Below are positions 1 through 64,000 of a stretch of 64,000 nt of DNA, one piece after another. The notes beneath the pieces were generated by a model. It saw nothing but the letters and a program-made list of their open reading frames with translations, had not been told where the DNA came from and made no database searches. Location: positions 12,834,001 through 12,898,000 of the forward strand of contig NC_003283.11 of NCBI RefSeq assembly GCF_000002985.6, given 5' to 3'. The position numbers were made by a program, and so were the translations under genes. Each line of letters begins with the position of its first letter. The first letter of the stretch is position 1. The stretch is from Caenorhabditis elegans (lineage: Eukaryota > Nematoda > Chromadorea > Rhabditida > Rhabditidae).

Positions 1-141
1 AATTTTTTTAAAGACTCCGGACGTTTCAGTCCAGTTTGCCAGACTTAATTCCTTCGAGCCTCATCTCCATTTTTTGAAATGAAAATCTAATAATTTAACC
101 AACATTATGAAACCCTGCAAAGGCAAAATTGTTGTTTTCAG

Positions 142-438
142 AATGAAGAAAAGGCCAATAATAAAAAAAATGTTGCTAAAGAAGTTCAACTAGAAACGAA
201 AAATCAGAATCGAGATGATCAACGTCGTGAAACACTGGAAAACGAAAATCAAAAACTGCAAACGCAGGTAATTGTTTTTTTTTTCAATTTAATATTTTTG
301 ATACTATACTTGTGAGTATAATTTTGAAAAATTTAGGACAACGAGGAATATCGAGTTATTCCGAGGAAAAATAGAAATGGGATTTCCGACAGAAAACTAA
401 AGAAAAAACCACCAACTATATCGATAAAATTGATTTAA
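142..438 (+). CDS. 3' end of a gene with a basic, polar C-terminal tail (partial)
   Basis: Two exons, about 142-267 and 337-438, are joined in phase 0 across a 69-bp intron (GTAATT to TTTAG) and end at TAA. The first follows TTTTCAG, so the gene starts upstream of the window. The 76 visible residues are rich in Lys, Asn, Gln, Glu and Arg (NEEKANNKK, RDDQRRETLENEN, RKLKKKPPTISIKLI), with no domain and no membrane segment. The helicase gene downstream ends in a similar run of short exons coding for a Lys/Arg/Asn/Gln-rich tail, so this may be the tail of a tandem paralogue. That is inference; the family cannot be read from this fragment. Confidence 0.6.
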
Positions 439-825
439 TATTTTTTAAAAATTTATTTGTTTGTTTCGGAGTTCGTTCAACTAATTAGTTCAATTTTCTG
501 AAATTGATTGTACACAATTTTATAAATTTGAAAGTTGTTGAAAAGTTTGAATTTTTATTTCAAAATTGTTTGAATTCAGTGAAATGTTATAATCAAAACA
601 ATTAATTTGTCAATGTCAATGTAATTTGACAAATGTCAATGTCGGACATCAATAGGTATATTTCAATATTACTAAATAATAGCCAAAATGATGAATTCTA
701 GCATCTTTTACAGGAAAAATTAGTTATTTAATTAACAGCCAACAATTCTTGTGTATTTTCGCTGAACTTCTAAAAATTACAAAACAATTAAAACCAAATT
801 TAAAATAATGTATTTATTTGAATAT

Positions 826-860
826 CTGGAAAAATTCACTTTGAACAGCTTGAACTACAT
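826..860 (+). repeat. 35-bp direct repeat, copy 1
   Basis: The stretch beginning CTGGAAAAATTCACTTTGAA and ending CTTGAACTACAT recurs exactly at 1115-1149, 254 bp between copies. Flanking sequences differ, so this is a short dispersed duplication rather than a tandem array. Confidence 0.8.
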
Positions 861-1114
861 CTTCAAATCGAACTCATGTGCCAATAATCAAAAAACTTGG
901 TAAGCTCCTCAAATGTTAAATAACTTCAAAAATTGTTCTTATCAATTGACTTTTTTTTCTTTTTGAACATTTTTTTGAATGTGGGAAACGATTATTTATC
1001 GATTCTTCCATGCAACTGTCTCTTTTTATAAATCATTGCACTTTTTCCCTCTTTCGAGGCCCTTGCTAATACTAAAACGTCCACTAACTTTTCATTGTTG
1101 GCACCCAGTCTATG

Positions 1115-1149
1115 CTGGAAAAATTCACTTTGAACAGCTTGAACTACAT
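1115..1149 (+). repeat. 35-bp direct repeat, copy 2
   Basis: Exact second copy of the repeat at 826-860. A poly-T tract follows at once. No function is visible. Confidence 0.8.
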
Positions 1150-1686
1150 AACATTTTTTTTTTTTGAAGATGTAGCATTTGTAAATCATTTTTTATCCCG
1201 AATCCTCTGTTTTAAAATCCCCACACTTTGCGAATGGTCGTCCCTCAGCACATTTGCAACAGCCATACATATTTCGCAACCCTCTTCTCAAAAATTGTTA
1301 CTACCACGTCGACATATATTTTGAGAGATTATTTTATAAATATATACTTTCTGATATTTCTGAAGACATCTTCAAACATTTTCAAAACTAAATATTTACA
1401 TATGTTACTTTATGTTCGCGTGTATTCCAAAACAATGTTGTCATTTTACCTACAGAAATTGCAGACATTTGTTCTTAAAGGTGGACTACTCCAGTGGCGA
1501 AACGACTAAAAACCATTCCTATGGGACTGAAATGATCAAATATCATAATGAAACGTTAAGAAAAAGTTATTTCTAGTCAAAATAGCGGTGAAATCTCAGT
1601 GTTCAATTATTTCTTTAGGAAGTCGTCGATAAATTTTTTTGTCTTTCTTTTTCCTCAAAAATCTAATTTATTAAAATAAATTTTCA

Positions 1687-1693
1687 TTTTCAG
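1687..1693 (+). promoter_or_regulatory. candidate trans-splice acceptor for the helicase gene
   Basis: A pyrimidine-rich run ending TTTTCAG lies 14 nt before the first ATG of the helicase model, with no donor nearby upstream. This is the usual arrangement for spliced-leader addition in Caenorhabditis. It supports the ATG at 1708 as the start; transcripts would be needed to confirm it. Confidence 0.45.
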
Positions 1694-1707
1694 GTAACAA
1701 TTGGATA

Positions 1708-4700
1708 ATGTGGAAATTACTTCAGGATCTTTTAGAAACAATTTTTCCACCATCAGAACCCACAAGGTAAGCTTGAATAGTTTTTGTTAAAACCCAATTT
1801 TTATTTTTTAGAGAAGTACAATCCAGCTATAACAATTCATATTATAGAAGAGATTACGAAGAAGAAGAAGACGACGTTCAACAATATCATACATCGCACA
1901 TAGCATCTATAAAATCTTCACAAACAACGTCATATAGATCATCGGTTGTTCAAGTATGTAATCACAAATTCAATTTTTTTGATGCATTTTTAAAAAAATT
2001 AGTCTAGCACACCTACAACCGAAAATTAGTTTTTTTGTCAAAGTTGTTCGAAACGACCAAAAATTAGGTTTATTCTTATCGAATTTTCATTTTGATTTTA
2101 AAAAAGTGTTTTCTAATATACTATTATATTTTGTACAAATTCAGGAAATTTTCAGAACAGTTCAGTCTACAGCCGAACTTTCTCGGAAAAGGAACAGAAT
2201 GCGTTCAGCAAGTTTTATGTTCAGCCTCCAGAAACAAATTCGAGACAGAAAAAGAAGACAGAAATCGAATCTGAAGTGGAAAAGGAATTGAAAAGTTATA
2301 AGCATTCTGATGCCATCAATTTTGCTGCAAGAACGTTCAGCTGGGGACCAAATTTCAATTCTCCAAAACCCCGTCAAGTATTCAGGGACATCTCAACATA
2401 CAGTTACGAGAGAGGAATTCGTGCTTATTTTCGTGTCTTATCCGCAGAGGATAATAAATATATTCTGATTGCCTGTCACGCCAATTTGCATGGATTACAT
2501 CGCGGAGATCTTCGATTTGTAGAAGTCAACGATCGGACAATTACGAAAGGTTCCGAGAACTACAGTGTAATTGGAATGTTGTTTCCTGGAGATGTGGTCG
2601 CTGTTACAGAACTTTCCAAGAAATCGAACGCTCCTTCAATTGCTCCAACTATTAAAAACGTCAGTCCGCACGATCCATGTATTTGGGAGGTGAACAAAAT
2701 GGTTGTTCTGCAAAGAAAAAGCATTATCAGAGTTAACTTCGCTATGTTGAATAATGGAGCAGCAATAGTGGAAGGTCATACGGAAGCTATGGATGTGATT
2801 GAAATTGACAGAAAGAAGCTGAAAACGGATATGATGTACTATGGCACAGCTTTCATCCCGGAGAAATCTAAAGTTAAGTTTTCCGAAGGCTTTCATCGAC
2901 AACACTGGGAAGATCTGATGGCTTTAACTTCCAAGTTACCATCATATTCGAATTCTCTTGGTACAATCTATACTCATTCGCTATGTGAAAGACAAACGAA
3001 CATGTTCAAAATTGGAGTGGATGCATTCAACTCATCAATCTATTCGTTAAATACCGAAGCGTCTGTATTAGTTGCTCAGAAGTGTGTCATTATGGGTTCC
3101 TCAGCTGCTCAAACGGTTTCAAATGGAAGATTTGATGGAAGAAATTTTCAAATGACAAACATCCACCGCAAAAGTCAAAATTTTCGATTTTCCATTGATA
3201 ATCCTTCAAAACAACCAACTGAAGGACGTTGGAATCCCAATCAGAAAATAGAAATTAATGGACAAGGAGAAAGTTTGAAAACTTCTATTGAAACAGTCGT
3301 TCTTGGAAATAATAGGAAATCACTTGAAATTACTGCAACGATTCCCAAAAACAACAACAAACTTCTCAACTTTCAAACTGGCACTTGGATTGTAAGTCAA
3401 TCACAATTCCTAGAAACTCCTAGGTTGGACTGTGAATTTCTTCAAAAAATGAGCCCGTCGTCAAATGGTAGACGTATTGTAACTGCACTTTATGGTGGAT
3501 CTCCAATCAATTCAACGGGAAACATCAATTGGAATAAACAATTTGAATTCCCAAGTAAAATACCAATTGGGCTCAATCAATACCAAAATCAATATGTATC
3601 CATGATTCTCTCTGGTGTTCCTTTGATTCTCGGAAACTCCCCATTTGGTTGTGGAAAGTCGATGACAATTGTCACAGCTGCAGTTGAGCTTCAAAAAAAG
3701 TATATGCGTTCTGAATCGTTCAACAAACAACAGTTGTTGGTAACTCAAAGTAATAATGCAGGAGTAAATTTAATTGAATTTGCATTGAAACTACACAAAT
3801 GCGACCATATTCGTTTTCTTCGATATGTTAGCGAGTCCAATTGGAATTCTCTTCCGGATTCTTCAAAGACTGAACTTGACATGCCCATTCTGATGGAGGA
3901 CGAATTTTTTGAGTGGGCCACAAACACAGAAATTCAGAAAGAAAACGGTGAAAATCTAACAAGGGAGATGAAGAAGGCTATCGTCGAACAATCAACTCAA
4001 AAATACCATTGCAAAGGAATACTTGTTGGAGAAGCAAAACGAATTTATGAAAACATTCTTAAAAATCAACGAGAACATAAGCCTTCCCAAGCTATCTTGA
4101 AAGAAGCATTCTTCGCTCTTTATGCACCTGATATTATCGTTTCAACTGCGGATTCTATCCACAATTTATTGGAAAATAATGTTCTTCGAGATGTATCAAA
4201 TATTCAATTCGACGAAGCAAGCCAAGTTCCAGAACATACCTTGATTAGCCTACTTCATAAATTTCCTAATGCAAGTTTTGGCCTTGTTGGAGACATCAAT
4301 CAGTTACCAGCTTACTGTGATGATGATTTGCAAGGTCTTCTCAAAGATTATGGAATTGGTAAAACAATGGCAAGAGCTTCTCGTGATAAAATGTTTCCAC
4401 AATCTATCCTTCGACTTGTTTATCGATGTCATCCAACTACCACAAAAATTCTGAGTGATCTATTTTACAATGGTCAGTTGATTTCTGGAGTAGAAAAGAA
4501 TCAGAGAGACGAATTCATGAGAATGCGCCCTGATATTTGGCCAAATTCATCTTTCCCAATTCTTGTTCTCAATCACGAGAAAGACGGATATCGTATGGGC
4601 ACTTCGGTGGCAAATAATTCTGAAAAAGATCAAGTTGTGAGAATTGTTAGTTTATTAACTAAGAAAGTCAAAGGATATGGTCTCTCAGAATCTGATATTG

Positions 4701-5605
4701 GTATTATTTCATTCTATAAAGCCCAAACATCTTTACTCGCGGATGCATTAAAGAAAACTGATGTAAAATGTGGAACAATTGATGCATTTCAAGGAACTGA
4801 ACGAGAAGTGATGATTGTTTGCTGCACTAATAAGAATCCATCCCTTTTTATGCAAGAAGGAACTCGTGTCAACGTGGCAATGTCTAGAGCTCGTCAAGCG
4901 ACTATTATCATTGGAAATATTGCAAAACTGAAGAAAGCAAAACATTGGGATACAATTGCTCAGAGTGCACAGATCAACAAATGCTCAATGGAAGTAAGTA
5001 ATTTTAATAATACATATAATACTATTGTGTTTCTTGAAACTTTATTCAAAAAAAGTTTTCTGAAGAATGAGTATCCAGAATAGGAGAATATTTTATATAA
5101 CTATAACCAAAATACGTAGTTGACGTCTCCAGAATAGAAAGAATTAGTTTAAAAAAAATTTCTCTTAAAATTCTAAAATTTGATGATTGCAAAAATGTAT
5201 TTTTAAGGTTTCAACATTTGGTGGCAGTGAACAAAAACAACCACAAATGGTTCAGGTATGTTCGAATGTGAGATATTCAAATAATTTTTTAATTTTCAGA
5301 TTAAATGTACAGCAAAAAAATCGAATAAAATTCAAAAAAATCAAAATGAAGGAAAACATATCTCAATTTCTCAGGTTTGTTTTTTTTTTAACATTTCCTT
5401 CTATAACTATAAATATTTTAGACTGTAAAAACCAAAGAGGACACCGAACAAAGTTCAAAACCTCAACAAAGAAGAAGAAGACGGAATAGGAACAATATTG
5501 GGCAAAATTCCACAAATGGCCGAAAAGTAGAGTTGAGATAAAATATTACTTTTTTTAAATTATTTTCTTCAGAATTCGGCTACAAGTTCAACTATAGTCC
5601 AATGA
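1708..5605 (+). CDS. superfamily-1 (UPF1/MOV10-type) helicase, about 1099 aa
   Basis: Seven exons are modelled: 1708-1766, 1812-1953, 2156-4993, 5208-5255, 5300-5374, 5422-5526 and 5573-5605; all junctions keep phase. The N-terminal 110 residues are acidic and polar (REVQSSYNNS, EEEEDD). The helicase core lies in the large exon: Walker A GNSPFGCGKS near residue 560, the DEAS form of the Walker B box near 753, motif III GDINQLPA near 780, motif V-like GTIDAFQGTEREV, and the motif VI-like VAMSRAR near 973. This order is typical of UPF1-like SF1B helicases, which unwind RNA or DNA with ATP. The last four exons add a Lys/Gln/Arg-rich tail with an RRRRR run that could bind nucleic acid. If the 46-bp last intron is retained, the protein stops at 5541 instead. 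Which RNA pathway it serves cannot be told; nematodes have many such helicases, several in small-RNA pathways. Confidence 0.88.
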
Positions 5606-6388
5606 AACAGAAATTAACGAGCAGAATGTTTAATAACAAACAAACCAGTATTTTATAATTTGACAATAATTTCCATTTTACAAATTCCGAGTCATCATAT
5701 TTTGTGGATCTTGAAAAAACGAAACCGGTCTTTTGATTTGAAATTACTCTGCTTTATTTTTATTTTGTCAGAGTATGTGGCACCTTACCATTTTTAATTT
5801 TCCATTGTTTTTCTGGCATAAAGATAAAAATAATCAATAAAACTAACAGAGAAACATCTTCCCAAAAAACAATACACTGTTATAAATAATGGAAAACAAA
5901 ATAAAAAGTTTCAGTTAGTACAATAACTCCTAAATTTGACACCTTGCACGTTGCAACAAATTACAATTTAATTTCAAAAATGTCGATATTTGAACACATT
6001 ACTGTGTATTGTCTAGAGAAAAGTTCATTTTCAAAATCGTCATTTTCTGTCTATTTTTCTGTAAAAACTTCATGATGCTCCTTCGCAATTCATCACCAAT
6101 AGAGGTATTTTCAACCTACAATTACAGTTAAAGTGTGTGTATAACTGATATGCATAATAAATATCTTTCCGGTTTTCTATTATTATGTTCAAGTGAAAAG
6201 TGAATTTGGTGTCTTTTGGAAACTACACCTATAAGTGGGTATAGAAGCAATAACAACGTAAAATGTAACAAGGGGAAAATATCAGCGGGATTTTTATGAG
6301 AAAGTACGACAAGTTTTGATTGGCAGGGGAGCGACTGAAGCAAAACGCGGAGTGTATACAAATCAGCGGTTAATATAACATCAGGAAC
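5606..6388. other. 3' region and intergenic spacer, no gene seen
   Basis: AT-rich region between the end of the helicase gene (+) and the end of the decayed gene (-). AATAAA-like motifs occur on the + strand shortly after the stop, which suits a 3' UTR. No spliced reading frame is evident. Confidence 0.45.
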
Positions 6389-7291
6389 CTAGTCCATTTT
6401 CAATAATTTTTTGCACATGAATCGCCACATCAGCTTAGCAATAGCTTTCATCATTATGCGAAATCTTTCTGGAAGCCGGATAGTTCTCTTTCTTTGTCTT
6501 CTTCTGTAATATGGTCGCTTCTTCCTGAAACTTCTGTAAGTGAGAATTTCAGTTTTTCTTTTGATTCCTTTTTTCTTCAGAACAGTAAGTTTTTGTGCTT
6601 CCAAATCCGTTCTCTGATCAATTTCCGATTCAGATGATGGTTTTGGTTCCGAGGTGTCATTATTAATTGTTTCTTCTGTTTCAATAACATTATAGTCATC
6701 CGGAATCTCATGATGTTCTTCACGATAGTATTCATTATTATTGTTGTTATTAGATATGTGTTTTCTTCCATCGGGTTATTCTTTTCACTTTCCAATAGAG
6801 GGCTCACAAAATATCGTAACATCAGTAAACCACTTGTTCTGTAAAAAAAACAGTTGCAATTATTCTTCAAGTTGAAACAAATTGCTTTCCATTCTTTTGA
6901 AAAATGGGATGTATGTATGCAAGGCCCCGAATACAAGCAAAGCCAAATGTTGTAATAACCAATTCACGATGTAGAAAATGAATCCAATTATATTTTTCTC
7001 CCACTGTATTATTTTTATAAACCACGTTTCTGTAATAGTTTTCTACAGAACATCCATCCGGTGGTCTGGTAAAACGATGCCCTCTTGACAAGTTTGTGGG
7101 AATTAGTGCCTGAAAAATGAAAGAATAAATTACGTAAGTGCAGCTCACACTTATGCAATGCAACAACTGATCGTGGCAATCCGATTTAAGCGTCATCAAG
7201 CAGATTTCGTGATGTGAGGCACATATGCGGAAAGCGGTTCGTTCTTTCGGGCAATAATTTCGGAATTTCGTCAACTTACTGCTATCGAAGC
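6389..7291 (-). pseudogene. decayed, internally deleted copy of the adjacent Cys-rich membrane protein gene
   Basis: It matches the neighbouring gene at 8566-10805 in three blocks. These are the exon with CLMTLKSDCHDQLLHCI, the transmembrane exon (WEKNIIGFIFYIV), and the cytoplasmic tail with EAQKLTVLKKK and KKRPYYRRRQRKR. The exons between the second ectodomain block and the membrane exon are missing; the two sides are fused near 7030-7050. In the membrane-segment frame a TAG lies at 7043-7045. The donor that is GTAAGC in the parent is GAAAGC here (6885-6890). In the tail a TGA (6785-6787) precedes a region still matching the parent in another frame. No signal-peptide exon was found upstream. 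A shorter functional product by unusual splicing cannot be fully excluded. Confidence 0.72.
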
Positions 7292-8565
7292 CTGGAAATG
7301 AAACGCACTTGGAATTACTTATGGAACGAAAACCACGTTTCTAAGTGACTTACTCTAGAAGTGGCATAGGCGGAGGACAAAAATTGCTCGCCGATTTTTT
7401 CACTGTATCGGTTTTGACAAGTTTCAAATTCAAAAATGTAAATAAGGTATATTTTTTATATGTTCAAGTACAGTCTATTAGTCTTTTTTAAAACAATTTT
7501 TTATCGAACTCAACTCCTTTTTTTTGTTTTCTTTTTTTTGTATGCACATCAAGAGGATTTGAAGATATTTAAAGGAAAAATATATGTTCATCTTCACTTT
7601 TCTCATTTCCAAAAAAAAATTTTACCACTCAATATCAACAGAAAAAAACTTAGCAATGTGGAGAGTTCAGACATGATTTCGAAAACAAGTTGTCTGAAAT
7701 TTTAAGAGCGGTTTGAAAACTTAAATTATTTTTATTCAATTATCAAATCAAAAAATTGATCAAAATAGACAAAAAAAATTCACGAAACCACTTGGTGGAA
7801 CTTTTAATGATAGTTTGCCTTACAACTACCGTATAACCGTACAAAGCACAGCGAAAGGTAAACATGGGTTTTTCGGGAGCTTCCACAAGTTTTTGAGAGA
7901 GTTTTTGTGCTGAGTGCAATGTTTACCGGTGTTGTAGGTTGATAGGAAAAAATGTTGTGAAATTTTTTGCAAGAAAATACAGAGCGGACCATAACGCTCT
8001 ATTGCGATAAATTCGGAATTTTTTAATATAATAATGAGACAGGACATTATGCAATAGATAATTAATGTTTCCATTTGATTATTCAAATGTTTGGTCGGAT
8101 GTTTTGTGTGAAATGTTTGGTTTAAGGTATTAAGGTTCGGGCAGTGTCGAAAGAACCGGTTAGATAATTCCAGAACCCCATTTTGGCGGTCCACCTTTTT
8201 CAGTTTCAAATGCATACAAATATTTTTTAGTGTCGTGTTCTCATTGTAATATGTTCAAAAATATATCATGTGTGATTTGTTTTATTAAGTTGATGAGAGA
8301 TTTTCTGATTCGCTGAACGAGCAAAAGTTGTCTGCTTGAAAGTCAATTAGAAACTGTATTTCTGCAAGTAAAACATTTCAGGTTTCTCAAATAAATAATC
8401 CGTTTTCTTCTGAAAACTTTCCTCTCCCGAAATAGAACGCCAAAGTTGGCTGACACGTTTTTCGTTTCTGTGAGAGCAGTAATGCGCAATTAAACATTAT
8501 TTTTTATCATATGTAGTGATGTAAATACAAATAAAACACCGAAAACAATCAGGATGAATTTTAAG
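7292..8565. other. intergenic, no gene seen
   Basis: AT-rich spacer between the decayed copy and its intact parent. Short open frames on both strands show no splice context, no family motif and no codon-use signal. Confidence 0.45.
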
Positions 8566-10805
8566 TTACTTATTGCAGATACATCGCCACACCATTTTAG
8601 CACAAGACTTGCCCATTGCTTGAAAACTTTCTGGGAGACTTTTCTCTTTCTGTGCAGACCTCTTTCTTTGTCTTCGTCTGTAATATGGTCGCTTCTTCCA
8701 AAAACTTCTGTAAGACATCATTTCGGTTCTCCTTCTGATTGCTTTTTTCTTTAGAACAGTAAGTTTTTGTGCTTCCAAATCTGTGTGTTGATCAACTTCG
8801 GCCGTGGATGGCTCAATTGGGTCAGGGGTTTCATTATTGATTGTTATTTCTGTTTCAATAAAATCACAACCATCACTCAATGAACCATCGTTTGATCCGA
8901 TCTGTTGAATCTCATCAGATATTTCAGATCGATCATATTCATCATAATTGTTGTTATTGTTGTTGTTGTTCGAAGTGTAAACACCAGTTCCTTCTTCCAT
9001 CTGATTAGTTTTTTTACTTTCCAATAGATGACACTTTTCAGAAGAAAATGCCTTCGTGATGATGGGTTCTGAAGTATCTTCTACGACGAACTTGCTATCA
9101 CACAGTATTTTCATATCAATGAACCACTTGTTCTGTAAGAATCTCTTGCAATTATTCTTTAAACTGTTAACAAGCTGCTTACCATTCTTTTGAATAATGG
9201 AACGTATGTGAGTAAGGCTCCTAATCCAAGAAGGAACAAATGTTTGAATAACCATTTGACGATGTAGAAAATGAATCCAATTATATTTTTCTCCCACTGT
9301 ATTATATTTATAAACCAATTGAAATAATCAACCGGTGGAATGGAACTTTGAATACACTCTGGTGCCACTTGACTACTTCTGTTCATACAATCATTGTACT
9401 GTCCTTCACAATTGATATTGGAGTTTTTTTGACAATAATTCAACGAGTGCTCACAAACGCTGGTAGCTCCTGGAAAAAACCATTATTTGAAAAAAAAATG
9501 TAAATTCATTTGTACTCACTCTTCACTGTAAAACATTTAAACTTGGTAGCATCATCTCCGTCACTGATCCAGTATAGTTTCTCAGCTTGGATGGTATCTG
9601 ATCCGATACGATGAGAGTTTATTCTTTTTACAAACGAAAAACTATTATACTCTGGAAAATTTTTTAATGTAATTTTCGAGAGTATTTCATCACCGAAAAT
9701 GCCCTTATTGACAAATGGTAGTTGTTGTTTCAACATTTCAATATATTCCAAGCAAAGGAGACTTGTTTCACTTTTCTCAGCAATTTCCTAAAACAAATTT
9801 TAAGTTTCAATGTTTTATGCCGCTTGAGTATCAAACCTGCATTGTTTCACTAAATTCGATTGCACAATTCGAAAACATAGAGTTTTCCTGGCAGTCTGCA
9901 AGTCTTGCCAGTTCATAATATACTTCAGCTGAAAATGATTTACATAATTGTGTTTTAATAATTAGAAGTTACTCACATCCTTGTTCTTCTCCACAAAGAT
10001 GATATGCCAGATGCCGATCAACTTCTTTCAAACATTTTTGATTTCCAAATACACTGTACCAAGTCTTGATTGGTGCATTTTCTTCCCATTTGTTCGATAT
10101 TTGTACTGTTTCTGAAATAAACTATTAGCATCTCAGATCTAATTAGTTTTTTATTTTACTTTCTGTTTTCGATTCTAAATTTCCGCCTGATTTCATAGGA
10201 CAATGACAAGATTTTGAAACCATCAACGGAAACAGTTTTGATAAATATACAGGCTTGGTTTGATTTGGGAAAAACGATAGTTCACAGACATCGGAATGTA
10301 TTATTTCCTCTGTTATTCCCAGTATTCTTGATTTCAAATTTTCACGGTTAGTAGATTCATCAGCCCCCATGGTTTCTGTAATGTTCTGTAAGTAGCTATG
10401 ACAGAAACTGTGTCCATTCTGTTGTGCGGTATAACGATGTCCTTTTGACAAGTTCGTGGGAATCAGTGCCTGAAAAATTTAAGAAAAATTATAAAAGTTC
10501 AGATGATGCTCACATTTATGCAATGCAACAACTGATCGTGGCAATCCGATTTAAGCGTCATCAAGCAATCTTCGTTATGTGAACCACATATGCTGAGAGC
10601 GGCTTGTTCTTTGGGGCAATAAGTTTTGAATTTTGTCAACTCATTGCTGGCGAAACCTTAAAAAAACACTTGAAATGTAATATTTTAAAACAAATAACCA
10701 CGTCTCCTCGCGAGCGTAAATAAATAAATTAATTAACTACGTTTATTGATTTGTTGACAAAAACTGGAACTTACCAAATAAGATCAATAGAGAAGGATTC
10801 AGCAT
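8566..10805 (-). CDS. Cys-rich type I membrane protein with basic cytoplasmic tail, about 610 aa
   Basis: Eight exons in phase: 10775-10805 (ATG), 10514-10656, 10160-10469, 9977-10111, 9837-9928, 9520-9787, 9183-9469 and 8566-9132. The protein starts MLNPSLLILFGFASNE, a short signal peptide. A long ectodomain follows with spaced cysteines (CPKEQAALSICGSHNEDC, CHDQLLHC, CEGQYNDCMN). One membrane segment (GFIFYIVKWLFKHLFLLGLG) lies near residue 400. The cytoplasmic tail is about 190 residues: acidic, with an Asn run and then a strongly basic block (KKRPYYRRRQRKR) near the end. The cysteine pattern recalls nematode-specific T20D4.11-like (DUF19) ectodomains; that assignment is inference. A receptor or surface role is plausible but not shown. 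It is the parent of the decayed copy 1.3 kb away and lies in a cluster with two other proteins of the same plan on the same strand. Confidence 0.8.
8948..8970 (-). repeat. trinucleotide repeat coding for an Asn run
   Basis: A GTT/AAC repeat (AAC on the coding strand) gives eight consecutive Asn in the cytoplasmic tail of the membrane protein. The decayed copy keeps a shorter version. Such runs vary in length between strains. Confidence 0.75.
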
Positions 10806-12918
10806 TGCTAATATGTGATTCGAAAGTCACAAAATCTGAAATATTGAAAATTATTAGAAATTTTAAAATATTTTATTGTTATTTTACTATTTTTATGTAC
10901 TTCAGGCCGAGAACGAGAGGAGGTTTGATTAGAGCACACATGCAACGATGAGTCAATATCAAAAAAAAGTGCATTACTTTATGGCGTGATTTTGCAAAAT
11001 GATACATCTGAAATTAGTGATGAGTCTTTTCTGAGAATTAAAACAAATAAAACACATCGAATCTTTGTTTAATATTAGTCTGTTAACATTGTCTCGCAAA
11101 AATATACTAATTATTCCACTCTGTCTTTGAAATTTCAGTAGTTTTTCTTAATTTGAAAAAGTTTCCATCTTGTTTTTAATTTCGCGTTTCAAAAATCATT
11201 TTTCCGTAATACTTATATACATATTTAATACAAACCCATCTAATAACAAATTCGTGATCAGGTTCCACTGTTCCAAAAGCAGTTCATAGAGTTGGGTTGA
11301 TAAATATCTATTTCATCTATCATCGTAGCGCTGAAAATTAACAAATAAGTAAAAATATTAGATAAAATCAATATGCAAAGGAGTTTCGATGATTATTAGT
11401 ATAAATTTGAATGACATGCTATCATGAAAACACTCCTGCCTATTCAAATTAGACTCTTATCACCGGTATGCTTAAACGTATTCACTGTGTATTTTTCAGA
11501 AATTTCAATCATAATGCTGGACATTAGGAATATTTCTTTCCATTTTATGTTCCGTGTGTTCTCATTAAAAATTAAGGAAAAAAATGAAGTAGTTTTTAAA
11601 ACAATTTTCAGGCTAATTTTTGTAAATTACAATAATGTTTTAAAGTTTTGAGATTCTTCCAAATTAGATTTGAGGGCATTTTTTACTGATTTTTTACTTT
11701 AGCACACTTAAAGTGATTTACCACATTTTCCCAAACGACAATTCGCAACCTTTTCGGTATCTAAAAAGCGGCCCGTATTATTTGAAGACCTTAAACATTG
11801 TGGGGAATACCAAAGAACTAAAAATAACTACTGAAATATTCTCAAAAATTGCTTTGTGAACAAATTTGAGAACTCTGCAAAACATTAAACAGACAAATTA
11901 TTATATGTTCAGTTTCAGAATTAAATATGCATTGAACTGTAAATTACATTCTTAATACTGTTTCTAGTTTTTTTTTTCTTGGTTATCACTTTCAGTATGA
12001 ATGATCTAGTCCATAGTTGTCAAACTTTCAGCTGTTGTGTTTTTTTTTTGAAAATCAGTTTTTGTAACCTGAAATTGAAAAATCATTTCGGTTTGGAGAA
12101 TATTTATTTGTACAAATAATGAACTGGCAACAACTTTCATAGTCTTATATGGTTTCAGATGATTGTGCCAAACGGACACAATTTATCTGGCTCCAACCGT
12201 GATTTATAGACAAATATTGTAAGAATAAGGAAACCGGATGTCATGCTTGAGTATGTTCGAGGTGTATTATGAGATTTCGGGTTTGATAAATGTAAGGTTC
12301 TAACAATTAAGTACAATAGTACAACAGTTTTGAAACAACAGAAAATAGAAGAAAAAGAAATAAAAGTCAATTAAAATTAAAAAATGAATATGAACATGTA
12401 AACAGTTTTTTGTAAAAAATAAGAGAAAAATCAAACTGGAGAAACGTTTCTTGGCAAGAAAAAAAATTATTGAACTATTAAAAAAGGTATTAGTTTTAGA
12501 AACTGTTCAAGGTTCGGGCAATTAAATTTACAATAACAATGTTCTCATAAAAAATCCTAATTATTGACAATTTTGATACTTTTTGATTTTTTCTGATATT
12601 ATATTTGAGCCAACGTAATGATTTTCAAATTTCTCGATTTTCTTTTCCAAAAAAATTGCATAGTGCTTCAAATTAAGAAGTTCCTAAAGAAATCTAGGAT
12701 GGTGAAATTTTTCATACAATCTATACTATTTATTTACTAACTTCACTTCTATTCCTACTGAAGATTCAAGAAAGTTTTCCCAGTTTGCTAAATAGTAACG
12801 TGATACAAAATTCATTGATCCGTAATTGCATTGAGATCATTTTCAACTCTCGGTTTTTCGAGAGATTACGCCAAGGATCTCAGATTTACAGGTTTTTCGT
12901 ATTAGGAATGTCGGTAAA
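10806..12918. other. intergenic, no gene seen
   Basis: AT-rich spacer between two members of the membrane-protein cluster. It would hold the promoter of the gene ending at 8566. Open frames on either strand lack splice sites and protein-like composition. Confidence 0.45.
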
Positions 12919-15798
12919 TTAGGTGTAGTGTTTGAGTTCTTCTTGCTGTTCAGCTTGGTTGTTTAATATTTTTTCAACATTTTTTTCGTTGCTATTATTG
13001 AGATCCGTGTAGCTAGAACTTATTGAGTTGATGACAACCAATTGCTGATGAAGAGGAGAGTTATCAGCAGGAAGAAGTCTATTTCCATCACCTTGATGTG
13101 GTGGCTCACTGGGTCCGGAATTACGTTTGCAAGAACGTTTCTCAAATTTCATCTGGAAAAAAAGTAATTTCATTCATGAAACAAGTAATATTCTTACCAG
13201 GAAAACAGCTGTAATCAAAACAAAAAAAATAATTCCAATGACAATTGCACCAATTGCACCAATTGTTTGAATGAACCCAGTCTCGGCAACTTCAACAGTT
13301 GAAGAATATTTTTCCAACTTTGATGTTGCATTTGTATCCGGATACAGAACTTTGACAATATTTCTGATTGCATCTTCACAAGTATAATCCATCTCGTTAA
13401 TATCATTCAGACAAGTTGACAAACGAGTTTGACAGTCTCTTCCAAAAAATTGAATGCAATATTCGAACATGAACCCACATGAAGCAACAACACCTGCAGA
13501 TCCTGTTTAGATAGTTTTTTGAAAAAATTTTTTTTTAAATTTTTGGTAACTTACTTTTCGATGCGCCACATTCCGAAGAAACACTATCAAAGTAGTCAAG
13601 AAGGCGAAGAGGCAATTTTTCAGATGCTTCCAAAACAAGAAAATCATTTTTTGTATCTGAAAACATATAATTTAAGTTGAACTAAAACCAAGAAACACAC
13701 CTCTTCTAGTCATCGATCCATCAACAAATGATGTAAATCCCTCATTGAATCGACCCCTTATACTTGTAGTCGAAGAAACTTTGTCTGAAAAATTAAGTGG
13801 AAAAATACCCCTTTGACATTTGGCGCTCTGTTCTTGCCCACGTTTCGCCCAAAAATGTAAACTTGAATCAAAAGAAATTAACTTGGGTGAGAGTTTGGCA
13901 AAAGTTGGATCAACGTTGCGTTAAACTCGGGCGCAGCGTAAACTATGTATTGTCTTTTTATCGAAACTAAACATTTTTTGAGAGAAACTTGGACGGGATG
14001 ACGAGAGATTTGTTTAAAAATTTAATTTTAAAAAAATCCATTTTAAAATTATCTGAATCTTGATAAACTCATATTAAAATTCTTACGATGTTCTGCAGCT
14101 TCCTTATAGAAATCCTCAGCTCTCAGTGATTTTAAGTTTTCATTAAAATCAACGAACATCTTGCAAACCAGTTTTTTTGAATCCATTGTTCCCAGTGTCA
14201 TCTGAAAATTGGATAGCTTTGAAAATAATAATTAATTCTGTTTCTTTAAAACCAACAAAATAATTTTTAAAATTACATAGTTTCCTTCGCTGTATGCTTC
14301 ATCACAGTCCTTTTGATCTTTTTGTTGGTCGTAGCAGTTGACACGTACAACACTATGATGATTGAAATCCACTAAAAATTAACAAGTTTCATAAAATTCT
14401 TAAAGAGTAAAAAAGTACTTACAAGACGCTTTATCACAAGTTTCATACGCCAATGACCTCATGATCACTTTTCCTATTGGTCCAAATTCAGTTCCAATGT
14501 ACCAGAATGGATATGGTATGTGCAGTCGTTGGGCATTCATACTGTCTACTGAAAATCGGTCATTTTCTCTTAAAGTTAAATTTTCCAATAGTGAATCTAA
14601 TAGGAATTTATAAAATGTTCATATCTATCGAGAATGATATTGAAGGTAGATTAGCCAAATCTGGGTTATTGCTTTAATACACGAACTGTCCGTAAAATTT
14701 CTTCTGTATGGACAAGTGTGCAAAATTTGAGATTTGTGTTGAAAATAGCCTTTTTTAACTTCGTGTCTCCAAAAAATACTTTTGAGAAAATTTTAAGAAT
14801 TATTGCTATTAAAAGACTTGTTCACCGTTTTAATACGGTAACTACAAAAGTACAGAAAGTATATTTGACCTCAAAAAACCCACGTTTAACCAGAGTTTCT
14901 TGGAATGACGTCTTCGAATTTTGGCATGTTGTAGAGTTGAGCATTTGAGACTCGAGATTACGAAGAATTAAGTACTTCTGAACATTATTTAGATAATTTT
15001 CAATTATTAAAGGAAAAACTAACAAGAGTCAAGTTCAAAAGTGGATTCTGAGTGTCAAGTTGGCTGACAGCTTGATGTAGTTTTTCTTCCATTTCTGACA
15101 CCACGCCACAATTTTTTAACAGACTAGAAAACGCATCTGAGAGTTTCATAAAAATTGCTTCTAGTTTATTCACAACTGTTTTCGTTCGATTTTCGGCGAT
15201 CGTCTTTCGGTATACTTCTCCTTTCGTTCGCACCGACTGACAAGAGTCTCCAAAATGTTTCTGGCAAGTTTCGGTAGCTTCACTGACGTGTATACAAGTG
15301 CAGTAATCCAATTTGCAGTCCTCAACAGATCTCAATTGTCCAAAGCAATCCTCGTATTTTGGTACACAGAAATCAATTCGTTTCGAAAGATATGGACATT
15401 CATTTCGGAATCCTCCTCGGGATAAACTAGCTGGATAGAGAGCATTTGGGTATTTGATGGTGTTGATGGAAACTATAAAGAAGTTTGAGTGAATTCGTTC
15501 TTGGATTTCGCTGCTCTTCTAAATTTATCTTTAAAAGCAACAAAATTTCCCTCATTATCATTTTTCAGTTCATTTTTAATGCTACTAGTTGTAATCCGCT
15601 AACAGTCTTGAGTTCTGAAAACAATTGACAGTTCGTTCGTTCAAAATGTATCTGACAAGATATTATGGCTAACCATATTATTATTTACTCTAAAATATGT
15701 ATTATTATTTATCTCCGAAATTTTTTTTAACAATTTAACTTACTGGCTGTGGTGGCACTTATCGCCAGAAGTGTAAGGAAGGCCAATTCCAGAACCAT
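12919..15798 (-). CDS. Cys-rich type I membrane protein, about 568 aa
   Basis: Ten exons in phase: 15744-15798 (ATG), 15024-15472, 14884-14977, 14423-14596, 14277-14371, 14087-14201, 13701-13784, 13555-13656, 13198-13502 and 12919-13152. It begins with a signal peptide (MVLELAFLTLLAISATTA). The ectodomain has many cysteines (CPYLSKRIDFC, CKLDYCTC, CGFMFEYCIQFFGRDC). One membrane segment (GAIGAIVIGIIFFVLITAVFL) precedes a 78-residue polar tail. The short third exon (14884-14977) is the least certain; it uses a GTGGGT donor but repairs the phase exactly. Without it a weak GTTTTT donor at 15019 is needed. Plan and orientation match the genes at 8566 and 19015, so a tandem family is likely though sequence identity is low. 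Function unknown. Confidence 0.74.
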
Positions 15799-18700
15799 GA
15801 TGGCACGCACATAAAAAGTGGACCCGGCGATGCTTTAAAGATGTTCCACTATCCAATAATGCGACTGAAAATCAATGTCGATATGAAAACGAGAATATGA
15901 TAGATAGAGACGGTGAATGACGTGATTGTTTGCGAACGAACAGTGCAAACCAAAGTCACGGGTTTTAAGAAAAATTACTAAATTCAATTTGCAAGCAGGA
16001 AACATCAATTAAAGAACAATGTAACTTTGACAGAGTAACTATGGAAAAGAAACAAAACATAAAAAGCGCCTGCCAAGGCGGGAAAATGAAGAGTTTATCG
16101 GAAACAAACATATGGTTCCGTAAGAGAAAGAGCGAGAGAATGAGAGATAGAGAAAAACGATTTGAAATTGAGTGACCGTTTGAATTTTTAATAAAGTATT
16201 TGTTAGAAAATTAATGTAATTAAATGATTTCGATAGTGCGTATAAAATTAGATAGAGTTTTGTTGAACAAGCCTGATGCGAGTCCAAGATTTAGACTGCT
16301 CTGCAAACATTATATGAGAGGGCTAGACACGGAGTAAGATGAAGAGAGTTTAAAGAAAAAATGTGATGGGCGTCGCTCATAACTGTTGTAGTATGGTTTC
16401 TACTTATTGGCTAATATTTATGGACCATTTGAAACAGATATTAACAAATACTCACTTAAAAATAAATACGGAAAAAAGTACTACGAAATTACGTAAAATT
16501 GCGAAATTGATCGGGAACCGGAAAACAAAAATAAGGTATGAGATTGTGAGATAAGCTGCATCAAAAGAAAAAAGAGATCCCAGAAAAAAAAAGTTCTGTA
16601 AAAATGAGTTTCAATTACCGGTAAAAAGTATCGAAACAACTAAAAATAAAATTGTGCGCATTTGTTGCGGCTTTTGGACATTTCACATATCTATGTGGTA
16701 GAATGTCCTTGATAAAATACTTTTGATTTTACATGAAATGGGCGGGATTTGAAAGTCCTCGGTATGACGTGTTCATTAGAATGGCATAGGACAATTCATG
16801 ATAGAATAACAATATCAGGATTTTGTTGTAAGTTCATCTTCAAAAATTATTCAGAAAATCCGAATGAATTATCCTCTAACCTTGAATAATCAACTAAAAA
16901 TTAGCAACGTCGGGAAAATTTCTCGATAAGTTCAGTCGGTAAAGAATAAATTTGGATTTTTGTAATTTTGCCAATGTTCAAAAAAAAGCTAACAAAAATT
17001 CTTAATCGTAAATACACAATTACCAATAGTTCTCGCAAAAATGTATCTAGGGAATGTAGTTGGAAATGACATTAAGATCTGATTTTTCTAATTTAGTTAG
17101 GCATAGTTATGGTCTCTCTAATCATCGATATATATGTAGGTAGGGTTCACAATAGTAAGACTAATAGCAGCATTTAAGTATATTTTCCATTTTGAAAACA
17201 TGTTAGTGTTATCCTTATAAACATAATAAGTACAAATAGAAAAAGGAAGGAAGAGGAAAATGAGTATGATAGAAGTAAGAAACTCAATAATGAGTCTGCA
17301 AACACTTGTTCAAGGTGCTTGATTTTTGAACAAGCCAGTTCAAAATGATGGGATACCGGGCGAACACTTCAAACTACGCGACTTTTTATATATATTTTCC
17401 AGTGATTAATCTATTTGTTTTAGAGTTACTTTGAAATGTATATAGGTGCTTCTTCGGATGAAAAGTTACGTGTAACAAATTTAATTAACACTTAGTCATA
17501 GCACATCCTAGCACATAGTAAAACATTTTGTGAAAACGAGTTGCTTTTCATTATCACAAACGTTTTTGTTTATGAAATTTATAAAGCTGTACAAGTATAT
17601 TTTTCGCGAAATGAATAGTTTTTGCACTGAATGCTGATTTGAAAAATCCTTACAGAAATTAAGAAATTATATGATAATGAGGTAAAAACTCTCGAAAAAC
17701 AATAAAGATCCACTCACTGTAATTTTAAAAATTTTTAACACATGCATACATATAAAACTAATATCGGAAAAAAAGAAAAATACACCATTCAAAGTTGAAT
17801 AAAAAGCGATCCATCAAGGACATGTTTGAGTGAATAAATGTCAAGTTAACTGAAAATGGAGGCGATCGAGTTCAACATCAACTAGTCGACAATGCAACGT
17901 TGATTTGGCTCCACATTGGATTAACCTAATATCCGTTGTTTTTTTCAAATTGAGGCGGTGAAAAACAATAATGGAGGCAGAGAGATGTTAGAGATATTTT
18001 CGAAAAATAATTAAAACAACTATAAAATGTCCCAAAGCTGTAGTTTTGTCATAACTTTGTATTTGACTTTGAATGAAATAAATAAACCAGGAGAAAATCG
18101 AGAAGAAACTCATTAAAACGAGAGAGATTTCGCAATGACACATAGGTCATTAATCAAGCATGGCGATCGTCAATGCCGTTGAATCTTGTTTCTTTGAGTT
18201 TTTTTCGCAACTTTCAGAAAAATTTTGTTTGTCTATAGATATAAAGTAATAAAAAATCAACTAGAAATGACAATTTTAAAGAATAAGAAAATTATGATTT
18301 TATATCAGTTTACAGTTTAGGGAAACATGAAGTGCAATGAACATGTGTTATTGCCAAAAAATAGCGAGATAGTGCAATCCTGAAAGAAAAATATGAAAAG
18401 TATTACCGTTTCAGAAAATTTTAGTTTTTTCACAGCAGTGACTCCAATGATGTTACAAACACGGCCGATTGTATTGATGATCATCCTATCGGAGCAAAAA
18501 TTTCGCTAATTTTTGTTTGTTCGACACAACCACTACCATATGTCTTCGCCTTATCAAAGGTCAAATGCTGTTAAGAGTCATCATTTTAATTAAAGATAAA
18601 AATAATAGACAGCGCAAAGAAAAATACAGGTATGTTGTTGACTAGAAAAATTGAAACGTTCTAGCGCAAAAACCGTGACTGGGCCAGTGGTTTTAAACAT

Positions 18701-19014
18701 TGAATTTGTCAATTTCTTTGCAATCAAAGCTTGGTAAAACTTCACTAACTCCAAAATTTCTTTCGAGTTGTGCTTGTAGTTTATCGATTTATAAGCTTTG
18801 ATTTTTTGTTTAAAAGTTAGTCTTGACGTCCGACTGCAAATAACGAACTTCTTATTTTGCGATAGCGTTTTTTTTTATTGCATCCGCCGATTTGAAAATC
18901 AAAGAACAATGTTAATATTTATTTTAACCGTTTTTTTAACAGAAATCAGCTATTGAAAGAAATCAGCTACAGAAAAAAATCAGTTTGAAGAAATAATTCC
19001 GACAACTATTTTAA
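15799..19014. other. intergenic, no gene seen
   Basis: About 3.2 kb of AT-rich DNA upstream of the 568-aa membrane protein gene. No spliced frame, tRNA or clear repeat was found on reading both strands. It could hold regulatory sites. Confidence 0.45.
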
Positions 19015-20832
19015 TTATGGCGATAACGAGTCCGCCAATGGGAGTTTTTCCAAATGACTTTTATACTTGAATTCCCGATTCTGGTGGCGTCTTTTGCAGA
19101 TTGAATAAATAATCAGAATCATTCCAAAAATAATTATACCAATAAGAATCCACAATTGTTGCTGCACCATGGCCATGAAACTGTCGTTTGCTTTTTCAGT
19201 GATTTTAATACTACTCATTGCCTCAAAGTTTGCAACCCATTGGTGATACGGAAGGCATTCATTTGCGATTGATCCATATCCATTGTTGATAGCACCCTGA
19301 AAAATTTTTTTTTAATAGAAAATATATATAAAATAATTTTTATTTAGCATCTGTCAAGAAATATTATTTTTGAGCAAAGTAATTAAACTGCTCACCGAGT
19401 TACAGTTATCCCACTCTTTGAAGCATTTTGTATCATCCCCAAAATTTTCTTTGCATTTGTCATATACTTTGCAGCAAGTGTTGTAGGCTTCTAAAAATAT
19501 TTTGCAACAAATTACACAAATAAAACAGAATTTCAGAAATATATGCCAAACGGCGCATAAAAGCGACCAAATATTAGATGAAACGTTTCTTCATTATCTA
19601 AATTTTTGTTTCAACCCTCTAGATTTAAAAATAACCAAAACTAAATTTTTAAAGCAAAATATGCATGCAGATTCCAGTAGGGAATTATTTTGAGGCTAAA
19701 ATGATCGAAATTTATAAAAAATGTTTAAATGTTTTACATTACAATCAAAAGTTGTTAACAAACCTTTCAACCAATAGCATTTCGTCCCTAAAATAACTTG
19801 AGATGCATAGTTATCAAGTAAGTTTGACCCGCATTTCCACAGAGACTCGTCCTGCATTTTTGCCACTTTATTTTTGTAAGAAACACCTGGAATAATAAAC
19901 TTTTCTTAATAAAAATGGGATTCGACTCACTCTTCTCGAGATTGTTCAAAAAATCTTGTATACCGTTTCCACATTTTTTTCCATTTTCAGATCTCAAAAA
20001 CATTTCCAAACGAGCTCTTAATTTGGCAACACCAAAAACTGAAGCAAAAGCTTGAGACTTCTCGGAATTAGGGTTTGCTTTCTTCATGTTCGTGACTTCA
20101 TCTTGGAAATTATTCAAACAAGTTGTAATTGTACGGGATCTATTTGGACAGTGCTCCAAAAGCTCATGAGAGCCAGACGAGTTGTTTGTAATAAACCGCA
20201 GTTTAGGAATTTGTGGAATCGGTTGGACGGTGATGTTGGCAAAGTTGTTGAGCACATCAGAAGGAAAACGAATGCAAGCGACAAGATCAGATGGGTGACT
20301 GAGTGAGAATACAGCCTGTAAAAAAGTAAATTTCTTGCACTTTTTCTTATTAAATATAAAATTGTTTTCTGATTATTCCTTAATCAAGGATACTGCAACC
20401 GTAATATTTAGGAAATAAAGCAGATTACGCATCCACAAAATGATTGCTATTTTTGTAAAATTCCGTGCAAAATATGACCAAAAAGCGAGAATACTTTTCA
20501 GTACAGTTACCAACACAAGTTTCTGGTTTACTCACTGTAGTACAAGTTGAGTATTTTGTCAAACACGTTGCGTTTTCCGTTTCTTGCTCCAAACACTCAT
20601 TCAACACCGCACAGCAAACATTCAAATCTCCAATCAATCCAGGACATTTTGTTTTCAAATATTTTTGAGTATATATAGAGGGAAGATTTTGGCATTGCCA
20701 ACTTTGGTATTCAATAGAAAATGGATTATTAAGAGGGTAGAATGTGAAATTTTGTGGCAAACCAAGGACTTGCAACAATGCAAGTGACGTTAGATACATT
20801 GAAAAGACTGGAATATTATATTTTGCCTGCAA
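19015..20832 (-). CDS. Cys-rich type I membrane protein with short tail, about 426 aa
   Basis: Five exons: 20437-20832 (ATG), 19931-20315, 19764-19886, 19396-19490 and 19015-19296, all in phase. The N-terminus has a hydrophobic stretch (FSMYLTSLALLQVLGL) fitting a signal peptide or anchor. The ectodomain is Cys-rich (CCAVLNECLEQ, CTTVSKPETCVGNC, NTCCKVYDKCKENFG). One membrane segment (LWILIGIIIFGMILIIYSIC) is followed by a basic 30-residue tail. The first donor chosen is GTGGAT; a GTAATC donor nine bases on would shift frame and end early, so exon 1 to 2 is the weakest join. It is the third member of the same-strand cluster with 12919-15798 and 8566-10805. Function unknown; nematode-specific by appearance. 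Confidence 0.75.
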
Positions 20833-23800
20833 TCGCTTCCTAGTGAGACACTTATCAGCAACGATACGGGCGGGCAGAGGAAGTAATACTGAAACCGATA
20901 AATGCCGTTTAGTAGAGCAAACATCCTTTTCTTTCCTCCACGTCTACAATACTTGTATGATGTTTGATTAGAAAAGAGCGTGAATTTTTATGGTAATAAG
21001 GAAAATTATTAATTTTCACCTGAAGAAGGAAATGAATTCAAAAAATATTTTTCAGATAAAGCTGGCAGCAACAATCACGTAATAAACTAATCGAACTATT
21101 GCATAATTATATTCAAGTCCTATTTCAACTCTAGCCAACTCCAGACCCAACAGAAATAAGGATTCGCAAAACTAATTTTCTATTTCATTTTTTTAGTTTC
21201 TTCCAACCCTTTTTTAGACAAATCTTAGACTTTATTAGGGTTTTTAAGAGACATTGAACCTGTACAGTGCGTCCAACTTCTATAGCACCCCTCCAATTTG
21301 GCGGTTTGGAGCTTTTCAAAATGTTTTTTGAAAAAGTGTTAATGCAGTTCGATAGCAAATGTTGAAAAACCTATGCTCCCCAGTTTTTATGATGATATCT
21401 CAAAAATCACGGCTATAGAAGTTGGACGCACTGTAGATACAGTGATGGCTGATAACTACTAATTTTCTAATTTTCACACATACAAGTTCATCAATAACGG
21501 TGAGAGCGATGGATAAACATGGTACATTCGTAGTGATGAGGCCAATACATCTTCTCACATTTACGATCTTCTTTCACTCATGGGCTGAAACCATCAATTA
21601 GGACCGATGCTTACACTAAGACCGGCGAATATGGTAGATTTCGAGAGGAGGAACCTTTACAGATTTGAGAGCTCCATCAATTAAAGCTTCAGTAGTGTAT
21701 AGTGGCAATCACTATTTTTTGATAACATCGATGTCCTCATTCCGTAACAAAATGTGAATGGATAAGTCTGTAAGAGCAGCAGCCGAGTCCCCTTTAACTT
21801 TTTTAAAAAGTTTTGTGAGTATGGGCAGTGACCAAGTTCTTTTTTAAAAAAGGAAGTAGATACAGAAACAGATTTATGGTTAAAACAAGAATGCACTTTT
21901 CAGTTCTAGTTGACAATAACAATCACCGCGCCGGAGAAAACGGAATTGTCATATATAGTCCAAGTCCTCTCAAAATACTTGCCAACTCCAGAACAATACT
22001 TATTTCTGAAAAATAAACGATTTACGGTAAAAATTAAAATGGGTTTAAATTAAAATGTCTTAAAATACCCGTATAATTTGTACTTTTCGTATAGCAATAA
22101 ATTATAGAACAAAAAAACTTGAACATGTGATATCTTAAAGAATGATGAACTGCCTGTATATATAAAACCTGATCTGCACTTTCTCATGATTGATAATAGA
22201 CAGCTAAATGATATTTTATCAGTATGAATAGAAGTTCTTGATGTTACGATGGCTGACTTTTAATTTTTTGAATAATTATCTCTTGATGTATTTTCAAGTA
22301 TTTATTTTATTTATTTTTTCTCAACTTAAAGCTTAAATCTTACCAAAATCGTTTTTTCGTGAAGAAAGTTGAAATTGAGCTTCTTGGTATTAACTTCTTT
22401 CATCTTCTTTTCTCGAAAACTTTATTCGGCGCAGCGACCTCTCTTCTTTTCTCGCCCAAATCCGTGGTCCCTCTCAATCGGCCATTTCTCAATTTACGAG
22501 CTTCGTCAAAACTGAGCCATGGACGAAGAGAATAAGCTCGTTTTCACAATTTTATAGATGAATGTAGCGATAAAAGGAACACTTTTATTTCAAGTGTTCC
22601 GATGTGTTTGAATTCTCGATTTCTTTAAATTTTAACATTGGAATCCCATTTTCCACTTTTAGTTCAACAGGTTTCAATGCATTCCTTGTTCTTTTGTATT
22701 TTTTTACCTATGAGAAATACTTTATTGTACCACTTATGATAACTGATTTCTTTTCAGAAATAGAGAGGCATTAGAAATATTTAATATATCTATTGTCAGT
22801 TATGAAAACCTTAACAGTATTATAAAAGAAAATATTCCAGGCTACGCTTCACTTTCCCAAAACAATCTTCCAGTCTCATCGAAAACTTTTCGCCCCCGCA
22901 CTTCATTTTTTTTTCGTGTTTTAGTTGTTATCTGATGCACATATTTCATGAAAATTCAAGAAACATGTGCCTAGCATACTTGAAGAAACGATGTCAAAAG
23001 TTTAGTAGGTTGAATATATAAGTAAAATGTCCAAGAGTTCAGTTGATAAAACTTTCATTTAGAATTAAAGATCTTCAACTGAGACAGGAAAATGTTTTTT
23101 CTTGGTTTTAACTCAAGTCATAGCGATTTTGCAACGAAAGCCCAAAAATCTTCTGTAATGGGTTATGAGTTCAAAATTGAAAGTTTCAGAATCTAGCAAA
23201 AAGGGAAAATTTCGAATTTATTGAACCCGGAGATTTTGCAAATTCTGATCATCCTTAACATGTCATGCTGGTTGTTTCATTAGTTTTTTATTGAAACTTT
23301 TATAAAATATTTTCACAGTGAGGTACTAAAATTTTAAGAAATGCAGACGATACTTCACTTTTATTTTTTTGAGAGAAATTTCAACTTTGTTTAAGAAAAA
23401 GTGACGGTGTTCTATATAAACTATCATTTCCAATTCAAATAAATGGAACATGTTTTTGGGGGCCATAAGTATCAGAATTATAAATGCATAAACTTTATGT
23501 AAAACAGTATGATTTTTGTCCTTAGTGTTTTTAGGCTTCTAAAATTCTTTACTATAAATAAAAGATGTTACGACTATTTTCCATGTGCTCCCAATTTTCT
23601 CATGCCCCTCGTCGTCAAAACAAAACAGAAAGTGAAACCTGTTTTGCTCAAGGTGGTCCAAAAGAATCAAATAATCTTCAGTGCCCGGTAATCAGTGTCC
23701 TAATCCCAATTGCGCACCTTTAATCATCTCTCCAAACATACATTCCGGTTGCTTCTCCGGTCATTCCGTTTGCATTTTCGTTTATTTTATTTTCATCTTG

Positions 23801-25526
23801 GGCGCTCTAAAAGACAATAGACTTCAGATGCCATTCGCAGATTTTCTCAGTTTCTCATTTATCTTATTTTTCAGTTTTTCAGAACGATTCACATTCTATA
23901 CTCATATCTGACCAGCTCTATTTTGGTTTTACTCTTTTTTTATCTACTTGATAATTTTGATTTTGAGGCTTTTTTAAAGCTGAATTTCGGTTTCAAGGAG
24001 TTGAAAAATTATTTTTAAATTGGCAAAAGTTAGAAGCTCTCAAACAATATATTATTTTTTATGATTCATATACATTGGTTTTGTTATTTTTCAATTAAAC
24101 TGTGTTTCCTTATATCGTCTTTCATGATTTGTTCATACTTTTTGTTATATTCCCTTTTGTGTTGCAGCTTTTGTGTTGCAAAAAGTTCGACTATTATTAA
24201 TCCTTGTATCATCTACCTACAACTGTGTTTTCATTTTATTACACTTTGAATATGCAGACAGATCTACTGGTTTATAAAAGCAAAACTTTCAAACGAAATC
24301 TTACTTTTCGACGAAACATTTTTATGTTTTGTTTCTGCAAGCTGTCATCGCGATTAAAATAAGAATTTCTAATCTCAGTGTTTTTTTTTGGGAAAACAAA
24401 CTCTATAATGCAAACTAAAAACCGGTGATTGGTCGATTAACTCATTGTGATCGTATCTTTCGATTCATAGACAATATTTGTTGGAGATGTTCTGTTCAGT
24501 GAGTCCTCTAGTGATAATGGTGTTCGGGTCAGAATTATCATCTCTCTGCATTAGTAAATGTGTATGCAAGATTTTAGACTGGTACTGATAGAATGTCGCT
24601 TGTTGATAGTGTCTCGAGTATTAGAAAACTTGCACGGGGGATTCGCGAAAATTGATTGAAAAAATTTGAACATACAGTTTTGAGATCGACGTTCTTCCAA
24701 TGCAGCCAACGTTGAAAATATAATTGAAAACCCAATTGACATATGGAAAACTTTGACAATTCATTTGTTTCACCAATTGCACATGATTCAACCTATCAGC
24801 ATTAAGGCGTATTTAAATGCAACATTTTTATTTTTGATGAATGTGAGGAAGAAATCACGTAACAATTGAAAACGAATAACCAAGTTTTAGGGAGAACTCT
24901 TTATACTGATTGGGTTGAGCACAATTTTATTTTAAATTTTCTGAGACTTTTTAAATCGGTGCAAAAAATCTCATGAAAATGCTTCCTAATACCACAATCA
25001 AGAAAAAGGCTACTATTTCACTTTACGTTAATTCAATTTCAAAACAACGAGGAGCAGTCTGAACTTCAACCGAATTTTCATTTATAATATGCATTCAAAA
25101 AAAAGTCAAAGATCGGATAAGAAGATAGTGTGTAGCATGTATGAATGCTACATTTTTGCAATGCCCATTCCATAAAAAATGATTGGAAAAAGAGTGGGCT
25201 CACAGTCGCAACATCAAAAAAACTCTCTTTTAAGTTTCTATAATTCTCATGTTTACCACCAGAAACAATTTCCTGTAATCCTCTTATTTTTGGACCGTAA
25301 TGTTACTCATCGGGAAATAAAATTTATTCTAACTTTTTGAACGAATTTTTGTTTTTATTTTGCGTGATAACCTTTTCCTCCCATCACCTCCCACCGTTCT
25401 TGTTCTTATCGTTTTTAAATTATTTCGTTTTCTCACTGTGTTCATGGCCTCCGCCTACACTTATGGCTCATTCCCTCAGGTTTTGCGCTTATTTTTATCC
25501 GAATTGTATTGTTAAAATTTAACCAT
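20833..25526. other. intergenic, one MITE, no gene seen
   Basis: About 4.7 kb between divergent genes: the 426-aa membrane protein (-) and the aminopeptidase (+). It would contain both promoters. Apart from the inverted-repeat element at 21265-21433 no gene or array was recognised. A pyrimidine-rich stretch near 22380-22500 has no open frame of note. Confidence 0.45.
21265..21433. mobile_element. MITE with 22-bp terminal inverted repeats, TA target
   Basis: The ends are CAGTGCGTCCAACTTCTATA and its reverse complement, perfect for 22 bp, and each end is flanked by TA. The element is 169 bp and has no coding capacity. TA duplication and CAGTGCG ends fit a non-autonomous Tc1/mariner-type element. 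Confidence 0.85.
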
Positions 25527-25533
25527 GTTACAG
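25527..25533 (+). promoter_or_regulatory. candidate trans-splice acceptor at the aminopeptidase start
   Basis: GTTACAG abuts the ATG of the aminopeptidase model directly. A spliced leader joined here would give a 5' UTR consisting only of the leader. Alternatively it is the acceptor of a non-coding first exon. Confidence 0.4.
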
Positions 25534-28500
25534 ATGGGACATCCCCCGCCAAAAGAGACAAAGAAAGGATGCCAAGTGAAATCATTCGTACTTCCTGTAT
25601 TCTGTACTTTGCTCGGAGTTTTGATAACAGCATTTATCACATGGCACATTACAAAGTCACAGTATTCAAGAAACGATCCGTAAGTTTTTGAGAGATGTAC
25701 TCATATCAATTTTTCAAGATAACACATAACTACAAAAATTTCTCGAATCTCGATATCATAGTTGTATTGTCATCGTGGGAAGTGTATTGTTTATTAATTT
25801 CATAAAAATGTTGTTAAAACAATATTTGAACCAGTACACGTTTTTGTGACCTTTTAACTTGGATTGAACGTGTTTCTTAAAGATTCAAAAACACAATTTT
25901 TACCCTATAGAGAAATCATAAATTCGTGAATTTTCAGGCATGATGAAATTGAAAGTGAAAATGTTCCCGCCGCTAAACCGGAAGACAATATTTCTGCAAG
26001 TGAACTCCGTCTCCCCACTTCAGTCAGTCCAATCAGTTATCAATTGACAGTCAAAACATATTTGCCAGGATATGGATATACTGCTGATAAAAATAATTTA
26101 ACGTTTGAGGGTCAGGTAGGTAGAAGAATAATGTTAAACTGCGTTTGAATTGTTGTAACAAACGACAACCTCACCACGGAAAAAAATCTTGAACCTTTTT
26201 TACGAATAATGTTTTCAAGAAATGTTTGGCTTCAACTTGTTCAAAAAATATCCCCAATTAAAAATAAACCAGAGTTGACAAATTATTTAGAAAAATTTGT
26301 CTAATTTACAGGTTTTAATCGAACTGAATATCACAAAAAGCATCAAAAAAGTTTCGTTGAACTCGAAAGATTTGAACTACACTGAAGAGTTTATCAAAAA
26401 GAGCAGTATTTTGGTAAATGGGAAATCGATTGCATTCACCCTCGATGATAAACAATCTACACATGAGAAGATTTTCTTCAATTTGGATGAAACAGTTGAG
26501 CCAACCACAAGTGCCACTCTCAAGGTTTATTGTTTGATACTGGACAACTACTGGACTGATAATATTTTGATTACAGGTTGCATTTGGAGCCCCACTTCGT
26601 ACTGACATGTCGGGATTATATCAGACAACATATACAAATAGTAAAGGAGAAAGTAAAATGGCAGCTGTTACTCAAATGGAACCAGTTTATGCTCGTAGAA
26701 TGGTTCCATGTTTTGATGAACCTGCATACAAAGCCACGTGGACTGTGACTGTAATTCATCCGAATAAGACTGTGGCTGTATCAAATGGAATTGAAGATAA
26801 GGTGGAGGATGGACAACCTGGATTCATTATCTCAACATTCAAACCAACACCAAGAATGTCTTCATATCTTCTTGCAATTTTCATCTCAGAGTTTGAATAC
26901 AACGAGGCTACTACAAAATCTGGAGTTCGAGTGAGTGTCTTTCTTTGAATACTCCAAATAATTAAAAATATTGCAGTTCCGTGTATGGTCAAGACCAGAG
27001 GAAAAAAACTCAACAATGTATGCAGTAGAAGCTGGTGTTAAATGTCTTGAATACTATGAGAAGTATTATAACATTTCATTCCCTCTTCCAAAACAAGACA
27101 TGGTTGCTCTTCCTGACTTCTCAGCTGGTGCTATGGAAAATTGGGGACTGATCACTTATCGGTATGTTTCTCCTCAAGAAGAAAAATGAATTCTAAAAAG
27201 TTTACTCAGAGTTAAAAAGTTCAAATGTGGATTTTAGATTATTTTGGGGCATCTCTTTTTTGTTTGAGAAAACATCTCTTTTATGTTTGAAATTAATTAA
27301 TATGTTAGAAATTAATTAATATATTTCAGTGAGAGTGCGCTTCTTTACGATCCAAGAATTTATTCTGGATCACAAAAACGTCGCGTGGCTGTTGTGATTG
27401 CTCATGAATTGGCTCATCAGTGGTTCGGGAACTTGGTCACTTTGAAATGGTGGAATGATTTATGGCTGAATGAAGGATTTGCAACTCTGGTTGAGTATCT
27501 GGGAACAGACGAGATTAGTGACGGAAACATGAGAATGGTTGGGTTTCAGTGATTTCGTAGGCTCTCTATAACATCTCCAGCACTTTTCAGAGAGAATGGT
27601 TCACAATGGATGCCCTCTGGAGTGCTCTTGCCGCTGACTCAGTTGCTTCAACTCATCCATTGACATTTAAAATTGATAAGGCTATGGAAGTACTTGATTC
27701 ATTTGACAGTGTTACTTATGACAAAGGAGGAGCAGTTCTGGCAATGGTTCGAAAAACTATTGGAGAGGAGAACTTTAATACTGGAATTAATCATTACTTG
27801 ACACGTCATCAGTTTGATAATGCGGATGCTGGTAACTTGCTCACTGCTCTTGGAGAAAAGATTCCAGACAGTGTTATGGGACCAAAAGGCGTCAAACTTA
27901 ACATTTCGGAGTTTATGGATCCATGGACTAAACAGCTGGGATATCCTTTATTGAATGCATCAAGAATTAATAACACTCATATTATAGTAGAGCAGAGTAG
28001 ATTCAAATTGTTGGCAACTGGAAAAGAAGAAGAAAAGTACAGTAATCCCGTTTGGGGGTGAGTATTTTATTTTTCTAGTTGTTAAGTGAATAAGCTAATG
28101 TTGTTATATTTTTCAGTTTCAAATGGGATGTTCCTGTATGGTATCAAGTTGTTGGTTCTTCTGAACTAGAAATGAAGTGGATGAAGAGAAACGAGCCATT
28201 GATCATTAAATCGGATAAAAATGTGATTATAAATGCTGAATCAAATGGGTTCTACAGAGCTGGATACTCGAGTGGACTGTGGAAAGAGATATCTGAAATG
28301 TTGAAGGAAAATCATGAGGTTCAATATTTGCATTTTAACTTTGTTTTTGAGTTCTAATTTTCAGCAATTCTCCCCTCAAACCCGTGTTCGTCTCATTGAT
28401 GATTCTTTTGCACTGGCTCGTGCTGGGCTTCTATCCTATAGTATCCCATTAAATTTGATTACTTACTTGAAGAATGAGAAAGAATATTTGCCATGGTCTG

Positions 28501-29526
28501 GGGCAATTGCCAAAATTCGCGAGCTTATTGATATGTATGGAAGTAATCCGGAAAAAGATATTGTGAACAAGTTCATGATTGCTTTGGCCGAAAATGCACC
28601 TGCAAGGCGAAGCATTGATTTCGTATCTAAAAACTATTTGGATGAGAAGAAATTCTATGAAGTGTAAGTTTCAGAGCTTACAGATCTGAAATGTATATTA
28701 TTGCTTTCAGAGGAGCTGCCCAGCAGATTATTCTCAACAGCTGCGGATTCGGAGATTCTGTTTGTCAAGCTGACATGGTTAAGATGTTCACAGAAGAGGT
28801 TCTTGCCAAATGCGATGCCACGAGAATTTTGTCAGAATGTTCACAGTATGTTCCAAACCTTGATTTCCAAAATACAATTCAAAAACTCAGAATCCCCGCA
28901 CCATTCCGAGCCGAATCTTATTGTGAAGCTGTCAGAAATGGCAACTCTGATACTTTTGAAAAAGTGTTCCATTGGTACAAAACGGAAAGAAATCAAGTGG
29001 AGAAATTGAATCTGATGACTGCATTGACTTGTTCGAAGGACATTCTTACACTGAAAAAGTGAGGAAAAAACAAGTTATTAAAGAAATAATACGTTTAATT
29101 TAGGCTTTTGCTCGATGCGATGAAGCCAGAAGGATCATCATTCCGTCTGCAAGACTGTGCTGCTCTCTTCGCAAAAATCAGCTCAAACGATGCAACTACT
29201 GATGCAATGCTCAACTTTTTGATTGATCGTTGGGAGGATATGCAGAAAAGGTATTTGATTATCATTCAAGGTTTCAAGTTCAATAACTTTACTGCAGATT
29301 GGCCACGGATCACAGTGGATTCAGTCGAGTTCTATCATCTATCGTAAATACATTGAAGACCAGAGGTGGACTTGATCAATTGAGGAAATTCCGAAAGAAA
29401 GCTCCAAAAGCATCTGAATTTGGTCTTGATAAAATGGAAGAATCAGCTGAAGTTACCGTTACTTGGAGGGAAACAAATCTGAAATTTGTGACAAAGATCA
29501 TTGAGGAGATCTCGAAGAGCCTTTGA
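25534..29526 (+). CDS. M1-family aminopeptidase N-like ectoenzyme, about 991 aa
   Basis: Twelve exons in phase: 25534-25679, 25938-26115, 26312-26524, 26577-26930, 26977-27161, 27330-27537, 27591-28057, 28117-28318, 28365-28663, 28711-29058, 29104-29250 and 29298-29526. A short cytoplasmic N-terminus with KETKKGCQ is followed by one signal-anchor ([20 protein letters not shown]), so the enzyme should be a type II membrane protein with the catalytic part outside. Catalytic motifs are intact: exopeptidase motif GAMEN at residues 348-352, zinc motif HELAH at 384-388 with the third ligand Glu407 in NEGF, and the transition-state Tyr in VTYDKGGAV. The family removes N-terminal residues from peptides using zinc. 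Length matches the family (human aminopeptidase N is 967 aa). The C-terminal ERAP1-like helical region is complete. The exact substrate is unknown. Confidence 0.93.
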
Positions 29527-29785
29527 CCGAATTGAACAAAAGCAATTTCATTACGGGATCATTTTATGAAAATTGATAACAGTTTCGTGTTTTTCCGATT
29601 GTTTAAGTAGCCATTTGAAATATTTATTCAGAATTCTACGCGCTTTCCATGTACATTTTGAGCCATACGTGCTTCCGAAACAACTCGGTGTCACTTTCTT
29701 TAAACTTATGCTTTCTATTTTTGAAAAATCAACACTTTAATTGTTTTCATTCGAGAATAGTTGTTTTTATTCGTTTATTTTTGAT

Positions 29786-32700
29786 TCAAGTGAAAATAAG
29801 TCGGTGAATGAATAAAATAATAATTGATGTGAGAATCTTGAGTTGACACACTGAGCATCGTGCATCCATTTCTGTGAGACAGGCTGCATCCAGGAAGTCA
29901 AGACGACGTTCGATATTCGTCGCAGCCCCTGTTTGTTTTTGAGGGATTTTCTGAGTAATTTTTAGAACTTACCACAAGCAGCCGCTCCAGCACTTGGTCC
30001 ACATGCTTCATTCATTTGTTGCCGAACACAATCAGTCACCTGGAGAGTCGACCTGCATGGAAAGTGTTATGGCTTTTGTGAAAAACGGCGCCACCGCCTC
30101 ATTGGCTCAGTGGCAGAGCGTCTGTCTAGTAAACAGAAGCACAGGTAAAGCGCCACAGGTTAATGGCAGCTGAATGGCAGGTTAAAAGCCGCCAGCAGGT
30201 TAGTGTAAGCTTAGTATCAGGCTAAAAGTCGCTGTCGGACTAAGAGCAGGTTAGTGTCAGCTTAGTAATTTTCGCTCAAATTTTGAGAAAAGCGCGTCAG
30301 GTTAACGGCGAGTAAGTGTCAGGTGATGGGTCAGATGAGTGAAAATGGAAGTTTCAGAAACTGAGTGAAAGTTCATAAAAATGAGTTTTATGTTCATTCG
30401 TGTAAATTTCTGAAAAAAAAAATTTCCAAAAATACAGTTTCGGGGTTACCACACCGGATCATGAACCGCGTCAGGCTAGTGTCAGGTTAATGGCAGGTTA
30501 AGAGCCGGCAAATGGTAACTGGCAGGTTACTGTCAGGCAAAGTTTTATTGGCTCAAAAATATTTTTTTTCCAATTTTTCCAAAACTTTTCTAATCTTGTA
30601 GAAAAGTAAAAAGTTTCTGAAAATATTATTTCCAGAAATACAGTTTTGGGGATACCACACCGCGTCAGGTAAGTGTCAGGTTAGGAGCAGGCTAAGAGCC
30701 GGCAAATGCCTACTGACAGGTTACTGTCAGGCAAAGTTTTTTAACTGACACAAAATTAATGAAGGGATAAAACTGTTTTTATCGAACAATTTTCCTATTT
30801 AAATCAACTCACTAGATATGGTTAGTGAGAAACAAAGACAAATTGACTTTCACGGTTTTTAAAATTTCATACTTATGATGCGATTCCAAAACTCGAAATC
30901 ATGTTTAAAATTATTTTTGAAAATTTGTTCAAACTTTTATCAAATAATATGTGGAAAAACGTAAAATTATGTGTTGAAACAATTTTTGTAGTTGGATAGA
31001 GATTTTCCATACTCAATTACTCTAATTAATCTACATGCTATGCCAGTTTTTTGGTACCATGACCCTCGTCGGGCAAGCAAGATATCAAAAAATTATTAAC
31101 TACAAACTTGTTAATTTTGTTATGGACCATGTCTTACGTTTGGTAGTTTCTCGTTTTCTTTGTAGAGTACCGAGATATCATCAGTCAAAATCAGTGATAT
31201 TTGACTCGTAATTAGGTGCTCCTATCTGCTCAGATATCCGAGATGGCAAAAAGTTACAATGATTAATTTGCCAATCACTTTATTCCTAACAACTTTCCAC
31301 TTGACAAGTTTTTCATATTTCCGCTACCAACGGTGCTAGACCATTTTGGAAGTATTGACTTTCTATGAACAAGCCAAGTTGAGTGTTGTATTTTTTTGCC
31401 CAGGAGTGTGATTGAGCCATGAAAACTTTGGAAAATACTAAAATATACATTTCCCACACATTCAAGCAGTATTCAGGATTTTTGGAAAAACAATTTTATC
31501 AAAATTATTTTCATAAGGGGGGACCCTTATGAAATTTTTGATATCAGTGGAAAATTTTTAGGTAAATTTTTTCTGAACTAAATTTTTTTAAAAATTTTTG
31601 TTGTTTTCAAGCACAAATCACATTTCCGACTCAGCGTGATTTTTGTTTGTTTTTTACGACTTCTAATAAAAGCGAGAAAGAATTTCAAAAGAAGCTCCAA
31701 ACTCAGATGGCAACGACATTCCGAACTAACGTAGCGCGCACTCTTTACCGTAAATCCTCCTCATTTTCGAAATTATTTTTTCACCATTTATTTTTCTTTT
31801 TCTTCGATTTTTCTTTGTTTTCTTCATCAATTCTTTGATTTTTCGGCAAAAATAATTATTTTCCGTATATTTATTGGTGTTTCAGCATTTTCGACGTTGA
31901 CACGAACGATTGGGATGGCACGGAAATGGCTGGAGGAGAGAAAGGAGAGAAATGCGATTTCAACTGGTTGGAATGACGTCGATGATGATCACAGTGTATG
32001 TTCATAATAAAATATTTCAATGTAATGTAAATTTTAAACATTTTAGAAAATACGAGGAAATCTTCCCACCAATCGAGTACCCGACATTATTTAGATGGAG
32101 CGATTCTTGATTGGAAAGTTCGAATTTGTCGTCGCTAAGCCCACACCATCTTGGCTCGGATCATACTTTGCAAAGAGAATTAACCTTACAAAGTGAGTTT
32201 TAAAATCATAATTTTTTAGCTCCTTTGGAAAAAACTAACGGTTCCTCTCAACTTTAACGTTAATTTTTTACAGAAAGATGCGGAATGATGTCAAACTCCT
32301 CGAGCTGTCGCCGATAGATGCTCATTATCTACGTTACCGCCCATCTGATGCTGATCAGAATCACAGAATCAACAATTCGACCAAGTGGATGCTAATGATG
32401 GATCCAAGGAATCGAGACGAGGCTCACACTAAGCAGAAATATTAAATAATATTTATGTTTTTTTCCCTTTTTTCAGATTTATTTGTTCATTTTTCATGTT
32501 CAATAAACACAATTTTTGGCAATTTTTCTCTTTTTGTATTAACATTTAATAACAAAAAGCAGTATTCCCGGTATATATGGACCTAATACAGAATCTACAA
32601 GAACCTGACACAAACCTGACGTTGACCTGTTGCCGGCCCGCGGCGGCTTAGTGTCAACTTGACAGCGGGTCGCGATTTCACCTACCAGCTGCTGAATGGA

Positions 32701-33888
32701 GAACCCTACCAGGTTCTCCATTCAGCAGCCAGCGACCTGCTGGCAGGTTGCCACTAACCTGGCGCGGTTTACCTGTGAGGTCGCTGGTTCGATTCCAGCA
32801 TGAGGCACCGAAACTTTTTGCAAAAATTTGCATTTTGCAATTATGCAAAACCCAACAAAACCTACGGGCAGGAATCTTCATTGATAGCCAAACTAGATTG
32901 ACCGCATTGCTGCATACGGTTCGTTAGTGGAATCTGTTGGAATGATCTTTGAATGCAATCAAGATTATTCATAAAAAGGTCTCTTCCAGAGCCACAAGCG
33001 AATTCAAAAAATGCGTGGTTTTGCAAGTATGCAAGTGCTTCTCTATCAGGATGTCTTCTGAAAAATGTTTTAGAAAATCTTTAAGTGTTTTCAACTTCAT
33101 CTAACCCAGTCGTATACGCAACAAATACATTGAGATTGACACAATAAGTAGAAGCAGTTCCAAGGCAACTTACGAGTTCTTCAAAATCTCTGAAGGAATA
33201 AAACATTTAAATGTGTTCTGAAGTTTAAATATGGAAACCTTACTTGCAAATAACTGGAAGTCCATGAGTCATCATTTGATTTAATATAAATTCGGATGGA
33301 GGTAAATATCCATCATCAGGAACTACTCCATATTTTCCTAGATACGATATGTAGCAAGTGTATAACGTCTGCAATGAGAATATGTAAGAAAATAAAATAT
33401 TTCTGTAGCAACAGTATCAACCAGACGCGAAACTTTGCGCAAAATATACGGTACCCGGTCTCGCCACGACAAATTTCAGTTAATGACCTTCTGTTGCCTT
33501 TAAAGAGTACTGTAGTTTCGAACTTTTGTCTGCGGAATTTTTATTGATTTTTAATAGTTTTCTTCTCATATCTCACGATTTGTTTTTAAAAAATGCTCGG
33601 TTGTTTTTAAAATAAAATTATTTTAACGAGAAACAGTGAAAAATCTATCAAAGTGCAGCAGCAATACGTTTAAAATTACAGTACTCTTTAAAGGCGCACG
33701 CCCGCTAAAATTTAACAAAAAAATTACCGTTGCGAGACCGGGTACCGTATTCCTCTGGGAAACACGCAATATTTTCGCGTCTGGGTAATAAGCTTTCTCA
33801 GTAGCTCCAGTAATACCTGAGGTGTTGAGCATTGTTGTGCATTTCCAAGAGATACGAATAAAAATATAATAAAAGTTGTTGAAATCAT
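29786..33888 (-). CDS. secreted Cys-rich protein, probably DUF19 (T20D4.11-like), about 231 aa
   Basis: Six exons in phase: 33817-33888 (ATG), 33244-33368, 33106-33189, 32866-33057, 29973-30052 and 29786-29928. A clear signal peptide (MISTTFIIFLFVSLGNAQQ) is followed by a Cys-rich domain (DFEELVSCLGTASTYC, FFEFACGSGRDLF, CVRQQMNEACGPSAGAAACG), which fits nematode DUF19 proteins. The protein ends in a hydrophobic stretch (ILTSIIILFIHRLIF) that could be a membrane tail or GPI signal. Intron 4 is about 2.8 kb, far larger than the others, because it carries a split tRNA gene with an insertion and a nested + strand gene. Intron 1 carries a palindromic repeat. The gene is convergent with the aminopeptidase; the stops are about 260 bp apart. 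Function unknown. Confidence 0.78.
30096..30139 (+). tRNA. tRNA-Thr(AGT), 5' part of a split gene
   Basis: This part holds the 5' acceptor strand GCCTCAT, the D arm (GCTC, loop, GAGC), a complete anticodon arm (TCTGT/ACAGA around CTAGTAA, anticodon AGT) and the first two variable-loop bases AG. The rest of the tRNA lies 2.6 kb away, beyond an inserted element. It sits in intron 4 of the secreted protein gene, on the opposite strand. As arranged it cannot fold into a full tRNA unless the insertion is removed. Confidence 0.8.
30420..30545 (+). repeat. internal repeat of the insertion, copy 1
   Basis: About 120 bp, running from near TTTCCAAAAATACAGTTTCG through AAGAGCCGGCAAATG to GTTACTGTCAGGCAAAG. 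It is closely matched by a second copy about 200 bp downstream. The copies differ at scattered positions, so they are an old duplication. Confidence 0.7.
30625..30740 (+). repeat. internal repeat of the insertion, copy 2
   Basis: Second copy of the unit at 30420-30545. Shared blocks include ACCACACCG, AAGAGCCGGCAAATG and GGTTACTGTCAGGCAAAG. Confidence 0.7.
31707..32445 (+). CDS. spliced gene inside the insertion; one frame interrupted by TAG then ATG
   Basis: Exons 31707-31749, 31886-31995, 32047-32192 and 32274-32445 have good splice sites and consistent phase. Read as one frame they give 66 residues (MATTFRTNVARTLYPFST, RKWLEERKERN, NLPTNRVPDII), then TAG at 32092-32094. ATG follows at once and 89 more residues run to TAA (MERFLIGKFEFVV, PTPSWLGSYFAKRINLTKK, LLELSPIDAHYLRYRPSD). 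An AATAAA follows the stop. The N-terminus is basic with Ser/Thr and few acids, as in mitochondrial import signals, and the second part is small and basic; I do not recognise the family. Options are two cistrons, stop-codon readthrough, or a captured gene disabled by one nonsense change. It lies antisense inside intron 4 of the secreted protein gene. Confidence 0.6.
32502..32507 (+). terminator. polyadenylation signal of the nested gene
   Basis: AATAAA lies 56 bp after the TAA of the nested gene. It supports real transcription of this gene on the + strand. Confidence 0.55.
32688..32729. repeat. perfect 18-bp inverted repeat with 6-base loop
   Basis: GCTGCTGAATGGAGAACC and its exact reverse complement are separated by CTACCA. 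It lies about 50 bp inside the right end of the insertion, in the repeat-rich flank. It could be a subterminal structure of the element. Confidence 0.85.
32780..32807 (+). tRNA. tRNA-Thr(AGT), 3' part of a split gene
   Basis: GTC completes the variable loop. It is followed by the T arm (GCTGG TTCGATT CCAGC), the 3' acceptor strand ATGAGGC pairing perfectly with GCCTCAT of the 5' part, and discriminator A. Joined to 30096-30139 it gives 72 nt with every stem fully paired. The duplicated AG at 32778-32779 is left out of the joined tRNA. Confidence 0.8.
33421..33784. mobile_element. palindromic MITE-like element in intron 1 of the secreted protein gene
   Basis: Outer arms start CCAGACGCGAAA and are repeated inverted at the far end. 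Further in, TACGGTACCCGGTCTCG and GCCTTTAAAGAGTACTGTA each have an inverted partner. It codes for nothing. From memory this is one of the abundant palindromic families of the C. elegans genome. Confidence 0.8.
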
Positions 33889-34294
33889 TTTAAAATTGAA
33901 TGAGTCAACTATTCAACATAACGTGCTACTTCTCGAGTATAAATCTAACCAGTTTGATTTTTTTTGTCGGGACTACTTTTTTATGTCGAAAGTTCAAAAC
34001 TAAAATGGTGTAATTGAATTGATGGGACAAAAAAGTATTTTCTGAGTCAGACGGAACCAAAAAGAAATCAAGTGGTAACGACGAGAAGAATATGTTTCGA
34101 GGAGGAGTGACCATATATGGTCAAACATACAGGGATGAGTCAAGAATATGTGTCGATAGTTGGTAAATAAATATGGTTTATGTTGACAATGTCTGACAGA
34201 ATGACAAATGTAAAGAAAAGTATGAGGGAAAATGAGAATGGGGAAATATTTTGAGAATTTGAAACATGGTGAGTAAAGCTGTTGGAAGAAATCA

Positions 34295-36032
34295 TTATGG
34301 TACAGCAGTCCATGGATTATCGGTAATCCTTTTCTCAAAATCTTCCTTTTTAATATTGGTATTGAAAGCAATTGAGCTCCATCGGCTTGATTCGAGATCA
34401 AGCATAAACTGATCCGTGTCAATCATGAGACGTTTGTTAGCGATTTGAGGACGATATTTGGTGGCTGAAAATTTGGAAAATGGAATTTCGAAAGTTGGAA
34501 TATGTTTGGTTTTTAGAATTATCGTGAATGGGGAAAGTGATTAAATGTGAAATAAATTTACCACAACTTTCTGGTTTCGCCTAATTTAAGCAAAAAATTT
34601 GAGTCGATTTTAAAATGCTGTTTTTTTTGTTTAATAATTTTGCTTCCGAACTGTTTTTTGCTTCAATACTCTTATACGGTTTTCAAAATTTCCAAAACTT
34701 TTTAAACATGCTGAAAATTGCCAGAAAATATTTCCAAACGACTATTTTAGTGTCCAAAATTCAAATTAGCAAGAAATGTACACTTTTACGATATTTTTCC
34801 ATTTTAATTTTTTTTTTCAAATATATTTTTTTTCTAATTTTGTATTTTCAAAAACCCACTGAGAAGATCGAGCCCAATAATTGAATCCAAATCTGGATCG
34901 TCGGGAAATGGTCCCCATGGATGATCAGTTCCATAAATATTTTTATCCACAGGAACAACTACTGGATTTCCATATGCATCGTAAACCTGCGTTTGCTGGG
35001 GAACTGCTGTGCCGTTTCGATACTGAAAATGTTATATTAATTTATTTTCAAAGCTGAAATGAAAAATTATCGACTTTTTAAAATTATTAGCCTGTATTAA
35101 CTCACCTGACCAGATTTTTCGTCTCTTCTTCTATCGTTTCGCTGCGATTTGAATTGCCTCGATTCCCCTCGATCGAGACGTTCGCCACGAGATCCTGCCA
35201 ATTTCAATATAATTCTACAACCTCCGACTTTTGTTCGATGCATTTCGACTAGTGCCATCTGCTGATCAGTTTGATTTCCAAATCTTACAAAACCAGATCC
35301 TTTGGATGATCCATCGACAAATCGGAACATTTTGGCACCGCGACACGATTGATATTTGTCAAAAATTCTATATAATTCGGCATCTGCCATATCATCAGGT
35401 ACACTCGAGACGTGGAGATTGAATTCAGAGTTTCTGAAAAACAAATGAATTAAATAAATTATTTTTAACAATAATCTTACGGGTTGTAACTGTCGTTTGC
35501 AAAACACAAATTGAATCGAATATCTTTAAATCCTGGAATTCGGTTTCCATTCAAATCATAAAGTGTTTGACGTGCTTCATCAAAGGTTATAAACTCTATG
35601 AAACAGTATCCTTTGAGCTGAAAAGAATATGTATGAATTTTTACAGAAAACTAAATTTCTACTTCGTCCTTGACATAAACTCGTTTAACTTTGTACGGAG
35701 CGTGTCCACATTCCTAAAATGAGAGATTATTGATTTATTTGGTAATTTATAATATATTTGTTTACTGTGAAAACTTGAGATAACGTTTCCTCGGTCCAAT
35801 CTGTTGGCACATCACCGATCCAAAGTGTTCTCTGAGCATTGTTACCGGAAAGAGAAATCGCAGGTAATTGTTGAACTGAAGCTGCGGAAATAATAACAGG
35901 CTCAAGCGTTTCAATTGTTGGAATCGGTTCATTAACATCGAATTGATCGCCTGATTCTATTGTTTCTGTAGGCTCGTCCGAGTTTGAAGAAGTCGAGCGT
36001 GTTGGCGATGAGTGTTCTTCGTCTTGTTCCAT
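34295..36032 (-). CDS. two-RRM RNA-binding protein, SECp43/TRNAU1AP-like, about 371 aa
   Basis: Six exons in phase: 35766-36032 (ATG), 35663-35713, 35481-35617, 35106-35433, 34860-35022 and 34295-34464. An acidic N-terminus of about 70 residues is followed by RRM1 (RNP2 LWIGDV, RNP1 KGYCFIEF) and RRM2 (RNP2 LHVSSV, RNP1 KGSGFVRF). Then come an Arg/Asp/Glu-rich linker and a C-terminal domain. The last exon (KYRPQIANKRLMIDTDQF to NPWTAVP) follows a GTGGGT donor; reading through instead would stop within 15 codons. Arrangement and spacing fit the tRNA selenocysteine 1-associated protein, which takes part in selenoprotein synthesis through tRNA-Sec. Other two-RRM proteins are possible, but the RRM1 sequence favours this family. 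Confidence 0.82.
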
Positions 36033-36436
36033 TTTCTAAAATAATTAAATACACTAAAAAAATCGAATTCCATTTAAAAAAATTTGGTTCCCACTTCGTC
36101 CTGGAGGACTACACGGCGGGATGGAAGAGAAAACGCGCGCACTTCCTCTGCCATTTCATTTGCGCGGAAATTCGAAAAAAGAGAGTGTCGCAAAAGTGAA
36201 GAATACATGAGTTCAAGTAGTTAAAAACTTATAAATAATAATATTTTTCCAAGAACATTATGTTTTCCGACTGTCCGTTGTTTACAATATATGCGAACAT
36301 GTCTGATGTCATACTGTTAGTTTACTTGGTTTTGTAGTTTTGTAGCTTTGAGGTAAACTAAGGACAGATGGAAAAACGAAGCTAACAATAGTCAGAATGG
36401 TTATCCTAAAAAACCAGACGGAAACCAGGAAAGGCA

Positions 36437-36512
36437 CTACCGTAGTCTTTAAAGGTGCACGCTCTTTTGCCTCTGAACATTTTTCGGTCGTGGTGGGACC
36501 GATTACCGTAAT
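36437..36512. repeat. fragment related to the palindromic element
   Basis: TCTTTAAAGGTGCACGC and a weakened GGTGGGACCGATTACCGTA resemble the inner part of the element at 33421-33784. One arm only is clear, so this looks like a worn copy. Confidence 0.5.
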
Positions 36513-38261
36513 TTTGTGTCGAAAATTGTGAAATTTTGCCGTTAGTTGAAACAGTAGTTGAAACAGTAAGTGATATATGTTTTCAAAAATTATGTTGATA
36601 ACTTATTTACTTAATTTTATTTTCTCATTAGTTATGAAATAGTGTGAACTGTCCATCAAGACATCACACAATAAATTTAATTGAAATTTCCCAACAGTTT
36701 ACCCCTATTTTCAATTAGGAAACTTATTTTACCGTTCCAATTGAAATTTTGAAATTCGGAGATTTCTAACAATTTCCACGTCGGCTCTATTTAATTGTGA
36801 CCTTCTTTTCTCTTTTTCCTCTCTTTTTTTGTGTTTCCAGTGTAGTCTATTGACTGTAGTCAAATAGTAAGCCCCCAAGTTCTCTTCCACGGCAAAATTG
36901 TTCCCGAAACGGTGGGTGCCAACCTAACCTTTGACATTTTATTTACTTTTGTACTCGTTCCACCGTAACTCTCCTCCCAACCTTTTTTCGTTTCTACCGT
37001 TTTGACACTTGTGTCTGCGTCTTTTTTCAAATGATCCTGAGCACCGAATGGAGGAATGAAGAAATGGACGGAACGAAGAAAAGAGAGTAGTTGGCAAACT
37101 AAATTTACTTTTTATGGTGTTGCTTTCAATAATAAGACAGACACGGGTTATTCACTCAAAGTAACTCGGATCTTTTGATTGTTTGGTGTTCATTTTTCTT
37201 TGATACAATGCTTTGAGATTGGATATAACCTAAACAATTTTATTTAAGAATTTTAGTTATTATTTCCGACACTATTCGAACTCGGGCAATAATAACCAAT
37301 AGTTTTGTAAAATTCGTTTTGAAAAACTGTCAGGTGTTATCTCATAGCTAAAAACATTCACGAATTCGGTGAAACTGTTACAAGTCATAGAACGGTCAAA
37401 ACTGAAAAAAACTGTAATTTTCGGGAAAAAAAACCGAGTCCCCCGAAAAAATTCAAACATGAAAAGCATTTGAAAAGATTAAATTATATGGTTATAGGCC
37501 TAAATAAGGTAAATACAAGGCAGGGCAAGTGAGGAGGCGATGTGAGAGGCGCCCGATTCACGGCTCGACTTGTCTTGTCTTGTCGACGACTTACCTCATA
37601 ATCAAATCTTACGTAAAACCGTGTTCTGATGCTTATTATTATTCAATTTTTCTCACTTGTTTTCCAAGTCACCACAATATTCCTAAATTTTAGAAGATCT
37701 ATGTAAGTGTTGATATTTCTAGATTTTTTTTTCAATTTCCACCTGTCCAACATTTCCATTCGTGTTTTGATATTTTGCATATCAAACATAAAATAGCACC
37801 TGCATGACGGCGCAGATATATACATTTTGTTCTTCCAATTTCCTTTTTGTCGCTTTTTTAGTGTTGTTTTTGGATCTGATGTATATACCATCATCCTAAG
37901 CGAAAAACAAACATCCAACTTTTGAGTAAACTTTACCTCAAAAAAAGGTTGGCAGTTAAATAAGTTTGGACAGCTAGAGATCATCAATCCGCGTCAAGTT
38001 TTTTTTGTGTTTTTTTTCGCAATTGTAGGTTTTTTTGAAAGATTGTGCATTTATGCTCAACATTTGTAGAAACAGATTTTGCAGCAATTTTATATTACCA
38101 CTGTTTATTTCACTCAGATTTCGCGGGTACGAAACAGAGAAATGTAAAAATCTAGCAAAGAAAATCTATCACGATACAATATTTCAGAAGAAGTTTTTTT
38201 GCATAAGGTTTTACAACTACAAAATACATGATTGTGTGCCTACAACGTATCTGCGACTTGC

Positions 38262-38360
38262 CGTGCAGGCAGCTTAAGGGCACGTCATCAGGCGTACGTG
38301 CCTGTCGCATGCCTGCATAGGTACATGCAGGCACGTACTCGTGTAGGCAGGAGTAGACAA
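38262..38360. repeat. GC-rich short-repeat patch
   Basis: Repeated and inverted GCAGGCACGT, GCCTGCA and GTAGGCAGG words stand out against the AT-rich surroundings. Such TAGGCAGG patches are, from memory, common dispersed repeats in C. elegans. Confidence 0.6.
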
Positions 38361-41300
38361 GATTAGGTGCTCGTGTTGGCAAGGTAGGTATACCTTTTGT
38401 TTTCTCTGATTTATGTAAAGTTTGACCTTTCCGAAATACACACGGGAAAGCTATTTGCATGTACATTAACCGGTTTCCATGTAAACATAGTAAAGTAAAA
38501 ACGTTTGCTCAACATTCTTATCAGACTATTTTTAAATACTAACTCAAGTTTTAACAAAAAAAATTCAGACAATAATTTGTTGAAATTTGTTCATTTGTAC
38601 ACATTTTTCAACTTGAAACATCTCCCCTTCCAGAAATTTCTGCTAATTGACCTTTTTGTTTGCTCAACCTTCATAGTTTCTGCTTTATTTGAAAAAAGAG
38701 GGATATATATGGTTTTCATTTTTGAAAACTTCCTGTTGCAATTTGGAATTCTCATTCAAATTCTAAAAGTAAGAATTTTGCAATTTATGAGTATCTTAGA
38801 AGATGTCATGAAATAAATATGAAGTGAACTTTGAGAGGATTATATGAAAATTGTATTTTAGTGTTTTCAGCAAAAATAAATTTTCGAAATCTTTCTTAAA
38901 TCCAAAGTTGTTCAATAAGAATCAGTCTAGCTGCACCGAGAATTTAGTGACCTTTCGTAACTTTTTTCCTTGTTAGCACCAAGCTTTTGTAGAATAGGTT
39001 CTTAGTATTCAGTCCATCAGATCGAGGCTAAAAAAGAAAGCCACTCACCCGCCAATACACTTGTTTTGCCGTTTTTTGGTGCAGGTTTTTCTTCGGTATG
39101 TGTATTATTGTCTTTTTCTCTCTACATTTCTTTATTCATTTTTAGAAGGTGTTTAATTTCAAAGTTCTTGAGTCACACCCTCGTGGAACTCAGAATATAA
39201 GCTTTTGGCGCATTTGACATGCCCAAATAATTATGTTACCAATAATAAAAACACTGCAAAAAGTAAACGTGTTCAAAAACTAGAAACATTCATTCAGTAA
39301 ACATCTTATTATGAACAGTCAATTTTTGGTTATAAATTCCATCTCTGATGAATTCTTGCTCTGGTATTTATATTTTTTGATACTTTTAAATGCTCAAAAA
39401 AAAAAAAAAAAAATTTGTAGATCAAATTGTTGAGATACCGTACTCTTTATTTTTTGAACAAACTGTACTCACATTGACACGTGTAGTATTCGTATTTTTT
39501 GTGTTTGTCATTGCATATTTCGGTGTTGCGTCCAAAATTTAACAAGTAGAGTTACCAGTGCTCCGCCCTTTCTACCTGTTCCCCCATCATCTTCACTTGT
39601 GCACCATATGCTCTCGGGGTTGTCTGTGGCAAAAAGGATAGAGAAGGGGGCATCCTCAAAAGACAAATAAACCAAGTGTTGCTCTTTCTCTTATTGAGGG
39701 AGCAGCTTCTTCTTTGCGCAAAAGAGATATTCTCCACCTGATTCTTCTCAGTTATCAAATCTCAGACATTTTTTTGCCCTGTTATCTGTTAAAGATTCAT
39801 ATTTAGTATTGCCTTATCGTCTGTAGTAATATTCGTTCTTTTCTTTGTTTATTGCTCTTTCTCCCCCACTCTTTCTCTTCCCTTTTGTGCTCAGCATCCT
39901 AGCAACTTGGTGCCGACTAAGAGGCATGGAAAAGCACTCTTAAATTATTTGTGACTTGGAATATGACAAATTTTGTGTGATTTGAGGGACACATCTGTGT
40001 CCGTGCATTTTTTGTTTCAAATTGGTCTTTTTTGTTTTTTTTCGAAGCTAGCATTTTTTTTAAACAAATGATTCCGAGCATTTAGGAAAACAACATGTTT
40101 GCTCTTTAAAAGTGATAGCCTCAACACAAAACTATGACAAAGGTATGAACCACATAACAAACATTTGCGACTGATATTTTTTGTTTGTATTTTTTGGTAA
40201 AAATATTCTCTTAAAAGGAATTCTTTGGTATTCATTCCATTTTTGTAGCTTTTTACAAAATTTAAATTTAACAAAAAAAGTACTATTTAAAAAATGGTAT
40301 AAAATTTGAGTTCAGTAAGATCCGACCTGATGTAGGTTCAACTCGTATAGTTTTTTAAAAATCATAACAAAATTTTTATAGTTAGTTCGACTTGTTTTCC
40401 ATGTTACTATTAAAACTTTTGAAAACTTTTGAAAATGAATCAAATAAAAACTTGCATTATTTTTCTGCAACAGAAAATGTTTCGATGGTCATTCATATTC
40501 ACTTTTCTCTATCTTTTTTATGCTCTTTTAGAACATTTTCAACTTCTACGCTTTTATGTTTATGATTATACTTTCCGTTTAAAATGTTGGCTACAGTTGA
40601 TTTAGTAGTTACAATTTCCCGAGTATGAGTACTAGGATTATTATTTTTTACACCTTTTTTCTATCTTGACGTCAATGTTACTATCGTTGATCTATGCAAA
40701 TTTTGTCCTCACTTTCGGTCTCACTTTCTCACTACTACCTCTCTCAATCTCTCTCGTTTCATTCACAGTACTCAATATCTTAATCGTTTTCATTTTCAAT
40801 CTCAATCGGTTCAACCCCATCTCTTTCTGTAAATCGGTCAAGCAGGTAGCCCCTTTGCATTTAAGCATTCAAATCGTTCCTTTGCCACCTAATAATCCCT
40901 CCGCGACCTACACTCTTTTTCTCTTTTTTTGGGGGAGGAATCGTCCGGAGACAATAATGGTCGGCCTTGGCGGAAAGAAAGAAAAAAGATAGAACGGCCG
41001 GAAACTGTTTTGGCTCATCGCTTCAATATCGGGTTTCTTTAGATCAAAATCCAATGAAAAGAGAAAAAGCAGGCCATTAAGTGTTTTAATTTTTGGTTTT
41101 TATCTGAAACAATTCTCTATTTTTTTGTGGAGTCCCGTGATTCTGAGATTTTTTTTGAAAGTACTGTAAAAGAAAAATACTTCTTAGTTTTATAGGACAA
41201 GGCCATTCGAAGACTAATTGAAAAAACCACCCAAAGACTGAAAATACCCGAGTTATTGTGGCTTGAAAGTGCAGTACCGTCAATGGGGATTTTAATTGTA

Positions 41301-44300
41301 AAAATCTCAGACAAAAAGCAAAATTACATTAACTTGAATGGCAAATTTTCTATTCTTGCTAATCTCTTGACTTAAATTAATGCGTTTTTCTCTAAATAAC
41401 TCCCATTTTTCCGTGCCACCCTTTGGTTTTTAATCAATATCGACTAACTTCGTATAAATTTTTGAGCTCTGTTCTTGATTACGACATTTAAAATATATAA
41501 ACACTTACAGTAAAGCGCCAAAATCTTTTGTTTCAACAAAATTGTTTGGTATTTTAAATAAATTATTTTATACCACTCACTCGCCGTTCTGTATTTGAAA
41601 CTCAACGCGTTACATATTTCACGGTATTTCTCCTGATTCTTGTTTTATGCAAGACCACAAGTCGTTCTTATTCCTATGGATTTTCATTTTTTGCATTTGT
41701 CATCTTCATTCAAAACTTCTGCACCAATGCGCGAAATCGGGTGGCTTCTTCTCCTTCTTCGTTCTTTTTTTTAGTGTCCATCATACCACTACAAAATATC
41801 TATGCATTGTGTCTGTTTCTTTTCTGGTTGCCCATCCATAAATTTTCCTCACTTTCACCTTCATTTTTTCTCGGTTTCCTACCGGCTATCAACCCCGATT
41901 CAAAAACGATTGGTCGTAAGCGTAAGCCATTCATCGCTTTTGTCGTTTGTCTTTTTTCTCATTTCTTCCAATATCATCATTGTCAGGGAGGCCGCCCTTC
42001 ATCGTCTTCCTATCGAATCCAGTTCGGTTTTGGTCGCCCCAATCCGTCAGATCTCATCTATTCTCACGGCCCCTTTCCATCCATAGCTTCTCCCACCATG
42101 TGTGTCTCTTTCCTAAAACCAAAACAACTATGAAACTGAAATGACGTTCGAAGGACGATACTCTTCACTCTCAATTCACTTCATTTTTTTTCTTTCTATT
42201 ACCGAATCGCCAATCATTTTCCTTTCTCTTTCGATTACGCAATCATCTTCCTAAATTGGCATCCATCTTGGAATCCGTCTATATCTATCATTTTCCGACT
42301 TCTTCCGTATCTCATTTACTCTAATTATACACTTTCACATGTCCGTATAGTTCTACTTCCAACAAATCCATTCATTAACTCAATGGAACAATTTATATAG
42401 AAAAAAACTCTTTTTTTTTATTCTTCAAGAAAGTTAACTAAAACTATTTTATTTTTCTTAAGTGTTATTATCCTCTGTCCAGAGGCAATCTCTGGACCAT
42501 AATTTTTTTAGAAGTTAACTACTTTTTTGAAATGTTTCTGTAAATGTTTTAGAAACCCGCAGAATATAGTAATCAAACTCGCCTTGATTTCATTCTTGCT
42601 GCTCCATTCCTTTGAGCAGCAAAAAATCGTTTTGAGCAAATCGTCAATGCATAAATAAGAGTAAAACAAAGATAGCCACAGAATTGGGTTTGTATAGTTG
42701 TTATTAGCATTAAAAACTTCACGTCCAGATGTTTTTTGAAATATAAAAAATAAGAATCAGAACATTTTCTGAGATCGGAACTGGAATTATTCTAGAAATA
42801 AAACAAATCGAACATAAACATCGGAGTTTATAACTTACATTGCCGAAAAATCAGAAGCAGATAGTGAAATGTCACACTTTGAAAACTCTAGTTGTGTTCC
42901 CCCTACTTATCAACTTGTGACTTCATCAGCAACGCTTATCGTACTATGAAAACTATTTCAGCAACTTGAAAACAATTCATGCACACGTGAGATGAAACCT
43001 GGAAATCAATGACGTTGCTCGTTTTTAAATTTCAACATTTCAAAATTTCACAAAAAAAAGTTGAAAGATCAATTTCAATCTGGTTTTGAAAAAGAAAAAG
43101 AGGAGACAAAAACCGTGTCAGACTCTTTTTTCATGACTCACAAATTTGTAGCTTTTTTGTTTGAACAACAACAAAATAGTACAGTTAGATACTGAACATT
43201 GTAGTTCATCTTTGCATAGAAAATTGTATTTAAAAAAAAATTATTATGAAACAGTTTGTGGTTTGGCACCCATTGGTTGTGCGTGATCACCAAACGATTC
43301 GATAATGACTCGTAAAATCAGTGATAAACTCTTTCTCCTTATTACTATTCCTCTTCATTTTTCATTTGTTTCTTTGCTTTTCTTGTTTTCCATTCTTTTC
43401 TTCTCTAATTGACCTCTTCTGCTGACTTTTTGTTGATTCAATTTAATTTTATCTTTAATCAGATTATCAATGCTTCACATTTTCTGATAGACTGTTCTTC
43501 TTGATACTCCTTATCATTTGTAATTGTTCCCGTGCCTCTGTTCTTTACAAAAATCTTGACGGATCTTCTTGATTAATTTTAAACATTTCTCATAGCGTCT
43601 CTTGCAAAATTTCTTACACTTCTATTACAGTTTTCTAAAAGATTCAGTGAGAAAAGTCACAGGAATAACCCATAGTTCAGTGTCAACCTTTTAAAGTAAA
43701 CATTGTACGATGTGTGAATTTTATCAGTTCTGTGCAAACTTGGAGCCTATGATTCAAAAACAATTGAGCCATTTCCGATGAAATGTGACATAACGTAGCG
43801 TGCCCAAAGTGTGGTTTATTCAGAAATTTGTTGGCAGGAGGTCAAAAAGGTGCAAAGTGATAAGAAGGCACAAATGAATACTTGTCATGGTTTTAAGTAT
43901 GATTAGTGTTCAATTTCCTGAAAAGATTTTCTTGTTTCATCATGTTCAAAAATTATTATTACTTATCAAAAAATAGTTCTTTAAAGACGGGACAGAGTCA
44001 CAAGCTTCAGTGATCAATCAGTTATGTTGATAAGCTTCTGGGTATTTGCTTTTCTTTGAGTTGTATTGTTTATTTATTTTGTAAACAGCCTGTTACATGC
44101 TCTTTATTTTAAAATTAATTTTCTTCTTGCGTTTATACAAGCCTACAAAATAATTTTCCTTGAAATCAAAATCTGATAAGAAAATAAATTATAGTCTAAG
44201 TATTCGATGTGTGTATAGTGACTGACCATAGTATTTTCTGACCGACTTCCGCTATTATTCATAAATGTCGCCACTTTGCTTTTGGAACAAAAATGTTCTC

Positions 44301-44706
44301 GAAAAATCTTGACTGTGAATACTGCCAAAACCGTTAGAATCCGCCGTCGGCGCCCAATTATGTCGCCTTTTTCTTTTCTTCTTATTCTTCCTTCAGTTCG
44401 TCTCCATGCCACACATACACCATATTCCTGTTTCGGTAGAAGCCCAATCTCTGTGTCTCTTCATATCCTTCACTATTTCTCCATCGCCGTGCCCTTACAC
44501 ATTCTCATTTTTCAGAGAAACATTTCTTCGATCGGCTGCGTCAGATGCCCTCCAACTTATCCTCTTGATCTGATCACACATACCTCTACCTTCGTATTCC
44601 CCCAAGTCAACGCCTTCTACTCCTACATATCTATATTCTCCTCCCTCCGTATCAAAAAACGCGTGGGAGAAGAGATCGAACGTTCCTTACGTAGTGACAT
44701 CTCCTT

Positions 44707-47484
44707 ATGACACGACTCTTCATACTCCCTGCCATTTTTGGCATTTCATCCTTATCACTATGGTATATGATATGCTCTGCTCCCGGTTGGCCAGAATCAG
44801 GTGTGATTTTATTGCAATATGTTTAAGACATGTTATTTAAAACTCATAAGTTCAAGATTTAATATCTCTTTGTCCAAGTTTCTTACCAAAATCTTACTGA
44901 ACTCTGCCCCAGATCTTGCAAACGTTTGGTGCTATGTGCAGAAGTTAAGCATAAACAGTAAAGTACTGCAGAGATAACAACTTGATTAAGACTTCTTAAA
45001 ATTCCCAGTGTGATATTTTAATTTTAAAAATGCATGCACCTACAAAAAATAAAAATAGAATCAATATTTTTAAAACAAATTCATAATCCGTTCCCCTTGC
45101 CTCCTGCCCCCATTTGTCTTCAAACTCGAGATGAATTTCTGGGTTTGCATCGTTTCATAAATTTATTGAACTTTTTGACTTGAATTCTAATACTGCTAAA
45201 TGATATTGATATCAAGTTCAATAAATTGATTAAAATAAAACATCATACCAAAAATCTGATTTTTCCTGTTATAATTTTTTATTATCTTTTTTCAGAGGGA
45301 GGAGTATTCGAAATCCCGAAACAGTTCGACAATTTCACAGTGTTAGCTGACAAATTTCGAGCATATAAAGAAGATCATTTTGGGTATATTACGACACTTT
45401 TCATCTGTGCGTACCTTTACAAACAGACATTTGCCATCCCCGGATCGTTCTTATTGGTGAGTTGTTTTTCGTTTGTTTATACATATCACGCCATCCAAAA
45501 TGTGATACACACTGTTGCGCAATGATCTAGCTTTGTGATGTTGTCAGCTTCGGACTGTAATCACAGCTTCGTAGTGTTGCGCTTTCCTCTAGCTTCTTGG
45601 TTGATGGCACGGAGGGCGGAGGGCTAAACTTGATTCCGACCCGGTCTTTCATCACTTTTCTCTTCTTATCACGTCACATATGCTAACGGATAGCTGATAA
45701 ACACGTACAAAAAAGAACAAAAGGAGAAAGCATTCGAATAAGATTTGTGAATTGAATTGGAATTTTATTGTGAAAATATGAAAATGATTTTAATAATTTC
45801 TTACAGAATGTGATTGCCGGAGTTGTGTACGATTTGTGGTCGGGATTCATCCTTTGCTGTTGCCTAACGACCCGTGAGTTTTCAAGCTAGAAAATTGAAA
45901 ATTCGAGTATGAAATAAATTATTGTAAAGGGAAATTATGTCAAAACTTAGTTTTAAAATTTAAAAATGAACCTTCAAAAAAATAATTCCTGTCTTCTAAA
46001 GAAAAAAGTAAACATTCTGCAAAAAATTTAATCTAAAAACAAAGTAATCTAAAATTTACAGTCGGAAGTACGCTCTGCTACATGTTCTCAGAACTATTTG
46101 GAAGAGAATACGTGTTTTACTACTTTGGACAAAAATTAACATATCTTCAACAAAAAGTAAGTCTAATCATTATAATTTGAAAAATCTTAAACCGCTGCTG
46201 TTCCAGATCGACGACAATTCGAATCGGTTATTACCGTTTTTATTATTTGCTCGAATGTTTCCTATTTCACCATCATGGCTTCTTAACATCGTCGCTCCTT
46301 TCCTCAACATTCCACTTCCAATATTCGTCGTCTCAGCACTTTTTGGTATTCATTTTCTTCATTTTTCTTCTTTTTTTCTGAGTCTTAATTTTGCCTCATT
46401 TTACAAATATTCACTTGGTTTAGGTCTGGCGCCGTACAATTTCATTTGTGTTCAAGCAGGGTACATTTTAAGAGATTTGCGGTCTTGGGACGATGTGTTC
46501 AGGTATTAGTAATCATACTACAATGATCTCAGAACTATTTGATTTTCAGCACGACAACAATGCTGAAACTTTTTTCATTTGCATTGATACCACTCGCCTA
46601 CGCAATCTACATTCGCCCTCGTGCCAATAAACACCAGGTAAGTAGAGGACAAATGAGCAGAAAAGTAAAAGAAAACCATTTGCTCACGTTTTCTTATTCG
46701 AAATACAAATAGTAGAGAATGGAGAGTGTTGACATGGTACCGCAAAGTTAAACTACTTGACTTTTGACAATTGCCAATCAGTGAACAAGAAATCTTAAAA
46801 GATAATAAGAAAAATCGTGGAAGAGAATTTTGAGAAATTATGCGGTTAGAAGGGGTTGTCAGAAACATAAAATTCAGCCCTTTTGTACTTTTCTAAAGAA
46901 ATTGTTTTGCCAAAGTTTTACCTAAGAATATTTTGAGTGAAAACTAAATTTTACAAGAGTCGTACACTTTCATATCATGACCACAACTCTTTTACCAATA
47001 AATGCACTTTTTATTATAAGCGGCGGGTCTGTGTGGCAATTTATCAACGATTACCAAAAAATGAAAAAAAGTCGGGATTTTTCCGGTTTTTTTTTTCAGT
47101 TTCTGGGAGCCAAAATTCTTGTTTCCTGAAAATGTCCAGTTTTCTCATAAAATTGCCAAAATAATTTTTTACGAAAAGTAAGTATTAAATCGGTTTCTGC
47201 ATTAGCATAAACAATTTCAAGGCTTAAGACCGCTGATTACCAAAGGTGTTGGGAATTTCGCAATTTCAGCAAACTTTCGATTTCCCAAACCCAGATGAAC
47301 ACAAATTTCTACAAAGAAGTGGAGTTTGTGTTGATCAAATAAACTCAAAACCTTCTAAATAAACGTAAAAACGGTCTCTAGTGATCGAACAAAAAACCAT
47401 ATAAATACAATAGTATTAAATTTTCAGTTGGTATCAAGCTCCGACGAGATGGACGAGAAAGTCAAAAAGATGGAAATTGTATAA
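44707..47484 (+). CDS. TMEM41-like VTT (SNARE-associated) domain membrane protein, about 259 aa
   Basis: Eight exons in phase: 44707-44800, 45296-45456, 45807-45873, 46062-46156, 46207-46345, 46424-46502, 46550-46637 and 47428-47484. It starts with a hydrophobic segment (LFILPAIFGISSLSLWYMIC). The VTT/DedA core is clear: TFAIPGSFLLNVIAGVVYDL, LGSTLCYMFSELFGREYV, then the re-entrant-type ARMFPISPSWLLNIVAPFLN and a last membrane segment (FSFALIPLAYAIYIRPR). A short charged tail follows. Length agrees with TMEM41A (264 aa in human). TMEM41 proteins are ER membrane proteins; TMEM41B is a lipid scramblase needed for autophagy, and a related role is inferred here. The ATG is preceded by a pyrimidine-rich stretch. 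Confidence 0.9.
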
Positions 47485-48630
47485 CCCATATATCTGAATA
47501 GCTCAACCCAAAATCAGCGCCATTTCGTGCCTTCAATCCGTACGACTACATATCACCTCTTGCCATGCCACGTCATTCATTTTCTCACTCGTCTCTCTCA
47601 CCCGATCGAAATCATAATATCTAGGTGCTTCTCCGATCCCAAAAAATAATGCTTCGGTTATGAACAGATTCCGATGAAACCTTCCCACTTGACGTTCTTG
47701 AATAGCCCCCTTTTCCCGTCTGATTCTTTTGTTAATTCCATTCATATTCAGAGTCTTGCAGTTTCAATCCGATTCTATTTTCAAACACACCGGTGTCGAA
47801 ATCGAAACTTTTCTTCCTAATCCCGATTCATTTTTTTCTGTATATTTATTGTTATCTGTTCATTTTTGTTCAATCCTTCAGCTTGCTCAGGCTCTTCTGT
47901 TCACTTTTACTCTGAATCTTCACTCAAAAATGCCTTCTCTTCCTCAACAAAAGTGCTCAAAAAGTTCAAAATGTGTATGTTTTTCTTACCAACATCATCA
48001 TCAACCCCTTTTTTCTATACGTGATCATAGGATATTGTCGATTTCTTTATTAATATAGAAGACAAGAAAATTTGACAAAAAATCATAAAATAAAAATCTG
48101 AAAATATATATTATGTTAATTGGTGGAGATGTGTGGTGTGTTCGAGAAAAAATACAATAACACAGAAAAATAACAGGGTGGAAATCGCAAGATATGCGGA
48201 AAAGCGGAGAATGTGTGCAGAAAAAAGGAGAAGAGGGTTTTGTTATGTACAAGCAGAAAGTAAAAATTCATGATTTGGGAAAAATATTTTGAAAATTACT
48301 CACTATCAGAAAATTTGGCTTTAAACATTGGCCTCTATAACTTTTATTATTCATTGAAAACTGGAGCTTCCAACATTAGAATTGCTTGAAATCCGCAAGT
48401 TATTTTTTATGCCTTTCAAACTTTAAGTCGTGTTTTTTAGGAAAACTGGAATTTTCCTAATTTACAAGTTTGTTATAAGTTTTGGAAAAACGGAAACTGC
48501 TCATCAAAAAAAGCAGTAAACAATTTTGGATTCGGACTAACTGTAGCACCCCAATAAAATCACTCGAAAAACGAATATTACAATTGAAAAAATACTGATG
48601 AAATTATTCGGAAGAAAATACATTTTGCAT
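47485..48630. other. convergent intergenic region
   Basis: About 1.1 kb between the ends of the VTT gene (+) and the globin gene (-). It should hold both 3' UTRs. No gene was recognised. Confidence 0.45.
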
Positions 48631-51600
48631 TCAGTTACTCGAGTTTTTCTTTGTACAAGGCACTTTGGATGAATCGTAGGACAAGTCGTACGTTGAACTT
48701 GATCGCGTCATCGATTGACCCTGAAAAATCGTTTTCGAAATCGATAAAGATCAAAACTTTGAAGCATTAAATTTTTTAAAAATCATACCTGTTTCAGATT
48801 ATCCATGATATATGCAATAATAGCCAACCATGCTCTTCTTAACTCTTTGTGTTTTCGAACAGCTTCACATCTTCTTCTTGCACAATCCATTATTGTATCA
48901 CCCAAATCATCCCAAACTGCACTCGAGAGACCTTCCGCTTTCAGATGGCGATGTTGCTTTCCGATTTCTGTCAGGTATTGCGTAATTCTGGCATGATCGT
49001 TGTCCAGGTTTTTGATGACCGTATCAAGAATTTCTACAGTAACTCGGCAATGCATAACACTACAATCAAAATCACTCTTTGAGAATACTGCAACTCCATC
49101 AGCCTTTGCAAGAAGCTCCTTTGCTTTTGCATTTCGGCTACTTAATGTGCTGTAGAGACTGTTTGCAAATGGTCCACTAGCGCCAGTAGTGTAGATGTTC
49201 GGCCAGCATTGAACAAGAAGTTTTTGCTGGTACGGAGAAAGACCTAAATTTGAAAATGTTCGAGGTTTTCTAGTTATGAGGTTTTTTCATTCCTCGATTT
49301 CAAATTAATTTGAAGCGTAAAAAGCACGTTCGTCAGAAAATGGAAACCCTAGTTCTCAAGCTATTAAAAAAACAAAGTTGACTAAAAATCCATATTTCAG
49401 TGGAGCGTTATTTAAAATTGACTAAATTTGTAGTTCTTTGGATTATCAATATTGCGCCCCAGTTCACTCACCAATGACTTCATTCAAATTACGACGAGTC
49501 GGCGATGGAGGACACGAAAGATCTCCCGCAGATCGTTTGGACTGTAAGAAACACGGAAATTAAAATGCAGATAAACATCTAAACGATACCGTAAGTGGTA
49601 GACGAAGGCTTTCCGCTTCAGGACATTCAGTTCTCGAACGTCCCATTTGACCCAAATGTGGACACGTTGTGTGAGCAAGAGGATTCAAAGAATTCTTTTC
49701 CTGGAAGCAATGAAACGAATATTGACAGGGTCTAGATTTCAAGGAATAATACATAGGCTTTCTGGAGCCTTCCGAATTATTCTGCATTTTATTGGAAATA
49801 GTTGTAATGCAGACCACACTGATGCTCATTTTTTTTGGAAGCAGGGAAAACAATAAGTGGTTGAGGATCTCACTTGAGACTATGTTATATTCCCTGTTTG
49901 TTCACAGTCTGGTATTATTTCAGTTATTGAATCAGACATTAAAAGAAATAAATTAATGATGTTTATGTATAGAACGTCTAGTTATTCGGTAGGTAGGAAC
50001 TTCTGCAGACGCCTCCACAATTTGCAAAACTTAGAAATTATAAATTGTTTAAAGCGGAAAGCTGAACTACTTTAGATGATGAACGTTTTTTTTAATGAAA
50101 AATGAATATGCAATTTGGATCTATGTTATACCAATTTTTATTGTTCAGAAAAAAGTGTTTCAGAGTTTTAAGTATAAAAAACTAAGCTTTGAACTAATTA
50201 TGTAAGCATTTCAAAAATGAAAACCGGTTTTTTTCTAAATTAAAAATGCATGGGAACTTTCTATGAAATGTAAAACTGAAAATATTGCTGATATGCTCAT
50301 CTAAAAACAAGAGATTTTGGTGGAACTGATTGTTAAAATGATTTCACGTAGTTCTAATTGGTGGTTTCAATTTTTTTTTTTCAGAAAAAGTAAGGAAAAT
50401 AAAAACAAAAAAACAAATTTCTGTTTGACTCACTTTTTCAACGCTTCCACCGTTCTCCATGATTCGTTGCCTTCTCAATTCTTTACGACCATTCTTCTCC
50501 AACGAATCCAACGAATCTTCAGAAAACGTACGCGTAAATCTGAAATTATTCTTTCTTATTTTTTCGCCCTAAAACCAATTTATCCTGAAAGCCCCCCAAT
50601 TTCTGATTTACGACAATCCCCGCATGACTCCCACGCTGATTGGTTTCGTGTCAGTTATGTCAAAATGGCGGAAATATGGGACAAAACAAGACAAGAAAAA
50701 TGAGAAATTGAAAGCTGAGCTTATGACTTTTGAGGATCTCATAAAGGCAATTTGAAATGGCAAACACACGTACACATGTCCTTGGCGACCAAGAGCCGTT
50801 TCGTGTTCAAATTTTGATGAATGTGCACGAAACGGCGCTCACAGTTGTCCTGACAGCCACTCGCCGCCAACAAAAATTTAGTTTCAGAAACGGCAAAAGA
50901 GCAGGTGAAAATGTTGAGGTACTTGAAACTTACCGAAGAGGTGAACTAACTGAGCAACGACGAGTCCGAGTTATTGAAATGACAGGCATCATAGTGTGAT
51001 CCATGTTCTGGAAAAAAGTACAAAGATTGTTTTTAAAAAGAAAATAAGCAGATATTGATATTCTATGCAACAGTTCTCACGGGATTGGAGATCTTGAAAT
51101 TCTGAAGAGAAGAATTTAAAAAATATTCAACTTTTAAAATATCAAGGAACCATTTTTAGTGGGTCGGTATGAAAAGCTTCGATTTTATTCCTGTAATGAA
51201 ATGTTTGAGTTAACTTCTGAAAAAAACCAAAGTCATTTGAAATAATACTTTTTGATTAGGTTTTTACAAAATTTAGCTGCAGGTGAGTACTTTGAACTAG
51301 ATAAAAGTCGATCTGATTTTTTCCATCACACTTTTCAATACTTTTGAGGCCGGTAAAATTGCTCCAACAATTAATTTTCTTTGAGGATGACTAGAGGTGC
51401 ACTTAGAGTGGATAAACATTCTGGGAGATTTCTGAAAATTTGCGAAGAAAAAAAAAAGAAATAAATTTATGTTCTGAAACACTTTCAAATTGAGTTTTTA
51501 CAATTTTATACATAAGTGTAATAAAGTTGTTGAAAATACAAATCAGTACATTTACATTGTTTTCTTTCTAATCATTGTCTTGAAATTTTTTCTCTATTTT

Positions 51601-51954
51601 CTAATGATTGACATTAAACTTCGTAAAAAATTTGGTTATGTGGGCCGCATTCTAAATAATATCAACTAAAACAACAGCAAGAGCTCATGACTTCTGAAGT
51701 GCATGGAGGTCATGTTGGTAACTCTCCCAAGAAACTAATGAAACCAAACTTTTAGTGGTTTCCCGTTTTTTGGTCGTTAAAACTCTCCAGTTTCCCATTT
51801 TCTTCTGCTCTATTCTAATAACATTGTAATGGTATTGTCAGCGTTTCAAACAAAAAGTGCTCATTTTCGCTAAATAGTTTCTGAAACTTACAAGTTTTGC
51901 CAGTGGATGATAGAGTGGTGTAACATCATATGGAAGTGCTAATGGTCTTTCCAT
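48631..51954 (-). CDS. globin with N-terminal extension, about 262 aa
   Basis: Five exons in phase: 51892-51954 (ATG), 49590-49700, 49472-49541, 48789-49243 and 48631-48720. The first 81 residues are polar and look disordered (HTTCPHLGQMGRSRTECPEA, SCPPSPTRR). The globin fold runs from about residue 82 (LSPYQQKLLVQCWPNIY) to 234. The likely proximal haem ligand F8 is His179 (IGKQHRHLKAEG). His146 (MHCRVTVEILDTVI) is at or near the distal E7 site. Cys94, Cys142 and Cys147 lie in the fold, as in redox-type worm globins. The 2.2-kb first intron may hold an alternative exon. A contiguous in-frame ATG at 49853 offers another start (MFSLLPKKMSIS). Oxygen binding, sensing or redox roles are all known in the family; none can be picked here. 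Confidence 0.87.
51342..51431 (-). other. candidate cassette exon in globin intron 1
   Basis: An open 90-nt stretch (30 codons) lies between TTTTCAG and GTATTG and starts and ends in phase 0, like its neighbours. Inclusion would add KSPRMFIHSKCTSSHPQ and 13 more residues without changing frame. It rests on splice consensus and phase only. Confidence 0.25.
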
Positions 51955-54900
51955 TTTTGCCTGTAAAGCTTGAATTTTGAAAGCCTGGAATCACGTCATT
52001 TAAATAAGATGGCAGGTGAAGTAAGAGAAGGAGGAAAAGTCTGAAGGAAATGTTTGAGCAAAAATGAAATGCAATATAAATCTTGAGGCAGCAAGAGCAG
52101 TAGCAAAAATTGCAATATGAATTGAAAAGTAAATTGAGTAGTGACTAGTGACAAATTCAGAGTTTTTTCCCTTCTTGTTTTTCCAATTCTCTAATAAAAC
52201 AACTAATTGAGCGTGAAAATACACCGGAAAAGGGGTTTGCTCACAACCTAGAAATGTAGTATTATTGCATACTTGCGTAAATATAATACTAGAAAATAAT
52301 AAATATCTGACATTAGTTTGTTGATATTTATTCTAGAATTTTGGTGTTTAGGTTTTTTGAGAGCAGAAAGGGATATTTTAAAAAAATAATCAAAAACATC
52401 TTCAGAACACTTAAACATTAGTTCAATAATATCTAACAATTCAAGCTTCAATCGCCTAAATTTATATGAATTTTAAACTATTGCCCTAATTCTCACTGCT
52501 TCATTAAAAAGAACACATTTTTGCAAAGCAATTTGTAGAAATTAAACCGAAAAGTAGTTATCTATCTGAAGACGTATTTGCAGAGAGAAGAACACGAGGA
52601 AGATAGATATTCTTGAAAGATGTCGGTCGGGAGTTGATTGGTGACAACTTTGTTAGTGTTTCTCTCCCGGGACATGACTTCTTTTACTCTGAAACGGATG
52701 ATTACCCTCAATTCTTCTACTTTCTCTACTTTTTCAACGTTCTTCACATCTATGATTCAGAGAATCAACATTTTTTGTGAAATAATGGAATTATTTGAAT
52801 TTGTCTGTGGAATAGAAATTGTAAATCAAAAATTCAAAATGCTAATCTACAAAAGGAGGAGATGAAAATCCGTGGGAAATAAAAAAACCGAAAATTGTGT
52901 TCAGCGGATGAGCATTGAAATTCGGAATGCTTGTGGGCAAAAGGGATATAATTAAGAAACTGTGGGAAATTGTTGAATAAGGAAATATTTTATTTTGTTG
53001 ATCAGGGACCGGATGAATCATATAAACTTCAAGAGGAATTTCAAAAACTAGATAAAACCCTCACCGAATTTATTAATTTTTAAGGTCTGAACTCACTTAT
53101 TCTTTAAAGTCTTGCGCACCGTCTAATTTCAGGAATTTGAAATAAGGTATTTTGATTTCAAACGGCGTAAATTTACGTGTTTTTCATTGTGATATTTTAA
53201 TAAATTTATTGAAAGATCAAGTTTGAAAAAAGGCTTACAGGAACTTTGGGTAGTATCGCCTACATTGAGCCTACGAGCCCACCAAATTATCTATATTTTA
53301 TTGAATGCAAAACTAATTTTAAATTGAATGCGTCCAAATTTATTTCACAGTAAGAATGATTACGAACTTTTCAAAATTTTCAAAAATTACGGCAGGTCTG
53401 GCAACAAGTTTGTGCAAGAATATTTTTGGCTATTTTTTAAAGATAACTTTATCACATTGATTTTTGGAACTATAGCTAAAACACAAACACAAGTCTGAAC
53501 TTTTCGCGGAAACAATTTCAAAGATCCTATCTAGTTTTTTCACTGGCCTAAAATTAAAATTGAAAAAATGGAGTAACAATGAAGGCATTTGAAGTTAAGT
53601 CAAAAGTGATGAGCAGAAGCAAAAGAGGAGCAGGAGCAGAAGGCGGCGACTCGTCAGAGTCATGATAATTAAAGAAGTCCAGTCTTCTCCATACACTCAA
53701 TGACATCCGGCTGCCCCTTTCCCCCATCCTATTTCGTTCCAGAAAAAACCATGCGCAAGTCCCATCAAAGAAATGATGAGCTTCAGTAGAAACAAAAGTA
53801 CCAAAAAAGAAGCAAAATACAAATGAGAACAGGAGGCTTTTCTAATTAGATATGGGGGCAACTGCCAACGTCGCCGTGCTCCCGGAGTTCTTGTGTGAAA
53901 GGCATGAATGAAAGACAATTGTTTTCATTTCGAAAAACAAATTTCCGTTTTACTCTCTTTCTTCCCATCTCCAGCTTCTTCCGGAAATGAGTGGGCACAC
54001 ACTTTTTCTTGCAACTTCTTGCAGAGGTTACTGTGTACTTTACTCTTATTCAGCAGCATTAAAAAGGGAAGTTGTTTTCAGATTTTTTTGCAAATTTCAA
54101 AGCAAATTCCAAACAAAATCGCTAGGAAAGAGAACGTAAAATAGATTTGTGAGTATTACTAAATTTAGAAAAAATGTGGTGCATGGCAACAAAGGTGTTC
54201 TCCATGGTTTCTTAAAAGTTTCGCGTTACTGAATTAAAGTGGTCATGTTGTCAAAGTTTCCATTTTAAAAAATAAGACTTGTACAACTTCATCACTAATT
54301 TTCAAGGAGTGTTTCGAGTGAAATATTAATAGAAAGTTCAATACTGATTAAGGGAACTAGGCAAATTCTCCAAACTGGTTTTGTTCTGATTTTTTAAATT
54401 TTAATTTACGAAAGTCCATTCTTTCAATAATAATCTTGTCCTTCTTTCAATAAATTTGATAGTTTTTTTAAAGATCGGCGAAGGAAAAAAGTTGACTATA
54501 TCTTGCCCAAAAGCAGAATTATCGTACACTGAATTGGTAACTTTGTTTTCTTTAAAAATTTGAAAATTCTTTCTAGTTTCTATATTTAAAAACTGTTTGG
54601 CAACTCTCCGCAATTTTCCAAACAATTTTAGACACTTTTTGGATTGAAATTAGAAAAATTAGACACAATTTCTCAACCAAGAATTTATAATACAACAACT
54701 GATAACTTGTCACATTTCTAGGTAAAAGTGAATGATCGCATTTCTGAATGTCAGAAATCAAAATGTTTCAAATTTATTGAATAAACACTAATTTTCAACC
54801 AGCCGTTCTTCATTTTCCTATATACTTTGTAGTTTTGTCCATGTCTTAACAATAAAGTGCATATTTGAAAAGAGATTAATGGAATACTTCGAGTCAGGGT

Positions 54901-57777
54901 ACAAAAAATGAACTACTTTGTTCTGAATTGAATATATAGGAATCTATTCTTTCATTAACTTTTGCTATTCTGATAGTGATCTTGATGTTCCGTTTTTTTG
55001 TCGGTTTTGGATCAGCTTTTATATTTATGTTTGACACCTCATGCATGGGAAATTAGAAATAAGAGAACATAAACAATAACGAAGACAAGGAAAAATGAAA
55101 AGTTGAATGTGAAGACGAGGAAGAAAACGATGATATCTGTTGGATAAATCGAGTGCAAATAGATACACACTTCTTCTGGAAGGCAATAGAAAGAAGCGAA
55201 GGGCACAATTAAAATATCGGGTGTCTCATTCTCACTCTCGTTCTCTCGTTTGTCGTTTCTTTTTTCTTCTATTATACATTATATATGAAACAATATTTCA
55301 TATTTCATATACTCGTGATGAATAATAGAGATGCGATTCACACGACTATGGGAAGAATGGAAACTGGAGAGAAGGAGGGGACACCGAAGCAACAAGGCTC
55401 AAAACTTGTTAAGACAGCAAAAAAAGAAGAAATTAATCTTCGTGTCGTGTAGAACTTACTAGCAGAACTGGAGAAAAAAGCAATGGATTATTGAAACGAT
55501 GGAGTTGACTAAATGATTATGATGATGGCTAAGATTAATTATATTATCAAAAATTGAAGAGCAAGAAGATCTAGGAATCACACGTTGGGAAGACGTATTT
55601 CTCTGACGAACGTGTTTTTTGGAGAAGAAGACATCGTTTTATTTGGTTTGTTTTTTTCAATTCAAAGGAATCAAATTATCAACTAGATTTTAGTCTCTGA
55701 TCTTCTGGAATTTTAAATCAAAACTCCTGCGTTTGATAATCAAAAGGACATGGTACCTCGTGAAATCTTGTGAAATGAACTTGCATCCCCATTAGTAACT
55801 TTTAACAGCTAGCATTTCAACGGTATGTTTAACCAAAAAAATGTGAAACAGGTAAAATACACGAAAAATATTTTCACATTTAGTTTTTTCAAGAATTTTT
55901 TATAAAGTCAAAGACAACCTAGATATGAGCTATCAAAGTATAGTAGTGTTCACTTATAGGGAAAATACGGTGAATGAATTCTACACAAGCATTTCTAAAG
56001 TTATGAGTTTCATTTTTGATGAAGGTGTAACTAAAATGTTTTAAATCTCGATCTCGAAAAATAAACATAGCAAATTCAGTGAAACATCAAATCAAACAAA
56101 ATCTGCGTTTTTGTTTAAAATCGCCAAAACACTTCCCGGTAATCCACTAATGGATTTTGGAAGACCTCACACACCCAGTCTGAGAAAATAAATTGTTTCA
56201 AAATTATTCTTCCGTCTGACTCAATCTTTGACATACTGTCGTCCTGGGTAACAAAACAACATGTCTACGAGCAAAAAGGAGCAAAATTCCTTTCATTTTC
56301 AAGTACTTTCTGCTAGGGAATCATGAGTCAAGAGTGTGTGGGTGAGAGACTATTTTTAGTTTTACAAACGTTTTTTATTTAAAAAAAATTGGATCTATGT
56401 TTATGGATATGGAAACCCTTTCAAAGAACTTCCTGCTTTGAAAATCGGAAATTCGAATGAAGAAGAAACGAGGGTGTTCATAGACTTTATCACGTTATCT
56501 GAGAAGTTCTGAAAATCATAGAAAAGTGAATGATCTCCATCAAAATTAAAAAACTGAAAAAGCTACAAAAGTAGATCCATACACTCTAACAAAAGTTATA
56601 AAATATACACGATTGACTGCAATAGCAAATAGGGAATCCGGAAATAATGAATCATACAAGTCTTCTTGGAAATTAAAATCATCATTGAATTCAGCTCGTA
56701 GACTGGAAAATTCGATAAAAAAGTATGGAAGGCGGGATGCGAAGCTACTGAATAATACATTCATTTTTGCTTTTTTCTCTTCCGGCGTCAATTATACACA
56801 CCTTCCGAATCAATGCGCGACACTGGACAATATGCTCTCATTGCAAAAACTTGTGGAAAAATTTCAGGAAGAATTTGGAGAAAATGTGGGTGTTGGGAAC
56901 TACACTATTAAAAGTTGTTTCAATTTTTAAACAGTAGCAACTTGAGACAACAGTCATGCGTTTACTAGCCAAATTTCAGTTCTCTGTTGCACTTTAGGTC
57001 TTTATTAAATTGCACCAATTTGTTTATTTTTGGTCTCACTCGGCAAAATTTTCAAAGTTCTACAGAAAGGTTCGACGAGAAAAATATGTTCTCCTCTAAA
57101 AATGTAAAAAATATAATATAAAATGGTGAAAAAGCTTCAGTCAGTAGATAGACATTTCAATTTTATTTAATTAAAAATTAGAGTTTAATTCGAAATTTAT
57201 AGAATTAGTCGTGGTCTTTTCAAAAGCCCTTTTCCAAACACTTGGCGCACTTTAAATTCCACCTCATGTTTGAAAATTGGAAATAATTGATTATATGAAT
57301 GTTGAAGTTTTGTAAGAGCATTGTGATTCAGAAGTAATAAACATTTTTCTTGATTTATCCAATCGTTAAAAAGGTGCATTTCAGGTTTTTAAAGAGGCGG
57401 GGCAAATGTTCTGGGCTCACTGTAATAGTTTGATTACGCACCATCATTTTACTTCTAATTGTTGGGAGAAGAACTGTTACTTAGTTGAGAAACTCAGCAA
57501 GACAACGAAAAATTGAAGATTTGATCAATATTTTTATTGCGAATTACCGTAACCGAATGGCACAGAAAGAGAGAATGAAAGTTTTGTTCATATACCAAAG
57601 ATTTCAAATTATGTTTTTTTTGTTAATTATATTTATGAGACAAAAAAGAAAAAAGGCTTTTGGACAAGATAGGTTTCGACTAGAAAATGTCATAACAGTG
57701 CTTTGGTTGACAAGAAGAAAGAGAGAAAGAGAGGACAGGGACAAAAATAATTGAAAGAAAAAGAGACCTGGTTATGG
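51955..57777. other. 5.8-kb region, no gene recognised
   Basis: AT-rich spacer between the start of the globin gene and the end of the kinase gene, both on the - strand. It includes the globin promoter. A 105-codon open frame at 56613-56930 (+) is the longest candidate but has no splice partners or family motif. Confidence 0.4.
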
Positions 57778-61862
<4,085 letters not shown>

Positions 61863-64000
61863 TATTTCATCTCTGAAAATTTAAATTCAATAAATAAGAA
61901 AAATAAATGAAAAAGAGAATCTTTGAACGATGAAACGGCTATCGGACCGCAATAAGAAAAAAGCAAAACGAATGGGGAAGTGGTTGATGAGAATGGCATA
62001 TTTCGTGAAGAGATGAGAAAAGTCGAATGGAAAACAGATGGGGCGCAAGAAAAGATGAAGCTGGACGAAGAAAGAAGGCGGTAGGAGGGAAAAGTGACAA
62101 ATGCACCAAATATATTCTCTAAAATGGTTGGGGGTAGACATGGAGAAGCTGTGGGAGCAGCACACACAAAGAAAAAGGAGCGCCTTCTTCAAAATGACCA
62201 GCCGAAAAAGTATCAAGAGAGGCAACCTTGGAAGAGCTTTGGAAAATCTTCGAAGAAAGAAGGAAGAGATGTCCGATGGGGCTCATAAATCTCGCCGCGC
62301 ATTGCCGACGTGTCACCTACTACTTTCTTCCATTTAAAAACGCATTCTTCCCATTTTGGAAGTGAGTCGGGTAAATAGAGGGCACTATGTATGTGGCACC
62401 AAGCAAAAGCTTATTTGATTTATACGCTCACGATTTGTCAAGTTAAGTTGCCAGAAATTACCATATGGGGGTTATTTAAAGTATTTTACGAAATAAAATT
62501 CTAAAGTAAAACATTACGGAAATGGAAATCTAAGAGCCGTCGAAATATTTGAAAACAAAATAATTTCCACAAACAGACAGAAAAAAAAGGAATTAGTTTC
62601 TGATACAAAGTTCTTGTCCACATTTCGGCAATGTTTTGAAAAAGCCTAATAAAGTTTAATAATTCCGGAATAAAGCGCTAAGTTTTTTCTTTTTTGGCCC
62701 AGTTTTTTTCAAGCCAAATTTGGGCAAGAAGCTAGCGCCAAATGCAGATAACTTCCACGAACTGTCCATGAAACAAAAATCGTGAAAATTCGAGAGAAAA
62801 TCAAGAAAGTAAATTTAAAACAATTTACTAACTGCTAAAAGTATTCAGAAAATTATTAAACATTTGTTTTCCGATCATCACATTCAATTTCTTGTTTTTA
62901 TTCTCTTGAATGTCATCGGAAGAAATGAACAAAACGATATAAATATAAAAACGAAATCGATAGCCTCCCCCCCCCCTGTCGGGACAAATCTCGAGAAAGA
63001 GAAATGCCCGCGTCCAGGAACAGCTGACATTTATTCTCCCGGATTGTTGAGCTAGAAGCTCCCGTGAGCCGCCTGCTCTTTTCCCTATCTTGATTGACGT
63101 GGCACAAGGACTAAAATACTGAAAACTCCCACGATTAGAGGGAGGATGTGGTGCACAAGGTGCAGAGATGCAAATAGATTCGAAAATGGAAGAAAAGGTG
63201 AGAAATCTAAAAATACTTCTTTAATAAATGGTCATTGATGATGATGATGATGGTGAAAAGTTGAATATAGAAGGCTATAGAGTGCTATTCTACGTAAAAA
63301 GGACCCGAAGAACCGGCCGTTTTGTTTGGATGACCATGAATAAATAACATTGGTAAAGTAAATGAGAGACAGAGAGACATACGGGACTTAACCGGGAGAG
63401 AATGAGTGGAATAGAGGGTCCCCGGGTTTTGTTTGAATATATGAACCAAAAGAAGGGTGACAAGAAAATAGGAAAAGAGTGCGTAGAAAATAGAGAAAAG
63501 AGGGGTGTAAAGTGCATTAAGGGGACCAGCTATTCGGCCGTAAGTGAACGGGAAACACGGGTCAGGATAATTGAGAGCGGAACGAATCCATCGGAAAATA
63601 GGGGGAGGACAATATAATCAGAAGATAAAGATCCGATGGGCATCGGAACTAAAGAGAGAGAATGACATAAAGTTGAAGGTTGCGAAATGCCGGAAAATGA
63701 GAAAAGGATTAAAAGAGGCGCAGGGATTAGAGTCAAGCAATTTTCAGAGTTAAAACAACAGGGAGTAAGAACCAGAAAAAAACGAGCATTTATCACAATT
63801 GACAAGCTTGTTTTCTTTTTTGCTCAAGACCTCCTGAGGAAAGCGGAAGAAGAGGCAAAAGTAATGAGTTTGTTGCCTGATTATTTTGGATTTCAGCTGA
63901 CAATATTGAACAAAATATAGTTGAAAGAAGGAACTATATATATATATATTGCAATGAAAAGAAAAAAACCAAAATAGTCATGCAAATATTAGACTTTTGA
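61863..64000. other. upstream region of the kinase gene, no gene seen
   Basis: Holds the kinase promoter on the - strand. It has purine-rich and simple-sequence patches (C10 at 62967, GATGAT near 63240, TA run near 63940). Open frames on both strands are low complexity, without splice context. Confidence 0.4.
62967..62976 (-). repeat. C10/G10 homopolymer tract
   Basis: Ten consecutive C on the + strand (G on the - strand), about 1.1 kb upstream of the kinase start. Such G tracts are rare and can form quadruplexes. Confidence 0.85.

Follow-up and report, generated by a model that had tools for sequence, protein, structure and literature searches.

A TIR DNA transposon within a tRNA-Thr(AGT) gene of Caenorhabditis elegans belongs to related families with a strong preference for tRNA genes

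In the 64-kb stretch of Caenorhabditis elegans DNA analysed here (the window), a tRNA-Thr(AGT) gene was interrupted in its variable loop by a single insertion of a 2638-bp DNA transposon with terminal inverted repeats (TIRs), which duplicated 2 bp (AG) of its target. The element is one of a set of related families whose paired insertions lie mainly within tRNA genes or tRNA-like repeats, or immediately next to them. Its families show a strong preference for tRNA genes, and the insertion in the window is hardly a chance hit. Very probably, then, both parts of the explanation hold: a TIR transposon inserted once in tRNA-Thr(AGT), and the families related to it target tRNA genes, or more broadly RNA polymerase III (Pol III) type-2 genes.

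The 5' part of the gene (nt 1-44) occupies positions 30096 to 30139 on the plus strand and the 28-nt 3' part (nt 45-72) occupies 32780 to 32807 on the same strand, with the interruption after nt 44. When the 72 nt were rejoined, ARAGORN called tRNA-Thr(agt) with every pair formed in the acceptor (7/7), D (4/4), anticodon (5/5) and T (5/5) stems, in agreement with the perfect cloverleaf that a sequence-only reading had proposed from these two parts. That reading had also placed the break in the variable loop between two AG dinucleotides and inverted-repeat ends, and these are present as target-site duplication (TSD) copies at 30138 to 30139 and 32778 to 32779 and as TIRs of 29 nt. It had further suggested genome searches with the joined tRNA and with the element ends. 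The first search found the rejoined sequence at 15 other places with 100% identity over nt 1-72 and at one more over nt 1-71, so it does not hold that intact copies are missing elsewhere; the second found many other family members also within tRNA genes. Because every base of both halves is still identical to the intact copies, the insertion appears to be recent, and the proposal of one recent event that left the tRNA halves undamaged is supported. Rfam matched 106 nt of the window as tRNA, partly made of element sequence, and no other tRNA gene was found in the 64 kb by ARAGORN or Rfam. The insertion lies in a host intron at 30053-32865, with bounds inferred from minus-strand splice signals read by eye; removal of the element and one TSD copy leaves 173 bp, which fits the predicted parent intron of about 175 bp.

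The element itself (30140 to 32777, plus strand) was assigned to sub-family F1 and is non-autonomous as far as seen. Its left TIR (30140 to 30168, plus strand) starts CACAGGTAAAGCG, and its right TIR (32749 to 32777, minus strand) reads CACAGGTAAACCG on the minus strand; the two are 86% complementary over 29 nt and start CACAGGTAAA. A left subterminal array of CAGGTTA-type units (30149 to 30740, plus strand) includes three 82-nt copies, a reference copy and two others with 70% and 88% similarity to it. Further copies of these units occupy the right subterminal region (32602 to 32761, minus strand), which also contains an 18-bp perfect hairpin at 32688-32729. As a genome query, the element returned 89 matching segments, the window's own included. 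TIRs, a short and nearly constant TSD, dispersed copies and no recognised transposase together characterize a cut-and-paste, non-autonomous TIR DNA transposon, the non-autonomy of the other copies being judged from a partial reading of their frames. With TIR ends and no open reading frame of at least 80 aa inside it, the window element does not appear to have the structure of a retrotransposon (reverse transcriptase, LTR or poly(A)).

Positions 31901 to 32442 (plus strand) carry what appears, from similarity to the frames of sister copies, to be the decayed remnant of a captured cyclin A-like gene piece. The window's frames share 90% identity (48 aa) and 73% identity (30 aa) with frames in sister copies that themselves hit Pfam Cyclin_N at 1e-12 and, in one case, also PDB cyclin A2 at 1e-6. 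The window element's own three frames had no cyclin match in Pfam, and one of them matched Gal-bind_lectin below threshold (E=0.00042; 20.2 bits, where the cut-off is 22.1).

No transposase of the family was recognised among the part of the copies' reading frames that was scanned with Pfam. The longest frames measured 74 aa in the F5 body (L115), 91 aa in part of F4 (L117) and 96 aa in part of the F6 end region (L116), and five scanned frames of these three copies gave nothing over the Pfam cut-off. One F3 frame produced a sub-threshold DDE_Tnp_1_7 match (E=0.01, 15.6 bits against a cut-off of 22.4). A multi-exon transposase-like gene in the F1 copy L047 on C2 was considered as the family's transposase and rejected, as it belongs to a separate, nested element of 3.7 kb whose ends read CTCGGC... 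and whose 2-bp TSD is AA; its transposase-like pieces gave nothing over the Pfam cut-off and no convincing NCBIfam or PDB match.

At least five kinds of sequence, named F1-F5, lie behind the common end CACAGGTAAASCG. Pairing the ends that bear this terminus gave 28 pairs, and for each an empty site was made by removing the element and one TSD copy; 26 of 82 ends had no partner and were excluded, among them that of L040, whose left end lacks the terminus. One of the 28 pairs, C1:12840096, differs from the rest in its terminus and possibly comes from another family. Default ARAGORN found a tRNA at the insertion point in 11 of the 28 empty sites and in 0 of 2833 random 238-mers, and A and B boxes spaced as in a tRNA, with at most two mismatches in total, were present in 19/28 empty sites compared with 0/1913 controls, an enrichment expected of an element targeted to tRNA genes; these random controls were drawn from the window alone and, because it has no other tRNA gene, understate the genome-wide background. 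The eleven restored tRNAs represent ten amino acids (Asn, Ala, Phe, Arg, Val twice, Thr, Ile, Leu, Gly and Pro). With up to three mismatches the box pair was found in 20/28 empty sites and 2/1913 controls, leaving eight paired sites, including C1:12840096, without it. When single flanks were scored for one box at no more than one mismatch, 38 of 76 family ends passed compared with 75 of 3793 control flanks; the other 38 ends failed.

Only default ARAGORN calls were counted as proof because 118 of the 2833 random 238-mers were also called tRNA at -ps80. Mismatched flanks still gave tRNA calls (87/1120 at default, 209/1120 at -ps90 and 421/1120 at -ps80), as the mispairing joined halves of different tRNAs. 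An Rfam tRNA search of the genome was set aside as a count of tRNA genes because only 63 of 8106 candidates were scored.

Considering matches of up to 9 bp, we found a TSD in 26 of the 28 pairs, 2 bp long in 22 and 3 bp long in four; neither length occurred in the remaining two. When flanks were deliberately mismatched, 51 of 756 pairs showed a matching dinucleotide. Insertion points range from nt 2-3 to nt 43-44 of the tRNA, and the duplicated dinucleotides vary as well. The D arm/A-box is the most frequent region, with 8 of the 11 ARAGORN-defined sites within nt 8-24, and at the Val site C6:1433143 the tRNA contacts the insertion only at nt 2-3. Sub-family F1 was found in Thr (nt 43-44), Ile (14-15), Leu (22-24), Pro (9-10), Asn (10-11) and Arg (23-24). 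Of 21 sites, 15 have a G directly 3' of the TSD and 13 have one 3 nt ahead of it.

The window alone demands nothing more than an ordinary transposon without target preference that happened to strike a tRNA gene. That account is highly improbable and was rejected on the family-wide counts, since removal of the element restores a tRNA at 11 of the 28 paired sites and both boxes at 19, whereas the roughly 600 tRNA genes make up well under 1% of the genome. With many family members also in tRNA genes, a targeting preference is a more apt description than an isolated accident. Nor is the locus likely to be a functional split or intron-containing tRNA gene, a reading of negligible probability that draws on the undamaged state of both halves; it was rejected because the break falls in the variable loop and not next to the anticodon, the usual site of tRNA introns, and because the inserted DNA belongs to a dispersed TIR element and is flanked by a TSD. 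ARAGORN also called no tRNA on the window as it stands and, when anticodon-loop introns of up to 3 kb were allowed, produced only a misplaced Ala(tgc) fold. The association could alternatively reflect descent and not targeting if the tRNA-like flanks were part of a composite repeat that spread with the element. Several copies do adjoin a tRNA-like repeat that has a conserved 5' flank and at least 40 matches in the genome, C2:2018573 and C3:6066275 have one flank in common, and C6:1780912 and L040 share another. Yet the sites differ in isoacceptor, position and 2-3-bp TSD, no common flank beyond the tRNA was seen by eye among the ten-amino-acid sites, and the three targets tested rejoin into sequences that are intact elsewhere: Thr, as above, Gly(TCC), with 29 full-length copies at 100%, and Ile(AAT), with five copies over nt 1-75 and 15 more over nt 2-75. 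We therefore consider a composite repeat highly improbable; the tRNA-like repeat may itself be targeted.

How the genes would be found is less certain. A putative transposase supplied in trans would recognise the TIRs and paste the element with a short stagger into Pol III type-2 genes. Because insertion points and TSD dinucleotides vary among tRNAs, the likelier guide would be a feature common to these genes (TFIIIC/TFIIIB, Pol III, or the open DNA that they create) and not one fixed word, to which the weak local preference for G 3' of the TSD (15/21) may add. Alternatively, the elements could recognise a short DNA word of the A box/D arm without an intermediary, in the manner of Dada; the concentration of sites in nt 8-24 and the G on either side of the TSD speak for this. 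Dada, whose tRNA sites lie at nt 8-13 and close to the anticodon, is held to depend on primary sequence (PMC8869645). Direct recognition is unlikely, if by no means negligible, given the spread of sites along the tRNA, the varied TSD dinucleotides and a window site in the variable loop. Tentatively, and at somewhat less than even chances, we propose that C. elegans harbours TIR DNA transposons of a previously unrecognised group that has no relationship to Dada, finds Pol III type-2 genes through the transcription machinery bound to them, not through a fixed sequence, and inserts in the gene body. At the present locus the A box and B box would now lie 2.6 kb apart, so the split gene should no longer make tRNA, a loss that would be bearable because 15 identical genes remain. 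Since tRNA genes are multicopy and scattered, selection would favour targeting them.

Elements of the CMC group (CACTA, Mirage, Chapaev) have short TSDs, 2 bp in Mirage-like members, ends starting CAC, and subterminal repeats. The present family resembles them in its TSD (2 bp in 22/28 pairs, 3 bp in 4/28), its CAC ends and its subterminal repeats. To our knowledge tRNA targeting is not a CMC feature, and CMC membership, for which only the short TSD and CAC ends speak, is not established. The yeast retrotransposons Ty1 and Ty3 are aimed at tRNA genes through bound host proteins and insert near, not inside, them. The retrotransposon TRE5-A of Dictyostelium likewise targets tRNA genes through host proteins bound there and inserts near the gene, not within its body (PMC3706591). 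Our element shares the targeting of tRNA genes with these retrotransposons, but it is a DNA transposon with TIRs and lies within the gene itself.

Dada elements, too, are DNA transposons within tRNA genes of several isoacceptors, where they concentrate in the A box and around the anticodon, and they also have internally deleted derivatives (Kojima & Jurka 2013, PMC3706591; Kojima 2022, PMC8869645). However, Dada TSDs are 6-7 bp, its U6 and U1 families are devoid of TIRs, and any one family is confined to a particular site in one or a few RNA genes (PMC3706591), whereas the present elements have TSDs of 2-3 bp and 29-nt TIRs, and F1 alone uses many tRNAs and positions. They also reside in a nematode; the Dada hosts given are fish, water flea, oyster, polychaete and Perkinsus. 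By word search, neither nematodes nor Caenorhabditis came up in the main text of PMC3706591, and in PMC8869645 they occurred only in a reference title. Pokey, a piggyBac-type DNA transposon of 28S rRNA genes, offers another example of a multicopy RNA target (PMC8869645). The present elements are, like Pokey, DNA transposons specialised for a multicopy RNA gene, but the target differs. Pokey's TSD and transposase class also differ from theirs.

Dada was the only tRNA-targeting DNA transposon found in a narrow search of the published literature, with no nematode named. If our proposal is true, a second, structurally different tRNA-targeting lineage would exist in the best-studied nematode, and cut-and-paste elements would have reached the same safe harbour independently. 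The targeting mechanism would become open to worm genetics, some of the broken tRNA genes of the C. elegans genome would be explained, and the host-factor targeting known from retrotransposons would have a DNA-transposon counterpart.

The family to which the inserted element belongs consists of TIR elements with short target site duplications (TSDs) and a strong preference for tRNA genes. In the window, the element splits a tRNA-Thr(AGT) gene into the parts located by the sequence-only reading (30096-30139 and 32780-32807), which rejoin, as that reading described, into a 72-nt cloverleaf with complete pairing in every stem, and AG is present at both borders of the insert (30140-32777). The gene lies in a host intron (30053-32865, minus strand) that measures 173 bp without the insert, in agreement with the roughly 175 bp claimed for the parent intron; its splice signals were judged by eye. 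Exact matches to the joined 72 nt were found at 15 other sites, along with one match over nt 1-71, in a genome search covering 7 contigs and 100,286,401 bases, in which the window is C5:12834001-12898000. An Rfam tRNA match at the split locus (30096-30201, 31.8 bits) spans 106 nt made up of the 5' tRNA part and element sequence; automatic annotation may produce a false tRNA call here. Just upstream, a gene exon at 28691-29062 (+) carries a sub-threshold match to ERAP1_C (Pfam; 35.4 bits against a cut-off of 38.2).

The insert is 2638 bp long with 29-nt inverted ends (86%) and contains subterminal repeats; no ORF of at least 80 aa was found within it. It is a dispersed repeat, matching at least 89 genomic segments, its own included (E<=0.001; 40 of 66 candidates scored). 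An exact genome search with its terminus, CACAGGTAAASCG, returned 78 ends, and allowing one mismatch gave 217 matches compared with 153 for the reversed pattern. The 82 ends analyzed comprise the 78 exact and four one-mismatch ends, the other 135 one-mismatch matches being left out. Grouped by eye on the sequence adjoining the terminus, they form sub-families F1 (the window copy), F2, F3, F4, F5, and a possible F6, with a few unrelated or chance matches. Pairing yielded 28 inward-facing pairs and 26 single ends. The pairs carry a TSD of 2 bp in 22 cases, 3 bp in 4, and neither in 2, compared with agreement in 51 of 756 mismatched flank pairs.

Flanking tRNA sequence was already evident at many copies in the first listing of flanks. 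When the flanks of each pair were rejoined without the element and one TSD copy, ARAGORN at default settings called a tRNA at the junction of 11 of the 28 empty sites (Asn, Ala, Phe, Arg, two Val, Thr, Ile, Leu, Gly, and Pro), and none in 2833 random 238-mers of the window; at the Val site at C6:1433143, only the first nucleotides of the tRNA touch the junction. Random joining of flanks from different sites gave 87 calls in 1120, because tRNA halves get swapped. An A box and a B box at tRNA spacing were present with up to two mismatches at 19 of 28 sites versus 0 of 1913 controls (20 versus 2 with three mismatches, 22 versus 20 with four); all controls were drawn from the window, where neither ARAGORN nor Rfam finds a further tRNA gene, and the true background is therefore somewhat higher than measured. 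Among the sites failing this test are one pair whose terminus differs and one copy that is nested next to the end of another element. Tested singly, 38 of 76 family flanks held a box with one mismatch or none versus 75 of 3793 controls, the 76 including C5:20484533, a probable chance match. None of six set-aside ends with another terminus did, these having been picked by the bases after the terminus with their flanks already seen.

Some of these targets are real genes. The rejoined Gly(TCC) site has 29 full-length 100% copies elsewhere in the genome, and Ile(AAT) has five over positions 1-75 and 15 more over 2-75. At other empty sites the sequence is a tRNA-like repeat. One of these repeats, TGGCCGAGTGGTTAG... 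(for example, C3:58932-59003), flanks several family elements and has at least 40 genomic matches with a conserved 5' flank (40 of 77 candidates scored). Elements at C6:8145432 (L040) and C6:1780912 occupy the identical position of near-identical tRNA-like sequences, which reflects either independent hits or duplication.

Insertion points, in ARAGORN coordinates, are spread along the tRNA: Val on C6 (nt 2-3), Ala (8-9), Pro (9-10), Asn (10-11), Phe (13-14), Ile (14-15), Gly (15-17), Leu (22-24), Arg (23-24), Val on C4 (28-29), and the Thr gene of the window (43-44), the furthest 3' of the eleven. Eight fall in the D arm and A box (nt 8-24). TSD dinucleotides varied between sites. In the tRNA sense, G directly follows the TSD at 15 of 21 sites and lies three bases ahead of it at 13 of 21, a weak preference in G-rich genes.

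Element nt 873-1803 (window 31012-31942) recur in other repeats (L052, L053, L061, and L062), some of which hold inverted pairs of this segment, and interior sequence compared by eye is also common to F2 and F4. The sub-families seem to swap interiors while keeping their ends. F1 includes a captured cyclin A-like host-gene fragment: two frames of sister copies (L044 and L047) match Cyclin_N (Pfam, E about 1e-12) and the piece matches cyclin A2 structures (E about 1e-6), with cyclins B1 and E1 weaker. The window copy (31901-32442) is a decayed version, whose frames share with the sister frames 90% identity across 48 aa and 73% across 30 aa; a Pfam scan found no Cyclin_N match in its own frames, which are too decayed. 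A sub-threshold lectin match (Pfam) in one window frame was taken for chance.

No transposase of this family was recognized in the element bodies read, and one F3 reading frame matched DDE_Tnp_1_7 below the threshold (E=0.01). A spliced, multi-exon transposase-like gene inside the C2 sister copy L047 (C2:2018350-2025648) is not the family's own, because it sits in a separate nested 3.7-kb TIR element with its own ends (CTCGGC...) and 2-bp TSD (AA); related exons occur at C2:2277311-2278721 and C1:2651063-2651588.

The nearest known system in a limited literature search is Dada, a group of DNA transposons that target defined positions within tRNA and snRNA genes and make TSDs of 6-7 bp (PMC3706591, PMC8869645). 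Dada works alike, but its TSD length and fixed site were both looked for and are absent here, and the element is therefore not classed as Dada. Within this limited literature coverage, we rate it as a tRNA-targeted DNA transposon, a known kind of element; CMC, named in the sequence-only reading, may be its group. Transposition would occur in trans by a DDE-type transposase, and the bound machinery of Pol III type-2 genes, or its open DNA, may steer integration to them, with word preference adding weakly at most. With its A and B boxes now 2.6 kb apart, the split Thr gene should fall silent, which would be tolerable because 15 identical twins exist.
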